Source of the DNA: Armatimonadota bacterium
GTDB taxonomy: Bacteria; Armatimonadota; Fimbriimonadia; Fimbriimonadales; Fimbriimonadaceae
Length of the DNA: 64,000 nt
Reading direction: 5' to 3'
Assembly (NCBI GenBank): GCA_018268355.1
Contig: JAFDWR010000002.1
Span: forward strand, 62,001 to 126,000
The position numbers were made by a program, and so were the translations under genes. Shown one piece after another: positions 1 through 64,000 of this stretch; within the stretch, counting starts at the first letter, position 1; each line of letters begins with the position of its first letter. Below the pieces are notes generated by a model that did no database searches, was not told the origin of the DNA, and worked only from the letters and a program-made list of their open reading frames with translations.

Positions 1-448
1 CAGAAAGCGCATAGGCGCCGATGGTTTCGCCAGCGGTGAGGCTGGGCAGGTACTTCGCCTTCTGCTCTTCCGTGCCGAACAGCGCAAGGCCGACTTGGCT
101 GATGCCGCTCGTGATGCCATAAGTGACCGAGAACGAGCCGTTCAGGCTCATGAATTCGAGGATGCGCGCGGCGAGGTTCTTGCCGAGGCCGAGGCCGCCG
201 TGGGCTTCGGGCGCATCCACTCCGCAAAGACCAAGTTCGCCCGCCTTCTTGATCAGCTTGGGCATCAGTCCGTCTTCTTGCTTGTCGATCACCTCCACGT
301 GGGGCATGACCTCGTTCCGCGAGAATTGCTCGGCGGTTTCGATCATGAGCCGGTCGTCACTCGAGAAATCTTCAACGGTGAAGATTCGATCGGGGGTTTC
401 GGAGAAGAAGCTCGCACCCTTGGGAGCCGTTGACGCAGAAGTTTGCAT
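1..448 (-). CDS. Acyl-CoA dehydrogenase, N-terminal part (runs off left edge)
   Basis: The reverse strand encodes 149 residues from ATG at 448 and continues past position 1 without a stop. After a 15-20 residue leader the protein has the all-helical N-terminal domain of acyl-CoA dehydrogenases: a helix with FSRNEVMPH, then GELGLCGVDAPEAHGGLGLG, then a run ending near TGISQVGLALFGTEEQK and TAGETIGAYALS, which leads into the FAD/substrate region. The enzyme would oxidise an acyl-CoA to the trans-2-enoyl-CoA and pass electrons to ETF. The chain-length class cannot be read from this part. A CATAAT box lies about 23 nt upstream of the start. The LiuC-like hydratase and carboxylase at 45-47 kb could act in the same type of pathway, but that link is inference. 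Confidence 0.85.
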   Translation of the reverse strand, partial: MQTSASTAPKGASFFSETPDRIFTVEDFSSDDRLMIETAEQFSRNEVMPHVEVIDKQEDGLMPKLIKKAGELGLCGVDAPEAHGGLGLGKNLAARILEFMSLNGSFSVTYGITSGISQVGLALFGTEEQKAKYLPSLTAGETIGAYALS

Positions 449-503
449 GGAGGTGTGGTCCTTAGTGCCTTATTATGAGATGTTATCGGGGTAGCTTGAG
501 AAG

Positions 504-1223
504 GTGATTTCGTTTGCCCTTGCCCTGAGCCTTGCGCCCAACCGCTCTGGACTCGATGCCCTCAAGCGTCTGGCCGATGCAACGTCGAAATGGAAGGACG
601 TTGAGGTCTACGCGCTCCGATGGTCGACGATTTCGGTCAACACGCCGTCTTGGATTGCTGAAGACCCCTTCCGGCTTTTCATCAAGGACGCAAAGACCCA
701 GCGCTATGAGACCTCGAGCATGTGGGGCGATTCCCTCATCATCGTTATGAACGCTGACAAGGCTTGGATTGACAACCGTGAGGGCCCCGGCCAGGGCTAC
801 GTTCGGATGAAGCCGCCCGCCCTTGGCAACTTGATCTCGGATGTCACTTTTGGCGACCAGCCGAGTCCGCTTTGGTCGTTCCTGGCTGGTTCAGCGGCGA
901 TGGAGAAGCTCGCCGACCCCGAAAAGGACGTTGTGGAGACCAAGCCCGGGGAGCTGCGGCTCACCTCCACCCAGTTTGGGGCGATGAAGGTCACCTACCT
1001 GCCCGGGAAAGAACCCGTTTTGCTCAGCTTGGAGTACGACAACCTCCCGTTCTATAAGTCGACCGCCGCGAACTTCTTCTTTGACGAGATCCCTGATGTG
1101 AAGGACCCAATGACGCGGCTCGAGATACGCCGCCGCCCCTTGCGCGTTCCAAAGGACTGGTTTGAGATCAAGGTGAAGACGACCAGTCGGCCCGTGGTCG
1201 ACGACGAAGGCGACCGCGGGTAA
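504..1223 (+). CDS. LolA-like / outer-membrane lipoprotein-sorting-like protein
   Basis: A 239-residue protein with a GTG start. The first 15 residues are hydrophobic and look like a weak signal sequence (FALALSLA). The body, starting with DALKRLADATSKWKDVEVY, has the layout of LolA/LppX-type half-barrels: a short amphipathic helix, then alternating beta strands such as PFRLFIKDAKTQRYETSS and SLIIVMNADKAWIDN. This resemblance is by pattern only. The C-terminus is basic, then acidic. It is transcribed divergently from the acyl-CoA dehydrogenase and sits just upstream of a tRNA gene. If the fold call is right, it would bind a lipid or lipoprotein in the periplasm. No specific ligand can be assigned. 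Confidence 0.55.
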   Translation: MISFALALSLAPNRSGLDALKRLADATSKWKDVEVYALRWSTISVNTPSWIAEDPFRLFIKDAKTQRYETSSMWGDSLIIVMNADKAWIDNREGPGQGYVRMKPPALGNLISDVTFGDQPSPLWSFLAGSAAMEKLADPEKDVVETKPGELRLTSTQFGAMKVTYLPGKEPVLLSLEYDNLPFYKSTAANFFFDEIPDVKDPMTRLEIRRRPLRVPKDWFEIKVKTTSRPVVDDEGDRG

Positions 1224-1238
1224 CCTTCGGACCGCTGC

Positions 1239-1314
1239 GGGCCTGTAGCTCAATGGTCAGAGCAGGCGGCTCATAACCGCTTGGTTGCGGGTTCGAATCC
1301 CGCCGGGCCCACCA
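1239..1314 (+). tRNA. tRNA with CAU anticodon (Ile2 or elongator Met)
   Basis: A complete cloverleaf can be drawn. The 7-bp acceptor stem pairs 1239-1245 with 1304-1310 and includes one T-G pair. The D arm is GCTC/GAGC. The anticodon stem GGCGG/CCGCT carries loop CTCATAA, giving anticodon CAT. The T arm is GCGGG-TTCGAAT-CCCGC, and the discriminator A is followed by an encoded CCA (1312-1314). The absence of the initiator-type mismatch at the acceptor end, and of a GGG/CCC anticodon stem, argues against fMet. The stretch around AGAGCAGGCGGCTCATAA resembles tRNA-Ile(CAU), which needs lysidine at C34. Elongator Met remains possible. Confidence 0.93.
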
Positions 1315-1376
1315 TTCGCCTCCCTCTTTTCGCTTTGTTTCGGGCACTACCGGTCTGGCCTGATGGTTGGAACCTC

Positions 1377-1769
1377 ATGGTGGTTGGCACAAAAGCGCAG
1401 TTCTACAGGAGCTACTGGCTCCATATCGTCGCCGTCATGGTGGTCGAGATGGTTGCGTTCCAATGGATTTACTCAACCCGCCAGGGTTGGGAGCTGGCGT
1501 GGCCGGTCATGCCCCTTTTCGTTGCGATTGGATTGAGCATCCTGCGCCTGTGGACGAACTTTGAGGGTTGGAGGCTGCTGTTCAGGTCCATCCTTGAGGG
1601 GCTGATTCTCCTCTGCTGGACCTCCATCGTGGGGTCTTTGGTGTTTGCCTTCAGCCCGCTCGGCAGGGGCGACGACATTGGCTTCTTCTTGATGGGAATC
1701 TGGATTTATAGCGGCCCACCGCTTCTGCTCGGCATCATTATCCTTTTGATTTTGAAGTTGCGCGAGTGA
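1377..1769 (+). CDS. Small four-helix membrane protein, unknown
   Basis: A 130-residue protein that I do not recognise. The ATG at 1377 is preferred because the longer in-frame reading starts inside the tRNA. Four hydrophobic stretches are visible: around YWLHIVAVMVVEMVAFQWIY, LAWPVMPLFVAIGLSIL, LLFRSILEGLILLCW-TSIVGSLVFAF, and FFLMGIWIYSGPPLLLGIII. The first is preceded by positively charged residues. It is followed 16 nt later by another small membrane protein gene on the same strand, so the two are probably cotranscribed. There is no convincing Shine-Dalgarno sequence. The function is unknown. Confidence 0.6.
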   Translation: MVVGTKAQFYRSYWLHIVAVMVVEMVAFQWIYSTRQGWELAWPVMPLFVAIGLSILRLWTNFEGWRLLFRSILEGLILLCWTSIVGSLVFAFSPLGRGDDIGFFLMGIWIYSGPPLLLGIIILLILKLRE

Positions 1770-1785
1770 CAGGACCTGAGGTTGC

Positions 1786-2079
1786 ATGAAGAAGCCGATC
1801 GACGAAGCCACCTACCGCCGCCGCCGAGACATCTGGATCGGCGTGACCAACGTGATCTTCACGATCTCGCCCGCCGTACTGCAAGTGGACCGGCTGCTGC
1901 ATCCCGATTCCGAACTCTCGAGTCCCCTAGCCCCCTTTTGGCTGATGTTGATGTTTACGTGGTGCCTGCTGCCCTTCGCGTGGCTCTTTGCGACCTTCTA
2001 TTGGATCAGGCGGAAGAACTGGTGCACGTTTGGCTACAACGTCTTGTCGTTTGTTCTGGGGATGTCGTTTTTCCGGTGA
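1786..2079 (+). CDS. Small membrane protein, unknown
   Basis: A 97-residue protein with a basic N-terminus (YRRRRD) and two to three membrane segments: WIGVTNVIFTISPAVLQV, FWLMLMFTWCLLPFAWLFAT, and a final weak one ending VLGMSFF. A GAGG Shine-Dalgarno sequence sits 7-8 nt upstream of the ATG. The gene follows the previous membrane protein by 16 nt and ends 16 nt before the convergent gene at 2096. No family was recognised. Confidence 0.6.
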   Translation: MKKPIDEATYRRRRDIWIGVTNVIFTISPAVLQVDRLLHPDSELSSPLAPFWLMLMFTWCLLPFAWLFATFYWIRRKNWCTFGYNVLSFVLGMSFFR

Positions 2080-2095
2080 TAACGGCTGAAGATAC

Positions 2096-2608
2096 CTAGC
2101 GTGTCCAAGTCTCGCCCATGGCGACCGGCTTGGTGCTTTTTGGGGCAGTCTCCGCGGGACCCATTTCGACTTGAATCAGGCGGATGGCCCGGACATCCGA
2201 TAGCTTCGGACAGCTCTCCGGCATTTCGATATCCCACGAAAACGTGTTCCCAGGCAAGATCGAGACCCACTGCTGGTTGGGATTGTCTTTTCGCCGGAAG
2301 TCGGGCATCGAGACACGAACTTTCTCCCCGCGTTTGTCCTCCACCTCGATCGCCAAGGAGCTCGGCTGCAGGTCGACGGAAATGGTCCGGTCTTCGACGT
2401 TGGATACCGAGAACTGACACCATCTGTCGGAATCGGTAATGAGGGTCAAGGCCACGTCCGAACGCGCACCTGGGTTCAAGGCAGTCCATGTGAGGGTTTG
2501 CCGGCGACTCCAACTCCGAGGCACCAAGAGCGAACAGACAGCGAGCAGACCGAAGGCAAGGATGAAGCCGATGACCAGATTCCGCAGCCACCACTTCCAA
2601 ACTTTCAT
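2096..2608 (-). CDS. Membrane-anchored hypothetical protein
   Basis: A 170-residue protein with a single N-terminal membrane anchor (LVIGFILAFGLLAVCSLLV) followed by a soluble, beta-rich region of about 140 residues. The start at 2608 (MKVWKWW) is chosen over an upstream in-frame TTG because GGGGAAGGG lies directly before it. A TATCCT box is at 2623-2628 on the complementary strand. The soluble part, ending with LPGNTFSWDIEMPESC and a Pro/Lys-rich tail, looks like a small extracytoplasmic beta domain. It was not assigned to a family. Confidence 0.6.
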   Translation of the reverse strand: MKVWKWWLRNLVIGFILAFGLLAVCSLLVPRSWSRRQTLTWTALNPGARSDVALTLITDSDRWCQFSVSNVEDRTISVDLQPSSLAIEVEDKRGEKVRVSMPDFRRKDNPNQQWVSILPGNTFSWDIEMPESCPKLSDVRAIRLIQVEMGPAETAPKSTKPVAMGETWTR

Positions 2609-2630
2609 CAGCCCTTCCCCAAAAGGATAC

Positions 2631-2663
2631 AACGCTCCCGAACCTCAAAAGTTCGGGAGCGTT
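2631..2663 (-). terminator. Rho-independent-type hairpin after the PcfJ-like gene
   Basis: A perfect 13-bp inverted repeat (2631-2643 with 2651-2663) has a 7-nt loop. It starts 5 nt after the stop of the PcfJ-like gene. In the reverse direction it is followed by GTATCC and then TTTT. The TATCCT just beyond it can also serve as the -10 box of the next gene. Confidence 0.75.
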
Positions 2664-2667
2664 GAAG

Positions 2668-3807
2668 TTACCAGACGTAGCTGTCCTGGGCCACGGAGAG
2701 CCTGTGGACCTGCGCCCACAGCCGCACCGCCTTTTGCTCGTGGAGGCTCGGCATCACGTTCTTCTTCGCCCGGACCTGGACCACCGCCCTCGACGCATGG
2801 TCGACCTCGACCGTGAGGCGCGCATACTCCTCGCCTCCTGCGATGGGGTCGGTCATCCAGCGAAAGCTGAGGATGCTCGTTCCCTTGCCAAGGCAGTCGT
2901 AGGCGTAGCTGGCTACGCAGTTGTTCTGCGCCTGCCCCTCGTTCCACAGCTCCTTTCGAGTGACGAGCTCGACCGCCTCGACCCGCGCGAACCGATACCG
3001 ATGAACCCAATCGGAAAACCGCCGCTGCCACCGGTCCTTGCTCTTGGGCTTCAGCAGGAGCAGTTCGCGGTAGTACGAGGTCGCGAAGTGGATCATCGGC
3101 TCGACCGGCGCAGTCGCGGGATCGCCACCGAGGTCCACCATCCAGGCATGCAGGCTCTCGGGAAGGATGTCGACCACCTTTGCCGAACGCGGAAACGCCC
3201 GGCAGATCCCACGCACCATGTTGAACCACGATTCCCCGAATCCGAGGTCCGTGTACCAAAGGAGACGAAGCAGCCGGCTCCGCAGACCTGGCTTCAGCGA
3301 ATGCGTTTCCGACATCGCCAATACCACGGCCTCCGCCAACGATTTCGCTGGCGAAGTGTTCAACACTTGATGCAATTCGGTCCGGGTCAGATGTATTGCA
3401 ACTGGCGCGAGCGATTCACCCAGAGCGGCGCGGCGGAACCACTCCGCGTAGTCCGTATCCACGCTTCCCACTCCGTGGGACACTTGTTGGCCAGGTTGAT
3501 GCGAGTAAAGCGCGCGGTACAAGATTTCCGGCACCGGATATCGCACATAGCAATGGTCAATCCACTCCCGAAATCTCAACTCGGGTGAATGCTTGATGCT
3601 ATGAAATTCGGCCGGGTTTCGAATCGGGTCCCAGTTTTGCGCTTCAGGGCAAAGCCAGGCTCGAAAAACCTCTTGTTCATGCTTTCTGTTGCGTCGATGA
3701 AGCGATAGTCGATCTTGACGATTCGCCTCGATAAGTGCGAGTTGCGCTGCACGCGCCGCCTCCAATCGGGCAGCATCACGGGCAGCCCTGGATTTGAGCT
3801 TGCTCAT
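2668..3807 (-). CDS. PcfJ-domain-like protein
   Basis: A 379-residue cytoplasmic protein. The N-terminal 40 residues are Ala/Arg-rich and probably coiled. The C-terminal 130 residues carry a PcfJ-type pattern: an LVTRKELWNEGQAQNNCVAS segment with a conserved Cys after an Asn pair, then SILSFRW, then a beta pair ARLTVEVD...AVVQVRAKKN, then a final helix with a Trp (KAVRLWAQVH). PcfJ-like proteins occur on conjugative plasmids and in integrated elements and have no settled biochemical function. Here the gene lies between housekeeping genes with no other conjugation genes nearby. A TTTTAT box ends 6 nt before the ATG, and a structured region of about 190 nt lies further upstream. Confidence 0.7.
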   Translation of the reverse strand: MSKLKSRAARDAARLEAARAAQLALIEANRQDRLSLHRRNRKHEQEVFRAWLCPEAQNWDPIRNPAEFHSIKHSPELRFREWIDHCYVRYPVPEILYRALYSHQPGQQVSHGVGSVDTDYAEWFRRAALGESLAPVAIHLTRTELHQVLNTSPAKSLAEAVVLAMSETHSLKPGLRSRLLRLLWYTDLGFGESWFNMVRGICRAFPRSAKVVDILPESLHAWMVDLGGDPATAPVEPMIHFATSYYRELLLLKPKSKDRWQRRFSDWVHRYRFARVEAVELVTRKELWNEGQAQNNCVASYAYDCLGKGTSILSFRWMTDPIAGGEEYARLTVEVDHASRAVVQVRAKKNVMPSLHEQKAVRLWAQVHRLSVAQDSYVW

Positions 3808-4065
3808 GGTCTGATAAAAAGTTAATGGAGGTCAGGCCTAGGCCCAAGTTGCCCCTTGAGGCAAGGCGTAGCCTAGGTGAAAGGGTTGATGCCCATTTGG
3901 GCGGGGGAGCACGACCGAGCGTGCTCATCGCTAGTGGGTGCTAGAGCACCCTCCGCGGGACACTCTAGCCATAGATCAGGCAGAGGTTAGACATAGTGGA
4001 GGGATCATGAAGCAGACAGGCCCTAATTGTCAAGGCCTGCCTTCATGATTCTTAACAAAATGCGA
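3808..4065 (-). other. Multi-hairpin non-coding region between accA and the PcfJ-like gene
   Basis: These 258 nt contain no convincing gene but several inverted repeats. 3837-3843 pairs with 3871-3877 and encloses 3849-3853/3860-3864. 3891-3894 pairs with 3899-3902. 3907-3913 pairs with 3920-3926 (7 bp, 6-nt loop). 3936-3941 pairs with 3946-3951 (6 bp, TAGA loop), and this is enclosed by 3930-3934/3965-3969. 4004-4012 pairs with 4041-4049, extended by 4017-4022/4034-4039. On the reverse strand TTGACA (4028-4033) and CATGAT (4004-4009) are 18 nt apart, a good promoter that would give an RNA of about 190 nt reading toward the PcfJ-like gene. It could be a structured leader, a small RNA or a repetitive palindromic element. 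Confidence 0.5.
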
Positions 4066-5037
4066 TTATTCGCCGAAGATTCCCATCGCGCGGAACTTGG
4101 CGTACCGCTCGGCCTTGATCTCGGCCCCGCTCTTGCCTTCGAATCCGGCCAGCGCGGAAATGATCGCCTCGCGCACCGAGGTCGCCGCCTCGATGGGGTC
4201 GCGGTGAGCGCCGCCCTTCGGTTCGTCGATGATCCCATCGACAAGGCCAAACTCCAGCGCAGACTGCGCGGTCAGGCGGAGCGCCTTTGCCGCGTCGGCA
4301 CCGCGATCAGCGGCTCGCCAGAGGATGCTCGCGCAGCCCTCAGGGGCGATGACGGAATAGATCGCGTGCTCCAAGATGAGAACCTTCGACGAGCAGGCAA
4401 TGCCAATTGCGCCGCCCGAACCGCCCTCGCCGATGATCACGCTGACCGAAGGCACCGTCAGCTCGAACATCTTGAGCATGCTTGCGGCAATCGCCTCGCT
4501 GATGCCGCGCGATTCGGCCTCCACGCCTGCATCCGCGCCGGGCGTATCGACAAACGTCACCACCGGCATCTTGAATCGCTCAGCGATTTCAAAAAGGCGG
4601 GTCGCCTTGCGATAGCCTTCGGGCCGTGCGTAGCCAAAGTTGCGCACCTGCCGCTCCTGGATATTGCGGCCCTTCTGGTGGCCGAGGACAATGACGCCCT
4701 TGCCATTCAGCTTCGCCACGCCGCCAAGGATCGCCTGGTCGTCCGCACAGCGGCGGTCACCGGCAAGGGGCAGAAAGTCGGAGAAGCAGCCGCTGATGTA
4801 ATCCTGGGTGTAGGGCCGCTTATCGGCGCGGGCCACGAGCACCTTTTCCCACGGGCTCAGCCGGGCATACATGACCTCGATGTAGTGGTTCGCGCGGGTC
4901 TCGTATTCAACGGCCAGATTTTCAATCGCGATGCGCTTGGAGGGGTCAATCTCGCGGCGGGCGCGTTCGCGCAGCTTCGCAATGTTCTCCTCAAGGTCGA
5001 TCAGGGGCTGTTCCCACTCTTTGTAACTCTTCGCCAT
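4066..5037 (-). CDS. accA: Acetyl-CoA carboxylase carboxyltransferase subunit alpha
   Basis: A 323-residue AccA of normal length. With AccD it transfers carboxyl from carboxybiotin to acetyl-CoA, making malonyl-CoA for fatty-acid synthesis. The N-terminus has the alpha-subunit helix pair (LIDLEENIAKLRER...). The core includes GVIVLGHQKGRN, the PEGYRKATRLFEIAERF segment, VDTPGADAG, GEGGSGGAIGI and an APEGCASILWR loop, all family signatures. It begins 3 nt after the accD stop, so the two subunits are made together. The biotin carboxylase at 45 kb is not adjacent. Confidence 0.97.
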   Translation of the reverse strand: MAKSYKEWEQPLIDLEENIAKLRERARREIDPSKRIAIENLAVEYETRANHYIEVMYARLSPWEKVLVARADKRPYTQDYISGCFSDFLPLAGDRRCADDQAILGGVAKLNGKGVIVLGHQKGRNIQERQVRNFGYARPEGYRKATRLFEIAERFKMPVVTFVDTPGADAGVEAESRGISEAIAASMLKMFELTVPSVSVIIGEGGSGGAIGIACSSKVLILEHAIYSVIAPEGCASILWRAADRGADAAKALRLTAQSALEFGLVDGIIDEPKGGAHRDPIEAATSVREAIISALAGFEGKSGAEIKAERYAKFRAMGIFGE

Positions 5038-5040
5038 GGC

Positions 5041-5835
5041 TTACTTCCCTGCTCCCATCGTTTCGACCAAGAGCGTGAGCACTGCGGGCAGCTCCTTCCG
5101 GTGGACAATCCGGTCGATCATCCCGTGGGCCACGCCATATTCGGCCATCTGAAAATCGTCGGGCACCTTGCCCACCCCAGCTTGCTTGCTCACGCGCAGA
5201 CCGGCAAATCCCACCATTGCCTTCGGCTCGGCGAGGATTACGTCGGCGACGGAGGCATAGCTCGCGAGGACGCCCGCCATCGTCGGATCGGTGAAGACGG
5301 CGATGTAAGGCACGCCGGCCTCGCGGCATCGCTCCACCGTCGCAGTGGTCTTTGCCATCTGCATGAGCGAGAGGAGTCCTTCTTGCATTCGCGCGCCGCC
5401 CGAAGCGCAGAAGACGATCGCTGGAACGCCCATCTCAGCGGCCCTTTCAAGGGTCCGCGCAACCTTCTCGCCCGCAACCGCGCCCATCGAACCACCCATG
5501 AAGCTGAAATCAGAAACCGCGATCGCGACCGTCTTGCCCTGGAGCTTGGCGGTGCCACAGATCATCGAGTCCTTCTCGCTGGTCTTAGCTTGGGCCTGGC
5601 CGTATTTCTCCGCGTAATCCGGGAAGGCGAGGGGGTCGACGGAGTGAAGGTTCTCGTCCATCTCGACAAACGAGCCTTCGTCAAAGGTCCATTCGATGCG
5701 GGTACGCGCACTCAATCGATGGTGTTTGCCGCAGTTCGGACATACCCTCAGGTTCTGTTCGAAGTCATTGCGGAACAGCGTTTTCTTGCATCCATCACAT
5801 TGCAAGAAGGCATCGGTGGGTGGCTTCTTTTGCAT
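5041..5835 (-). CDS. accD: Acetyl-CoA carboxylase carboxyltransferase subunit beta
   Basis: A 264-residue AccD with an N-terminal four-cysteine zinc ribbon (Cys13, Cys16, Cys32, Cys35 in CDGC...CPNC) followed by the crotonase-fold core. Diagnostic segments include DFSFMGGSMGAVAGEK, CASGGARMQEGLLSLMQMAK, FTDPTMAGVLASYA and EPKAMVGFAG. It forms the heterotetrameric carboxyltransferase with AccA, encoded 3 nt downstream. A TATCCT box (complement of 5850-5855) lies 14 nt before the ATG, so the 5' leader would be only about 7 nt. Confidence 0.97.
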   Translation of the reverse strand: MQKKPPTDAFLQCDGCKKTLFRNDFEQNLRVCPNCGKHHRLSARTRIEWTFDEGSFVEMDENLHSVDPLAFPDYAEKYGQAQAKTSEKDSMICGTAKLQGKTVAIAVSDFSFMGGSMGAVAGEKVARTLERAAEMGVPAIVFCASGGARMQEGLLSLMQMAKTTATVERCREAGVPYIAVFTDPTMAGVLASYASVADVILAEPKAMVGFAGLRVSKQAGVGKVPDDFQMAEYGVAHGMIDRIVHRKELPAVLTLLVETMGAGK

Positions 5836-5881
5836 GACCGGGGACCGCTAGGATACCTAAAGGTAACATGACGGGGCCGCC

Positions 5882-8470
5882 ATGGACGACTTTGAGTTGG
5901 ATCGAACTGAATTGAATGGATCGTTGATCTCCATGGAGTTTGGCATGGGCGGTCGTATCCATCAGCTTTGGGCGAGCGATCCCAACCTTCCCGATCAAAA
6001 CGAGGAGTTCCAGTTTGTTCTTGGGCCGGTGAACCTTGCCGACGAATACGCGGAAGACTATTTCCCGGGCACGATCCTGATTGGCGCACGCGTGAACCCC
6101 TCCGACCCGTGGATCGTCGCGCGAAACACCGAGGCCGAGCCGCTGATGGAGTCGGAAGACCCGAACAAGGCGGCGTTCAGCTACCAGTTCCCCCTCCTCC
6201 CCGAGATTGAGGCGACCGGTCGCTTCTACGAGAAGTCCGGCATCGTCCCCGTGATCTGCTGGGACATCGAAATCAAGAACCGGGGCCGCCAGATCCTCGA
6301 AATCGGCGAGCTGGGTTTCCCGTTTGCGCTCAACAACATCTTTGAAGGCTTCCCCCGAACCCGCGAGGGCATGCAAGACCTCCTGCGCGACCGGGTCTAT
6401 ATCCACCCTTCGATTGGCGGCGCGTCGAGCTACCTCTTCGCCCAGCGCGCGAGCGCGGACCCGCCCGGACTTGTCATCTTCCCCGGCGAAAACACGCAGT
6501 GGGAGTTCTATCACCACGTTCATTCATCGCTGAACACGCCGTTCCGATGGGATGGCATCCCCATCGTCTATGTCCACTCCCGCGCCTGCATCGAGCGCGA
6601 AGGCTGGACGACCTGGTTCAACGACCACACGAGCCTCTTCCTTGAGCCGGGTGACTCGAAGAAGGTCCAGATCTGCTTTGCCCCCGCCGCGCGCGACCGC
6701 TTCGACACCGTCGTCCCCACCCTTGCGGCTTGCGGTGTTCCCGCGATCAAGGTTCTGCCGAGCGCAGTGGCGCCCACCGGGGTCGGGATTGCGCTCGAAG
6801 TCTCCGGTACGCGTCCAACCCAGTTCTTCGCCAACGCCAAGAGCGAGATCGAGACCGACAGTGACGAAGACGGCGGCTTCTGCTTCATCTCGCCCAACGA
6901 GCCGGGCATGGTGCGGGTTGGCTTCGTCGACACCCAAGGCCGCGAGAGCTTTGCCCACGTCCTCTTCACCGAGCCGATCCAGGACCTCATCCAGGCCCGT
7001 GCAAAGTGGATCTGCGAGCACCAGGTGGTCGATGCCCCCAACGGCAACCTGCACTGCGCGATCCTGCCCGCCGACATCTCGACCGGCGAACCCTTAAGCC
7101 ACGCCGACGACTACTCCATGCCGTTTGGCATCGAGAGCTCGCTTGCCGACGCCCTTTTCCTCGCCGAGAAGAACACGATCTACCCCGATAAGGCCGAGTG
7201 CGCGATCCTCGAGGCCTATTGCGACGAGTTCCTTCTCGACGATGTGCAGAACCCCGGCGACGGCTCGATTGGCGTCATCTTCACCGACCCCCGGTCGATC
7301 AGCAGCAACACCGGCCACGCGCGGGCCTATCCGCTCGCCTTCACGTTCTATACCGCGATGGCGCGGCTGGCCCGGATCGTCGGAGACCTGCAGCATTCGC
7401 CCGTCCACTACCTTCGGCTCGCCAGCCAAACCGTGCTTGCGATGTTCCGCCACGTCCCGCGGTCCGATTGGCGTGGGGTTGGCGTTCCGCTGATGTCCAG
7501 CCTGACCGAGCTTTTCGAGGAACTCCACCGTGAGGGCGAATCCCACTGGGTCGAGCAGATCGAGCAGCACCTCAAGTCCGACATCGCCCCCGGCCGGGCG
7601 ACCGACGCCGCCTTTGGCAAGCACAGCTGGAGCCTCGAAGGCTTTGACCAAGCGTTTTTTGGCCCCTGGATCGACATGCCCCAAGCCGAGCGTGAGGAAC
7701 TCATCAGCCTCGCCTATGCCGCGCGGTCCCTCAGCCCGAGCTGGTGGTGGTACGGCAGCGACAAGCGCATCTGGGATGACCAAGAAGGCCCTCACCCCGC
7801 GTTCATGGATAAGGGCGAGCTTTGTCTTGGCCCGACGAGCGTGCCCCATTCGATGATGCTCTTCGAGACGCTGGAGGCAGACCAGCCCTACCTCCCCGAG
7901 AGCTGGGTGCGGATGGCGTTTGGCGGGATGCTTGGAATCTGGGCGCTCGTCCGGCCCGATGGCGCGGCGACGATGGGCTTTTGCCCCGACCCCGCGAGCA
8001 AGCACTACGGCACGTCGCCGCTGACCGGCGACATTGGCGTTTCGCTCTACCACTACCTCCACCGCGTTTCTTGCTACGTCTTGCCCACCCGGTCGAGCGG
8101 GACGGTCACGTTTGGCTGTCACTTCTCGTCGGAGAGCGACGCCGACTCCGAGGAGTTCATCGTCACTCCGTGGGATGGTGTTGGGCGGCGAATCGTCGTT
8201 CGGCAGCTGGGCCTGGAGGTCACCGCGTCGTTTGGCAAGATCAAGGAGTTCCGGTTTGACGGTCGAAAGCGGCGCGCCTCGCTCGTCATCGAGAATCCGT
8301 CCGACCGCGATCTACAATCGATGGTGAAGGTCCGGGGCCTTTGGGGAACGAAGGCGGAGGCGAACGGAACCGCGATTGAGGCTCAACCCGGCGACCACGG
8401 CGCGCTGAGTATTCCGCTAGCCCTTCCCGCAAAGGGCGAAACTCGCCTAGAATTAAGGATTACAGGATGA
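5882..8470 (+). CDS. Large uncharacterised protein, possibly DUF5695-like / glycosidase-like
   Basis: An 862-residue protein without signal peptide or membrane segment. The first 270 residues look like a galactose-mutarotase-type beta-sandwich (NGSLISMEFGMGGRIHQLW, then ICWDIEIKNRGRQILEIGEL and FYHHVHSSLNTPFRWDGIP). A small Ig/carboxypeptidase-like insert follows near residues 295-365 (TGVGIALEVSGTRPTQFFAN). From about 400 to 740 the protein is helical with many Trp and Tyr (SPSWWWYGSDKRIWD), like an alpha/alpha toroid of a glycoside hydrolase, and ends in beta strands. The overall layout recalls DUF5695-type proteins, a tentative recognition. The substrate is unknown. It overlaps the next gene by 4 nt. 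Confidence 0.6.
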   Translation: MDDFELDRTELNGSLISMEFGMGGRIHQLWASDPNLPDQNEEFQFVLGPVNLADEYAEDYFPGTILIGARVNPSDPWIVARNTEAEPLMESEDPNKAAFSYQFPLLPEIEATGRFYEKSGIVPVICWDIEIKNRGRQILEIGELGFPFALNNIFEGFPRTREGMQDLLRDRVYIHPSIGGASSYLFAQRASADPPGLVIFPGENTQWEFYHHVHSSLNTPFRWDGIPIVYVHSRACIEREGWTTWFNDHTSLFLEPGDSKKVQICFAPAARDRFDTVVPTLAACGVPAIKVLPSAVAPTGVGIALEVSGTRPTQFFANAKSEIETDSDEDGGFCFISPNEPGMVRVGFVDTQGRESFAHVLFTEPIQDLIQARAKWICEHQVVDAPNGNLHCAILPADISTGEPLSHADDYSMPFGIESSLADALFLAEKNTIYPDKAECAILEAYCDEFLLDDVQNPGDGSIGVIFTDPRSISSNTGHARAYPLAFTFYTAMARLARIVGDLQHSPVHYLRLASQTVLAMFRHVPRSDWRGVGVPLMSSLTELFEELHREGESHWVEQIEQHLKSDIAPGRATDAAFGKHSWSLEGFDQAFFGPWIDMPQAEREELISLAYAARSLSPSWWWYGSDKRIWDDQEGPHPAFMDKGELCLGPTSVPHSMMLFETLEADQPYLPESWVRMAFGGMLGIWALVRPDGAATMGFCPDPASKHYGTSPLTGDIGVSLYHYLHRVSCYVLPTRSSGTVTFGCHFSSESDADSEEFIVTPWDGVGRRIVVRQLGLEVTASFGKIKEFRFDGRKRRASLVIENPSDRDLQSMVKVRGLWGTKAEANGTAIEAQPGDHGALSIPLALPAKGETRLELRITG

Positions 8471-8889
8471 ACGAAATTCCGACTTGGTGGCTGGTCCTCT
8501 CCGGACTCTTTTTCTTCATGAACGTGGTGCTGTTCGCCGCTCTGGCGATCGCGATGTTCAAGATTGCGGCGGTGATGAAGGACCTCACGCCGAAGGTCAA
8601 CTCGCTGACCCAAAAGGTTGAGGTCTTGACCGAGAAGGTTGGCGCACTCGCCGACACCACGCGAGCCACTGTCGACCGCGTCGGCGGTAAGGCGGGCAAC
8701 GTGGCGGGATCAGCGGCGAACATCGCCGAGGTTGCCGCTGCACAGTGGGAGCGATTTGCGCCCATCCTCATGGGCGGCATGACCGCGTTCAAGCTCATCG
8801 GTGCCTTCCGGGAGATGCGGCGCAAGGGCGGCAACAAGGCAGCCCTCCAGGAAGCGCTCCAAGACGCCCTTCAGCAAGACAACAACTAA
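8467..8889 (+). CDS. DUF948-like membrane protein with coiled coil
   Basis: A 140-residue protein with one N-terminal membrane helix (WWLVLSGLFFFMNVVLFAAL-AIAMF), then a heptad-rich segment (LTPKVNSLTQKVEVLTEKVG) and a helical C-terminus ending in Gln/Asn. This is the layout of DUF948-type proteins, whose role is unknown. The start overlaps the stop of the 862-residue gene (ATGA). AAGGA 8-12 nt upstream serves as Shine-Dalgarno sequence. Its stop overlaps the convergent smpB stop region by 4 nt. Confidence 0.65.
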   Translation: MNEIPTWWLVLSGLFFFMNVVLFAALAIAMFKIAAVMKDLTPKVNSLTQKVEVLTEKVGALADTTRATVDRVGGKAGNVAGSAANIAEVAAAQWERFAPILMGGMTAFKLIGAFREMRRKGGNKAALQEALQDALQQDNN

Positions 8890-9365
8890 CGGCGGCGGCC
8901 AAACTCGCGCTCGACGTCGCGGCGCGCCTCATCCTTGGCGATCTTATCGCGCTTGTCACCCTTGCTCTTGCCTCGGGCCAGCGCGACTTCAACCTTGGCC
9001 TTGCCATTCTTGAAGTAGATCGCGGTCGGGATGATCGAAAATCCCTTCTCCAGTGCCCTCCGTTCAAGGAGCGAAATCTCCTTCTTGTGCATGAGCAGCT
9101 TGCGGTCGCGCCGCCGGTCGGGCTGGAAGTTGCTGGAATGGGAATAGGGCTCGATGTCGAGCTGGATGAGCCAAAGTTCGCCGTTTTTGACACGACAATA
9201 GCCGTCGGTCAAGTTCGCTTGACCGAGATACAGGCTTTTCACCTCCGAGCCGACAAGAACGATCCCTGCTTCATAGGTCTGCGTGATCTCATAGTCGAAT
9301 CGCGCGCGACGGTTTTGGATGCTCTTGGGGCCAGCCGAGGTCTTGTTGGCGTCCTTTTTCCCCAT
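8886..9365 (-). CDS. smpB: SsrA-binding protein SmpB
   Basis: A 159-residue SmpB, the tmRNA partner in trans-translation that rescues stalled ribosomes. It shows the oligonucleotide-binding beta barrel with family signatures: NRRARFDYEI, YEAGIVLVGSEVKSL, an ANLTDGYCRVKNGELWL strand pair and SRRDRKLLMHKKEI-type segment (here PDRRRDRKLLMHKKEI). The C-terminal tail is very basic (ARGKSKGDKRDKIAKDEA) and normally becomes helical in the decoding centre. A TACAAT box (complement of 9377-9382) is 11 nt before the ATG. The ssrA gene is not in this window. Confidence 0.97.
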   Translation of the reverse strand: MGKKDANKTSAGPKSIQNRRARFDYEITQTYEAGIVLVGSEVKSLYLGQANLTDGYCRVKNGELWLIQLDIEPYSHSSNFQPDRRRDRKLLMHKKEISLLERRALEKGFSIIPTAIYFKNGKAKVEVALARGKSKGDKRDKIAKDEARRDVEREFGRRR

Positions 9366-9415
9366 TCAGGAACGGGATTGTACCGGCAAGTGTCTTTGAG
9401 TTCATAATCAAGCCT

Positions 9416-10162
9416 ATGAACCGAGCACTCGTCATCACGGGACTCGCCCTCCTCATCGTCGGCTGCAAAGGCAGCGGCAAGGCGACGCCAACCTCCACGC
9501 TGACCAAGATGGAGCAAGTGGACGTCGTTGTCGGCAAGGGGCCCGATGCGGCGAAGAAGGGCGACCTCATCTTCATGGAGTACACGGGCACCCACGTTGA
9601 TGGCTCAGAGTTCGACAGCAACGTGGGCAAGGACCCCTTCAGCTTTATCCTCGGCACCGGCGCAGTCATCAAGGGCTGGGACGAGGGCCTCGTCGGCATG
9701 CGCGCAGGCGGCGAGCGAACGCTCAAGATTCCTGCTGCCATGGCCTATGGTGAAACCGGCCAGCCCCCGAAGATCGGCCCCAACGAGGACCTGAACTTCA
9801 AGGTGAAGTGCCTCTACGTTCTGCCTCCCGAGGGTCAAGACCGCCTCGACTACGAGGACCGCGCCCCAGGATCGGGTCCGGAAATTAAGAAGGGATCGAA
9901 GGTCACCGTCCACTACACGGGCAAGCTCATGAACGGCAAGGTCTTCGACTCGACGTATGAGGCGAAGAAGCCGATCACCTTCACGGTTGGCAAGAACGAG
10001 GTCATCCGCGGCTGGGAAGAAGGCATTCTCGGCATGAGAAAGGGCGGCAAGCGCCACCTCGTCATCCCGCCCGGACTTGCCTATGGCCAGTTCGGAAAGG
10101 GCGAGCGGATCCCGGGCAACGCGGTGCTCGATTTTGAAATCGAAGTACTCGACGTGAAGTAA
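9416..10162 (+). CDS. Lipoprotein with two tandem FKBP-type prolyl isomerase domains
   Basis: A 248-residue protein. A lipoprotein signal ends in IVGC (Cys17). Two FKBP domains follow, at about residues 36-137 and 154-247. Both have the YTG, DSN/DST, GWDEGLVGMRAGG or GWEEGILGMRKGG, and AYG elements. The second has the more complete sequence (VTVHYTGKLMNGKVFDST, IPPGLAYG). It should catalyse cis-trans proline isomerisation on the outer side of the membrane. Tandem FKBP lipoproteins are less common than single-domain ones. CATAAT (9403-9408) ends 7 nt before the ATG and there is no Shine-Dalgarno sequence, suggesting a leaderless mRNA. It is divergent from smpB. Confidence 0.93.
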   Translation: MNRALVITGLALLIVGCKGSGKATPTSTLTKMEQVDVVVGKGPDAAKKGDLIFMEYTGTHVDGSEFDSNVGKDPFSFILGTGAVIKGWDEGLVGMRAGGERTLKIPAAMAYGETGQPPKIGPNEDLNFKVKCLYVLPPEGQDRLDYEDRAPGSGPEIKKGSKVTVHYTGKLMNGKVFDSTYEAKKPITFTVGKNEVIRGWEEGILGMRKGGKRHLVIPPGLAYGQFGKGERIPGNAVLDFEIEVLDVK

Positions 10163-10195
10163 TTCGCTTCAAAAACTTAAAGTAAAGGGTGAGGA

Positions 10196-11803
10196 ATGGT
10201 CTCTGGGTCGCCAATAAGGCACCTAGAGGCCATTTCTCTTATGAGCGCACACACCGTCTCGAAGAAAAAGAAGAGCGCCGCAACGGCGACCGATCATGCG
10301 ACCAGCATTTATCGCTGGCAGCGCGCACTCTTCTTCCGTCCGTGGTACCAGGATGCCACCGTAGCCGAACTCGGCTGCGCCGACGGCGCTCAGCTTGGCT
10401 ATGCGGCAACGTTTGCCGCTTCCGCCACCGGCTATGGCGACACCCCTGACGCCGAGCACTACGATCACGCTCGATTCGTCGCCGAGGGTGACGACTGGAA
10501 GGATGCCGACCTTGTCCTCTGTCACGATTTGATCGACCGATGTGAGAACTCCGCCGCCCTCCTTGCCGACCTCGCTTCGGCAAGCGGCACCGTGGTGGTG
10601 GCCTCGCGAAACGGTATTCGAATGAGCGCTGATGCCTTCGTGAAGAGCGTCCGACAAGCCTTCGCCGGAAAGACCATTCAGTTCCTTCACCAGCTTCAGG
10701 ATTGGCCCGCCAACCTTCGCCCCGGCACTCACAACGACGCGGTCTACACGATCGCGGTGATTGGCGATCGCCAGCTGCCGACTTGGCCGAAGCTCGGCCT
10801 TGTTGTCCCCACCGTCAACGGCGCGGGACGCGTCCGAACCAATGTCTCGACGATTTCGCAGTGGTATCCCGGCGCGGTCCAGTTCCTCGTCGTCGCCAAT
10901 GGCTGCGAAACCCTTCATTTGAATGCGCTTAAGGCTCTCCAACGGGAGGCACCCCAACTTGTTACCCTGATCGAAAGTGACGTCAACCTTGGCTATGGCA
11001 AGGGAGTCAACCTGGGCTGGGAAACCCTGATCCAGGACGAGACGATCGACCTCTTTGGCGTCTCGAACGACGACGTTCTTCCTTCCCGCGACTGCCTTTC
11101 CGGCCTCGTTTCGGCCTACCAAGAGCTCGTTGAACTCGGCCACAAGCCGGGTCTGATCGCTCCGGTCAGCAACGAAGTCCAAGGCGTCCAGAAGGTGAAC
11201 ATCGGCAACTACGACTCGGCCGACTCGATGCTCGACGTCGCCGACGTTTGGCTCCGCGACCACCATAGCGCGGCGAGCCTCGTCGCCCAGGTTCGCGGAC
11301 TGTTCTGGCTCATGCCCCGCAACGTCCTTGAGGAGATTGGTGGCTTTGACCCGATCTTCGGCCTCGGCAACTTCGAGGATGACGACTACAGCCTCCGCGT
11401 TCGACTCGCCGGCCACACGCTTTGGGTTGTCGAGGGCTCGTTCCTCCACCACGACGGCAGCGAAACCTTCCGCCACCTGAAGATCCCCTACGAGGGCCTC
11501 ATCGAGCGGAACATCGCCCTGTTCTGCGAGAAGTGGGGATTCAACGACTTCGCCCAGATCCTCAGCGATGACAACGACTGCTCGCACGTGCCGCTGTACG
11601 TTCCGTTCGCAGCCAATGCACCCGCCTCGGGTCACCGCGTGGTCATGCACGGCCAAGTGGTTGACCTCGTCCACCAAGCGACCGACATGGAGTTCGTGGC
11701 CTTCGTCCACGCCTGCATCGAGAACCGACCGCGCGAAGAGCGTGTGGCGATCCTTGAGATCCTCGCGGATCGAGCTCGGGCGTCAGAAGCCGCCGCTGCC
11801 TAA
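10196..11803 (+). CDS. Methyltransferase-like / family 2 glycosyltransferase fusion
   Basis: A 535-residue protein with two parts. Residues about 50-200 look like a reduced class I SAM-dependent methyltransferase, with motif I as VAELGCADGAQ and a later DADLVLCHDLIDRCE strand. Residues about 205-450 are a GT-A glycosyltransferase: LGLVVPTVNGAGRVRTN, SDVNLGYGKGVNLGWE, the metal-binding DD in GVSNDDVLPS, FWLMPRNVLEEIGGFD, and GNFEDDDYSLRVRLAG. It probably transfers a sugar in surface-glycan assembly; the acceptor is unknown. The start at 10196 follows GGTGAGG; an ATG at 10241 is an alternative. A strong terminator follows. Confidence 0.85.
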   Translation: MVSGSPIRHLEAISLMSAHTVSKKKKSAATATDHATSIYRWQRALFFRPWYQDATVAELGCADGAQLGYAATFAASATGYGDTPDAEHYDHARFVAEGDDWKDADLVLCHDLIDRCENSAALLADLASASGTVVVASRNGIRMSADAFVKSVRQAFAGKTIQFLHQLQDWPANLRPGTHNDAVYTIAVIGDRQLPTWPKLGLVVPTVNGAGRVRTNVSTISQWYPGAVQFLVVANGCETLHLNALKALQREAPQLVTLIESDVNLGYGKGVNLGWETLIQDETIDLFGVSNDDVLPSRDCLSGLVSAYQELVELGHKPGLIAPVSNEVQGVQKVNIGNYDSADSMLDVADVWLRDHHSAASLVAQVRGLFWLMPRNVLEEIGGFDPIFGLGNFEDDDYSLRVRLAGHTLWVVEGSFLHHDGSETFRHLKIPYEGLIERNIALFCEKWGFNDFAQILSDDNDCSHVPLYVPFAANAPASGHRVVMHGQVVDLVHQATDMEFVAFVHACIENRPREERVAILEILADRARASEAAAA

Positions 11804-11815
11804 GCAGCGCATCCG

Positions 11816-11850
11816 CCCCTCGCGACCCTGATGGCCGCGAGGGGCTTTTT
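11816..11850 (+). terminator. Rho-independent terminator
   Basis: A 9-bp GC-rich stem (11816-11824 with 11836-11844) with an 11-nt loop is followed by C, five T, GC and TTT. It lies 12 nt after the glycosyltransferase stop and faces the end of the convergent exchanger gene. There is no T tract on the reverse side, so it works in one direction. Confidence 0.9.
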
Positions 11851-11853
11851 GCT

Positions 11854-12924
11854 TTAGCCCCACCAGAATGCGGAAACGATCACCGCATAGAGGCCGATGA
11901 GCGCGACGCCCTCGATCCAGAGTGACTCGCCGTCATAGACGATGAACGCACTGAGCAACGAGCTGAGGATCAAGGCGACCACGAGAAGCGGCGAGAAGAC
12001 GAGGTTGAGCGCGGCGCCGCCGATCACCATGCTGAGGAGCACCAGAATCGGGATGAGCGCGAGGGCGATCTGGAGCGAACTGTTCAGGATCACGCTGAGC
12101 GCATAGTCCATCTTGTTCGCGACCGCGAGCTGGATGCCGACGAAGTTTTCAATCGCATTGCCGGCAATCGCAACGACCACGAGGCCACTGAACGCCTGAC
12201 TAATCCCCATCGCCTTGGTCGCGGGTTCGAGGGCAGAGACGAACCACTCGCTCACGAAGGCCGCGCCGACGCCCGATAAGGCCAAAAGCCCGACTGAAAG
12301 CCCGAGCGGCCACGCATGGTGGGTGTCCTCGGGTGGCCGGGTGACGCTCAGCTCGGGGTCGCGCTTGAGGAAGAACGGGAGCGAGCAACCGAAGACGATC
12401 AGAAGCACAATCGCGACCGCCGTGCTGTAGGACTGCACATGCTTCTCGGCGGGAGTGTGGAGAGTCGAGATCAAGGTGGGGACTACGAGGGCCGCACTCG
12501 CGAGGAGCATGAGCGTGCTCATCATGCGCGGGCTGCCCTTTCCGAATCGCTGGGTGCCGTTCTTGATGCCCCCCGCGAGCATCGCCACGCCGAGCACGAG
12601 CATCGAATTGGCGAGAATGGACCCAATCAGCGCGCCCTTGACGACCTCGACAAGGCCAGCCCGAAGCGCAAAGATGCACACGAACAGCTCGGGCAGGTTC
12701 CCAAGGGCAGACTGTAACACGCCGGTGGCCCCCGGGCCAAGTTTTGAACCCAAATGGTCAGTGGCTTCGCCCACGATCATCGCAAGGAGCGAGAGCGCGG
12801 CTGCCGCAGCCACAAACGGGATGATCTCGCCCGCTTGGATCTTCGTGGTGACAAAGGCGCCGATGGTTGCCACGATGGCAAGCAACAGCACGGTCCGGTC
12901 TTTCTTCGTAAGGACAGCAAGCAT
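11854..12924 (-). CDS. Calcium/proton (CaCA family) antiporter
   Basis: A 356-residue integral membrane protein with about eleven hydrophobic segments. The two inverted alpha-repeats typical of Cax/ChaA exchangers are visible: GVLQSALGNLPELFVCIFAL followed by ALIGSILANSMLVLG, and VAIAGNAIENFVGIQLA followed by DYALSVILNSSLQIAL. The paired acidic residues in GNLPEL and GNAIEN would bind Ca2+. An acidic, His-containing loop separates the halves (PEDTHHAW). The start is placed at MLAVLTKKD because the longer reading would overlap the divergent metX gene. It probably exports Ca2+, or another cation, in exchange for protons. Confidence 0.93.
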   Translation of the reverse strand: MLAVLTKKDRTVLLLAIVATIGAFVTTKIQAGEIIPFVAAAAALSLLAMIVGEATDHLGSKLGPGATGVLQSALGNLPELFVCIFALRAGLVEVVKGALIGSILANSMLVLGVAMLAGGIKNGTQRFGKGSPRMMSTLMLLASAALVVPTLISTLHTPAEKHVQSYSTAVAIVLLIVFGCSLPFFLKRDPELSVTRPPEDTHHAWPLGLSVGLLALSGVGAAFVSEWFVSALEPATKAMGISQAFSGLVVVAIAGNAIENFVGIQLAVANKMDYALSVILNSSLQIALALIPILVLLSMVIGGAALNLVFSPLLVVALILSSLLSAFIVYDGESLWIEGVALIGLYAVIVSAFWWG

Positions 12925-12989
12925 GTTGGTCGACTCGTTGGAAGGGACGTGCGAAGTTTGGCTCCCGATGCGACAAACTCTAGGAAGGC

Positions 12990-14063
12990 ATGGCGACGAT
13001 TGACCCCGCGTACTTTGATGAGAACGCCCGCACCGCACCCGCGACCGCCGAACGGCAAATCGCCTGCATCGGCGACCTCGAGCTTGAGTCGGGGAACGTC
13101 CTGCCGAACGTCGAGGTGGCCTATCAAATCTTCGGCAGCCTCAACGCGGACCGCTCGAACGCAATTCTGGTCTGCCACGCCCTGAGTGGCGACTCGAACT
13201 GCGCGGGTTGGTGGGACCGCCTGATTGGTCCCAGAAAGGCCTTCGATACCAACCACTACGCGGTCATCGGGACGAACGCCCTCGGCGGGTGTCAAGGCAC
13301 GACCGGTCCGTCTTCTTTGTCGCCCGAAGGCCGACCCTGGGGATCGTCGTTCCCGGCGATCACCGTCGGCGACATGGTCGCCGCCCAGGCGCGACTCCTC
13401 GACCAGCTGGGCATCCCGCAGCTTGCATGCGTCACCGGAGGCAGCATGGGCGGCATGCAGGCCCTCGAATGGACGCGCCAGTTCCCCACCAGGGTCTCCC
13501 GCGCCTACATCACCGCCGCATCCACCGCCCACAGCGCACTCCAGATTGCCTACAACGAGGCGGCGCGGCAGGCGATCCTGCGCGATCCCGATTGGGCGAG
13601 CGGTGACTACTATCCGGGTCCTGGTCCGGTCCATGGACTCGCGGTGTCGCGCATGATCGGCCACATCAGCTTCCTGAGCGAGCTCGCCTTCACCGCAAAA
13701 TTTGGCCGCGACCGCAAGGCAGATCCCGACGGTTGGGCACCCGAATTCCAAGTCGAGTCGTACTTGAACTATCAAGGCGACAAGTTCACCAAGCGGTTCG
13801 ATGCCAACAGCTTCCTCGTCTTGAGCAAGGCGATCGACGGCTACGAGTGCGCGGAGCTTCCCGCCGGGCCGAGAATGCTCTTCACGAGCTACTCGTCAGA
13901 CCTGCTCTACCCGAGCCACCAGTCCGAGGCAGCCCACCAGCTATCGATCGCGGCAGGGCGAGAGAGCGCGCACCACGTCATCGAGACACCGTGGGGTCAC
14001 GACGCGTTCCTCCTCGAAGCCGAGGAGCAAACGCGTCTGATTCGGGCCTTCCTTTCGGGTTAG
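12990..14063 (+). CDS. metX: Homoserine O-acyltransferase (MetX type)
   Basis: A 357-residue alpha/beta hydrolase of the MetX family. It acylates the hydroxyl of L-homoserine in methionine synthesis. The nucleophile elbow is GGSMGGMQ with Ser152. The acid is in SYSSDLLYP and the catalytic histidine in WGHDAFLLE. Other signatures are NAILVCHALSGDSN, the oxyanion segment GTNALGGCQGTTGP and AYNEAARQAI. Acetyl versus succinyl preference cannot be settled by eye; acetyl is the family default. AGGAAGG lies just before the ATG. The 3' end overlaps the convergent phosphorylase gene by 4 nt. Confidence 0.95.
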   Translation: MATIDPAYFDENARTAPATAERQIACIGDLELESGNVLPNVEVAYQIFGSLNADRSNAILVCHALSGDSNCAGWWDRLIGPRKAFDTNHYAVIGTNALGGCQGTTGPSSLSPEGRPWGSSFPAITVGDMVAAQARLLDQLGIPQLACVTGGSMGGMQALEWTRQFPTRVSRAYITAASTAHSALQIAYNEAARQAILRDPDWASGDYYPGPGPVHGLAVSRMIGHISFLSELAFTAKFGRDRKADPDGWAPEFQVESYLNYQGDKFTKRFDANSFLVLSKAIDGYECAELPAGPRMLFTSYSSDLLYPSHQSEAAHQLSIAAGRESAHHVIETPWGHDAFLLEAEEQTRLIRAFLSG

Positions 14064-16624
14064 GCGGGTTCCCAGGTCGCTTCGTTAAGCTCGCTCGGGA
14101 TGACAACGTCCGGGTGGCTGGGCACGACGCGGACCGTGTAGCCCTGATAACCGCCGCGATCACAGACCACGATGCCGCCAAAGGTCGAGACTTCGCCTTC
14201 GGTCTTTTCATGGTTGAGCTGGACGTACACCGGCGACGTGATCTCGCGGTTCGGACCGATCCGGCCCACGGCTGCTTCCACGCGGACCTCGCCGTGCGTA
14301 AGGGCACCAAGTCGAACCTCGGCCTTGACCGTGATCTCCTTTCCGAGCGAGTTGATGCGCTTCGCGTCATCCCAAACGTGGAGGACCACCACGCCCGCCC
14401 ACTGGTCGCGGATTCGCTTTCGCCACTCCATCGCCCCACGGGCCATCGAAAGGTCGCCGCTCATGCGACCAAATGCCGCGCTCGCCGGGACGTAGTGGTT
14501 GCGCGTGTAATCGCCGACCATCCGCGCGGTGCTGAACTGCGGCGCGAGCCGGGCCATCGAGTGCTTGACCATCTGGAGCCACTGGGTGGGCAAACCGTTG
14601 TCCACTCGGTGATAGAACTTCGGTGCGATTTCGCGCTCCAGCAGGTTGTAAAGCGCCTGCGAGTCGAGCCAGTCTTGGTGCCCGTTGTCGGGGTTCTGGT
14701 CGCGATCACCGATCGCCCAGCCGACTTCGGGCGAATAGCCTTCGTCCCACCAGCCATCGAGCACGGAAACGTTGAGGCCGCCGTTCGGGACAACCTTCAT
14801 GCCGCTCGTTCCGCTCGCTTCCATCGGTCGGCGCGGGTTGTTGAGCCAGAGGTCGACGCCCTGGACGAGGCGACGCGCCACTTCCATGTCGTAGTCCTCA
14901 AGGAACACCATTCGCGAACGACCGCCCTCGTTGTTGATGAAGCTGACGAGGTCTTGGATGATCTTCTTGCCACCATCGTCGCGCGGGTGCGCCTTTCCGG
15001 CAATGACGATCTGGATCGGCCGCTCGGAATGGTTGAGCAGCGAAAGGAGCCGTCCGCGGTCAGTGAGCATCAGCGAGCCGCGCTTGTAGGTCGCAAATCG
15101 CCGGGCGAAGCCGATCGTCAGCACGCGGGGATCGAAAATCCCGTTGATCATGCCGAACTCAGGGCGGGCCATGTTGCGCCGCTCAAGGTCGGCCTGCAAT
15201 CGTCGCCGGATGAACCGGACGAGCTCGCCTCGCGAGTCTTCGATCGCCATCCAAAGCTCGTTGTCGGGGATGTTGTAAACGCCCTTCCAGTTCTCGGGGT
15301 CGTGGGAGGCCTTTCGCCAACCGTCGCCGAGGTGCTCGTCGAGCAATCGGCTCATCCGTCGGCCAATCCACGTGTTGGTGTGGATGCCGTTCGTGACCGC
15401 ATCGACCGGCACTTCATCGACCGGGTAGCTCGGCCATCGCGAGCTAAACATCTCGCGCGTTACGGCTGCGTGGAGCTTCGCCACGCCGTTGACGTGGTTC
15501 GCATTCTCCATCGCGAGCACCGCCATGTTGAAGTTTTGGGTGGTGTCGTCAGGATCCATTCGACCGAGCCGCAGGAAGTCGTTGAAGCCAAGTCCGGTCG
15601 CCAGAACGGCCTTGCCCATGTACTTCTGGAGCAGTTCAGGGGTGAAGAGGTCGAAGCCAGCGGGGACCGGCGTGTGGGTGGTGAAGACGTTGCCGTTCAC
15701 GATCACCTGTCGCGCGGTGCGGAAGTCGCAACCGTTCGACTCCATGAACTGGCGGATGCGCTCGATGCTGAGGAACGCGGCGTGGCCCTCGTTCATGTGG
15801 CAAACCGTCGGGTTGATGCCCATCTTCTTCAGCGCGAGCATGCCGCCGATGCCGAGGATCATCTCCTGGCGAATCCGCATCTCCTCGTCGCCGCCATAAA
15901 GCGTGTCGGTGATCGTCTGGTCGGCGGGAGCGTTCTCGAGGACGTTCGAGTCGAGCAGGTAGAGCTTGACCCGGCCCACGTCGGCGCGCCAGACCTGGCA
16001 GGTCACCACGCGATCGGGAAATTCGACTTCGATGCGGATCGGCTGGTCGTCTTCGCCTCGGATGAGCGCGAGCGGCATCTCATAAAAGTCGTACTGGGGA
16101 TAAACCTCTTGCTGCCAACCGCTGGCGTCGAGTCGCTGTCGGAAGTAGCCGCGGTTATAGAGCAGGCCGACCGCCACGAGGGGCACGCCGAGGTCGCTCG
16201 CTGCCTTCAGGTGGTCACCAGCGAGGACACCAAGGCCGCCAGAGTAGATCGGAAGCCCTTCGGTGAGTCCAAATTCGGCGCAGAAATAGGCGACCATCAT
16301 CGAGTCGCGCATGCCGGGGAACTCGGCGTCAAACCAGTTCGCCCCCGTCAGGTAGTCGTCAAGCGCTTGGGCGCAACCGTTCATCCGGCCCAGAAAGGCA
16401 CTGTCGGTTTGCAGGCGCTGGAGCTTGCCGGCATCGAGGCCCTGGAGAAAGGCGACCGGATTGCTGTTCGACTCCGCCCAGAGGTCCTTGTCGATCGACT
16501 GAAAAAGATCGCGCGTGGGGCTGTGCCAGCTCCAATGAAAATTCATCGCCAGCTTCATGAGCGGACGCAACGCTTCGGGGAGGTCTCGAACGACCTCAAA
16601 GGCATGGGAAAACTTCGGCTTCAT
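14060..16624 (-). CDS. glgP: Alpha-glucan (glycogen) phosphorylase, GT35
   Basis: An 854-residue enzyme of the form that carries an N-terminal DUF3417 segment (residues about 12-60, LPEALRPLMKLAMNFHWSWH). It then follows the family order: YFCAEFGLTEGLPIYSGGLG, CHMNEGHAAFLSIERIR, FTTHTPVPAGFD, ITNGIH-type VTNGIHTNTW, FARRFATYKRG, IAGKAHPRDDGGKKII. The pyridoxal-phosphate site is MEASGTSGMKVVPNGGLN, with the Lys holding the cofactor. It releases glucose-1-phosphate from alpha-1,4-glucan. A TAGAAT box lies 17 nt upstream of the ATG. The gene is convergent with metX and divergent from livF. Confidence 0.96.
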   Translation of the reverse strand: MKPKFSHAFEVVRDLPEALRPLMKLAMNFHWSWHSPTRDLFQSIDKDLWAESNSNPVAFLQGLDAGKLQRLQTDSAFLGRMNGCAQALDDYLTGANWFDAEFPGMRDSMMVAYFCAEFGLTEGLPIYSGGLGVLAGDHLKAASDLGVPLVAVGLLYNRGYFRQRLDASGWQQEVYPQYDFYEMPLALIRGEDDQPIRIEVEFPDRVVTCQVWRADVGRVKLYLLDSNVLENAPADQTITDTLYGGDEEMRIRQEMILGIGGMLALKKMGINPTVCHMNEGHAAFLSIERIRQFMESNGCDFRTARQVIVNGNVFTTHTPVPAGFDLFTPELLQKYMGKAVLATGLGFNDFLRLGRMDPDDTTQNFNMAVLAMENANHVNGVAKLHAAVTREMFSSRWPSYPVDEVPVDAVTNGIHTNTWIGRRMSRLLDEHLGDGWRKASHDPENWKGVYNIPDNELWMAIEDSRGELVRFIRRRLQADLERRNMARPEFGMINGIFDPRVLTIGFARRFATYKRGSLMLTDRGRLLSLLNHSERPIQIVIAGKAHPRDDGGKKIIQDLVSFINNEGGRSRMVFLEDYDMEVARRLVQGVDLWLNNPRRPMEASGTSGMKVVPNGGLNVSVLDGWWDEGYSPEVGWAIGDRDQNPDNGHQDWLDSQALYNLLEREIAPKFYHRVDNGLPTQWLQMVKHSMARLAPQFSTARMVGDYTRNHYVPASAAFGRMSGDLSMARGAMEWRKRIRDQWAGVVVLHVWDDAKRINSLGKEITVKAEVRLGALTHGEVRVEAAVGRIGPNREITSPVYVQLNHEKTEGEVSTFGGIVVCDRGGYQGYTVRVVPSHPDVVIPSELNEATWEPA

Positions 16625-16712
16625 GAAGGGACCTGTTATTTATTCTAGGCCAGACGAGCCTTCGGGCGCAGGGCGCAGAAGGTTGACGGAAATCCGCTAC
16701 AATCGCACACGC

Positions 16713-17414
16713 ATGCTGGAGATTCGCGGCATTAATGTTTTTTACGGGGCCATCCAGGCCCTCACCGATGTGAGCGCCACCGTCCAAGAGGGCGAAGTGA
16801 CCGCCATCATCGGCTCGAACGGTGCGGGTAAGTCGACCCTGCTCCGGACGATCAGCGGCTTGCTTCGCGCTCGGACGGGCCAAATCACCTTCCGCGGCGA
16901 AGACATCACGAAGACCCCACCCCACGAAATCGTGAAGATGGGCATCGGCCAAAGCCCCGAAGGTCGCCGGATCTTCACCAACATGACGGTCCACGAGAAC
17001 CTGCTCCTCGGCGCCTACACCCGCAAGGACGGCGAGATTCAATCGGACATCGACATGGTCCTCGAGCGATTCCCGCGTCTCCGCGAGCGGTACAAGCAGA
17101 ACGCAGGCACGATGAGCGGCGGCGAACAGCAGATGCTCGCGATTGGCCGCGCCTTGATGTCCCGGCCCGACATTCTTCTTCTCGACGAGCCCAGCCTTGG
17201 CCTTGCGCCTCAACTCGTCACCGAGATTTTCCGCATCGTGACCGACCTGAACAAGGACGGCAAGACGATCCTCATCGTCGAGCAGAACGCAAACCGCGCC
17301 CTTGAGGTCGCCCACCGCGCTTATGTCCTCGAAACGGGCTCGATCGTCCTCAGCGACACCGGCAAGAACCTTCTCGCCAACCCCAAGGTGAAGGAAGCCT
17401 ACTTGGGAGGCTGA
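16713..17414 (+). CDS. livF: LivF-type ABC transporter ATP-binding protein
   Basis: A 233-residue ABC ATPase with Walker A GSNGAGKS, Q-loop region, the LivF hallmark GIGQSPEGRRIFTNMTV, signature MSGGEQQML, Walker B ILLLDEPSLGL and switch His region IVEQNANRAL. LivF-type proteins energise uptake of branched-chain amino acids, amides or urea. No permease, LivG or binding protein is next to it, so its partners lie elsewhere. The ATG at 16713 is chosen from homology. TACAAT (16698-16703) ends 9 nt before it, implying a leaderless or nearly leaderless mRNA. rimI and tsaD follow with a 3-nt gap and an overlap. Confidence 0.93.
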   Translation: MLEIRGINVFYGAIQALTDVSATVQEGEVTAIIGSNGAGKSTLLRTISGLLRARTGQITFRGEDITKTPPHEIVKMGIGQSPEGRRIFTNMTVHENLLLGAYTRKDGEIQSDIDMVLERFPRLRERYKQNAGTMSGGEQQMLAIGRALMSRPDILLLDEPSLGLAPQLVTEIFRIVTDLNKDGKTILIVEQNANRALEVAHRAYVLETGSIVLSDTGKNLLANPKVKEAYLGG

Positions 17415-17417
17415 CCT

Positions 17418-17876
17418 TTGGTCGTACGATTCGTCCCGTTGAGCGACCAGAACCTAGCGGCAGTTCTCCAAATCGAGAAGCTGTCGAACCTGTCGCCGTG
17501 GTCGGAGCAAAGCTTCCGCAACGAGTTCAATCACACCCACGGCATCGCGCGGGCCGTCCTGCTGGATGGCGAGGTCGTTGGGTTCGGCGTGGCGTGGCTC
17601 CTTGTCGATGAGTGTCACGTCACGAACATCGCGATTCACCCTGACCACCGCCGAAAGGGCCTCGGCGACAAGCTGATGCGCGAGTTGCTCGTCCTCTCCC
17701 GCGAGGGCGGGATGACCTGCGCGACCCTCGAGGTGCGCGCTTCGAACGAGGCCGCCCAGTTGCTTTACGAAAAGCTCGGGTTCAAGAAGACCGCCCTGCG
17801 CAAGCGCTACTACCCCGACAACCAGGAAGACGCGGTCGTGATGTGGCTTTACGATCTCCGAGGCTGGGACTCGTGA
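17418..17876 (+). CDS. rimI: Ribosomal-protein-S18-alanine N-acetyltransferase-like
   Basis: A 152-residue GNAT acetyltransferase with TTG start. GGGAGG upstream lies within the livF 3' end. The acetyl-CoA loop is HPDHRRKGLGDKLM, preceded by strand CHVTNIAI; the conserved NEAAQLLYEKLGFKKTALRKRYY segment is typical of RimI. RimI acetylates the N-terminal alanine of S18 and commonly sits beside tsaD or tsaB. Here its stop codon overlaps the GTG start of tsaD (GTGA). Confidence 0.92.
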   Translation: MVVRFVPLSDQNLAAVLQIEKLSNLSPWSEQSFRNEFNHTHGIARAVLLDGEVVGFGVAWLLVDECHVTNIAIHPDHRRKGLGDKLMRELLVLSREGGMTCATLEVRASNEAAQLLYEKLGFKKTALRKRYYPDNQEDAVVMWLYDLRGWDS

Positions 17877-18880
17877 CCCTTCTGGCGATCGAGACCAGTT
17901 GTGACGAAACCAGCGCCGCCGTTGTCCGTGGTCGTGAGGTTCTCAGCAACGTCGTCGCGAGCCAGATCGAAATGCACCAAAAGTGGGGCGGCGTGGTCCC
18001 CGAGGCGGCTGCTCGCGCCCATGTGGAGTCGATCCTGCCCGTCATCGAGGAAGCCCTTTCCACCGCAGGCGTCACGCCCGAGGACCTCGAAGGCCTCGCG
18101 GTGACCAATCGTCCCGGCCTCGTTGGTGCGCTCAGCGTGGGGGTAACCGCGGCAAAGGCGATGGCCCTGCGCCTACGAATCCCCTTGCTCGGCGTACACC
18201 ACCTCGAAGGGCACATCCTCAGTGTCCTTAGCCTGCCGGATGAGATCCCCTTTCCCCATGTCTGCCTGGTCGTCAGCGGCGGCCACACCGAGCTGGTGAA
18301 AGTCGACGCCATCGGCGCCTACACCATCCTCGGGCAGACCCTCGACGATGCGGCGGGCGAGGCGTTTGACAAATCGGCGCGGCTGCTCGGCCTCGGCTAC
18401 CCTGGCGGGCGGGCGATCCAAGAGCTCGCACAATGCGGCAACCCGAAGCGCTATTCCCTGCCCCAAGGACTCAAGGGCGACACCCTCGATTTCAGCTTTA
18501 GCGGATTGAAGACCGCCATGAGCCGGCTCGTCGAAAACGAAGGCAAGAACCTGAACCCGGCGGATGCCGCGGCCTCGCTCCAGGCCACGCTGGTCAAAGT
18601 CCTCACCGAGCGGGCGGTTCGCGCCGCCGAGCATCACGGCGCAAAGGCGCTCACCCTCGTCGGCGGGGTCGCCGCCAACCTTGCCTTGCGTGAATCGCTC
18701 CGAGAAGCCGCCGAGCGACGCGGGCTTGTCTTCCTCACCCCGCCGGTCGCGCTATGCACCGACAACGCGGCGATGATCGGCCTAGCCGCCCATCCGCGGC
18801 TGATGGCCGGTGAAAGCGACGGGTTCGCGCTCGATTGCTTGCCAAATTCCGACTTGCCGCTCCCAATCCGTCAAAGCTAA
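17873..18880 (+). CDS. tsaD: tRNA N6-adenosine threonylcarbamoyltransferase
   Basis: A 335-residue TsaD (Kae1/Gcp). It transfers threonylcarbamoyl to A37 of ANN-decoding tRNAs. The GTG at 17873, overlapping the rimI stop, gives the normal N-terminus TLLAIETSCDETSAAVV. The metal-binding histidines are in LLGVHHLEGHILS; other signatures are VSGGHTELVKV, DDAAGEAFDKSARLLGLGYP, LVGGVAANLALRE and LCTDNAAMIG. The TsaB and TsaE partners are not in the window. Confidence 0.96.
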   Translation: MTLLAIETSCDETSAAVVRGREVLSNVVASQIEMHQKWGGVVPEAAARAHVESILPVIEEALSTAGVTPEDLEGLAVTNRPGLVGALSVGVTAAKAMALRLRIPLLGVHHLEGHILSVLSLPDEIPFPHVCLVVSGGHTELVKVDAIGAYTILGQTLDDAAGEAFDKSARLLGLGYPGGRAIQELAQCGNPKRYSLPQGLKGDTLDFSFSGLKTAMSRLVENEGKNLNPADAAASLQATLVKVLTERAVRAAEHHGAKALTLVGGVAANLALRESLREAAERRGLVFLTPPVALCTDNAAMIGLAAHPRLMAGESDGFALDCLPNSDLPLPIRQS

Positions 18881-18894
18881 CGTATCATAGGGTT

Positions 18895-19134
18895 GTGATA
18901 GAGCACCGCCCCATCAAACGATGCGTGTGTCGGGATGTCACTTTTGCCGAGATCGTGGAGTCGGGCGCAAAGAACGTGGACGACGCCCAGCGAAAGCTCG
19001 GCGTCGCCCTCAAGTGCGGCAGCTGTGTTCGCTACATCCAAGAAGCGATCACGACCGGGCAAACCGAGTTTGCCCTCGATCATGAATTCAGCGAATCAGA
19101 AGCGGATTCCAACGAGAAAGCCAACGCCCTGTAG
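18895..19134 (+). CDS. Bfd-like [2Fe-2S] ferredoxin
   Basis: A 79-residue protein. It has the Bfd pattern, a CxC pair (CVC) followed about 31-34 residues later by CxxC (CGSC), which would hold a [2Fe-2S] cluster. The intervening helices (TFAEIVESGAKNVDDAQRKL) fit the BFD fold. Bfd proteins usually reduce bacterioferritin to release iron; no bacterioferritin gene is nearby. The GTG at 18895 is preceded at 6 nt by TATCAT (18883-18888), so the mRNA would be leaderless. Its 3' end overlaps a convergent gene by 39 nt. Confidence 0.88.
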   Translation: MIEHRPIKRCVCRDVTFAEIVESGAKNVDDAQRKLGVALKCGSCVRYIQEAITTGQTEFALDHEFSESEADSNEKANAL

Positions 19135-19584
19135 CTGCTTGGCTCGCGAAGCGTAGTAGCGCGCTTCAAAGAAGAGTCCGCCCACGCCCGTGGTCGAGAA
19201 CTCATAGCGAGCGCTGATCTGGCTGTTCGAGCTCGTGCGCGAGGTCACGCCGGGAACACGCTCAAAGCCGACACCCGTTCCTGCCGACAGCGAAAGGCTC
19301 TTGCCAATCCGGAAGCGACCGTTGAGCAGCGTGGCCACATTTCGACCGCCGTTCCGCTCGTAGTAGTCGACCGAGGCCTCGAGTTCCACCGGGCCGATCT
19401 TCGGTCCAAGCCGCGTGTCGAATCCGATCACCGTCCACTGCTTGCCAAGCGCTTTGCCTTGGTCGTTCGACGGGAAGAAGAACCCTATGCGCGCCCCCGA
19501 GCTGCTGATGAGCCCAAGGCCAGGGAGTTGAGCGGACGCCGAACCGGCGATGAGGAGCGACGAAACGAGGATCGGAAGCTTCAT
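19096..19584 (-). CDS. Secreted beta-rich protein, possibly small outer-membrane barrel
   Basis: A 162-residue protein with a clear signal peptide (LPILVSSLLIAGSASAQ) and a body of alternating strands (VELEASVDYYERNGGRN, LNGRFRIGKSLSLSAGTGVG, QISARYEFSTTGVGGLFFEA). It ends in a phenylalanine after FLVGIR, as outer-membrane barrels do. The length suggests an eight-stranded barrel. TAAACT (complement of 19592-19597) ends 7 nt upstream of the ATG with no Shine-Dalgarno sequence. The gene starts 16 nt after guaA on the same strand. Confidence 0.65.
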   Translation of the reverse strand: MKLPILVSSLLIAGSASAQLPGLGLISSSGARIGFFFPSNDQGKALGKQWTVIGFDTRLGPKIGPVELEASVDYYERNGGRNVATLLNGRFRIGKSLSLSAGTGVGFERVPGVTSRTSSNSQISARYEFSTTGVGGLFFEARYYASRAKQLQGVGFLVGIRF

Positions 19585-19600
19585 GGCCCCCAGTTTAGAC

Positions 19601-21133
19601 CTATTCCAGCTCGATGGTGGCGGGCGGCTTGCTCGTGAGGTCATAGAACACGCGGTTCACGCCTTCCACCTCGTTCACGATGCGCGTGGCGCAGTGCTCC
19701 AGCACCTCAAATGGGATCGCGACCGCACGCGCGGTCATCGCGTCTTCGCTTTCCACCGCACGGAGCACAATCGGCTCCTGGTAGGTTCGCTCGTCGCCCA
19801 TCACGCCCACGCTTTGCACCGGCAGGATCGCCGCGTAGCTCTGCCAGATGCCCTTGTGGAGTCCTTTCTCGCGCAGAACGCTCCGGAAGATGAAGTCGGC
19901 CTCTTGGACGCGCCGAACGCGCTGGGGAGTGACCTCGCCGACCACCCGCACCGAGAGTCCCGGCCCCGGGAACGGCTCGCGGTCCACCATCTCGTCGGGC
20001 AGGCCCAGCTTGCGGCCCACCTCGCGGACCTCGTCCTTAAAGAGCCAGCGAAGCGGCTCGATGAGCTTCAGCCGCATCCAATCGGGGAGTCCGCCCACGT
20101 TGTGGTGGGTTTTGATCTTCGCCGCCGTGCTCGAACCGGATTCGATGACGTCGGGATAGAGCGTGCCTTGGGCGAGGAAGTCGCAGCCCTTGAGTTCGTC
20201 GGCGTGGTCTTCGAACACGCGCACAAACTGCTCGCCGACGATCTTGCGCTTCCGCTCGGGCTCGGTTTGGCCCTTCAGGGCGCTGAAAAATCGGTCGTGT
20301 TCGATGAAGGCGTGGAGGTTCGCGCCGAAGTGGTCGCGGAACGTTTCGATGACCTGTTCGGCCTCGCGGTGGCGGAGGAGTCCGTGGTCGACGAAGACGC
20401 ACACCGCGCGTTCGCCGATCGCCTTGATGAGGAGGGCGGCCATCACGCTGCTATCCACCCCGCCGCTCACCGCGCACAGGACCTTCTGGTCCTCGCCGAC
20501 GGTCGCCCGGATGAGGTCGAGCTGTTCGTCGATGAAGTTTTGAGCCGTCCAATCGCGCGCCATGCCGGTGCGGTCGATGAAGTCGGAAAGGAGCTGTTTG
20601 CCGCTCGGCGTGTGGGTGACTTCGGGGTGGAATTGGACGGCAAATCGTCTCGCCCCCGCATTTTCCATCGCCGCGACGGGGCAGCTCTCGGTCGTCGCGG
20701 TGATCGTGAATCCGCTCGGCACGGCAGTGACCTGGTCGCCGTGCGACATCCAAACGGTGGGGTTTTGCATCCCCGCGACGATGCCCGCTTGGTCATGGAG
20801 CTCGCGGAAGCCGTATTCCTTCGCCTCTGCCTTTTCGACGGTGCCGCCGAGCTTCTTCGCCATCAGCTGCTGGCCGTAGCAGATCCCGAGCACGGGCAGA
20901 CCTCCGAGGAGGCTGAAATCGAGGTCAGGCGCACCGTCTTCGAGCACGCTCCGGGGTCCGCCGCTGAGGATCACCGCCTCGGGCTTGAGCTCGGCGATCT
21001 TCTCCGCCGCCTTCTGCCAGGGGACCATTTCGGAGTAGACGCCTTGCTCGCGCACCCGCCGCACGATCAGCTGGGAATACTGTCCGCCGAAGTCAATGAC
21101 AAGGAGGGTCGGATGCGCCATGGAAGCGCTCAT
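19601..21133 (-). CDS. guaA: GMP synthase (glutamine-hydrolysing)
   Basis: A 510-residue GuaA that converts XMP to GMP with ATP and glutamine. The class I glutamine amidotransferase domain (residues about 9-200) has the nucleophile in LGICYGQQLMAKK and the His-Glu pair in AVQFHPEVTHT. The ATP-pyrophosphatase domain has the P-loop VSGGVDSSVMA, and the C-terminal dimerisation domain ends LTSKPPATIELE. It starts 9 nt after the stop of the preceding hypothetical gene on the same strand, so they may be cotranscribed. An ATG four codons later is an alternative start. Confidence 0.97.
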   Translation of the reverse strand: MSASMAHPTLLVIDFGGQYSQLIVRRVREQGVYSEMVPWQKAAEKIAELKPEAVILSGGPRSVLEDGAPDLDFSLLGGLPVLGICYGQQLMAKKLGGTVEKAEAKEYGFRELHDQAGIVAGMQNPTVWMSHGDQVTAVPSGFTITATTESCPVAAMENAGARRFAVQFHPEVTHTPSGKQLLSDFIDRTGMARDWTAQNFIDEQLDLIRATVGEDQKVLCAVSGGVDSSVMAALLIKAIGERAVCVFVDHGLLRHREAEQVIETFRDHFGANLHAFIEHDRFFSALKGQTEPERKRKIVGEQFVRVFEDHADELKGCDFLAQGTLYPDVIESGSSTAAKIKTHHNVGGLPDWMRLKLIEPLRWLFKDEVREVGRKLGLPDEMVDREPFPGPGLSVRVVGEVTPQRVRRVQEADFIFRSVLREKGLHKGIWQSYAAILPVQSVGVMGDERTYQEPIVLRAVESEDAMTARAVAIPFEVLEHCATRIVNEVEGVNRVFYDLTSKPPATIELE

Positions 21134-21142
21134 TTTGGCACA

Positions 21143-22372
21143 TCAGCGCGGGGTTGGCTCGAACCACTCAGGTTTGACGATCCAGTGGTAGTCCTTGCTT
21201 GCAATCGTGACCTGGATGCCCTCGCCGTCGGGGTCGAGCCGCCCGATAAGGCAGAGCTTCTTGCCCCGGTCGAGGATCATCACCTTGTTTTTCGGCTGGC
21301 CTTCTGCGAGCTTGGCGAACTGCTCCCACCGCTCGGGAGCGACGAACTTCTTGGCGTCGGCTAGCCGGACGAGGGTTGCCCCGCGCATGAGGACTTTGCC
21401 CGCGAGTTGGGTGGCGTGTTGGGGCGTCAGAGCGGGCATTTCCAAGCCGGGTGATGGATAAAAGTCGTCAACTACGGCCGAGGACACCGTAGGATTCAAA
21501 GAAATCAGGTGAGAACAACGTCCAATCGCAAATCCCTTAGCATCCACGTAGTAAAGGCCAGTATTGAGTTGCATCGCCGCATCTGGCTCCTGAATCTGCC
21601 AAACAAGCTCTTGCTTCAACTCTCTGAAACCCTCCGCTTCTATGGCGGCAAGCCAAAAGGCAGACTCCGACGCAGCTTGGACCCGCTCTTTGGGAAGCAT
21701 TTTGCGAAAAGCGCGGATAGGTTGAAAAGGTCCAAGCAATCCAATCTGGGCCACACGTCCAAGCGGGTCGAACGAAGCATCAAACCAAATGCCCGCTAGT
21801 TCCAACCCGCTTATAACGGGGGTGTGCCGATAGTTAACGAAATACTCTGGCTTTCCGTTCGAATGTCCGAACGCATGTTCCACTACCCTTGTCCTGAAGG
21901 AATCAAACTGGCCCAAGCCCAACAGCTGGAGAATAGGCTTCGGTATTCGCCCTGCGGACCGTTGCTTCCACAGTGGATCCTTCCGGAGAGCCTCAAACGC
22001 TTCTAAAGCGTCCTTCATGATTGGATACAAAATGGAAAAACTAATCGGCAGTTTGGTTCGCTCGTCGTAGGAAATTGTAATCCCGAAATCTCTGTTCTTC
22101 TTGTTTTCCAGGACGAACCAAGGACTCTCTTTCGAACCCATTTGCTTCAATATCCAATCTCTTCTCGGAATTGAGGTCAATGAGGGAAGAATGAGCGCGA
22201 AATCTCGTTCTGCTCTCTCTTCGGCTGGATCCTTAGGAGCTGTGAGTGCATACACTGCACTCACGGTTGCGAGCAGGCTAATCACAACGGTTCCTCCACC
22301 ACCCTTCGAGCTCGCAAGAGTTTCGAGGCCGCTAGGTTGCTTGTTAAACCTAGGTTGATCATAGCTCGCCAC
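21143..22372 (-). CDS. Membrane-anchored protein of unknown function
   Basis: A 409-residue protein with a GTG start, a short cytoplasmic N-terminus, one membrane segment (VVISLLATVSAVYALTA) and a large extracytoplasmic part. I recognise no family. The body alternates helices (KDALEAFEALRKDPLWKQR) and strands, with a C-terminal region that looks like a small beta domain (KVMILDRGKKLCLIGRLDP). AAGGAAGG is about 16-22 nt before the start, and a TAGAAT box is at 22403-22408 (complement). It precedes guaA by 9 nt. Confidence 0.65.
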   Translation of the reverse strand: MASYDQPRFNKQPSGLETLASSKGGGGTVVISLLATVSAVYALTAPKDPAEERAERDFALILPSLTSIPRRDWILKQMGSKESPWFVLENKKNRDFGITISYDERTKLPISFSILYPIMKDALEAFEALRKDPLWKQRSAGRIPKPILQLLGLGQFDSFRTRVVEHAFGHSNGKPEYFVNYRHTPVISGLELAGIWFDASFDPLGRVAQIGLLGPFQPIRAFRKMLPKERVQAASESAFWLAAIEAEGFRELKQELVWQIQEPDAAMQLNTGLYYVDAKGFAIGRCSHLISLNPTVSSAVVDDFYPSPGLEMPALTPQHATQLAGKVLMRGATLVRLADAKKFVAPERWEQFAKLAEGQPKNKVMILDRGKKLCLIGRLDPDGEGIQVTIASKDYHWIVKPEWFEPTPR

Positions 22373-22452
22373 AAACCGTTCATGAGCAGCCTTCCTTCAC
22401 GCATTCTAAAGCAAATTCCGACCGAAGGTGATATCTTGCGACTCAGTAAGGC

Positions 22453-23823
22453 CTAGACCAGCTCGCCTTCGAGGCCCCACATCCGCGACCGCGTCGCGCG
22501 GACCTGGACGAGCCGACCCGTGAGCTCGCGGCCCGCCGCGAAGTGCATCATGTGGAACTCGCGCGAATAGCCCTGATAGATCCCCGGATTCTTCGGCGAA
22601 GGACCCTCGACGAGGACCTCAAACACCTGGCCGACGAGCCCGGCGTTGATCTCCTCAACAATCGACTGTTGCAGCGCGATCAGCGTGTTCAATCGGTGCT
22701 TCTTCACCTCAACCGGCAGCTGCTCCATCGTCGCCGCCGGAGTGCCGGGGCGCGGCGAATAGGCAAACATGAACGCGCCATTGAACCGGGCGCGGCGCAC
22801 CGTTTCGAGGGTGCCTTCGAACTCCTCTTCGGTCTCGCCGGGGAACCCGACGATGATGTCGGTGGTGATCGAAATCTGGGGGACGGCGGCCCGGAGCGCA
22901 CCGAGGATCTCCATGAAGCTCTCAACCGTGTAGAGCCGCTTCATGCGCTGCAGGAGCGAGTCCTTGCCGCCCTGGAGCGGCATGTGGCAGTGCTCCATCA
23001 CCTTCGGACAATCGCGAATCGTCTCGATGAGGTCGGCGCGGAAGTCGCGCGGATAAGGCGAGGTGTAGCGGATTCGCTCGAGGCCAGGGACGTCGTTGAG
23101 CCGCCAAAGCAGCTCGCTAAAGGGCGTCTTGCCGTCAACGAGGTTTTTGCCGTAGCTGTTGACGGTCTGACCGAGGAGGGTGACTTCCTTGGTCCCTTGG
23201 GCGGCAAGCGAGGTGACTTCGGCGACGATCTCGTCGACTGGGCGGCTTCGCTCGCGGCCGCGCGTGGTCGGCACGATGCAAAAGGTGCAGAACTTGTCGC
23301 AGCCGTACTGGATCGGCACAAACGTCTTGAGCTTGGTCTCGCGGGCGACGAACCGATGGGGGACGTCCTCGACGATCGCGCCCTTGCGCTCGGGAAGGTC
23401 GAGCCGGGTTTGGAAGTTCCGCTCGCTGAGCGCCTCGTTCACGAGGGCGGGAATCTCGGCGATCTGTCCGGTCCCGACGACGAAGTCCACATGGGGCGCG
23501 CGGCGGTGAATCTCGTCCGCTCGCAGCTGGGCCATGCATCCACAAACGCCGATCACGATGTCGGGGCGAACCTCTTTGAGTTCGGCGAGCTCGCCAAGCA
23601 TCGAAAAAGCCTTGTCCTCGGGCTTTTTTCGCACCGAGCAGGTGTTGAGCAGGATGACTTGGGCCTCGGGAAGCGAGTCGGCGCGGGTGAACCCAATCTG
23701 CTCCAAAAAGAGGCCCATCTGTTCGGAATCCTCTTCGTTCATCTGGCAACCCCAGGTGACGACAAAGTACGTTCCGCGCTGGGCGCGAGGCGGCTTTGAC
23801 ATCAAAGGAAGCGAGACGGCCAT
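22453..23823 (-). CDS. miaB: tRNA-2-methylthio-N6-dimethylallyladenosine synthase
   Basis: A 456-residue methylthiotransferase. The N-terminal UPF0004 domain holds three cluster cysteines (WGCQMNEED, NTCSVRKK, GVCGCMAQ). The radical SAM domain has CDKFCTFC. A C-terminal TRAM domain closes the protein. The set IVPTTRGRERSR, LLGQTVNSYG and HMPLQGGKDSLLQRM matches MiaB rather than RimO or MtaB. It adds a methylthio group to i6A37 of tRNAs. TAAACT (complement of 23836-23841), part of TGTAAACT, lies 12 nt upstream of the ATG. It is divergent from the PilB-like gene. Confidence 0.95.
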   Translation of the reverse strand: MAVSLPLMSKPPRAQRGTYFVVTWGCQMNEEDSEQMGLFLEQIGFTRADSLPEAQVILLNTCSVRKKPEDKAFSMLGELAELKEVRPDIVIGVCGCMAQLRADEIHRRAPHVDFVVGTGQIAEIPALVNEALSERNFQTRLDLPERKGAIVEDVPHRFVARETKLKTFVPIQYGCDKFCTFCIVPTTRGRERSRPVDEIVAEVTSLAAQGTKEVTLLGQTVNSYGKNLVDGKTPFSELLWRLNDVPGLERIRYTSPYPRDFRADLIETIRDCPKVMEHCHMPLQGGKDSLLQRMKRLYTVESFMEILGALRAAVPQISITTDIIVGFPGETEEEFEGTLETVRRARFNGAFMFAYSPRPGTPAATMEQLPVEVKKHRLNTLIALQQSIVEEINAGLVGQVFEVLVEGPSPKNPGIYQGYSREFHMMHFAAGRELTGRLVQVRATRSRMWGLEGELV

Positions 23824-23894
23824 AGGGGAGTTGCTAGTTTACACGCCTACCCCCTCCCCGAACGAATCGGCTTCGTGTTAAAGTCCAGTCTCAC

Positions 23895-25160
23895 ATGCAA
23901 GATTTATCGCAAACGAATTGGGGCGCGGCCAAGAAGTTCCGCTTGATCCTCCGCGAGCAGGGTTCGGCCAGAGAGATGGGAGGCGAGGAGCTGAGCCTTG
24001 CCGTCGGCATCGTCGACAACATCTTCATGAACGCGCTGGAGACGGGAACGAGCGACATCCACCTTCAGCCCGAACGTGACCAGCTGCGCATCCGCTATCG
24101 CCAAGACGGCATCTTGCATGACACGGGTCAGCTGCCGCCCGAGCAAGCGCTGAACGTTATCACCCGCCTTAAGCTCGCCGCGGGCATGCGAATTGACGAA
24201 AACCGCGAACCCCAAGACGGCCGCATTGACATGGAATACGGCGGACGACACCTGTCCGCTCGTGCATCGTGCGTGCCCTGTTTGAACGGCGAAAAGCTCG
24301 TCATGCGAATTCTCGACCCGAACAACATGAAGGTCGAACTTCCCCGCCTCGGCATGCCGGAAGACGTTCTTAAGCGATGGTCACGCGCGGTTCAATCGCC
24401 GTATGGCCTCATCCTCGTCACCGGCCCGACCGGTTCCGGAAAGACGTCCACGCTGTATGCCTCGCTGAACCAGCTCGACAGCAAGATTCGAAACATCGTC
24501 ACCGTCGAGGACCCGATCGAATACGAGTACGAGAAGAACATCGCCCAGGTGCAGGTCACGGAAAAGATGACCTTCCCGCGCGTCATGCGCTCGTTCCTTC
24601 GCCAAGACCCCGACGTCATGCTCGTCGGTGAAATGCGCGACCCCGATTCGCTCGCGATTGGCATCCAAGCCGGCCTTACCGGCCACTTGGTGCTCAGCAC
24701 CCTCCACACCAACAACGCGGTTGAAACCATCGGCCGAATGGTGGATATGGACGCCGAGCCGTACCTGATCGCCGGCGTTATCGTCGCCATCCTCGCCCAG
24801 CGACTCGTTCGCCTCAACTGCGCGAAGTGCCGCGAGGTCTATCGCCCGAACGAGGACGAAATCGCGATGCTCCGGCTCACTCCCGAAGACGTTGAGACCG
24901 GAAAGTTCGCCAAGGGCAAGGGCTGCGCCGAGTGTCGCGGAACCGGATACAAGGGCCGAATCGGCGTTTTCGAACTCATCATGGGCACGCCGGAGCTCCG
25001 TGCCGCCATCGCCAAGATGGTGACGCCGATGGAGCTCCAAGAAGTTGCTCGCCGCCAGGGCTATAACACGATGCTTGAGGACGGAAAGCACAAGGCGATG
25101 CAGGGCTGGACCACGCCGGAGGAAGTCATCAAGGCGGTCTACTCGCAGTCCATCGAGTAG
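23895..25160 (+). CDS. PilB/GspE-type secretion or pilus assembly ATPase
   Basis: A 421-residue hexameric ATPase of the type IV pilus / type II secretion family. It has the N2 domain (ASDIH-like TSDIHLQPE, then YRQDGILHDTG), Walker A GPTGSGKTST at about 177-186, the Asp box VEDPIEYEYE, Walker B-type DPDVMLVGEMRD and the His box STLHTNNAVE. A four-cysteine zinc motif (NCAKCRE...GCAECRG) marks the PilB/GspE branch rather than PilT. It lacks the longer N1 domain of full PilB. No pilin or platform gene adjoins it. TAAAGT (23879-23884) ends 10 nt before the ATG. Confidence 0.92.
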   Translation: MQDLSQTNWGAAKKFRLILREQGSAREMGGEELSLAVGIVDNIFMNALETGTSDIHLQPERDQLRIRYRQDGILHDTGQLPPEQALNVITRLKLAAGMRIDENREPQDGRIDMEYGGRHLSARASCVPCLNGEKLVMRILDPNNMKVELPRLGMPEDVLKRWSRAVQSPYGLILVTGPTGSGKTSTLYASLNQLDSKIRNIVTVEDPIEYEYEKNIAQVQVTEKMTFPRVMRSFLRQDPDVMLVGEMRDPDSLAIGIQAGLTGHLVLSTLHTNNAVETIGRMVDMDAEPYLIAGVIVAILAQRLVRLNCAKCREVYRPNEDEIAMLRLTPEDVETGKFAKGKGCAECRGTGYKGRIGVFELIMGTPELRAAIAKMVTPMELQEVARRQGYNTMLEDGKHKAMQGWTTPEEVIKAVYSQSIE

Positions 25161-25173
25161 CCTTGTCTGGAAC

Positions 25174-26013
25174 ATGAAGTCTCGAGCCTCGATCGCTGTC
25201 GTTCTCGCCGTCGCCCTTCTTGCGGGTTGCAAGAAGGGCGGCAATGTCGATGGGTTGATCTTCACCCGTACTGACGAAACGGGTGCGCGCTATGCCTTCG
25301 AAGGTCAGCAGGCGCGCTTCTTGGCGAGGCTAGATTCCGCCCTCGTCTCGGTTCGCCACGGCAGCTTGGAGTACCTCTTTTCAAGCTCGGATAACCCCAG
25401 CAACTCGAAGTTTTTGATGGTCTTCGTAGGGAATGGCACCGACATCCAGCAGAGCATCGTTTCCGTGCCATACAGCGACGACTGGATGTTCACGAACGAC
25501 GGCCAGATCACGCTGAAATCGGGGGGAACCGCGACGAGTTTGTACTCGCCGACCGCTGGCGACGTGGTCGATAACAAGGTGAAGTTCCAGGCGGTCCTGA
25601 CGGACATGCTGAGCAATCCTTCCGGCATCTCGGCGTCCTTCCGCTCGGGGGTCAGTGCCTCGATGGACAAGGTCCTCCACGAAGAGGCGCTCAAGAAGGC
25701 CCAGCGGTGCATGGACGGCTACGAACAGGGCACTTTTTGCATCGTGGTCCCGATGTCCTCGCGGGTCGTCCTGCCGATGAAAGAGTGGGTGAACATCGCC
25801 GCTGTGCCCGTGGAATATGGCGACACCACCGCCACCTTGCGCTGGAAGCAGGTGACCTACGACTCCCGATTTTCTGGTCTCGCGATGGACTACGCCAAGA
25901 AGACGTGGTACGGCGACGACGTCGTTTTCCGAGTCGAGGATGACAAGAAGTTCCTCGTGAATCCCGAGAACCAGAGTCGGTGGAAGGTCGAGCCGACCGA
26001 CACCACGAAGTAA
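25174..26013 (+). CDS. Hypothetical lipoprotein
   Basis: A 279-residue protein whose signal peptide ends in the lipobox LLAGC (Cys20), so it is lipid-anchored. The mature part begins with KKGGNVDG and consists of a predicted beta-rich domain with a helical middle (MDKVLHEEALKKAQRCMDGY). I recognise no family. It starts 13 nt after the PilB-like ATPase and precedes ubiA by 11 nt, so it is probably in one transcript with both. Confidence 0.7.
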   Translation: MKSRASIAVVLAVALLAGCKKGGNVDGLIFTRTDETGARYAFEGQQARFLARLDSALVSVRHGSLEYLFSSSDNPSNSKFLMVFVGNGTDIQQSIVSVPYSDDWMFTNDGQITLKSGGTATSLYSPTAGDVVDNKVKFQAVLTDMLSNPSGISASFRSGVSASMDKVLHEEALKKAQRCMDGYEQGTFCIVVPMSSRVVLPMKEWVNIAAVPVEYGDTTATLRWKQVTYDSRFSGLAMDYAKKTWYGDDVVFRVEDDKKFLVNPENQSRWKVEPTDTTK

Positions 26014-26024
26014 ACTCCGAGGAC

Positions 26025-26906
26025 GTGAGCACCGCCCGCCCCGCGACTGCGTGGAGTTCGTTTCGAACCACGCTCGAAATGATCAAGTTCGAGCACTCGA
26101 TCTTCGCGCTTCCCTTCGCGATGCTCGGGATGATGTGGGGCGCCCAGGGGTGGCCGGGGTGGACCAAGTTTGGGCTGATCGTCCTCGCGATGGTGAGCTG
26201 CCGCAGCGCGGCGATGGCTTGGAACCGGATCGCCGACCGCGACATCGACGCCCTGAATCCGCGGACCAAGACCCGCGCGATTCCCGCCGGGCTACTTTCG
26301 CTCAGGTTTGCCAACCTCTTCTTGCTCGGATCGGTGATCGTCTTCCTGGGTGCGGCGGCGTTGCTGAACAGCCTCGCGCTGGCCCTTTCGCCAGTTGCCT
26401 TGCTCGTGACGCTGGGCTACTCGATCTGCAAGCGGTTCACGCCGCTTTGCCACTTTGTCCTTGGCCTCAGCCTCGGGATTGCGCCCGCGGCGGCCTGGAT
26501 CGGCGTGACCGGCACCCTCGATCCGCGGGTGCTGACCCTTGTCGGGGCAGTGCTGTGCTGGACTACTGGGTTCGACCTCATTTACGCGCTCCAGGATGAC
26601 GACTTTGACCGCGAGCACGGCCTGCGGTCGATGCCCCAAACGATTGGCCGAGAGAAGTCGCTCATGATGAGCCGCGTCCTGCACCTCACCGCGATTGGTC
26701 TTCTGGCGTGGGCGGGTTTCCTCATGGGACGAGGGGTTTGGTACTTCGTTGGGGTCGGCTTTGCCGCCGCGCTGCTGAGTTATGAGCAGTCGCTGGTGAA
26801 GCCAAACGACCTCAGCCGGGTCAACCTTGCGTTCTTCACCCTCAACGGATTCGTCTCGATTGGCGTCTTCGCCTTTGCACTGATCGACTGGCTGACCACC
26901 CACTGA
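26025..26906 (+). CDS. ubiA: UbiA-family prenyltransferase (4-hydroxybenzoate-type)
   Basis: A 293-residue membrane protein with eight or nine helices and the two Asp-rich prenyl-diphosphate motifs of the UbiA family: AWNRIADRDIDALNPRTKTR and YALQDDDFDREHGLRSMP. It attaches a polyprenyl chain to an aromatic ring in quinone synthesis. In organisms using the futalosine route this type serves as MqnP, but no mqn gene is in the window, so the acceptor is open. The GTG at 26025 has GAGG 3-6 nt upstream. Confidence 0.9.
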   Translation: MSTARPATAWSSFRTTLEMIKFEHSIFALPFAMLGMMWGAQGWPGWTKFGLIVLAMVSCRSAAMAWNRIADRDIDALNPRTKTRAIPAGLLSLRFANLFLLGSVIVFLGAAALLNSLALALSPVALLVTLGYSICKRFTPLCHFVLGLSLGIAPAAAWIGVTGTLDPRVLTLVGAVLCWTTGFDLIYALQDDDFDREHGLRSMPQTIGREKSLMMSRVLHLTAIGLLAWAGFLMGRGVWYFVGVGFAAALLSYEQSLVKPNDLSRVNLAFFTLNGFVSIGVFAFALIDWLTTH

Positions 26907-26934
26907 TCAAGCCACTTTCGGTTATGCTCGGGGG

Positions 26935-28182
26935 ATGGTGTTGACGCCACTCGTTGCCCTCATCGGCCTCCCAGCTTGGACCCGCCCGCTCGATGCGCCG
27001 AAGCTCAAAGGCGCGATGGTTTGCGCCCTTGTGACCAAGCTCGACGGCACCATCCTTTTTGCCCGAAACATTGAGCAGCGCGTCATGCCCGCCAGCAACC
27101 AAAAGCTGTTCTCGTGTGCCTTTGCGCTCAACATGCTCGGCCCCGACACTGCGCCGGAGACGAAGATCTGGGTTGCCAACGGACAGGTGACGATTGACGC
27201 CCCGGGCGACCCGTCGATGACGGCGGCGAAGCTGGAAAAGGCGGCGAAGTCGCTCGGCCTGACCGGAAACCTGCCGGTCCAAGTGCGCGAGGCTTACAAT
27301 CCCGGCTGGGCCGACACCTGGCAAATTGGCGACGCCCCGAACCGCTATGGCGCGGCGGTGAGCGCGCTCACCGTCGACCAAGGCGCGTTTGAAATCTGGG
27401 CCGAAAACGGAAAGGCTTTTCTCCTTCCCCGCAGCTATGGCGTGGAGATCACCCTCCAACCCGACGACAAGGCCCCCCGGGTGGACTACGACCCGTTCCG
27501 CTCGCGGCTGATCGTGAAAGGAAAGCTCCCGGACAAGAAGACCCGACTCGACACCCTCTCGCTTCCCAACCCAACCGCCGCCGCAGCGAGCTACTTCGGC
27601 ACCTATTCCGGACCCACGACCGGCCTGCCCGCCTCCGCGTCCATGCTCGTGATCAAGGGCGACACGATCGGCACCCAGATCGCGAGCTGCCTCAAGCCGA
27701 GCGACAACAACATGGCCGAGAACCTCCTCCTCATGGGAGCAGCCAAACTCGGGCCGCTCGGCGAGAACGCCTACGCCACCGCTCGCGAGCGAATCAATGC
27801 CTGGCTCGAAAAGGAAGTTGGCGTCGATCCCAACGACCTGGGGCTTCGCGACGGTTCGGGCCTGAGCCGCCAAGACATCACCACCGTCCGCGCGATCAAC
27901 AAGCTCTTGCGCTACCAGGCGAAGCAACCCACCTTCCCGCTTTGGCGAGCGGCCCTTGCCAAGCCCGGCGAGGACGGAACCCTGCGAACAAGGCTCAAAG
28001 GGGTGCCTTTTGAAGGCAAAACCGGCAGTCTCACCATGGTCATTGCGCTCTCGGGATACGTCAAACGTAAGAACGGAGAACTCAACGTGGTCAGCGTCAT
28101 CGTGAATCATGCGAACGCGAGCTCGAACGAGGTCCGGGCGGCGATTGATGATTTTGTGAAGAACATTGCTGAACTCCCCTGA
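26935..28182 (+). CDS. dacB: D-alanyl-D-alanine carboxypeptidase/endopeptidase (PBP4 family, S13)
   Basis: A 415-residue penicillin-binding protein with a short hydrophobic N-terminus. The three active-site motifs are present: SNQK (Ser54, Lys57), SDN in LKPSDNNMAENLLL, and KTG in FEGKTGSLTMV. A long insertion between motifs one and two is typical of family S13. It trims or cleaves peptidoglycan cross-bridges in the periplasm. TATGCT (26923-26928) ends 6 nt upstream of the ATG. The last 24 nt of the gene form one arm of an 11-bp inverted repeat with 28188-28198. Confidence 0.92.
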   Translation: MVLTPLVALIGLPAWTRPLDAPKLKGAMVCALVTKLDGTILFARNIEQRVMPASNQKLFSCAFALNMLGPDTAPETKIWVANGQVTIDAPGDPSMTAAKLEKAAKSLGLTGNLPVQVREAYNPGWADTWQIGDAPNRYGAAVSALTVDQGAFEIWAENGKAFLLPRSYGVEITLQPDDKAPRVDYDPFRSRLIVKGKLPDKKTRLDTLSLPNPTAAAASYFGTYSGPTTGLPASASMLVIKGDTIGTQIASCLKPSDNNMAENLLLMGAAKLGPLGENAYATARERINAWLEKEVGVDPNDLGLRDGSGLSRQDITTVRAINKLLRYQAKQPTFPLWRAALAKPGEDGTLRTRLKGVPFEGKTGSLTMVIALSGYVKRKNGELNVVSVIVNHANASSNEVRAAIDDFVKNIAELP

Positions 28183-28198
28183 GTTTGGCAATGTTCTT
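28159..28198. repeat. Inverted repeat across the dacB stop codon
   Basis: 28159-28169 (inside dacB) pairs perfectly with 28188-28198 (after its stop), an 11-bp stem with an 18-nt loop containing the stop codon. No T tract follows on the forward strand, so it is not a classical terminator. It may protect the 3' end or slow RNA polymerase before the next gene, which starts at 28218. Confidence 0.5.
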
Positions 28199-28217
28199 GC
28201 AGCAACGAGGATGAACC

Positions 28218-28532
28218 ATGCAGTCGCTCTTCCCTACCCGATCCCTGATGGTGTTTCTCCTCATTGGAGTGGTTGACCTAATCGTCACCGCCGTCCTCCA
28301 TGCCAAGGGTCTCATCGTCGAGTTGAACCCTCTGATGCGGGTGTTCATTGAGCGCAGCGAATGGCTTTTCTGCTTGGTGAAGGGTGCGACGCTGGTCGGG
28401 GCATGGCTCGCGATGCGCTGGTATGCCAAGAAGGACATTCGGTTTGTGAACCGCCTCAGCTGGGTTGGCGCAGTGGCCTACCTTGCGATCTGGACCGCGT
28501 GGTTCATCCACGGCAGCATGCAAACCGTCTAA
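28218..28532 (+). CDS. DUF5658-like small membrane protein
   Basis: A 104-residue protein with three membrane segments. The first is VFLLIGVVDLIVTAVLHA, followed by a conserved-looking VELNPLMRVFIE and then WLFCLVKGATLVGAWLAM. The Asp in the first helix and the ELNP(L/F)M motif fit DUF5658 proteins, whose role is unknown. GAGG lies 6-9 nt before the ATG. It ends with a 4-nt overlap with the convergent HDOD gene. Confidence 0.7.
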   Translation: MQSLFPTRSLMVFLLIGVVDLIVTAVLHAKGLIVELNPLMRVFIERSEWLFCLVKGATLVGAWLAMRWYAKKDIRFVNRLSWVGAVAYLAIWTAWFIHGSMQTV

Positions 28533-29398
28533 GCCGCGATCTTCTTGCCCAAGAATCGCTCGCACTCGCCGCGTAGCAGGCGTACGAGCTTGGGCAAGTC
28601 CTCATGCAATTCGGCCGGAATCAGGTCGGGCGACTCAGGAAGAGCGCGTCGCCCCGGCTCTAAGCCAAAACCGGCTTCTTCCGAAAGCCATTCGATCTGG
28701 CGAAGAGTCTCCACCAAGAACGGCTGGCCATGGACCCCCGAGGCGGCGACCATGCACTGCACCGAAGAGTCCGACAGGTTCCAAGCCGTTCCCACCGCGA
28801 CCGCGAGTTCGTCGATCGGCGCGCCGGTCACGACCTCGAACGCCTGAGCGAAAGAGCGTCCATGACGACCGGCCTCTTGCCAAATCTGGTCGAAGAGGTC
28901 GGGCGTGACGTGGGCGAGAAGACAGATCGGAAGGTCGTGAAGCAGGCCACCGACAAAGACCTCGGACAGCGACCAGACCCGCCGCGCCGGATGATCGGGG
29001 TCATTCCCCACCCACCACTGAAGCGCAACGCCCGAGAACGTGCTGTGGAGCGCAAAGCTGGACGGTTCGAAGAATTCCGAGGCCGTGCGCTTGTGCATAA
29101 GGCTCTGGAGCGCATAGCCCATGATCAGGAGGCGAACGCTGGAAAGCCCCAGCCGCTGGACCGCTGCTTCGACACTCGTCACCGGGCCGCCAAGCGAAAG
29201 GTATGCCGCGGTTGAGGCCGCTCGAATCAGGTTCGCGGTAAGCGCCGGATCGGACGAAACCGCAGATTGAATCTGCCGGGTTGAACTGTCGTCATTGTCG
29301 ATCAGCGTGATGACCCGCGTCGCCGAATCAGGCAGCGGCGGAAGGGCGTCTGCGGACCGAAAGATCTCGACCAATTCATCGTGCGAGTGCGAGGCCAT
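28529..29398 (-). CDS. HDOD domain protein
   Basis: A 289-residue cytoplasmic protein made almost entirely of one HDOD domain. LPPLPDSATRVITLIDNDD opens the domain. SSDPALTANLIRAASTAAYL and AVQRLGLSSVRLLIMGYALQ follow, then the degenerate HD position GGLLHDLPICLLAH. HDOD proteins lack phosphohydrolase activity and act in signalling. They are often linked to c-di-GMP, motility or stress control. No partner domain is fused to it. Confidence 0.88.
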   Translation of the reverse strand: MASHSHDELVEIFRSADALPPLPDSATRVITLIDNDDSSTRQIQSAVSSDPALTANLIRAASTAAYLSLGGPVTSVEAAVQRLGLSSVRLLIMGYALQSLMHKRTASEFFEPSSFALHSTFSGVALQWWVGNDPDHPARRVWSLSEVFVGGLLHDLPICLLAHVTPDLFDQIWQEAGRHGRSFAQAFEVVTGAPIDELAVAVGTAWNLSDSSVQCMVAASGVHGQPFLVETLRQIEWLSEEAGFGLEPGRRALPESPDLIPAELHEDLPKLVRLLRGECERFLGKKIAA

Positions 29399-29483
29399 GC
29401 TATTCCTAGATTGTCGGCTGCTGGGCCGTAGATTCTAAGCGCCACAAGGTGCCATAATGTCCCTTCGCAACTAGGAGATTTTG

Positions 29484-29738
29484 ATGAAGGAAGGCATTCA
29501 CCCCAACGTCTACCCCGTTCTCTTCGTGGACGGTGACCACGAGTGGGTCGGTATTTCCACCCAGAAGACGAACCAGACTCGCACGATCAACGGCGTCGAC
29601 CACTTCGTCGTGAACTGCGACATCAGCGCATTCAGCCACCCGTTCTACACGGGCCAGAAGCGACTGGTCGATACCGCCGGCCGCGTGGAGAAGTTCATGC
29701 GACGCTACGGCAACCAGCTCGCCAACAAGGGCAAGTAA
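29484..29738 (+). CDS. rpmE2: 50S ribosomal protein L31 (type B, zinc-free)
   Basis: An 84-residue L31. It starts MKEGIHPNVYPVLFVD and ends with the SHPFYTGQKRLVDTAGRVEKF core. The four zinc cysteines of type A L31 are missing; the single Cys in VVNCDIS is isolated. Type B L31 usually replaces the zinc form under zinc limitation; no type A copy is seen here. Unlike many neighbours, it has a real leader: CATAAT 24 nt before a strong AGGAG Shine-Dalgarno and an ATG. A terminator follows. Confidence 0.95.
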   Translation: MKEGIHPNVYPVLFVDGDHEWVGISTQKTNQTRTINGVDHFVVNCDISAFSHPFYTGQKRLVDTAGRVEKFMRRYGNQLANKGK

Positions 29739-29756
29739 GCCCAAAGTCGGCTTTCG

Positions 29757-29797
29757 CACGCAACGGGAACGAAGTTCGTCTCGTTGCGTGTCTTTCC
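29757..29797 (+). terminator. Terminator-like hairpin after rpmE2
   Basis: A 9-bp stem (29757-29765 with 29782-29790) with an inner GAAC/GTTC pairing is followed by a weak TCTTTCC tail. It is 18 nt after the L31 stop and is probably the end of its transcript. Confidence 0.65.
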
Positions 29798-29823
29798 ACT
29801 GAGACATCAATTTTCGCGAACTG

Positions 29824-30684
29824 ATGCCAACACTAGGACTCGTGGGACTCGGTATGAGTGCAAAGTCGGCCCTTATGATCACAGGCAGCTTGCTTGCGAT
29901 TGGTGGCGGCGGCTACTTCATCTACAAGGCTTCCAAGCCACCCAAGCGGCCCCTTCCTGCCGTCTACGATGACTATTTCAGCCATGCCGAGAAGATGCTC
30001 AAGCGCGGCAATCGGGCGAACAACGAAATCCTCCTCACGATTGACGACGGCCCCCATCCCGAGTCGCTGAAGATCATCCTCGCGACGCTTAAGAAGTACA
30101 AGGTCCCTGCCACGTTCTTCGTAGTCGGCATTCGAGTGAAGGAGCATCCCGACCTCGTTCGCCAGATCATGAACGACGGTCATGAGGTCGGAAACCACAC
30201 CCAAGACCACCTTCGGCTCGACACCCTTTCCGAGCAGGCGGTTCGCAACCAGATCGACTTCTGCGACCAAAACATCTTTAAGGCCACCGGTCGCCACGCG
30301 AGCTTCATTCGCCCGCCCGGCTTCCGCACCAATGCAAAGGTCGGCGACATCCTTGAAAGCCACGGCCTAACCACGATTGGTTGGAACGTCGGCGCGAAAG
30401 ACTTCATCGTCTTCCGCAACCGCGAGGCCACCGCCGAGGACCGCGCTCGAATTGGCGTGGAGCCCGATCAGATTGCGGAAAGGGTGCTGAAGCAGCTGAA
30501 GCCAGGCTCGATCATCGTCTTGCACGATATTAAGGTTTCAGCGCTCGCCCTCCCGAAGATCATCGAAGGCGCGCAAAAGAAGGGCTTTAAGTTCATCACC
30601 ACTGCTCAGATGCTCGCGCGGCTCCCCGAGCCGATCATGGTGAAGGCCAATCCGAGCGCCCCGTTGATCACTGCATCGCGCTAA
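29824..30684 (+). CDS. Polysaccharide deacetylase (NodB domain)
   Basis: A 286-residue carbohydrate esterase 4 protein anchored by an N-terminal membrane segment (ALMITGSLLAIGGGGYFIY). The NodB motifs are in order: LLTIDDGPHPESL (catalytic and metal Asp), HEVGNHTQDH (two metal His), RPPGFRTN, a GWNVGAKDF strand and the IIVLHDIK histidine. It should remove acetyl groups from N-acetylglucosamine in peptidoglycan or another glycan outside the membrane. It overlaps the convergent cupin gene by 4 nt. Confidence 0.92.
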   Translation: MPTLGLVGLGMSAKSALMITGSLLAIGGGGYFIYKASKPPKRPLPAVYDDYFSHAEKMLKRGNRANNEILLTIDDGPHPESLKIILATLKKYKVPATFFVVGIRVKEHPDLVRQIMNDGHEVGNHTQDHLRLDTLSEQAVRNQIDFCDQNIFKATGRHASFIRPPGFRTNAKVGDILESHGLTTIGWNVGAKDFIVFRNREATAEDRARIGVEPDQIAERVLKQLKPGSIIVLHDIKVSALALPKIIEGAQKKGFKFITTAQMLARLPEPIMVKANPSAPLITASR

Positions 30685-31094
30685 AACTCGACGCTTTGCG
30701 TCGTCGGGCTATAGACGTGGAGGACGCGGAAGATGCCTTCGCCCTTGCCCACGAACTGCCGCTTGGTCCCCGCGTGAACGACGCCGACGTCGCCCGCATG
30801 GAGTTCAATCTCGCCGTCTTCGAGCACAAGACTTCCGACCCCTTCGAGCACGACAAACGACTGCTCGGCATAGGGGTGGTGGGCGTCAAACGGACCTGAA
30901 TTCTGGCCGAGGTGGAGCGTTTCCACCACGACCTCGGAGAACGCGTTCCGAGCGAGGACTTCGGTTGGACCCTGCAGTTGGGCAACACGGAGTCGGTTGA
31001 ACACCATCGCGCCGCTTTGGGTGATCGTCAGCGGATCCAGGGTCTGGTCGTCCGCAATCGGTGCGGGCTGGGTTTCAAGGTCCTCGGGTCGCAT
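30681..31094 (-). CDS. Cupin domain protein
   Basis: A 137-residue single-domain cupin. Motif 1 is FDAHHPYAEQSFVVLEGVGS with the metal-binding His-His...Glu set. Motif 2 is GDVGVVHAG with His. The function (isomerase, dioxygenase or sensor) is not readable. TAAGAT (complement of 31101-31106) ends 6 nt before the ATG at 31094 and overlaps the stop codon of the upstream DUF423 gene, so it may be made from its own leaderless mRNA. A GTG one codon earlier is an alternative start. Confidence 0.85.
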   Translation of the reverse strand: MRPEDLETQPAPIADDQTLDPLTITQSGAMVFNRLRVAQLQGPTEVLARNAFSEVVVETLHLGQNSGPFDAHHPYAEQSFVVLEGVGSLVLEDGEIELHAGDVGVVHAGTKRQFVGKGEGIFRVLHVYSPTTQSVEF

Positions 31095-31103
31095 CACTCC
31101 ATC

Positions 31104-31475
31104 TTAACGCTTCTCGCGCAGAAAACTGATCCCAAGAAAAATCCATCCCGCCATGAAGCTCAAACCGCCAATTGGGGCCACCGCGCCCATCCACTTCGGC
31201 CCGCCCACCGCGAGGACATAGAGCGGCAGCGAAAAGAACACAATCCCAACCAGAAAGAGCGTCGCGGCGTTCTTCCTGCCGAGGGTGGCCGCGACGACCG
31301 CCATCACCGCATGGATGAGGTGATATTGCACGCCGGTTTGGAAGGTCGCGAGGTCTTGGGCGGTGATCCTCGCGCGAAGCGTGTGGGTGCCAAACGCGCC
31401 CAGTGCGACGGCGACGAACCCGGCAAAGGCGCCGATCGCGGCGAGGTTGAAGTTTTTACTGGTGGGTTGCTCCAT
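31104..31475 (-). CDS. DUF423 membrane protein
   Basis: A 123-residue protein with four membrane helices. The N-terminal FAGFVAVALGAFGTHTLRAR and the central FQTGVQYHLIHAVMAVVAA are hallmarks of DUF423 (YwdK/YgdD). A GPKWMGAVAPIGGLSFMAGW turn ends the core. The role is unknown. TACGAT (complement of 31480-31485) ends 4 nt before the ATG and overlaps the -10 box of divergent pyrF. Confidence 0.93.
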   Translation of the reverse strand: MEQPTSKNFNLAAIGAFAGFVAVALGAFGTHTLRARITAQDLATFQTGVQYHLIHAVMAVVAATLGRKNAATLFLVGIVFFSLPLYVLAVGGPKWMGAVAPIGGLSFMAGWIFLGISFLREKR

Positions 31476-31495
31476 GGATATCGTAAGATGAAATC

Positions 31496-32200
31496 GTGCT
31501 ACGCCAGATCATTTGTGCCATCGACACGGGCGACCTCGACACTGCTCTCGGGATCGTTCGCCGACTTTCGCCGCAGATCGGGGCGTTCAAGATCGGCCAT
31601 GCTCTCACCCTACCCCACGGCCTCGAAGTCATCTCGCGGCTCCAGGATGCGGGTGCCCAGCGCATCTTTCTTGACCTGAAGTTCCACGACATCCCCAATT
31701 CGGTTGCCCTTGCCGTCCGCGAGGCGGCCCGAAGGCATGTTTGGATGACAACCTTGCACATATCGGGCGGCGCGGCGATGCTCACCGCCGCAGTTGAAGA
31801 AGCGCGGAGCGCAGCGCTCGGCGAAGCCCCTCTTCTCGTTGGAGTTTCGGTTTTGACCAGCCTTAGCCAGCAAGACCTTAACCAAACCCTCGGAATTCAC
31901 CGCACGGTTGCCGACCACATGAAGCACCTCACCGAGGTGGCGATGGATCGCGATTTGGATGGAGTCGTCTGCTCGCCCGAGGAGATCGGCCTGCTCCGAC
32001 CCGTTGTGGGTCACGGCATCATCGTCACGCCGGGCATTCGGTTCGCGGATTCCGCCAGCCACGACCAAGTCCGAACCGGAACGCCCCACGAGGCGATTCA
32101 GTCGGGCGCGGACTACCTTGTGATCGGGCGAATGCTCAGCGACAGCCCCGACGTCGACGCAACCCTCGCAAGGCTTGGATTAGTGGAAGGCGCGATCTAA
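31496..32200 (+). CDS. pyrF: Orotidine 5'-phosphate decarboxylase
   Basis: A 234-residue TIM barrel that makes UMP from OMP. The catalytic motif is FLDLKFHDIPNS (Lys and Asp). It also has the phosphate-binding VTPGIRF and YLVIGRMLSD segments. The protein starts with GTG. TAAGAT (31484-31489) ends 6 nt upstream and shares two bases with the opposite -10 box. No other pyrimidine gene adjoins it. Confidence 0.97.
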   Translation: MLRQIICAIDTGDLDTALGIVRRLSPQIGAFKIGHALTLPHGLEVISRLQDAGAQRIFLDLKFHDIPNSVALAVREAARRHVWMTTLHISGGAAMLTAAVEEARSAALGEAPLLVGVSVLTSLSQQDLNQTLGIHRTVADHMKHLTEVAMDRDLDGVVCSPEEIGLLRPVVGHGIIVTPGIRFADSASHDQVRTGTPHEAIQSGADYLVIGRMLSDSPDVDATLARLGLVEGAI

Positions 32201-32223
32201 GCGCCTTCCACATTTCGACCTGC

Positions 32224-33267
32224 CTACTTCGGCTCCATTCGCTTCCAATCGGGGCCGAGATCGATGTTTGGATCGTCCACCGAGATGATGTTCCCCTTGC
32301 CATCGCTGTAGTGGTACATCGTGATGTCGAGATAGGGGTTCTTGTTCCCGGTGCCCTCATCGCCCTGATACTCGCGGCGATTGTTGAGGCCCTCGCCAAA
32401 GTCAAACGCCTGCTTTTCGCGTGACCACATGCGCTCCTTCGCGGTTCGCATCCACATATCGTGGGTCTCTTCGGCGAACTTCATGTTCTCACGGAAGCTG
32501 TCCGCGCCCACCTGGTTCGCGGCACTCACAAACTCGTCGGTCGGGGTGATCGACTGGCGGAACGTGTTGAAATAGCGCATCAGGAGCGGGTCCTGGAGCT
32601 TGCCCGCGGGGGCCTGGGCACCCGCGAAGCTGCAAACGAACTGCCGGGCCACCGTGTTCAAACCGTCGGCGTTGGTGGTGAAGAAGTCGGTGCGGACAAG
32701 GTAGATGCCCTCCATCGCTTTGCCGTTCTGGGTGTAGCTCACGCGCAGGGTGGTCAGCTTCGACTCGCAGGTGCCCGCCTTGTTGGCACTCGCGGGCGGA
32801 TCCACCGGCAGCTCGTCGGCCGAGATGTAGCTGACCGTCGTCACGCCTTGAGCCTTGCTGAAGACGTAGTTCATGAAGTCCTTCGCGCTGTCCATCCACA
32901 TGCCGCCCTGGTACTGGCCCTTGCTGCCATCGCCCATGAACATCGTGAGCGCGACAAGCTGGTAGTTCTGGTCGGGCGAGGTCGCGGTGAACTGCCCCAT
33001 CGGGTACTGAACGCGCGCGGTGGCAAACCCAACCGAATCGTTCGAGGTCCAGTCTGCCGGCTTGAGATAGGTCATGCCGACCATCTTCCCGCCTGCGACG
33101 GGGACCTTCACGATGGTGTACTTCTCCATCTTTCTAGTCCCGCTTCCACCTGCCGGTCCAGAAACGCCTTTCATGCCGAGCTTGCCAAAACCAGGAGGAG
33201 GAGGACCGCATGCCACGAGGAGCGAAAGGCTCACTGCGGCGAGAACGGCTTTGATCTGTAACGTCAT
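32224..33267 (-). CDS. Hypothetical lipoprotein
   Basis: A 347-residue protein with lipobox LLVAC (Cys20) followed by a proline/glycine linker (GPPPPGFGKLG). The mature domain mixes strands and helices (QYPMGQFTATSPDQNYQLVA, SAKDFMNYVFSKAQGVT) and is unassigned. A second half contains NTVARQFVCSF and a Trp/Arg-rich helix (MWMRTAKERMWSRE). TAAAGT (complement of 33274-33279) ends 6 nt before the ATG. It converges with pyrF. Confidence 0.7.
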   Translation of the reverse strand: MTLQIKAVLAAVSLSLLVACGPPPPGFGKLGMKGVSGPAGGSGTRKMEKYTIVKVPVAGGKMVGMTYLKPADWTSNDSVGFATARVQYPMGQFTATSPDQNYQLVALTMFMGDGSKGQYQGGMWMDSAKDFMNYVFSKAQGVTTVSYISADELPVDPPASANKAGTCESKLTTLRVSYTQNGKAMEGIYLVRTDFFTTNADGLNTVARQFVCSFAGAQAPAGKLQDPLLMRYFNTFRQSITPTDEFVSAANQVGADSFRENMKFAEETHDMWMRTAKERMWSREKQAFDFGEGLNNRREYQGDEGTGNKNPYLDITMYHYSDGKGNIISVDDPNIDLGPDWKRMEPK

Positions 33268-33293
33268 GATTTCACTTTACTAGCCCGTCGGTG

Positions 33294-33330
33294 AAAACCC
33301 AAAAGGTCCTAGGAGGATGTTCCTAGGACC
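33294..33330 (-). terminator. Rho-independent terminator after the K+ channel gene
   Basis: A perfect 9-bp stem (33305-33313 with 33322-33330) with an 8-nt loop. On the reverse strand it is followed by TTTTGGGTTTT. It ends the channel/ldcA transcript and lies upstream of the promoter of the lipoprotein gene. Confidence 0.88.
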
Positions 33331-33339
33331 ATCGACCGG

Positions 33340-34449
33340 CTAGTTCCCGGCTCGAAAGTGGGGGTTGTCCCAGGCGGTGACTTGCCAGTGGTCCTGGGCT
33401 TCGTCATACGAGGTCCAGTCGGGAAGGACGCAGAACATCGTCTTCGCGAGCCCGATCGCATACGGTTCATAAAGGTCGCGCTGCTTGGAAAAGCTCCAAT
33501 CGACGTCTTCTTGCATCACCACCCCCGATTGCCGCAGGATCCGCTCCAACGTGTGCTTTCGCTCCGGGGTGAGGCGGTCAAAAGGCTGACTTTGAGGCGG
33601 GATACTCAGGATGTAAGCGAGGTCGACGATCATGTGGCGCGCCATCGCAAAGGTGTTCGCGGCCTGGAATCGCAGCTTCTTCGACCAAGGGTCGACGGGG
33701 ACAACGCAGTCCTGGATCAGGGTGCAGAGGTCGAGGATGCACGTGATCGCGGTCACCCACGATTGGTCGTCGTGCTGGGAACGGTAGAACGCGACGATCG
33801 GATAGCTGAGGTAGGTCTCGAGCTGCTGGGCCGACCAGAGCTCCCATTCCTTCAGGAAGTCGCAGAGGTCATCGAGCGCGCCCGCCTCGCTGTAGCGTCG
33901 CCAGATCTCTCCTGCCGAGGGGTTCGACCCCGCGCGGGCATCGAGCAGCAAGACGAGGTGTTCACGCCGCGAAAACGACTGGTAGAGCACCGGAATATAG
34001 CCGAGGACAATCGCCAAAAAGCCGAATCCCGTGCCACCTTCGACAATGGAGAGTGACCGACCGAGCGTCGTCGTGGAGGTCATGTCGCCAAAGCCGATCG
34101 TGAGGAACGTCGTCCCGCTGAAATAGAAGGTGGTGAAGAAATCAGCGCCCTTCAGCGTTCCCGCGCCAAAGTGGACGAGCGCGAAGCCAACGATCAGCAG
34201 CACCGCCCAAAGAGCAACGAGCAGGATCACCGAAAGGGGGCCGAACGCGCCCAGCCACTCGGTTCGCCCTTGCGAGCCATAGGGCAGCCGCTTTCCGACC
34301 CATCGCCAAAGACGGCCCACCGCCAAGTAAAAGTAGTTCGTGAGCCGACGGTCGCGGTCCACCGACCGCGGGAGGATGATCGTCGCGAAGGTGTCGTACA
34401 GAACCGCGAAGATCAGTGCGAAACCGAAGAGGATAAAGCCGACGTTCAA
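33340..34449 (-). CDS. Two-TM potassium channel-type protein
   Basis: A 369-residue protein with an N-terminal membrane helix (GFILFGFALIFAVLYDTFAT), another pair of helices, and a pore loop TTFLTIGFGDMTS, whose TIGFGD resembles the K+ selectivity filter TVGYGD. A helix (FGFLAIVLGYIPVLYQSF) and a cytoplasmic domain of about 200 helical residues follow. The start is TTG at 34449, overlapping the ldcA stop (TTGA), with GGAG six bases upstream. The long C-terminal domain is not RCK-like by eye. Confidence 0.85.
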   Translation of the reverse strand: MNVGFILFGFALIFAVLYDTFATIILPRSVDRDRRLTNYFYLAVGRLWRWVGKRLPYGSQGRTEWLGAFGPLSVILLVALWAVLLIVGFALVHFGAGTLKGADFFTTFYFSGTTFLTIGFGDMTSTTTLGRSLSIVEGGTGFGFLAIVLGYIPVLYQSFSRREHLVLLLDARAGSNPSAGEIWRRYSEAGALDDLCDFLKEWELWSAQQLETYLSYPIVAFYRSQHDDQSWVTAITCILDLCTLIQDCVVPVDPWSKKLRFQAANTFAMARHMIVDLAYILSIPPQSQPFDRLTPERKHTLERILRQSGVVMQEDVDWSFSKQRDLYEPYAIGLAKTMFCVLPDWTSYDEAQDHWQVTAWDNPHFRAGN

Positions 34450-35381
34450 TCGCGGCTCCGCGTGTAGGGCCCCTTGAACCGCAGGGTGCCCGCTTCCGAA
34501 TCCATCTCGACCGCCGCACCCACCGGGAGCGTGACCAGGTGGCGGATGTGGCCGAACGGGTAGTCGGTGATGACGGGCAATCCGAGCGGCTTCAGCCGCT
34601 CTTCCACGATCTCGCGCCACGGCGCGCCGCCAATCGAGGGGTCGGCGGTGCCATCGGTGTCGACCATTTGTCCAATGACGATGCCGCGCGCTTCCTTTAG
34701 CCGCCCACCTTGAATGAGGTGGGTGAGCATCGCATCGACCCGGTGTGGACGCTCGCCGGTGTCCTCGATGAGGATGATCTTGCCCTTCGGATCGAGCCCG
34801 AGCGGCATCCCGATGGAGTCGGCGAGAAGAGTGAGGCAGCCGCCGTCAAGCAGACCCTCAGCCTTACCCGGAACGAGCATTTTGCCCTTCGGTGCGGCAG
34901 CAGGGATCGGATCGCCGCCTCGCAGGCAGTTGTGGAGCGACTCCCAGACCCAGGGCTCGCGCTCGCGGTTCAGCTGAGTCGCCACTGGGCCGTGGAGGCC
35001 GACGCCGCCGCGCCGAACGATGGCGAGGTGGAGCGCGGTGATGTCGCTAAACCCGATCAGCGGCTTGCCGCACGTGGCGAGGAGCTTGAAATCGAGGAAC
35101 GGGAACAGCCGGTGCGCGCCATAGCCGCCTCGGCAGCACCAGATCGCGTGGACCTCGGGGTCTTTCGCCGCGTCCATGAGGTCCTTCGCGCGGTCCTCGT
35201 CGGTCCCCGCGAAGAATCGGAAGTTGTCGAAGGCGTGGGGCATCGGCCGCCCCTTCAGCCCTTCCCCTTCCAGCCATTTGATCGCGTTCTGGACCTCTTC
35301 CGCCTTCGTCGCCGAGCTCGGGCTGATCAGGGCGACGGTCCCTCGGTCGGGAACGGGATGGAACGGGAATCGCGGTCGCAT
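34446..35381 (-). CDS. ldcA: LD-carboxypeptidase (S66)
   Basis: A 311-residue serine peptidase of family S66, which removes the terminal D-Ala from murein tetrapeptides during recycling. The nucleophile is in LIGFSDITAL, the Glu in ILIEDTGERPHRVD, and the His in FGHIRHLVTLPVG. CCRGGYGAHRL is also conserved. TATCCT (complement of 35389-35394) ends 7 nt before the ATG, with no Shine-Dalgarno sequence. The channel gene overlaps its stop codon. Confidence 0.94.
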   Translation of the reverse strand: MRPRFPFHPVPDRGTVALISPSSATKAEEVQNAIKWLEGEGLKGRPMPHAFDNFRFFAGTDEDRAKDLMDAAKDPEVHAIWCCRGGYGAHRLFPFLDFKLLATCGKPLIGFSDITALHLAIVRRGGVGLHGPVATQLNREREPWVWESLHNCLRGGDPIPAAAPKGKMLVPGKAEGLLDGGCLTLLADSIGMPLGLDPKGKIILIEDTGERPHRVDAMLTHLIQGGRLKEARGIVIGQMVDTDGTADPSIGGAPWREIVEERLKPLGLPVITDYPFGHIRHLVTLPVGAAVEMDSEAGTLRFKGPYTRSRD

Positions 35382-35407
35382 GCTCTTTAGGATAGCGGAA
35401 GGACCTT

Positions 35408-35449
35408 CAAAAACGAAGCTAGCCGCGACCCATTCGGGTCGCGGCTAGC
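35408..35449 (-). terminator. Strong Rho-independent terminator after nrdJ
   Basis: A perfect 14-bp GC-rich stem (35418-35431 with 35436-35449) with a 4-nt loop. On the reverse strand it is followed by TTCGTTTTTG. It is 14 nt after the nrdJ stop. Confidence 0.93.
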
Positions 35450-35463
35450 AAGGACGGCGAGGA

Positions 35464-38400
35464 CTAGCTACAACCGCTCGTTTCGCCGCAGCTCACGCAC
35501 TTGAGACACACGCCGTTTCGGACCAGGGTGAAGCTGCCGCAGCTACCGCAAGGGTCGCCTTCGTAGCCCTTCAGGCGAGCCTCTTGGATCTTCGCCGTCG
35601 TCTGGTCGATCACCTGCGTGCTTGCCACCCGCACACCGTCGAGGGTCGCCCCTTCGATCAGCTTGCTCGCGCTCGCCTTGCGTCGGTTCTCTTCCTCAAT
35701 CACCCACGTCGGTGAACCCACCGCCATGTTGTCGCTCGGGCTAAAAGGGAGCGGCGACTGCCCTTCACCTTCCCCGAACGCTCGATTGAAGGCGGTCGTC
35801 GTGTGGTCTTCGCGGGTCACGCCCGGTGCCGCGCCCTGCAGCTCGCCCATCTCCTCTTCGTCATCGAAGTCGGGGATCTGCGAAGGCCGACCCACGGTGT
35901 CCGACCGAAGGTCTTCTGGCTTCACCTGCACGAGGTCATAGCGGCCGAGGTACGACATCGCGAGCTCGCGGAAGATGTAGTCGATCACCGACGTGGCCAT
36001 CTTGATGTTGTCGTGACCACCGACGACGCCGTTCGGCTCGAACCGCGTGAAGGTAAACGCCTCGACGAACTCCTCGAGTGGCACACCGTACTGGAGGCCG
36101 AGCGAGACCGCAATCGCGAAGCAGTTCATGAGCGAGCGGAACGCCGCGCCCTCACGGTGCATGTCGACGAAGATCTCGCCGAGCGATCCGTCTTCGAACT
36201 CGCCGGTGCGCAGGTAGACCTTGTGGCCACCGACGCGCGCCTTCTGGGTGTAGCCCTTTCGGCGAGCCGGGAGGCTTCGTCGCTTCGCAATGTAGCGATA
36301 GACCAGCTTGGCCGCCGCTTGTTCGACGGTGAGCGGTGCGGCTGCCATCACGGGCTCCAGTGAGCCTTCGAGCTGGACCGATTCCGAGTTCTCCAGCGTG
36401 GCTTCGAGGATCGCCGCTGCCGAGTCGTCCGCCGATGCGTTGAGCGGCTGGGAGAGCTTCGATCCATCGCGGTAGAGCGCGTTTGCCTTCAGACAAAGCG
36501 TCCACGAGAGCCAGTAAGCGCGGGCGATGTCGTCGATCGTCGCTTCGGCGGGAAGGTTAATCGTCTTGCTGATCGCACCCGAAAGGAACGGCTGGGCGGC
36601 CGCCATCTGGCGGATGTGGCCCTCCGCACTGATGTAGCGCGTGCCCTTTCGACCGCACTTGTTGGCGCAATCGAAGATCGGCAGGTGCTCGGGCTTCAGC
36701 TCGGGCGCTCCTTCAATCGTCATCGTGCCGCAGACGTACTCGTTGGCCGCTTCGATCTCACCGCGGGTGAAGCCGAGCGCCTGGAGCATGTCGAACGACC
36801 AGTCGTTGAGCTGCTCGTCCGTGAAGCCGAGCACATCGCGGCAGAAGTCGTCACCGAGGCTGAACCGGTTGAACGCGAACTTGAGTTCAAACGCGTTCTC
36901 AAGGCCGGCTTCCACCTTGGCAAGCGCTTCAGCCGTGAAGCCGCGCTCGCGGAGGGTGTCGTGGTTGACGCCGGGAGCACCCTTGAGCGTCTTCGCGCCG
37001 ACCACATAGCGGACAATCGACTCGATTTGCGCGGCGGTGTAGCCGAGCTTGCGGAGCGCAGGCGGGATCGACTGGTTGATGATCTTGAAGTAACCGCCAC
37101 CGGCGAGCTTCTTAAACTTCACGAGCGCGAAGTCAGGCTCGATACCGGTCGTGTCGCAGTCCATGATGAGGCCGATTGTGCCGGTGGGCGCGAGAACGGT
37201 CACCTGGGCGTTGCGATAGCCGTACTGCTCGCCGAGCTTGTAGGCGCGGTCCCATGCCTCGCGTGCGGCTTCCAGCATCTCCGAAGGGGCATAAAGCTGG
37301 GCGATGCCGACCGGGAAGATCGTGAGGCCCTCATAGTCGTCCTTCGGCGCGTTGTAGGCCGCGCGGCGATGGTTGCGGACGACGCGGAGCATCGAGTCCT
37401 TGTTTCGCTCGTAGCTCGGGAACGGGCCGTGCTTGGCCGCCATCTCCGCGCTCGTCGCATAGCTCTCGCCACCGAGGATCGCGGTGATCGCACCGGTGAA
37501 GGCGAAGCCCTCGTGCGAGTCATACGGGATGCCCATCTGCATGAGCAGGGCGCCGAGGTTGGCGTAGCCGAGACCCAGCGTGCGGAAATCGTAGCTCAGC
37601 CGTGCAATGCTGGGCGACGGGAACTGGGCCATGAGCACCGAGATCTCGAGAACAGCGGTCCAGAGTCGAATCGCGTGCTTGTAGGCGGCGAGGTCGAACT
37701 TACCGGTCGTCTCGTCGTAGAACCGCACGAGGTTGATCGAGGCGAGGTTACAAGCCGTGTCGTCGAGGAACATGTACTCGGAGCACGGGTTGCTCGCATT
37801 GATCCGACCGTCCATCGGGCAGGTGTGCCACTCGTTGATCGTCGAATCGTACTGGAGGCCAGGGTCCGCGCTCTGCCATGCGGCTTCGCAGATCTGATCC
37901 CAAAGCTCGCGGGCAGCGACGGTCTTGACCGCGTTCTTCGTCGTTCGCGCCTTCAGCTGCCAGTCCTTGTTGCCTTCGACGGCAAAGAAGAACTCGTTGC
38001 TGACTCGAACCGAGTTGTTCGAGTTCTGGCCTGCGACGGTGACGTAGGCCTCGGACTCATAGCCGGTGTCGTAAACCGGGAAGTGAATCGCGGTCGCGCC
38101 GTTCGTGGCGAGCTGGATCGCTCGCTGGATGTAGTTCAGCGGGACGAACGCGACCTTCGCTTCGGCGATCGCGGTGCGAAGGTGGCTGTTCTCGCGGGGG
38201 TTAGCATAGGGCGCGCCTGCCTTCCCTGCGGGCTCAACAAGCTCGCCAGCCGGATTGGTCCAGCATGCCCGGACGACCGCATTGAGGTGATGGTTGTTGA
38301 GGGTCGAACCGGTGACCAAGGCGGCAACCTTTTGCTCTTCCTTGACCTTCCAGTTGACGAACTCCTCGATATCCGGGTGGTCGACATCAAGGCAGACCAT

Positions 38401-39198
38401 CTTCGCCGCGCGACGAGTGGTGCCGCCCGACTTGATCGCGCCTGCGCTGCGGTCGCCGACCTTGAGGAAGCTCATGAGGCCGCTCGACTTGCCGCCGCCG
38501 CTCAGTCGCTCGCCTTCGCCGCGGAGCTTGCTGAAGTTCGTGCCAACGCCCGAGCCGTACTTGAAGATGCGTGCCTCGCGGGTCCAGAGGTCCATGATGC
38601 CGCCCTCGTTGACGAGGTCGTCCTTTACGCTGAGGATGAAGCAGGCGTGGGGCTGGGGTCGTTCGTAGGCGTTCTTGCTGCGGTTCAGCTCGTTCGTCTT
38701 CGGGTCGACATAGTAGTGGCCCTGGGGAACGCCCTCGATGCCATAGGCAAAGTGGAGACCGGTGTTGAACCACTGCGGCGAGTTGGGCGCGGCGTGTTGC
38801 ATCGCCAGCATATGGACCATCTCGTCATAGAACGCCTGAGCGTCCTCAGCGGAATCGAAGTAGCCGTTCTGCTCGCCCCAGAATCGCCAGCAACCGGCGA
38901 GGCGGTGGAAGACCTGCCGCGAGTCGGTCTCGCTTTCGACCTTGGGGACGAGGTGGGCGGCATCGTGCGGCGCATATTCCCGTCCGTGAACCTCGCCAAC
39001 CTTGAGTCCAGCCTTTCGGAAGTACTTCTGGGCAAGGATGTCGGTCGCCACCTGCGACCAGTGGGAAGGCACCATGACGTCTTCCATCAGGAAGACGGTT
39101 GAGCCATCGGGGTTTCGGATTTCGCTGCGCCGGGGCTCGAACTGGATTCCGGCATAGGGGCTTTGGCCCGACTTCGTAAAGATTCGTGAGATTTTCAT
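35464..39198 (-). CDS. nrdJ: Vitamin B12-dependent (class II) ribonucleotide reductase
   Basis: A 1244-residue class II reductase. It makes deoxyribonucleotides using adenosylcobalamin and does not need oxygen. The radical/active-site region includes [20 protein letters not shown], with the Asn, Cys and Glu of the NxCxE motif, and [22 protein letters not shown]-terminal Cys-rich tail ([13 protein letters not shown]...CLKCVSCG) carries the redox-active or zinc cysteines. Long insertions match the B12-type family length. Its ATG overlaps the nrdR stop (ATGA), so the repressor and enzyme share one mRNA. No cobalamin riboswitch is evident upstream. Confidence 0.97.
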
Positions 39199-39680
39199 CC
39201 TTGCTTCATCACTCCAGGGGAAACGGTTTCTTCTGAGCCGATTCGCTCAATCACTGAGCGGAAGTCGGCGAGGGTCTCAAACTCTTCAAACACGCTCGCA
39301 TAGCGAACGTAAGCCACGGTGTCGAGCTCAAACAGCACGCGCAGGACATGTTCACCGATGTCGCGTGTCGTCACCTCGTCCTCGTGGGCTTGGTACAGGT
39401 CGCGCTCAATCCGCTCGCTGGCGGTGCGCAGGATCTCCATGGGCACGTTTCGCTTTCGCGTCGCAACCACCATGGAATGGAGCAGCTTGTCGCGGCTGAA
39501 GTCGCAGCGACTTCCATCGCGCTTCAAAACAAAAAGCCGAGGGCGCTCCGGCTCCTCATAGGTCGAGAATCGACGGCCACAACCCGTGCACTCCCGACGG
39601 CGTCGAATCGCCTCGCCATCGCGGGCGGGCCGAGAGTCGAGCACCTTTTGATCGCTATCTCCGCAAAACGGACATTTCAT
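39195..39680 (-). CDS. nrdR: Transcriptional repressor NrdR
   Basis: A 161-residue NrdR. The zinc ribbon is at Cys3, Cys6, Cys31, Cys34 (CPFC...CTGC), followed by the [20 protein letters not shown] transition and an ATP-cone domain that senses ATP/dATP. NrdR represses ribonucleotide reductase genes when dATP is high. It is the first gene of the nrdR-nrdJ operon and probably represses itself through the sites at 39691-39738. Confidence 0.97.
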
Positions 39681-39690
39681 GACGCACCAT

Positions 39691-39738
39691 TGACCACATC
39701 TTGTGGGATAGCCAGTATAGCACTACCACCAGTTGTGT
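39691..39738 (-). promoter_or_regulatory. nrdR promoter with two candidate NrdR boxes
   Basis: On the reverse strand the -10 box TATACT is the complement of 39714-39719, placing the start of transcription near 39707. Box 1 (39691-39706) contains the palindrome CCACATCTTGTGG and agrees with the NrdR consensus acaCwAtATaTwGtgt at nearly all of its strongest positions. Box 2 (39723-39738, CCACCAGTTGTGT core) is weaker and lies exactly 32 bp away, the usual distance for paired NrdR boxes. One box overlaps the start site and one lies beyond the -10, which suits repression. Confidence 0.65.
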
Positions 39739-39917
39739 TTTTCGGAAAAAACTTGCCCACAAGTTATGCACCGGTTGAGCGCCCCATCTTCAACTGAAGG
39801 AGGCTAGTTTTCCACAGGTTCAGGACGCCAAAAGGGCGCGGGAAGGCGCGAGAGTTTTTTGAAAAATTCTCTACCTATGGGGGTTGAGCCTGGAGAGAAA
39901 TACAAGGTTTGGGGATT
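39739..39917. other. Intergenic region with DnaA-box-like 9-mers and an AT-rich stretch
   Basis: There is no gene here. TTTTCCACA (39808-39816) fits the DnaA-box consensus TTWTNCACA. TTATGCACC (39764-39772) and TTGCCCACA (39753-39761) are near matches. An AT-rich palindromic stretch (GAGAGTTTTTTGAAAAATTCTC) lies around 39848-39873. These may be DnaA sites controlling nrdR, as DnaA acts on nrd genes elsewhere. The cluster is too small to call an origin. Confidence 0.35.
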
Positions 39918-40931
39918 CTAACCTTCGACAACCTGGCGCAGGACGTCGGCGCGATGCTTTGCCGCACTCATTTCGCTCGCATGGAGCCGAACTTCGAGTT
40001 GGGGGAAAAGTGCGTCGATCTTTCGCTCCGTCCACAGGCTTTCACCGAGCCCCGCCGCAAGCCGCAACCAACCGATCGCGCGCAGAGCATCCGCCATCGA
40101 AAGCGACGAGGCCGCGCGGATCATCGTGACCGCATCAGACACCTTCTTTCGCACCAGCTCGGCACCCATCGCGGCCCTCGCCTCGCGCTCGTTGGTCATC
40201 AGGTACTCGATCGCACCATTGAACTCGGCGCGGTCGCCGTTCACCATGCTCACCTGAACAAAGGCCCCGATCGCCCGGCTCGATTCGCCAAAGAGGCCGC
40301 GGGCGGTCAATCGCTTCACACTAAGGGCCTCAAGCACGGCGGGGAGCCGGCGCATCTGGCCGAGGCCGATCAGGTGGAGCATCGCCGAATGCCGTCGCCC
40401 CGCGCCAACGTTTGTCGGTGAAGCGGAAAGGAAGCCAAGCCCCGGCGAATAGGCCCAGTTGAGGCTCTGGCCGAGGATTTCGAGGGCATCGCGGGCGAGG
40501 TCGTCGGCGCGGGTGATCGACCATCCCGGCGTGAGGGCCTGGAGCCGAACGTGGTCCTCCTCATTCACCATCACCGCGATCTCGCGGGCCTGATCGACCC
40601 ACAATGCGCGGCCAGGCAGGTTCCATTCAAGGTCGGGCGAAACGAGGCGGCAGACGAGCAGGTATTCGCGCTCGGCCTGACTGATGCGGCGGAACACCTC
40701 GCCGCCCGCGAATGCGCTCGTGAGCGCGCTGAGGACGCTACCCTCGATCTCCTCAAGCTCCTTGCGCCCGGCCGAATTGGGAAAGCGGTGCTCAGCGAGG
40801 TTCCGCATGAAGCGGACGCGCGTGGAAAGAACCACGTCGGATTGGGGGGCGTCGGGAGAGAGCCAAGCGGGGAGTGGCTGCGAGTGGAGCACCATTCGAC
40901 GCCAGCTTTCCGGCTCGGTCCTACCACTCAT
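39918..40931 (-). CDS. McsB-like ATP:guanido phosphotransferase (protein arginine kinase homologue)
   Basis: A 337-residue protein with the guanido-kinase signatures of McsB: VVLSTRVRFMRNLAEHRFP, the substrate loop MVNEEDHVRLQ, and NWAYSPGLGFLSASPTNVGAGRRHS. In McsB and arginine kinases the last motif is usually CPTN; here the Cys is Ser. McsB phosphorylates arginines on proteins and marks them for ClpCP. In Firmicutes it sits with ctsR, mcsA and clpC. None of these is adjacent here; a 72-residue zinc-finger protein precedes it by 19 nt. Activity is likely but unproven, given the Cys change. Confidence 0.85.
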   Translation of the reverse strand: MSGRTEPESWRRMVLHSQPLPAWLSPDAPQSDVVLSTRVRFMRNLAEHRFPNSAGRKELEEIEGSVLSALTSAFAGGEVFRRISQAEREYLLVCRLVSPDLEWNLPGRALWVDQAREIAVMVNEEDHVRLQALTPGWSITRADDLARDALEILGQSLNWAYSPGLGFLSASPTNVGAGRRHSAMLHLIGLGQMRRLPAVLEALSVKRLTARGLFGESSRAIGAFVQVSMVNGDRAEFNGAIEYLMTNEREARAAMGAELVRKKVSDAVTMIRAASSLSMADALRAIGWLRLAAGLGESLWTERKIDALFPQLEVRLHASEMSAAKHRADVLRQVVEG

Positions 40932-40950
40932 GCCCTATTGTGGTCGATCC

Positions 40951-41172
40951 TTAGGCGTGGCCGTAATAGCGGATCTCTGCGTTGCGAACGACCGCGCCCA
41001 ACCGGGTCGCCATCTGCACATGCTCGCTCATGGCGGTACGACAGGCCTCGCAGTCCGCCAAGTGGAGGCAGACCGCCGTGTTTTCATCTGGTTCAAGCTC
41101 GTTGGTCACGAAAAGGTAGAGGAGATCCCTTACCTCTTCGCAATCCAACGGTCCGACCGGTTCGTTTGCCAT
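40951..41172 (-). CDS. Small zinc-finger (zf-HC2 / anti-sigma-like) protein
   Basis: A 73-residue protein. LDCEEVRDLLYLFVTNELEP opens a zf-HC2-type domain and HLADCEACRTAM gives the HxxxCxxC zinc motif of anti-sigma factors. There is no membrane segment, so it would be a soluble member. No sigma factor gene is adjacent. It precedes the mcsB-like gene by 19 nt, and the pair may take the place of McsA-McsB, where McsA is also a zinc protein; that is inference. An in-frame TTG at 41193 could extend it by seven residues. Confidence 0.7.
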   Translation of the reverse strand: MANEPVGPLDCEEVRDLLYLFVTNELEPDENTAVCLHLADCEACRTAMSEHVQMATRLGAVVRNAEIRYYGHA

Positions 41173-41245
41173 GTCAATGATTGTCTTCCGCAACTATCTG
41201 TTGCGTTAACACCTTGTTATAGGCAAAGTCGGTCGAGTTTGTGAC

Positions 41246-43537
41246 TCAGTGCAGGTTAGATTTGAGCTTAGCGAACGTGTTTTGCAATTCGGCCGACTGT
41301 CCTTCCGACCGGAAAACGCCAGCGTACTTCTTCGCCTTCTTCGCCAGAGGGTCCTTGGGGAACTTCTTGACGAGCTGATCGAGCAGGCCCGCCGCCTCGT
41401 TGTACAGGTTCCGCTGAGCGTTTCGACTTCGCCAAATCTCATTCATGCTGGCGAGCCTCCTGGTCGCACAAGCCGCCCGGTAATAGGCTTTCGGCGCAGC
41501 CTTGGAGGTCGGATACCGCTTGATCACGTCAAGGCAGATGTTCCGGGCGTGCATGAGGGTCTCGTGGTCGTTCAGGTGCTCGCTGAGCGCGAGCTTGTCG
41601 GCCTGCGCGGCGATCTTGTCGTTCCAGAAGAGCGACAGGTTGAACGAGCGGCTTCCCTGCCAGAGCGACGGGTTGTAGAACAACAGGTTGCGGCGCAGGT
41701 AGAGGTAGGACGCTTCGCCATAAAGCCGTTCGGCGGCGAGGTCGGCCGTCTTGGCTTCCGCGACCGATTTCTCCATCTTCTTGAGGTCGGCAATGGTTTG
41801 GACCGGGTCGGCGAGAATGTCGATCTTGCCGCCACCCTCGGCGTCGCCCCAGACGTAGTCCTTGCTGCCCACCTGGGCAAGCCGAACGCGGTCGGGACCA
41901 GGAATCGTGCTAAAGACCTCCAGCGAAGCCTGATAGTCGCGCTTTCGCATCAGCCGCATGCCGAGGGCATAGCGCACCTTCTTTCCATACTCGGTGTCCG
42001 CCGCATACTTGCCGGTGAGCTCTCGAAGTTGGGGAATCGTCAGCCGTGCATCGAGGAAATAAGCGACATCGACCGCGTAGCCGAGCTCCATGTACTCCTC
42101 GAAGGCGCCGAGCGGGTTGCCCGATCGCTCAAGGGCGATCGCGATGTTTTCGCGCGCGCCAACCGAGAGGCGAGAGTCGTTTTGCGCGGCCCGGTAGAGG
42201 CTCACTGCGTCGGCCCACTTGCCTTGGCGGCTGGCCAAGGTGCCGAGGACATAGCTCGCAAGAGGCGACTTGCCCTTTTCGAGGGCTCCTTCCGCCCACT
42301 TCTTCGCGCCGGCATTGTCACCCTTGGCGAGGGCAATTTCGGCAAGTCGCGACTGGATCTCGGCGTCAATCGAGGCATCCTTTGCGTTGGCGAGGGCTTG
42401 CTTGGCAAACGATTCGAGACCCGTGAGGTCGGCCGCCTTTGCGCTCGTGTGGAAGAGCCGGTAGTCGAGGTAAGCGTTGAGGAGCGACGGATCGGCGAGG
42501 ATCGCCTTTCGCACGGCCTCGGCCTGCTCGGCGGTCATCCGCTCGCTGCACACCTTGATTGAAGAAAGGACGTTCGCCATCTTCTTCGGCGACTTGGTGT
42601 CGAGCTCGCGGAGGTAGCCCACCATCGCGCCGCTCATGTTGCCGCGCAGGAAGTCGATGCGGAGCTTGTAGCCCGCGACGCTCGGCGCGAACTTCGAGTC
42701 GGCATAGTTCTCCATGAACTCCGAGATCGCGCCTTCGGCGGCGGCGATCCGTCCAGCGGAGATTTGCGCCTTGTCCCAGGGAATGTCGGAGCCGGTCGGA
42801 GCAAGGAGGGACCGAATTTGCATGACGAGAGCACGCGGACTGCGCTCGGTCTTCGGGCTCGCCGCCTTGGCAAAGTAGGAGGCAGCGACCGCCATGTCCG
42901 GCTTCATGTAGGCCTGCATTCCGAGTTCGTAGTTCGCGTGAGCGCGGACGATGCCCGATTCCGAATTGGCAAGCCGTTCCAGCGTCGCGGTGGCAGCCTT
43001 GCCGTCACCATAAGGCGTTCGGTCTTCGGTGCCGTCGCTGTCGGGCTTGGGCTGGAGGTCGCGCATCGCGTCGAGGAGCGCCTTGGCGTCGTCGGTGAGA
43101 GCGCCCGCCCGGAATATCTCTTCGCGAGCAATCACGTACTCGCGGACGTCGTCAAAAAAGGGTGCGCCTTCGGGGTTCTTCTGCATCTCAGTGAGCAGGG
43201 CGCGCATCGCCGCGGTGGCCTCGCGTGGGGAGTCTGCCTTGTCCTGAGCGAGGATGGCGGCGCGGCGCTTCTCCAGCTGAGCATAGGTGGGCCCGCCATC
43301 CGACATCTCCTTGTAGTTGGGCAGGAAGGGGCCGTCGTTCTTGATCGTCCAGTTCTCGGAGCTAACGTTTCGGGTCCATTCCTCGCCCCACGTGGTCATC
43401 GTGATGGGGGGAGGCGGCGCGCCGAAGTCAGGTTGCTCAGAGTTAAAGTGAACGGAATCGAGGGTCGGGCCAATACAGGCAATGGCAAGGGTGCCGACCA
43501 TCAGGCCGCCCACAGTCCAAGCAAGTCGTTTTTTCAC
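41246..43537 (-). CDS. Large helical-repeat (TPR-like) lipoprotein
   Basis: A 763-residue protein with an N-terminal signal that may end in a lipobox (LAIAC). The mature part is almost all helical, with TPR-like units such as SRLAEIALAKGDNAGAKKWA, VLGTLASRQGKWADAVSLYR and IALERSGNPLGAFEEYMELG. It probably acts as an extracytoplasmic scaffold. It starts with a 4-nt overlap on the DUF3142-like gene and is last in an operon of four. Confidence 0.75.
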   Translation of the reverse strand: MKKRLAWTVGGLMVGTLAIACIGPTLDSVHFNSEQPDFGAPPPPITMTTWGEEWTRNVSSENWTIKNDGPFLPNYKEMSDGGPTYAQLEKRRAAILAQDKADSPREATAAMRALLTEMQKNPEGAPFFDDVREYVIAREEIFRAGALTDDAKALLDAMRDLQPKPDSDGTEDRTPYGDGKAATATLERLANSESGIVRAHANYELGMQAYMKPDMAVAASYFAKAASPKTERSPRALVMQIRSLLAPTGSDIPWDKAQISAGRIAAAEGAISEFMENYADSKFAPSVAGYKLRIDFLRGNMSGAMVGYLRELDTKSPKKMANVLSSIKVCSERMTAEQAEAVRKAILADPSLLNAYLDYRLFHTSAKAADLTGLESFAKQALANAKDASIDAEIQSRLAEIALAKGDNAGAKKWAEGALEKGKSPLASYVLGTLASRQGKWADAVSLYRAAQNDSRLSVGARENIAIALERSGNPLGAFEEYMELGYAVDVAYFLDARLTIPQLRELTGKYAADTEYGKKVRYALGMRLMRKRDYQASLEVFSTIPGPDRVRLAQVGSKDYVWGDAEGGGKIDILADPVQTIADLKKMEKSVAEAKTADLAAERLYGEASYLYLRRNLLFYNPSLWQGSRSFNLSLFWNDKIAAQADKLALSEHLNDHETLMHARNICLDVIKRYPTSKAAPKAYYRAACATRRLASMNEIWRSRNAQRNLYNEAAGLLDQLVKKFPKDPLAKKAKKYAGVFRSEGQSAELQNTFAKLKSNLH

Positions 43538-45033
43538 GGTGTTTTAGTGCTCTCTCCAGTCTTGATCTCTAGCTTATCGCCTTCCACTCGCTTTTGCGGA
43601 GTGGCAGCAGACCAATGAACGGAAAGACGTACCGGCCCACGGAATCGTAACGCTCCGGTTGACACTTTTTGCCCCGGCCCCAGATAGGGCAAATTGAACT
43701 GAACGCCGTTCGACCGCGCCAGGCTCACCTGACCCGACGACTTGGGGTCGTCATAGAACGGCTGAACGTTTGCAAACTCACCCGGTTCGACCGAGTCGAG
43801 GGTCCCTTCCGGGAACCGCACGGTAAGCGTGAGCGCAGAAGGCTGGATCGCGGTTTCCGCCTCGCCCCGCGAGTATAGCGAGAAGCTCACCCGGCTGCCG
43901 AGCGCGCCGCCGCCTTCGATCTTCGCAAACGGCTCGACTTCTTCCGACGACTTGAGATCGAGATCAAGCTGAGGCTCACGTCCGTCGAGAGCCGCGCGCA
44001 GGGTCGTGAGGTTCATCGCGAGGCACTCGCCCTTTTCGGCGACGCGGAACCACGCGAGGCCCCGGCAGTAGGTCGAGCGGTGGTGGACCGCGTCGGACTG
44101 CATTTGAGCGACGAGCAGCGGAGTGACCCTGCGATAGACCAGCGTGTAGCCCTTCCCTTTGCCGTTCACGCCGTTCTGGTTCGCCACAAGCTGAAGGATC
44201 TCCTCGCCCTCGCTCAGCGCGAACGACTTGAAGGTGAACGACGGGTGCCGGAGCGCATCCACCGGCGAAAGCTTTCGGTACGCGCCCGCGATCTTCCCCT
44301 TTTCATCAAAGATCAGGGCCTGACCATAGGCAGGGAGGCCAAGGTAGTACGGCTTCTGGAAACGTTCGGCAAGCTCGATGCCCCGGTCAATCGACTCCTT
44401 CGCCGAAATCGACCGAAGGTGGGCAAGGTCGGTCCCGATCGACCCCTCATAGAACTGGGGCGCGAAGAAGTCGACCTGGTCGACGACCTCCTTAAAGCCC
44501 TCGGTCGCGAGGTAGGTCGGGAGGCCGGTGAGGCTCAGCTCCTCATTGTTCGGCAGTCCCACGCGGAGCTCGCGCATGACCAGGGCGTACTTGTCGAGCA
44601 GCCGGGTGGGAACGTCGAAGTCCACCTGGAGCCCACGAACCTTCAACCCCGCCTTGCTAGCCGCCGCCTTGGCCGCCGCATAGAACTTGAGCAGCTTTTG
44701 GCTGAGGCCGTTCTTCACGGCCTCGTCGAAGTGCTTCAGCACGCCTGAATCGGCGTTGAAAACGAGGTGGACCGGGCAGGGCGCGGCAGTTTCAAAGCGC
44801 TGGGGCACGGTGACGGTGATGTCTTGGCCGTCGGTCGAAAGAGTTCCCGTCCGCACGAACAGCCGCGTCACGTGCATGTCGGTGAGGGCACCCGCCGCCT
44901 GCTTGTCGAGGTTAAACGGGGTGTGCCAGTACCACATCGCCCGTTCGACAAACGGGGTGGGCTGACTCTTGCCCGAACAGCCAACAAGGGCAAGAGAGAC
45001 GGCGAGGATCAAAAAGAGAAAGGCTCGTCTCAT
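43534..45033 (-). CDS. DUF3142-like lipoprotein (TIM-barrel type)
   Basis: A 499-residue protein with a lipoprotein signal ending LVGC (Cys19). The mature part starts ERAMWYWHTPFNLDKQAAGA and continues with LQVDFDVPTRLLDKYALVMR and VDFFAPQFYEGSIG. This recalls DUF3142, a TIM-barrel family with a glycosidase-like look but no proven activity. A beta domain of about 130 residues ends the protein. The ATG overlaps the carboxylase stop (ATGA). The longer reading into the carboxylase gene is rejected. Confidence 0.7.
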   Translation of the reverse strand: MRRAFLFLILAVSLALVGCSGKSQPTPFVERAMWYWHTPFNLDKQAAGALTDMHVTRLFVRTGTLSTDGQDITVTVPQRFETAAPCPVHLVFNADSGVLKHFDEAVKNGLSQKLLKFYAAAKAAASKAGLKVRGLQVDFDVPTRLLDKYALVMRELRVGLPNNEELSLTGLPTYLATEGFKEVVDQVDFFAPQFYEGSIGTDLAHLRSISAKESIDRGIELAERFQKPYYLGLPAYGQALIFDEKGKIAGAYRKLSPVDALRHPSFTFKSFALSEGEEILQLVANQNGVNGKGKGYTLVYRRVTPLLVAQMQSDAVHHRSTYCRGLAWFRVAEKGECLAMNLTTLRAALDGREPQLDLDLKSSEEVEPFAKIEGGGALGSRVSFSLYSRGEAETAIQPSALTLTVRFPEGTLDSVEPGEFANVQPFYDDPKSSGQVSLARSNGVQFNLPYLGPGQKVSTGALRFRGPVRLSVHWSAATPQKRVEGDKLEIKTGESTKTP

Positions 45034-46544
45034 CCCCTCGCGTTCCGGAATCCGTCTGCGATATCCCATGCGCCCCGATAGGCTCCTGCCGGGGTCGCGC
45101 CGCCCGCGCTCATGGCAGGTTCGGCGGCGGCGGCAATCAGCCCCAGTTCGCCCGGGATCGGTCCCGGCGACCATTCGGCATAGTCCCGCCCGATCGTGCC
45201 GGTGTCGAAGTTCGCGGTGGCAAAGTTCGGGTCCTCCAGCAGGTCGATGAGGAAGGCCAGGTTGGTCTTGACGCCCAGGATGTGAAAGTCGCGGAGGGCG
45301 GCCACGAGCTTGCGCCGGGCAGCCTCGCGCGTTTCGCCGTGGGCGATCACCTTGGCAAGTAGAGAATCGTAGTAGCGTGACACTTCTGATTTAGCTCCGA
45401 ATCCAGTATCGATTCGCAGCCCGGTCATGGTTGGTTCCACCCACGACAGAATTGGGCCGGTGCTGGGCATAAATCCCCGCTCCGGGTCCTCAGAGACGAT
45501 GCGCACCTCGATGGAATGGCCGTGAATCGCCGATCGGTCGCCGGACATGAGTCCCGGGGAAAGGTCGAGCCGTTCGCCCTGGGCAATGCGCAGCTGCCAA
45601 GCCACGAGGTCGAGGCCGGTGATCATCTCGGTGACCGGGTGTTCGACCTGAAGTCGCGCGTTGACTTCCAGGAAGTAGAAGTTCTCTGCCTTTTCGTCGA
45701 CGATGAACTCGACCGTCCCCGCGCCGACGTAACCGGCGGCAAGGATGAGGTCGCGACACGCCTTCTGCATCGCGGGCCAAAGCGCGAGGTCGCCGCGCAC
45801 GGCGCCCACGCCGCTCGGTGCCTCTTCGACGAGCTTTTGGTGGCGTCGTTGGAGCGAGCATTCGCGCTCAAACAGGCAAGCGACGTTGCCGTGCTGGTCG
45901 GCGAGAATCTGGACCTCGAGGTGGCGGGGACGCTCGATGAGCTTTTCCACCATCATCGCGCCGTCGCCAAAGCCCTTGAGCGCCTCGTCGGTCGCGATCT
46001 GAAATTCCTCTTCAAAAAGCTCGGGGTCACGCACGACGCGCATGCCGCGTCCGCCGCCGCCCGCGCTCGCCTTGAGCAACACGGGGTAGCCGATGTTCTC
46101 CGCCGCCGTGCGCAGGTCTTCCATCGTCGCTCCCGGCTCAAAGTAGCCCGGGACCACGGGCGCGCCCGCCTTCACCGCAATCGACTTTGCCGCGATCTTC
46201 GAGCCGAGCGCATTCATCGCCGCGCTGCTCGGGCCGACGAAGGTGATTCCCGCCGCCGTCATCGCGTCGACGAACTCGGCGCGCTCGCTAAGGAAGCCAT
46301 AGCCGGGGTGGACGGCATCACAGCCGGTGCTCACGCCCGCATCGACGACCTTGGCAATGTTGAGATAGCTTTCCGACGGCTCGTTGCCGCCGAGAGCGAC
46401 CGCCTCGTCGGCGAGGGCGACATGATTGGCCTTCGCGTCGGCATCACTGTAGATCGCGACCGTACGAACGCCCATTGCCCGCGCCGAGCGGATGATTCGG
46501 CAGGCGATTTCTCCCCGATTGGCAACCAGCAGCTTCTTGATCAT
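45030..46544 (-). CDS. Biotin carboxylase (acyl-CoA carboxylase alpha-type) without biotin carrier domain
   Basis: A 504-residue ATP-grasp biotin carboxylase: KKLLVANRGEIACRIIRSAR, SDADAKANHVALADEAV, the glycine loop KASAGGGGRGMR, ERECSLQRRHQKLVEEAPS, and FLEVNARLQVEHPVTEM. The first two match methylcrotonyl/propionyl-CoA carboxylase alpha subunits more than AccC. Those are about 650 residues and end in a BT plus biotin-carrier domain. This one stops at GAWDIADGF, the usual entry to the BT domain, and has no MKM-type biotin site. It must borrow a carrier protein, or is truncated. ATGA overlaps join it to both neighbours. Confidence 0.88.
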   Translation of the reverse strand: MIKKLLVANRGEIACRIIRSARAMGVRTVAIYSDADAKANHVALADEAVALGGNEPSESYLNIAKVVDAGVSTGCDAVHPGYGFLSERAEFVDAMTAAGITFVGPSSAAMNALGSKIAAKSIAVKAGAPVVPGYFEPGATMEDLRTAAENIGYPVLLKASAGGGGRGMRVVRDPELFEEEFQIATDEALKGFGDGAMMVEKLIERPRHLEVQILADQHGNVACLFERECSLQRRHQKLVEEAPSGVGAVRGDLALWPAMQKACRDLILAAGYVGAGTVEFIVDEKAENFYFLEVNARLQVEHPVTEMITGLDLVAWQLRIAQGERLDLSPGLMSGDRSAIHGHSIEVRIVSEDPERGFMPSTGPILSWVEPTMTGLRIDTGFGAKSEVSRYYDSLLAKVIAHGETREAARRKLVAALRDFHILGVKTNLAFLIDLLEDPNFATANFDTGTIGRDYAEWSPGPIPGELGLIAAAAEPAMSAGGATPAGAYRGAWDIADGFRNARG

Positions 46545-47305
46545 GACTGCGGCCACTCCACCACAAAATCAGCCTTGCGCTTTTCAAGGAATGCGGCGAC
46601 GCCCGCCTTCCCTTCTTCGCCTGCGCGGGCCTGGGCGAGTCGTCGTGCGGTTTCCTCGATCGGCAGCGGGCTTTCGTTGGCGAGCTGCTTGCTCGCGGCG
46701 ACCGCCAGCGGTCCGCTCATCAGAATCGACTTCAGCCGCTCGTCGATAAGAGCATCAAGGCCAGCCGCGTCCACGACATCGTGGACGAGCCCGATCCGGA
46801 GCGCCTTTTCTGCGCCAAAGATCTCGCCGGTCGAGAAGAGGCTCCTCGCGTGGCCCCGGCCGATCTTTTCCACCACAAACGGGCTGATTGTCGCCGGGAT
46901 GAGGCCGAGCTTGACCTCGGAGAATGAAAACTTCGCTTCGGGGGCGGCAATCGCGACGTCGCACGCGGCCACCAGTCCGCAACCACCGCCAAACGCGGCA
47001 CCGTGGACCCTGGCGATGACCACCGCCGGGCAATTCACCACCGCCTGGAAGAGCTGGGCGAGCTTCAGCGCGTCCGCCGTGTTTTGCTCCTCGGTGTAGT
47101 TCGCCGCCTTGCGCATCCAGTTCAGGTCGCCACCACCACAGAACGCGGGGCCTTCTGCCCGCAGAACCACCGCGCGGGTGCCCGACGGTAGGTTCACAAA
47201 GGCATCGGTGAGCGCGGCGATGAGTTCGTCGTTGAACGCGTTCCGGACGTCGGGACGGTCAATCGTCAATATCCGAACCGGACCCTGGGAGGCTGCCTGC
47301 AGCAT
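46541..47305 (-). CDS. Enoyl-CoA hydratase, methylglutaconyl-CoA hydratase (LiuC)-like
   Basis: A 254-residue crotonase. The oxyanion segment is FCGGGDLNWMRKAANYTEEQ, where DLNWM followed by a Tyr-containing helix is characteristic of LiuC/AUH-type methylglutaconyl-CoA hydratases. RVHGAAFGGGCGLVAACDVA and the active-site region FSFSEVKLGLIPATISPFVV follow. In leucine breakdown it acts right after methylcrotonyl-CoA carboxylase, whose alpha-type subunit is encoded next. CATAAT (complement of 47313-47318) ends 7 nt before the ATG, so the operon is probably leaderless. Confidence 0.88.
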   Translation of the reverse strand: MLQAASQGPVRILTIDRPDVRNAFNDELIAALTDAFVNLPSGTRAVVLRAEGPAFCGGGDLNWMRKAANYTEEQNTADALKLAQLFQAVVNCPAVVIARVHGAAFGGGCGLVAACDVAIAAPEAKFSFSEVKLGLIPATISPFVVEKIGRGHARSLFSTGEIFGAEKALRIGLVHDVVDAAGLDALIDERLKSILMSGPLAVAASKQLANESPLPIEETARRLAQARAGEEGKAGVAAFLEKRKADFVVEWPQS

Positions 47306-47338
47306 GCTTTCAATTATGGTGCGGGTTTACTATGTCGT

Positions 47339-47809
47339 GTGCGGACTAACCCGTTCACCATCACCCCGATTCACTTCGCTCGGCTCACGTCCGAGTTGTA
47401 CTTTCGGCGATTCTGGTGGGCGTTTGCGCCGTGGAGCCTGCTCGGGCTTTACCTTGTCTTCACGTCGCCGAACCAAACCCTGCGCATCGTGGGCTACCTG
47501 ATCGCGGTTTGGCCCGCGACGATTCCGCTCCGCGCCTACTACCTGACGAAGTCGAAGAGCAAGGTCTATCAAGAGCCGGTGCGCGTCATCCTCGACCCCG
47601 AGTGGGTTCTTTTTGACTCCAAGTCGGCGAAGTGGAAGGTTAGCCGGCGGCGGATAGTCAGCGTCACACCGGTGCAAGATTGCCTTGCGCTTTGCGTGTC
47701 ATTCACCAAGTTCGCGTTTGTATCGAAGGCCGCCTTCGAGACGCCGGAAGAGGCTGAGTCCTTCCGGCGAGAGGTTTCGACTAGAAAGTCTCCGTTACCT
47801 TCTGAATGA
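47339..47809 (+). CDS. YcxB-like membrane protein
   Basis: A 156-residue protein with GTG start and two membrane helices (WWAFAPWSLLGLYLVFTS and LIAVWPATIPLRAYYL) followed by a small beta domain (EPVRVILDPEWVLFDSK, then WKVSRRRIVSVTPVQDC). This is the layout of YcxB-type proteins with unknown role. TACTAT (47328-47333) ends 5 nt before the GTG. It overlaps the convergent SIS gene by 29 nt. Confidence 0.6.
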   Translation: MRTNPFTITPIHFARLTSELYFRRFWWAFAPWSLLGLYLVFTSPNQTLRIVGYLIAVWPATIPLRAYYLTKSKSKVYQEPVRVILDPEWVLFDSKSAKWKVSRRRIVSVTPVQDCLALCVSFTKFAFVSKAAFETPEEAESFRREVSTRKSPLPSE

Positions 47810-48743
47810 ACTGAGGCTTGTCGGGGTCCTCTTCGCGGAGCCGCGCGACCTCAAGGGCGAGGAACTGTCCAAAGATCACCGACCAAAGCGGTCGATAAGG
47901 CATCGGCACTTCGGAAGGAACGCTGGGGGCAAGGACGACTTGGGTGCCTTGCTTCGCGAGGGCGTCGACCGATTCCTCATAGACAATCGAGGCGCTCCCG
48001 CGGTCGGCGAGGGCCTTGGGTCCGTGCTCAAAGTCGCTCGTGCTATAGGCCTTGCACGGCAGAAGCGCACACTCCATCAGCTTCAGCGCGGTCTCGCAGG
48101 CAGTCGAGAACTGGTAACCCCGCGCAAGGGCAAAAACGGGGTTCGCCCGGTCGACTTGGCCCGCGGCGGCGCGGGCGGCCTCGCGACACACGGCGCACCA
48201 CTCGTCGGTGGGCAAGGTGGCCATCGGATCGGGGAGGTCCGCGCCCAAGGCGCGTACGACCTGGATCAGCGCGAGGAGGCTGGTGAGATAAGTCTTCGTT
48301 GCGGCGACCGACTTTTCCTTCTCCGCGCCAAGCAGGATCGAATGCTCGGCTTCCTGGGTCAGGCGGGAACCTTCGGTGTTGGTGATCGCGAGGGTGCCGT
48401 GGCCCGCTTCACGCATGGCGCTCAGCACTTCGGCCACGTCGGGGGCGGAGCCGCTCTGCGAAATTCCAATCGCGAGGGTGGCCGGGTATTGGATCTGCAC
48501 CCCATAGCGGGTGAGAACGCTCGGCGCAGCGAGCGAGACCGGCCGCTTTAGGTGGATTTCGATCAGGTAGCGGGCAAAAAGGGCGGCGTGGTCGCTCGAA
48601 CCGCGCGCCGCGAGCAGAATCATCTCGAAGGTCTTTCCGCCAAGCGCCTGCTTCGCGGTTTCGAAGTATCCGGTCCCTTGTTCACGAAGGATTCGCGGCT
48701 GATCGAGAATCTCTTGCTCCATCCACTGTCCAAGCATCGCCAT
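47781..48743 (-). CDS. SIS domain sugar-phosphate isomerase/deaminase (GlmS C-terminal-like)
   Basis: A 320-residue protein with two SIS domains like the isomerase half of GlmS but lacking the glutaminase domain. Signatures are EILDQPRILREQ, LLAARGSSDHAALFARYL, GISQSGSAPDVAEVL, SVAATKTYLTSLLAL and SDFEHGPKALAD. Proteins of this kind are glucosamine-6-phosphate deaminases (NagB-II) or fructosamine deglycases (FrlB). It cannot be assigned more closely. TACCCT lies just upstream; a second ATG at 48737 is spaced 7 nt from it and may be the true start. Confidence 0.85.
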   Translation of the reverse strand: MAMLGQWMEQEILDQPRILREQGTGYFETAKQALGGKTFEMILLAARGSSDHAALFARYLIEIHLKRPVSLAAPSVLTRYGVQIQYPATLAIGISQSGSAPDVAEVLSAMREAGHGTLAITNTEGSRLTQEAEHSILLGAEKEKSVAATKTYLTSLLALIQVVRALGADLPDPMATLPTDEWCAVCREAARAAAGQVDRANPVFALARGYQFSTACETALKLMECALLPCKAYSTSDFEHGPKALADRGSASIVYEESVDALAKQGTQVVLAPSVPSEVPMPYRPLWSVIFGQFLALEVARLREEDPDKPQFIQKVTETF

Positions 48744-48778
48744 AAGGGTACCGGACTCGTTTGAGTCAGAATGCAGCC

Positions 48779-49135
48779 ATGGAGATCGTCACGCTGCTCG
48801 TCATTGGCCTTATCGCAGGAGGAAGCTCGGGCTTGTTTGGCGTGGGCGGAGGCATTCTCATCGTCCCTGCCCTCGTGCTGTTCCGCGGCATGGTGCAACA
48901 AAAGGCGCAGGGCACGTCGCTCGCGATTCTCCTTCTGCCCGTCGGCATCCTTGCGGTGAAGAACTATTGGGACAAGGGCCACGTGGAGATCAAGGACGGC
49001 CTTTACATCTCGCTCGGGTTCCTCGTCGGCTCGTTCTTCACGTCGAAGATCGCGGTGGGGCTGGACCCGAACCTGCTGCGAAAGATGTTCGCATGCTTCC
49101 TCGCAAGCGTTTCCGTTTATCTGTTCTTTAAGTAG
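48779..49135 (+). CDS. Half-size TauE/SafE family membrane protein
   Basis: A 118-residue protein with four membrane segments. GLIAGGSSGLFGVGGGILIV is the TauE/SafE signature, followed by VQQKAQGTSLAILLLPV. Full-length members have two such halves and about 250 residues; this one holds a single half and would work as a dimer. The family moves sulfite, sulfonates or other organic anions. CAGAAT (48767-48772) ends 6 nt before the ATG. A bidirectional terminator follows. Confidence 0.85.
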   Translation: MEIVTLLVIGLIAGGSSGLFGVGGGILIVPALVLFRGMVQQKAQGTSLAILLLPVGILAVKNYWDKGHVEIKDGLYISLGFLVGSFFTSKIAVGLDPNLLRKMFACFLASVSVYLFFK

Positions 49136-49138
49136 GCC

Positions 49139-49187
49139 AAAAGGAAAAGCGGGGGCTCGCCATCGGCGAGCCCCCGCTTTTCCTTTT
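49139..49187. terminator. Bidirectional terminator between tauE and dnaK
   Basis: A perfect 23-bp inverted repeat (49139-49161 with 49165-49187) with a 3-nt loop. The outer arms are AAAAGGAAAA and TTTTCCTTTT, so each direction has a T-rich 3' side. It ends both convergent transcripts. Confidence 0.95.
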
Positions 49188-49198
49188 GATTTTGAAGC

Positions 49199-51207
<2,009 letters not shown>

Positions 51208-51246
51208 CATTTCGGGCAAATGGCCCAAGAAATGGGCTTTTTGAGC

Positions 51247-51720
51247 CTAGAATCGCGGCTCGACGGGCTGAATCCAGAGGTGGGGATAGTCGTCCGGGTC
51301 GTCGACAATCTCCGCTTCGGCGGGCATCTCAAGGACCTGCAGGTGGTGCTCCTCAAATTCCTCTTGGTCGCGCAGGATCCGGTTGTAGCTCTCGTCTTTG
51401 AACGGCGGAAAACGCTCGCCGGTCTTGCCCATGATCGCCCGGCCGACTTTCGTTTTAACCTTATCGATCACCTTTCCAAAGTCGTCATTCGCGCGGCTCG
51501 GCGTGTCTTGGAGCAGGATGAGGGCGGTCGAGTTTGGCACGACGCAGAGGGCGATCGTCTCGAACTTCCGACCTTCGAGCCGGACGAGCGACTTGAACAG
51601 CAGCCCGCACTCCTCGTCGGTGAGGGGCCGACGGTGCATGAAAGAGACGTAGTACGTCACGTCTTCTGCGCGCCAGTGCGGCAGTCTTCCCTCCCATTTT
51701 TGAAAGTTCTTCCACCTCAT
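51247..51720 (-). CDS. RAYT-like (IS200/Y1-transposase-like) protein lacking catalytic residues
   Basis: A 157-residue protein with the layout of REP-associated tyrosine transposases: GRLPHWRAEDVTYYVSFMHR at the N-terminus, a helix, strand FETIALCVVPNSTALILL, KDESYNRILRDQEEFEEH, and EMPAEAEIVDDPDDYPHLW. In active members the strand reads PNHVHLL with the metal-binding His-x-His; here it is PNSTALI. The usual catalytic Tyr before the N(P)VKAGLV segment is also absent (HLQVLEMP). It should therefore be unable to cut DNA. The ATG overlaps the stop of the AlkC-like gene. It is probably a domesticated DNA-binding relative. Confidence 0.6.
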   Translation of the reverse strand: MRWKNFQKWEGRLPHWRAEDVTYYVSFMHRRPLTDEECGLLFKSLVRLEGRKFETIALCVVPNSTALILLQDTPSRANDDFGKVIDKVKTKVGRAIMGKTGERFPPFKDESYNRILRDQEEFEEHHLQVLEMPAEAEIVDDPDDYPHLWIQPVEPRF

Positions 51721-52451
51721 CTTGCTTCTTTCAGGCTCCTCGTTGCCCTTCGCACGACGTAGGCGGTCTCCTTGGTCGGCGACTCTTTGGACCACCGTGC
51801 GGTGACCTCGCGCACCCAATCGGGGTGGGCTTTGCTCGCGTCGTTCAGCCAGTTGGCAACGCTGTCGCGGACGTACTTCGACGGGTCGCTCCTGAGTGGC
51901 TCGATGAGGTGAAGGCCACGGGCTGGCTCGGCTTTCAGTGGCTCTAGGTGGGCGCACCAGACGCCGCGCGGACGGGTGACCTCGCTGGCAAACCGGCGGA
52001 TGCCTTCGTCGTCACTTGCGGTCCAGTCTCTGAGTATTTCGAGTGCCTCGGCCAAGTTCTCCGTCACCGCGGGCCGGGCGGCGAGCCATGCCCATTCGCG
52101 AACACCGAAATGAGGGTCGGCAGCAAAGGCGCGAAACGACTCCAGCAACTCCGGGAACGCCAACGACCGAGCAGCGAGCGAATAGCATGCCCACCCCCGG
52201 ACGGTGTCGCTGACATGGTTCTTCGCCAGGTGAAATTGATCGACGGTCAGCGACTCACCAACCGTCTTCATCCGGCCAAGGTAGCCGCCTTCAACGACGA
52301 GGCCTGGCTCGCCGAAGACCGACCGGTGCAACGCGCCGAGGTCCATCGCGAGTCCTTCGACCAGGTTGACGGTGGGCAGGGTGCCCTGGTTGAGCTGAGC
52401 GAGAATCTCGGGCGGGATCTCGGCCATGCGGCGCGCGCCTTTGCGGGTCAT
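51717..52451 (-). CDS. AlkC/AlkD-like HEAT-repeat DNA glycosylase-type protein
   Basis: A 244-residue all-helical protein. The repeats include DTVRGWACYSLAARSLAFPE, HFGVREWAWLAARPAVTENL and EGIRRFASEVTRPRGVWC. The RRFASEVTRPR...W segment followed by PSKYVRDSVANWLNDASKAH is typical of the AlkC-like alkylation-repair family (COG4335). Such enzymes remove alkylated bases such as 3-methyladenine. The ATG overlaps the stop of the PII gene (ATGA). Whether this member is catalytic is not shown. Confidence 0.78.
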   Translation of the reverse strand: MTRKGARRMAEIPPEILAQLNQGTLPTVNLVEGLAMDLGALHRSVFGEPGLVVEGGYLGRMKTVGESLTVDQFHLAKNHVSDTVRGWACYSLAARSLAFPELLESFRAFAADPHFGVREWAWLAARPAVTENLAEALEILRDWTASDDEGIRRFASEVTRPRGVWCAHLEPLKAEPARGLHLIEPLRSDPSKYVRDSVANWLNDASKAHPDWVREVTARWSKESPTKETAYVVRRATRSLKEAR

Positions 52452-52789
52452 GAAAGGGCGGCCTCGCCGCGTTCGCCGGTTCGAATCCGGATCGCGTCGA
52501 TGACATCGGAAATGAAGAGTTTGCCGTCGCCGATCTCGCCGGTCTGGAGGGTTTCGACGAGGCACTGGACGACGTCATCGACCTCGTCGTCGGTCACGAT
52601 GATCTCGAGCTTGGCTTTGGGCAGGAGATTCACCGCGTAGGTGCTGCCCCGATAGAGGTCGGTGCGGCCTTGCTGCCGCCCATAGCCCTTGATCGATTCG
52701 ACGCTCAGGGCAGGAAACCCAGCATCGCTCAGGGCCTTCTGAGCGACCGCAAGGTCGCTCATCCGGATAAAGGCTTCAATCTTCTTCAA
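52448..52789 (-). CDS. Nitrogen regulatory protein PII family
   Basis: A 113-residue PII protein that senses 2-oxoglutarate and ATP/ADP. It has KKIEAFIRMSDLAVAQKAL, the T-loop GRQQGRTDLYRGSTYAVNLL with Tyr46 and Tyr51 (the usual uridylylation site), and the C-terminal signature DGKLFISDVIDAIRIRTGE. It starts with TTG. TAGAAT (complement of 52799-52804) ends 9 nt upstream. No amtB or glnA gene is near; instead it leads an operon with an AlkC-like and a RAYT-like gene. Confidence 0.93.
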   Translation of the reverse strand: MKKIEAFIRMSDLAVAQKALSDAGFPALSVESIKGYGRQQGRTDLYRGSTYAVNLLPKAKLEIIVTDDEVDDVVQCLVETLQTGEIGDGKLFISDVIDAIRIRTGERGEAALS

Positions 52790-52839
52790 GCTAGCGCTAT
52801 TCTAGCGCGGCTCGTTGGACGTGAACAGGTGGCGAGCCG

Positions 52840-53037
52840 TTAGGCCGCCTGTTCCATTCCCGCAGGATGAAATCGCTCTGTGGAGTGCATCGCCTCCGCT
52901 AGCTTGTGAAGCGCATTCAGACTTTCTTCCGTGTCGTCGAGTGCACTGCTCAAACAGCGTGAGAAGAGTTCACTTGCTTCCTCCAGAGTGAACGTAACAA
53001 AGACTTCTCGTCGCATGACGCAAAAATCTTTGGGCAT
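52840..53037 (-). CDS. Small hypothetical protein
   Basis: A 65-residue, mostly helical, acidic protein (TLEEASELFSRCLSSALDDT, ESLNALHKLAEAMHST). GGGGA lies 5 nt before the ATG; an ATG at 53016 is an alternative. I recognise no family. It lies between the PII operon and the surface-protein gene and could be cotranscribed with the PII operon, which starts 51 nt downstream. Confidence 0.5.
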   Translation of the reverse strand: MPKDFCVMRREVFVTFTLEEASELFSRCLSSALDDTEESLNALHKLAEAMHSTERFHPAGMEQAA

Positions 53038-53091
53038 TTTTCCCCGGCGGGTGAGGGTCAGGAGCAGAAAACCAGTACATTAAAGGAGGTC

Positions 53092-53178
53092 GTGGAACTT
53101 CTGCGACCGATATTTACGAAGAGGTCACTGTTAGAGGACACCACAAAAAGACGATTTCATAGGAGCGGCGTTGCCTGA
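53092..53178 (+). CDS. Possible 28-residue upstream ORF before the surface-protein gene
   Basis: The GTG at 53092 follows an almost perfect Shine-Dalgarno sequence (AAAGGAGGTC), itself just after a TACATT box. It encodes 28 residues starting MELLRPIFTKRSLLEDTTK. Its stop is 24 nt before the ATG of the 1139-residue gene. A second SD-led start (AGGAG before TTG 53171) also lies here. It may be a leader peptide or only a decoy. Confidence 0.35.
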   Translation: MELLRPIFTKRSLLEDTTKRRFHRSGVA

Positions 53179-53202
53179 CCATAAGGAAAGAACGCCACGG
53201 CG

Positions 53203-56200
53203 ATGGGGGAAAACAAGCCGATTAGACGTGCTTTGAGCTGGCTCATTCTTGTGCCGGCACTGAGCGTTGCACAGTCAACGCCACCCTCCCCTACGCCTAC
53301 CCGAGCCTCAACGGGCTACGTGGAATCGATCATCATCTCGGGCACCTCGTTCAGCATCCCGCTGCGCTATGGCGCCCTCGAGACTGAGACCACCCAGGTC
53401 TATCTCAACGGAACCCGGCTCTCTGCCGGCAAGGACTACACGCTCGATACCAACGCAGGCATTGTCTACCTGAAGGTCCCCCATCGCAAGGGCGACATGC
53501 TGCGCGTTGACTATCGATACGACAGTTCTCCGGAAGCGCAAAACAAGAAGGCCTCGAGCCTTCCTACCATGCGCATGGAGCTGGGCGGAACGGGTGCCAA
53601 CCTCTACGCAGGCCTCGGCGTTGCCGAACGTTCGGGCGACGGAAACGTCACCATGAGCAACGTCTTTGGCGTTGCTGGGAACCTGAAGTTCGGCAAGTCG
53701 GCGAGCCTGAAGGGCGGCGTGTTCTACTCAGAACGCGAGCGTCCGCAGTCTCAGGGCTACTTCTCAAGAGAGCGGCTCGGGATGCAAGGCGACGGCTCCG
53801 AAAAGTCCCACGCCATCCTTCAGGACCTTGGCTTCAACGCCATGGGCGGAACGATCTCAGCGTCGTTCCAGGATGTCAGCGCGGCCTTCACGGGCAGCGA
53901 CGCGCTGAACAACGCGGGCTTCAACGGTGACCAACTCGTCAAGGAACGCGGCCTGAAGCGAACCTCGCTTCAGATGAACGGGCTCAAGTTCGGCAGCACC
54001 AAGTTCTCTAACGGCTATCGAAGCGTCCGCGATGGCGGCGCGATGATCGAGTGGCGGAACCTGGTCGTTGATTCCGATGCCTTTGGATTCGGCTTCAGCA
54101 GCCAAAAGGTCGACCGAAACTTCCGCCGGTTCCAAGACCTCGCCGAGAATGACCGCGGTCAGCTCCAACGCGAGGCTGGCATGTCGCGAATGAATCAATT
54201 CGCGCGGCTCGGCAACGACAAGCGCGGCGTCAAGTTCAATCGCATGAACATTGACGATGGCAGCGGCAAGCAGATCAAGCGGTCGCTCGTGAAGCTCGGC
54301 TACGGCTCGTTCTCGTTTGAAGGCGGGACCCAAGAGGTCGAAAACGGCTTCTCGCGTCTCGGCAGCCTCCTTCCCGAAGAGCATCAGCTCTACGCCCGGG
54401 AGTCGGGTTTGCGCCGAGACTGGTTCAGCGTGGCCGGTGCCGGCTGGAACGTAAGCGACTCGCGCATCAACAACGCGAACTCGGGCATGCAAGCCACGAT
54501 GGCGGGCATCAAGACCGGCGCTTGGAGCGTGGACTACTTCCGGCTGAATGTCGATAGCGGCTTCAACCAGTTGCCTATGTTGCAACCGGGTGAGATTGAG
54601 TCATGGATGAAGGCGACCGGCAACTCGATTGAGCCTGGATTCGCCCTGCGACCGCAGGACCGCCAGCGCTTCATGACGAGCACCGGTATCGACCGACGCT
54701 CGCTGCGGGTCAGCCACAAGGCAAAGGGCTTCGGCCTCACCTATGGCCGGCTCGACCTGGGGGGCCGAAAGGATTCCACGAGCATCAACGAGTTCGGACT
54801 CTCGATGGGCAGCTATCAGCTCGACTACCGAAGCCAGCGCGTGGGTAAGGAATTCGGCGAATGGTATTCCCTCCTGCCGATCGAGCAAGAGCGGCTTGGC
54901 CCGATCCTCGGCATTGACCGCCAAGACGTCAAGCTGACGGGCAAGAACTTCAACGTTCAGAACATGACCGCGAAGACGGCAGGCGGCACCGCAAGCCGAA
55001 CGAACATCAACGTCAAGCTGAAGAACTTGGACCTTTCGCTCAACCAGCGACGGGTCGACAAGGGCTTTACGAACGTTGGTCAGATCGTTGATCCTGAGCG
55101 AGACCTGCTCGCCACGATGGTCGGACTCCAGGGCCTCGACTTCAAGGGAAGCTTCACGCCGAACAACAAGCTGCGGATCAACGCCCAGGTGAGCAGCTAC
55201 AGCGGAGCCGATTCCGCGCTTGCCCGGCAGTATCGCAACATCGACATCTATTGGAAGCCGGACGGTCGAACCGAACTGAGCGTGCTCAGCCTCCGCAATA
55301 AGAACGACCTGAGCTCGTCGCTCCTGTTCTTTGGCGGCTTCGACCAGCTTGCCTTCATCCGCGACCTCGGTAAGGGTTCGTCGATGAAGTTCCTGCGCGA
55401 GAATCACGACTTCGGTGGCTCCAACGCCAACAATCCGAGTTCGACGCGCACGATGGCGGGCATCAAGACCCCGCTCGGCAAGTCGGCGAACATCACGACG
55501 GAGCGATCCGAGACCCTCTTCTCCGATGGCACCAAGGAAACGATCTTTGCGAACACGATTGACGCCCACCTGACCAAAGAGTTCGGCTTCAATCTCAGCG
55601 AGACCATCTCTGATCGGCCCGGCCAGTCGAGCGACACGACGCAGCGCAACTACGGCCTGTACTACAAGTTCTCGAACGGCATGATGCTGTCGTACGGCTA
55701 CGTTCGCAACATGAACGGCCAGGACACCGGCACCTCGAACACGAGCATCGGCCTCAGCTCGGGCAACATCGGCAACATCAACGTTGGCGCGGCCCAGCAG
55801 GTGCGCAATAGCTTCGACCAAGACCTTGGTCAACAGCACGGCGTCAACCTTGCCCTCAGCAGCGCGAAGCCGTTCCGACTCGGTGGCATCTCGAACTTCC
55901 GCTGGACCTTCTCGCTGAACGCAATGAAGGATCGCCAGCGCTGGCCGCTCGAAAATCGCCTCATCGGCTTCTCGGGCAACCTCGGCGAATCGGCCTTCAG
56001 CTATGAGTACAAGAGCCAGATGAGCCCGACCGGCATCCGCGGCATCGACCGAACCTTCCAGTTCCAAACGAGCCAGGATCCGAACCGCAAGCTCGTCGCT
56101 TCGATGCTTTACAAGGTGCGAACGCTGCCTTGGAACCAGCAGATCATGATCCGCAACTTCAACCTCGCGTGGAAGATGGATCGCAACTGGACGCTGAGCC

Positions 56201-56622
56201 ACCAGATGATCACCAACCCCGAGCAGATGAACGGCGGCGTTCTCCTTGGCTCGGTGCCTCTTCCCACCGCGCGAACCGCGTGGAAGCTCGATTTTGGCGG
56301 CAACCCCGACACCACGTTCGGCGCGTCATGGTTCGAAGAGCGCAATCTGCAATCTCGACAGATCGTCCGCGTGGCGGGTGCCAACCTCTCGCTGTTCAAC
56401 CGATCCGGCTCGCCGGTCAAGCTGTTCTTTGGCCTCGACGAGAACTCAAATCCGAACGCCCGCAACCGCCAGATCCGCTACGGACTGGAATTCAACCAGC
56501 GCCCGGGCCCGAACCAGTCGCTGAGCTTTGCGATTGGCAACACCGCGTTCAACTACGCAGTCCCCGACGGCTTCCGACGGGACAACCTGAACCTGCGCAT
56601 CGACTGGTCGATCCGGTTCTAA
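53203..56622 (+). CDS. Giant beta-rich surface protein with internal repeats
   Basis: A 1139-residue protein with a signal peptide (ALSWLILVPALSVAQS). A proline-rich stretch leads into a small beta domain (residues about 38-108) with VYLNGTRLSAGKDYTLDTNA, a form also seen in SprA-like surface proteins. From about 225 to 650 it carries a repeat of roughly 70-95 residues whose core is V-D-x-x-F ... L ... E ... L ... G-(hydrophobic)-x-R. The C-terminal 500 residues are strand-rich and end in DWSIRF, a terminal-Phe barrel signature. It is probably an outer-membrane barrel. No family is recognised. Confidence 0.7.
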   Translation: MGENKPIRRALSWLILVPALSVAQSTPPSPTPTRASTGYVESIIISGTSFSIPLRYGALETETTQVYLNGTRLSAGKDYTLDTNAGIVYLKVPHRKGDMLRVDYRYDSSPEAQNKKASSLPTMRMELGGTGANLYAGLGVAERSGDGNVTMSNVFGVAGNLKFGKSASLKGGVFYSERERPQSQGYFSRERLGMQGDGSEKSHAILQDLGFNAMGGTISASFQDVSAAFTGSDALNNAGFNGDQLVKERGLKRTSLQMNGLKFGSTKFSNGYRSVRDGGAMIEWRNLVVDSDAFGFGFSSQKVDRNFRRFQDLAENDRGQLQREAGMSRMNQFARLGNDKRGVKFNRMNIDDGSGKQIKRSLVKLGYGSFSFEGGTQEVENGFSRLGSLLPEEHQLYARESGLRRDWFSVAGAGWNVSDSRINNANSGMQATMAGIKTGAWSVDYFRLNVDSGFNQLPMLQPGEIESWMKATGNSIEPGFALRPQDRQRFMTSTGIDRRSLRVSHKAKGFGLTYGRLDLGGRKDSTSINEFGLSMGSYQLDYRSQRVGKEFGEWYSLLPIEQERLGPILGIDRQDVKLTGKNFNVQNMTAKTAGGTASRTNINVKLKNLDLSLNQRRVDKGFTNVGQIVDPERDLLATMVGLQGLDFKGSFTPNNKLRINAQVSSYSGADSALARQYRNIDIYWKPDGRTELSVLSLRNKNDLSSSLLFFGGFDQLAFIRDLGKGSSMKFLRENHDFGGSNANNPSSTRTMAGIKTPLGKSANITTERSETLFSDGTKETIFANTIDAHLTKEFGFNLSETISDRPGQSSDTTQRNYGLYYKFSNGMMLSYGYVRNMNGQDTGTSNTSIGLSSGNIGNINVGAAQQVRNSFDQDLGQQHGVNLALSSAKPFRLGGISNFRWTFSLNAMKDRQRWPLENRLIGFSGNLGESAFSYEYKSQMSPTGIRGIDRTFQFQTSQDPNRKLVASMLYKVRTLPWNQQIMIRNFNLAWKMDRNWTLSHQMITNPEQMNGGVLLGSVPLPTARTAWKLDFGGNPDTTFGASWFEERNLQSRQIVRVAGANLSLFNRSGSPVKLFFGLDENSNPNARNRQIRYGLEFNQRPGPNQSLSFAIGNTAFNYAVPDGFRRDNLNLRIDWSIRF

Positions 56623-56708
56623 ACCCTCCCCTTCGGGTATCCTTGTAGGTTCAAAGGAGTGAGTATGCCGCGCCTTTTCCCGCGCCTTACTCGTCAGGAA
56701 TTTCACCC

Positions 56709-59216
<2,508 letters not shown>

Positions 59217-59240
59217 ACCCACTGAACCGGTGGCGGTGAT

Positions 59241-60671
59241 CTACTCGATCTTCGCCACCGGCTCGGTCATCGAGAGCATCGCCTCTCGAATCCCCTCCCG
59301 GCCCCAGCCGCTTTCTTTCACGCCGCCATAGGGCGAGGCATCAAACCGCAGGCTGGGCGAATCGTTGACCACGATCCCGCCGACTTCCAGTTCGTCCCAG
59401 GCTCGCTCAATCACGCTTGGGTCGTGGCTAAACAGGCCCGCCTGAATGCCGTACTTCGACCGGTTGACCCGTGCGAACGCTTCGTCCCAGGTTGTGAACG
59501 GCGCGAGATCGCAAACCGGGCCAAACGCCTCTTCGCAGCCGAGATCGCACGATTCGGGGACGTTCTCAAGCACGATCGGCGGCACGAGGGCGCGCTGTCG
59601 CTCGCCCCGAAGCAGGATCGTCGCCCCGAGCATCTCGGCAACCTCGACCTTGTCTTCCAGCTTCTTCGCTGCTTCTTCCGAGATCATCGGGCCACAAATC
59701 ACGGCGGCGACTCTCGGCTCGCCGGTGCGGACCTGCTTGGCGGCGGCTAGGAACTTGTCGCGGAACGCCGCATAGACCGATTCATGGACCAGGATGTGCT
59801 GGACGCTGATGCAGATCTGCCCGGCATAGGCAAACGCCCCGGGGACAAGCTTCGCGACGGCGTCATCGAGGTCGGCGTCGGGTCCGACGAGGGCAAAGGC
59901 ATCGCCGCCCAGCTCAAGGACCACCGGCCTGCGGCCCATCTTCTCCTTCAGGGCCCATCCGACTGCAGGTGAGCCGGTGAAGCTGAGCATGTTGACCTCG
60001 GGCATCATCAGCCCCTTCTCCGCCGACCTCGGCGACCCGGCCCAGACGTTCACCGCGCCATGCGGACAGCCGGATTCATGGATGATCCGGCCAAGCGCCA
60101 TCGTCGAGAGGGCGGCCTGGGGCGAGGGCTTGATCACCATCGTGCAACCCACCGCGAGGGCAGGCGCGACCTTGTGAGCGGTGAGGTTGAACGGCCAATT
60201 GTAGGGCACGATCCCGAAAACGACGCCAACGGGTCGACGCCTTACAAAGATCTGACGCCCTTTCCCCCGAGGATCGTAGTCGGTGCTGCGGACCTCGTCG
60301 TTCCAGTCGTTGAGAGCAGCCGCCGCGAGTTCAAAGGTGAACGCGCATCGGTCGAGTTCGGCGAGGCCAAGTGTCACCGGCTTGCCAATCTCGTCGGCCA
60401 TCAGCTCGCTCAACTCGGTTCGACGATCACGCACGCGAGCAGCAATCTCGCGCAGGAGTCGCTGGCGCTCGGCGACGGAAGTCTGCCGGTAGAGGGGAAA
60501 GGCGTCTGCCGCTGAGAGAATGCTCGTGCGAAGTTCGCTCCAACCGCCTTCGGCATAGGTCCCCACCACATGGCCATCGAGCGGGGAGCGCGCGATCTCC
60601 TTTCCAACGGCTTGATCACACGGTCCACCGACGAATGTTCCGTTGATGAGCATTTCCTCGTGGCGACTCAT
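59241..60671 (-). CDS. NAD(P)-dependent aldehyde dehydrogenase
   Basis: A 476-residue ALDH. It has FGIVPYNWPFNLTAHKVAPA, the cofactor segment IKPSPQAALS, the catalytic Glu in VLELGGDAFALV and the catalytic Cys in YAGQICISVQHI. The substrate class is unclear; the sequence falls near lactaldehyde/phosphonoacetaldehyde-type enzymes. TACCCT ends 7 nt before the ATG, the same spacing as at the SIS gene. It converges with gyrA over an inverted repeat (59227-59235/59253-59261) and is divergent from the thioesterase gene. Confidence 0.9.
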   Translation of the reverse strand: MSRHEEMLINGTFVGGPCDQAVGKEIARSPLDGHVVGTYAEGGWSELRTSILSAADAFPLYRQTSVAERQRLLREIAARVRDRRTELSELMADEIGKPVTLGLAELDRCAFTFELAAAALNDWNDEVRSTDYDPRGKGRQIFVRRRPVGVVFGIVPYNWPFNLTAHKVAPALAVGCTMVIKPSPQAALSTMALGRIIHESGCPHGAVNVWAGSPRSAEKGLMMPEVNMLSFTGSPAVGWALKEKMGRRPVVLELGGDAFALVGPDADLDDAVAKLVPGAFAYAGQICISVQHILVHESVYAAFRDKFLAAAKQVRTGEPRVAAVICGPMISEEAAKKLEDKVEVAEMLGATILLRGERQRALVPPIVLENVPESCDLGCEEAFGPVCDLAPFTTWDEAFARVNRSKYGIQAGLFSHDPSVIERAWDELEVGGIVVNDSPSLRFDASPYGGVKESGWGREGIREAMLSMTEPVAKIE

Positions 60672-60709
60672 TGGCTAGAGGGTACCGCTGCTGGTACGGT
60701 TTAACTTCT

Positions 60710-61258
60710 ATGGCGCAAAAGACGGTTTCCGAATCTCATCTTGAACTTGCTGAAATCGTCGAGCCGAACGACGCGAACTTCCTCGGCAAGGCCTTCGGCG
60801 GTGCGATCCTCGCGAAGATCGACCTTTGCGCCTACGCCACCGCCTCGCGCTATGCGAGCGCGATCTGCGTGACCGCGAGCTTTGACCGCGTGGACTTCCA
60901 CTCCCCCATCGAGGTCGGCGAAGTGGTCTCGATGATCGGAAAGGTCACCTACGTCGGCCGGACCTCGGTCGAGGTGACGATTGAGCTCTATGCCACCAAC
61001 GTGCTCAGCGGCGAACGCCGCCACACGAACACCGCTCGCGTGACAATGGTCGCCCTTGGCCCCGACCAGCGACCGACGGAAGTTCCCCGCCTGGTCTGCG
61101 AGTCGCGCGAGGAAAAGATCGGCTTCCTGGAGGGCAAGCTGCGGCGGGAGCTGCGCGGCAACTCGAAGGAGGTCCTGGAGAGCTGGACCGAGCGATTTCG
61201 AGGCTTCGATGAACCTGAGCTGGACCGCCTGATCGCGGCGCAAAGCCTCACTAAATAA
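60710..61258 (+). CDS. Acyl-CoA thioesterase (hotdog fold)
   Basis: A 182-residue protein with one hotdog domain. EIVEPNDANFLGKAFGGAIL (with the catalytic-type Asp/Asn region and GG), then ATASRYASAICVTASFDRVD and SPIEVGEVVSMIGKVTYVGR fit the BFIT/YciA group. It hydrolyses acyl-CoA to free acid and CoA. The ATG at 60710 is chosen over an upstream reading that overlaps the aldehyde dehydrogenase start. TACGGT ends 9 nt before it. Confidence 0.88.
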   Translation: MAQKTVSESHLELAEIVEPNDANFLGKAFGGAILAKIDLCAYATASRYASAICVTASFDRVDFHSPIEVGEVVSMIGKVTYVGRTSVEVTIELYATNVLSGERRHTNTARVTMVALGPDQRPTEVPRLVCESREEKIGFLEGKLRRELRGNSKEVLESWTERFRGFDEPELDRLIAAQSLTK

Positions 61259-61295
61259 TTTTGGAAACCATTTGATGGCCTAAAGGATTCTGTCC

Positions 61296-61802
61296 ATGAT
61301 GATCACAACTGCCCTCGCCACCCTCCTTTTGGCTCAACTCAACGATGCGCCCGCCGGACCGCTCCCGACTGGGACGTGGATCAACACGGAAAAGCCGATC
61401 AGCTGGGAATCTCGAAAGGGGAAGGTCACCCTCGTCCACTTCTGGACCTTTGCCTGCAGCAACTGCAAAGCAAACCTCCCGGCCTACAACAATTTTGCCA
61501 AGGAGTTCGAGAAGCGCGGCGTCATGGTCATCGGCATCCACACGCCTGAACTCGAGTTCGAGAAGGACGAGGCCAATGTCCGCAAGGCGGTCGAGAAGCA
61601 GAAGATCACTTACCCGGTGGCGATTGACGCCAAGGGCGAGATTTGGAACGCCTGGAAGCAGCAGGTTTGGCCGACGATCTATGTGATCGACAAGAAGGGC
61701 ACCGTCCGCGGTGGTTGGATTGGCGAACTAGAATATGGCAAGGGGGGCGGAAACGCCTTCATTCGCAAGCTCGTTGAGCGCTGTCTTGCTGAAAAATCGT
61801 AA
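61296..61802 (+). CDS. Secreted thioredoxin-like protein (TlpA/DipZ C-terminal type)
   Basis: A 168-residue protein with a signal peptide (ITTALATLLLAQ) and one thioredoxin fold. The redox pair is in HFWTFACSNCKANLPAYNNF (CSNC). VMVIGIHTPELEFEKDEANV and the cis-Pro region QVWPTIYVIDKKG follow. It probably acts as an oxidoreductase outside the cytoplasm. AGGA lies 8 nt before the ATG. Confidence 0.88.
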   Translation: MMITTALATLLLAQLNDAPAGPLPTGTWINTEKPISWESRKGKVTLVHFWTFACSNCKANLPAYNNFAKEFEKRGVMVIGIHTPELEFEKDEANVRKAVEKQKITYPVAIDAKGEIWNAWKQQVWPTIYVIDKKGTVRGGWIGELEYGKGGGNAFIRKLVERCLAEKS

Positions 61803-61867
61803 AAATCTGGAAATCAACGATCCAGTTCGACGCGATTCGCGTTAGGCTATTCACAAGAATTTTATTC

Positions 61868-61893
61868 ATGGGGCCCTGTTTCCAGGGCTCCAT
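61868..61893 (+). other. Hairpin upstream of the histidine kinase gene
   Basis: An 11-bp inverted repeat (61868-61878 with 61883-61893, one G-T pair) with a TTTC loop ends 12 nt before the kinase ATG. There is no T tract, so it is not a standard terminator. It would be in the kinase mRNA leader if transcription begins upstream. Confidence 0.4.
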
Positions 61894-61905
61894 GTCGTTG
61901 CGTGT

Positions 61906-63156
61906 ATGAGCCTGAATCGTAACCCTTCCGAGAAGCCCTTGATTGGGCTGCTTGATGCGCTTGCTTCCATCACAAAAGGTGTTTTGGGGAGTGAATCCGT
62001 CGAAAGCCGCGCGAAGCGCTGCGCGAGCGTGATCCGCGAGGCGATCGGTGTCGATGCGGTCGTCTTGCGCCGCCTGGTCGGTGAGGAATTGATCATCCTC
62101 GGAGCCGACGGAATCGCCGAAGAGCGACTCCTCCATTCCCTGCCCTCGAATCTTGGCCTTGGCGCGCGGATGATCAAGGAGCAGCAGGCGCTCGCCGTTC
62201 CCGAAGTCCAGCTCTATGCCGGTCGCCGAGCGAGCATGATTCGCGGCGGCTACGAGTTCATTTCTTATGCCGGCGCGCCGATGGTTGTTGGCGGTGAAGT
62301 TGTCGGCGTCGTTGGTGTTTACACCGAACGTGAGCCTCGCGAATTCAACGAATCGGAGCTCGCCCTCCTGCAGATCGTTGCCGACCACTTTGGCGTCGTC
62401 CTCAAGAACGAATCGCTGTTCAAAGAGCTGATCTATTCGAACATGGAGCTCGACACCCGGGTGATGTCGCGCACCGCCGAGCTCGAGGTCGCGAACAAGG
62501 AAATGGAGTCGTTCACCTACATGGTGGCCCACGACCTTCGCGGTCCTGTTCGAGCGATCAGCTCGACGAGCATGATCCTCCTCCAGGACCATGCCGAACA
62601 GCTTTCTCCCGAGGCAAAATATGAGGTCGAGCGGCAGGTCCTTGCGACGCGGCGCCTTTCTGATCTCATCGACGACCTCTTGACCTTGGCACGGCTGGGC
62701 CGCCGAAAGGCAGTGCCCGAACGGATCGATTTGTCCAAGATGGCCAACGATATCCTCGCCACATTGGAGAATCGCACCCAGCTCACCATCCAGTCAAAGG
62801 TCGACCCCGACCTCGTCGTTCTCGCCGACCCCGAGCTTCTCGACCTGATGCTCACCAACCTCTTTGAGAACGCGATCAAGTTCCGAAAGCCGGGGCAGGC
62901 GCCGTCGATCCACTTCGGAATGACCAATGCGGAAACGTTCTTTGTCGCCGACAAGGGCATCGGCTTCGACATGAAGTTCGCGAACAAGGTCTTTGAGCCC
63001 TTCGAGAGGCTCGTAAGCGACCGCGACTATGAAGGCACCGGCATCGGGCTGGCCAACGTCCGCCGCATCGTCCACCGCCATGGCGGGCAGATCTGGGTTG
63101 ACAGCAACCCCGGCGAAGGCACGACGTTCTACTTCGACCTGACGACGGTCCCTTAG
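61906..63156 (+). CDS. Soluble GAF-domain sensor histidine kinase
   Basis: A 416-residue cytoplasmic kinase. A GAF domain (residues about 18-168) senses an unknown small signal. A short coiled stretch leads to the HisKA domain with the phospho-acceptor His209 in FTYMVAHDLRGPVRAI. The ATPase domain has the N box NLFENAIKF, G1 DKGIGFD, F box FEPFERL and G2 GTGIGLANV. There is no response regulator gene next to it, so it is an orphan. It overlaps the convergent esterase gene by 4 nt. Confidence 0.93.
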   Translation: MSLNRNPSEKPLIGLLDALASITKGVLGSESVESRAKRCASVIREAIGVDAVVLRRLVGEELIILGADGIAEERLLHSLPSNLGLGARMIKEQQALAVPEVQLYAGRRASMIRGGYEFISYAGAPMVVGGEVVGVVGVYTEREPREFNESELALLQIVADHFGVVLKNESLFKELIYSNMELDTRVMSRTAELEVANKEMESFTYMVAHDLRGPVRAISSTSMILLQDHAEQLSPEAKYEVERQVLATRRLSDLIDDLLTLARLGRRKAVPERIDLSKMANDILATLENRTQLTIQSKVDPDLVVLADPELLDLMLTNLFENAIKFRKPGQAPSIHFGMTNAETFFVADKGIGFDMKFANKVFEPFERLVSDRDYEGTGIGLANVRRIVHRHGGQIWVDSNPGEGTTFYFDLTTVP

Positions 63157-63761
63157 GTCCCTGCGCAGCGCAAGAAAAAGGCATCGAGATCGCGGATGGA
63201 TTCCCCGCTGATCTGGTGGGCCATCCGGTAGCTGCGAAAATCGACGTCGGCCCCGTCTTGCACCAGCTGGTCGGCCAGTTCGCGCCCGCGGTCAAACGAG
63301 ACGACCGGGTCCATGACCCCATGTTGAACGAGAAACGGCACCGTGCTGACCGGCCCTTCGACGACGCCGGGAAGGTAGGCACCGCTCATCAGTGCGACCC
63401 CCAGAAGTCCAGGAACCTCGCCCCTCGCCACTGCCGCGCTGATCATCGCCCCTTGGCTGAATCCAGCCAGCAGCCAACGCTTGCCCTCTAGCATCTCGCC
63501 GAGCGCGGCCGAGACCCCACGCGCGGCACCGACCGCCTCGGCAAGGTCGTACCGACGTGACTCCTCGGCCGTGAAGTCGATCGAGAACCAGGCCCGACCG
63601 CCGTAGGGCGTGGTTCCCGGCGCGGCGAGCGAGATCACCTCATAGTCCCGCGAGAGCTCATCGGCAATGGGAACGAGGTCGTGCTCGTCCGCGCCATAGC
63701 CATGGAGCAGAACCAGAGTCGGTTCTTCGGGATTGCCCGGTCGTCGGTAGTGCGGCCACAT
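63153..63761 (-). CDS. Carboxylesterase/phospholipase-type alpha/beta hydrolase
   Basis: A 202-residue hydrolase of the acyl-protein-thioesterase/YpfH type. It starts LVLLHGYGADEHDLVPIADE, has the nucleophile elbow LAGFSQGAMIS, the Asp in HGVMDPVVSF and the His in YRMAHQIS. It cleaves short acyl esters; the substrate is unknown. Confidence 0.9.
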   Translation of the reverse strand: MWPHYRRPGNPEEPTLVLLHGYGADEHDLVPIADELSRDYEVISLAAPGTTPYGGRAWFSIDFTAEESRRYDLAEAVGAARGVSAALGEMLEGKRWLLAGFSQGAMISAAVARGEVPGLLGVALMSGAYLPGVVEGPVSTVPFLVQHGVMDPVVSFDRGRELADQLVQDGADVDFRSYRMAHQISGESIRDLDAFFLRCAGT

Positions 63762-63852
63762 GAGGAACAGGGTTTTACCTTGCGCACTTTGTTAAGTTTT
63801 GTCGCCGAAACTCTAAAGTGCTCCGTTCGGTTTGCCGACGATTTTCTTACCG

Positions 63853-64000
63853 ATGCGACGAATGGACAAGTGGCGATATCGGGCGGCAGAACTCCAACTT
63901 TGGTTGGCTTGCCAAGACCTGAACACCCTGAAGGGGTGGATTCGGTGGCAAGTCGCCCTGGCGAAGGATTGGCTCCAAGAGCGGCCCGCATTGCGGTCGT
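63853..64000 (+). CDS. Start of an unidentified gene (runs off right edge)
   Basis: The reading frame from ATG at 63853 stays open for 49 codons to the end of the window. It begins MRRMDKWRYRAAELQLWLAC and is rich in Trp and Arg, with helical character. No reading frame competes on the forward strand. No family is recognised. A second ATG is at 63862. Confidence 0.4.
   Translation, partial: MRRMDKWRYRAAELQLWLACQDLNTLKGWIRWQVALAKDWLQERPALRS

Follow-up and report, generated by a model that had tools for sequence, protein, structure and literature searches.

RAYTs are a prominent example of domesticated transposases in bacteria with unknown host function, a question that is clouded by their continuing action on REPINs (PMC8049555). 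A locus in the window, by which we mean the whole 64,000-nucleotide stretch of Fimbriimonadaceae DNA analyzed here, poses this question in another form: what is a RAYT-like protein kept for once its catalytic residues have gone? The gene lies on the minus strand at 51247–51720 and, as the original prediction stated, is intact at that position, encoding 157 amino acids plus a stop codon. Its start codon, the ATG at 51720, shares an ATGA with the TGA of an upstream HEAT-repeat gene (gap of −4). A longer version, a 236-amino acid open reading frame starting with GTG, was dropped, since the orthologue alignments begin at the ATG at 51720. Neither a second copy of the gene nor a canonical RAYT was detected in the source genome.

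The RAYT frame previously read in this protein proved to be real. A Pfam scan of the protein returned no match, nor did a PDB search with its single sequence, and PF01797 (IS200/IS605 Y1 transposase) was absent from the Pfam matches of 50 orthologues, which comprised scattered chance matches only. The NCBIfam model REP_Tyr_transpos (NF047646) gave a weak match (E 3.9e-6, 26.8 bits) that did not reach its cut-off of 80 bits. When a profile of the orthologues was compared with the PDB, TnpA-REP (4er8) ranked first, in register, with an E-value of 0.078. The AlphaFold2 model (pLDDT 87, pTM 0.82) displayed a strand-helix-strand-strand-helix-strand-helix topology, and its comparison with known structures pointed to TnpA-REP and not to an unrelated fold: the complex of TnpA-REP with a REP hairpin (4er8) was the top match in Foldseek (E 4.9e-7) and also ranked first with VIA-align (Z 14.0, rmsd 3.4, 135 residues), followed by IS200/IS605 TnpA at Z values of about 9–10. 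Matches to the Thg1 family, at a Z of about 9, were read as a common ferredoxin-like arrangement. Descent of the protein from a RAYT is as good as certain, and it is referred to below as the RAYT derivative.

The state of the catalytic site was analyzed in an alignment of 87 sequences of the derivative and 27 outgroup RAYTs. In all 27 outgroup proteins, the columns of the two histidines, the catalytic tyrosine and the asparagine of Y-xxx-NPV read H, H, Y and N, the last of these residues presumably being a metal ligand, by analogy with Gln131 of IS608 TnpA. The HxH pair was found in none of the 87 derivatives, with a single stray His in each His column; Tyr did not occur at the catalytic column in any of the 86 sequences covering it, and none of the 87 aligned sequences carries the Asn. 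The degenerate HUH site of the window protein (51523–51531, minus strand, located by codon counting as 51720 − 3(n − 1)) reads S64-T65-A66, exactly the Ser-Thr-Ala noticed earlier in place of His-x-His. The Tyr region, likewise described as altered, has Gln at residue 128 in the catalytic Tyr column (51337–51339, minus strand) and Met at residue 132 in the Asn column that follows. The profile alignment places the His columns on LPEHMH of 4er8 and the Tyr column on its Y115, the catalytic tyrosine of E. coli TnpA-REP (PMC8266576). The loss is fixed, as no orthologue examined has kept the HUH and Tyr residues. Judged by sequence and predicted fold, the RAYT derivative can neither cleave nor ligate DNA through HUH chemistry. 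By catalytic definition it is not a RAYT but a RAYT-derived domesticated family, which may still bind in a RAYT-like manner.

Regarding distribution, a scan of genome contigs with the protein alone retrieved no relatives, while an alignment used as query found them. Among 101 relatives searched, almost every genome belonging to the family of the source genome had a single-copy orthologue, with 32–50% identity. When 291 genomes from the phylum were searched with a profile, the gene turned up in 80 of the 85 Fimbriimonadaceae, essentially once per genome; the five genomes without it are 68–89% complete. Genome G161 also carries it (locus L186). Outside the family, no member was found among the 291 genomes; the remaining matches scored 99 bits at most, and those examined elsewhere in the phylum proved to be normal RAYTs that have both MPDHVHLL and Y..NNPV. 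The viral contigs scanned did not contain it either. In a maximum-likelihood tree, the derivatives formed a clade split from the active RAYTs at 100/100, inside which several genera are clades and the deeper branching is poorly resolved. The dN/dS values in the four closest pairs were 0.07, 0.043, 0.185 and 0.096, that is, purifying selection throughout the range of 0.043–0.185. These low ratios, together with universality in the family, show that the gene is inherited vertically under purifying selection. The gene displays the features expected of a domesticated gene: one copy per genome, universality in its clade, monophyly and purifying selection. Hence, the earlier suggestion that the protein is selected for a non-catalytic role gained strong support from the fixed loss, the wide retention and the low dN/dS, and we have very little doubt that it is both non-catalytic and selected.

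Which surfaces selection has preserved can be read from the residues common to the derivatives and the active RAYTs, namely P14, H15, W16, Y23, F27, K89, E110, D113, R114, I115, R117 and D118. Residues 113–117 (51370–51384, minus strand) form a retained strand motif, NRILR in the window protein and DRI(V/I)R in the family, which aligns to residues 100 and 104 of TnpA-REP. In the E. coli protein, GTAG is contacted by Q95, D100 and R104, residues that vary relatively little between groups (PMC8266576). Position 100 corresponds to D113 of the derivative and position 104 to R117, the 4er8 chain reading Glu at 100 in the profile alignment. D113 is present in 86 of 87 sequences, the window protein, with Asn, being the sole exception, and R117 in 86 of 86. 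Other residues are specific to the derivatives: F6, W9, R17 and A18, which together with P14, H15 and W16 are invariant within an N-terminal arm (residues 6–18; 51667–51705, minus strand). The mean pLDDT of this arm was 50–57 in the AlphaFold2 model; being conserved yet not confidently folded alone, it suggests a binding surface. The derivatives are also acidic (median pI 5.4 vs. 8.4 for active RAYTs; 5.6 for the window protein). Since their C-terminal segment has a net charge of −10 compared to −2 in active RAYTs, the old catalytic helix looks no longer suited to DNA. The N-terminal segment is basic (+5), and the arm and the strand face could have remained a binding surface for nucleic acid or a protein. 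From these sequence features, the case for some nucleic-acid binding having been kept appears evenly balanced.

We also surveyed the gene neighborhood in 69 loci, a few of them truncated, with each genome represented by one locus. In the window, a gene for a P-II (GlnB-like) nitrogen regulatory protein, matched by Pfam P-II, is located at 52448–52789 on the minus strand. In 35 of the 69 loci, the derivative has a same-strand P-II gene upstream, which frequently overlaps it; the gap is −1 to 12 bp in many cases, and this adjacency extends to at least 17 of 32 genera. The gene directly upstream in the window, a HEAT-repeat/DNA-alkylation-repair-like gene (51717–52484, minus strand), is found between P-II and the derivative in only four of the 69 loci, the window and three others, and is a local insertion. 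Thus, of the ATGA-linked operon described in the original prediction, the overlap is real, but the HEAT gene is a rare partner and P-II the widespread one. Gene adjacency and overlap suggest a functional tie to P-II, to which we assign somewhat less than an even chance; as about half of the loci have no P-II alongside, the link could be one of ancestral gene order only. Upstream of the operon formed by P-II and the derivative, neither a common GTAG hairpin nor an enriched motif was found. The source genome has two P-II genes in total, the second being a divergent P-II-like gene at L177:1474–1851.

Downstream of the derivative, dnaK (49199–51136, minus strand, in the window) is encoded on the same strand within 1.3 kb in 18 of the 69 loci, and was considered as a functional partner. 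Several of the intervening gaps hold TTGAGT-N7-ACTCAA or a near match just upstream of dnaK, which we take to resemble the HspR-bound HAIR element (CTTGAGT-N7-ACTCAAG). A HAIR-like element ahead of several dnaK genes makes separate control of dnaK likelier than a partnership; the candidate was therefore rejected, and dnaK probably has its own control. In the window, positions 51150–51170 upstream of dnaK read CTTTAGC-CTATGAC-ACTCAAT, which is HAIR-like; clearer copies are present in orthologous gaps, for example at locus L035.

Several other explanations of the conserved, non-catalytic protein were weighed. If the old site had been rebuilt into that of a new enzyme, the replacement of the second His by Glu or Asp in most derivatives (79 of 86 at column 66) and the Thr or Ser of the middle residue (53 of 53 sequences at column 65) would be explained. 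However, the window protein has Ala at position 66, column 64 and the Tyr and Asn columns are variable, and the former site lacks an invariant polar triad; a new enzyme is accordingly improbable. Loss of the catalytic residues would also be expected of a decaying transposase remnant without function, and sequences without core motifs were treated as probably non-functional by Quentin et al. 2018 (PMC6006769). Nevertheless, purifying selection and universal retention refute decay: with presence in 80 of 85 genomes, intact genes in the orthologues examined, low dN/dS and invariants of its own, the gene has next to no probability of being a remnant.

The protein might instead be a dominant-negative silencer of a REP/RAYT population, binding REP-like hairpins or canonical RAYTs, and up to about 10 canonical RAYTs do occur in some Fimbriimonadaceae genomes. 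However, the derivative occurs without any detectable canonical RAYT in the source genome and in at least 10 of 36 further family genomes that were searched. No dispersed REP-like repeats, but only one local array, were found in 374 kb of the 2.7 Mb source genome, and the hairpins at 3808–4065, originally proposed as REP targets, are not REPs, as positions 3800–4070 are single-copy in that genome. Conservation of the derivative under selection where both RAYT and REP are missing is already largely seen, and silencing is very improbable. For DNA or REP-hairpin binding in general, as first suggested, retention of D113/R117 is favorable, whereas the acidity, the single-copy hairpins and the lack of dispersed repeats in the sequence covered count against it; the acidic C-terminus does so for classical hairpin binding. 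A pure protein–protein adaptor, that is, a P-II receptor or effector using the RAYT fold as a scaffold and the arm and acidic C-terminal helix as interfaces, nucleic-acid binding being gone, would agree with the P-II adjacency, with the strongly acidic C-terminal helix and tail and with an invariant, low-confidence arm, which fits a segment folding on a partner. Yet D113 and R117, aligned to GTAG contacts, are still kept from RAYTs and the N-terminal segment is still basic, and we consider such an adaptor rather unlikely.

Two sequences noticed during these searches deserve mention. The hairpin-rich stretch at 3808–4065, for which neither Rfam nor ARAGORN gave a family, is possibly structured non-coding RNA or terminators. 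The 16-mer GTCCGTTGGCTGGTGG was tried as a REP-like candidate and rejected, because all seven copies, separated by alternating spacers, belong to a single array of 0.4 kb located outside the window (L206:12436–12825; G000:C2:172436–172825), and the 16-mer occurs nowhere else in the genome.

The explanation that we favor is that the gene encodes a domesticated, non-enzymatic RAYT derivative, which probably acts in regulation as a binding protein with a tie to P-II, and for which we infer both the ligand and the partner. An active ‘LPHW’-type RAYT would have entered the Fimbriimonadaceae ancestor, both histidines, the Tyr and the Asn would have been lost, and the gene would have become fixed as a single-copy chromosomal gene. 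Its product would act as a non-enzymatic binding protein, most likely recognizing structured or single-stranded nucleic acid through the basic N-terminal arm and the strand that holds D113 and R117. Its activity may be tied to the P-II protein encoded just upstream, often with translational coupling, and it would be a regulator or adaptor answering the nitrogen or energy state. Taken as a whole, this account of an exapted non-catalytic binding protein tied to P-II stands, in our judgment, at about equal chances of being right or wrong. Its most specific form, in which a P-II signalling operon has as its output protein a catalytically dead nucleic-acid-binding regulator exapted in the family ancestor, is unlikely; if true, it would mean that a transposase-derived regulator has been joined to nitrogen/energy sensing.

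Beyond its exact role, the RAYT fold has been kept for the entire depth of the Fimbriimonadaceae while every catalytic residue was lost. Since the fold persists without catalysis in a genome with no canonical RAYT detected and no REPs found in 374 kb, the host function of the scaffold appears separated from transposition, and could become testable in Fimbriimonas ginsengisoli. Surveys that discard RAYTs lacking motifs as probably non-functional (PMC6006769) would miss such proteins. No earlier description of the family was found in the literature searched, to which Bertels et al. 2017 did not belong.

Among known systems, the IS200/IS605 TnpA proteins (IS608, ISDra2) share the Y1/HUH ferredoxin-like fold with the derivative at the Z values given above, but they are active transposases of mobile elements, in contrast with a chromosomal protein devoid of catalytic residues. 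TnpA-REP/RAYT (E. coli, 4er8; NF047646) is closer, with the fold conserved over 135 residues, the same residue register, a strand motif, acidic-x3-R, that aligns with the GTAG contacts, and a C-terminal P-x(4)-L...Y region. The derivative differs from it in lacking HxH, Tyr and the Asn of Y-xxx-NPV, in falling under the NCBIfam cut-off, in its acidity and in a source genome where 374 kb yielded no REP repeats. The RAYTs of Bertels et al., as cited in PMC8049555, are likewise single-copy, vertically inherited and domesticated, but according to that paper they continue to replicate REPINs; compared to these, the derivative has lost the chemistry, again with no REPs found in 374 kb. Its nearest sequence relatives are the ‘LPHW’-type active RAYTs that occur in Armatimonadota and further phyla (L178–L185 and L157–L174, among others), with which it shares the LPHW...Y..(V/I)TFR start and ESYDRI(V/I)RD. 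These differ in having kept HxH, Tyr and Asn in 27 of 27 sequences, and their occurrence among hosts is scattered, in contrast with the universal presence of the RAYT derivative in its family.
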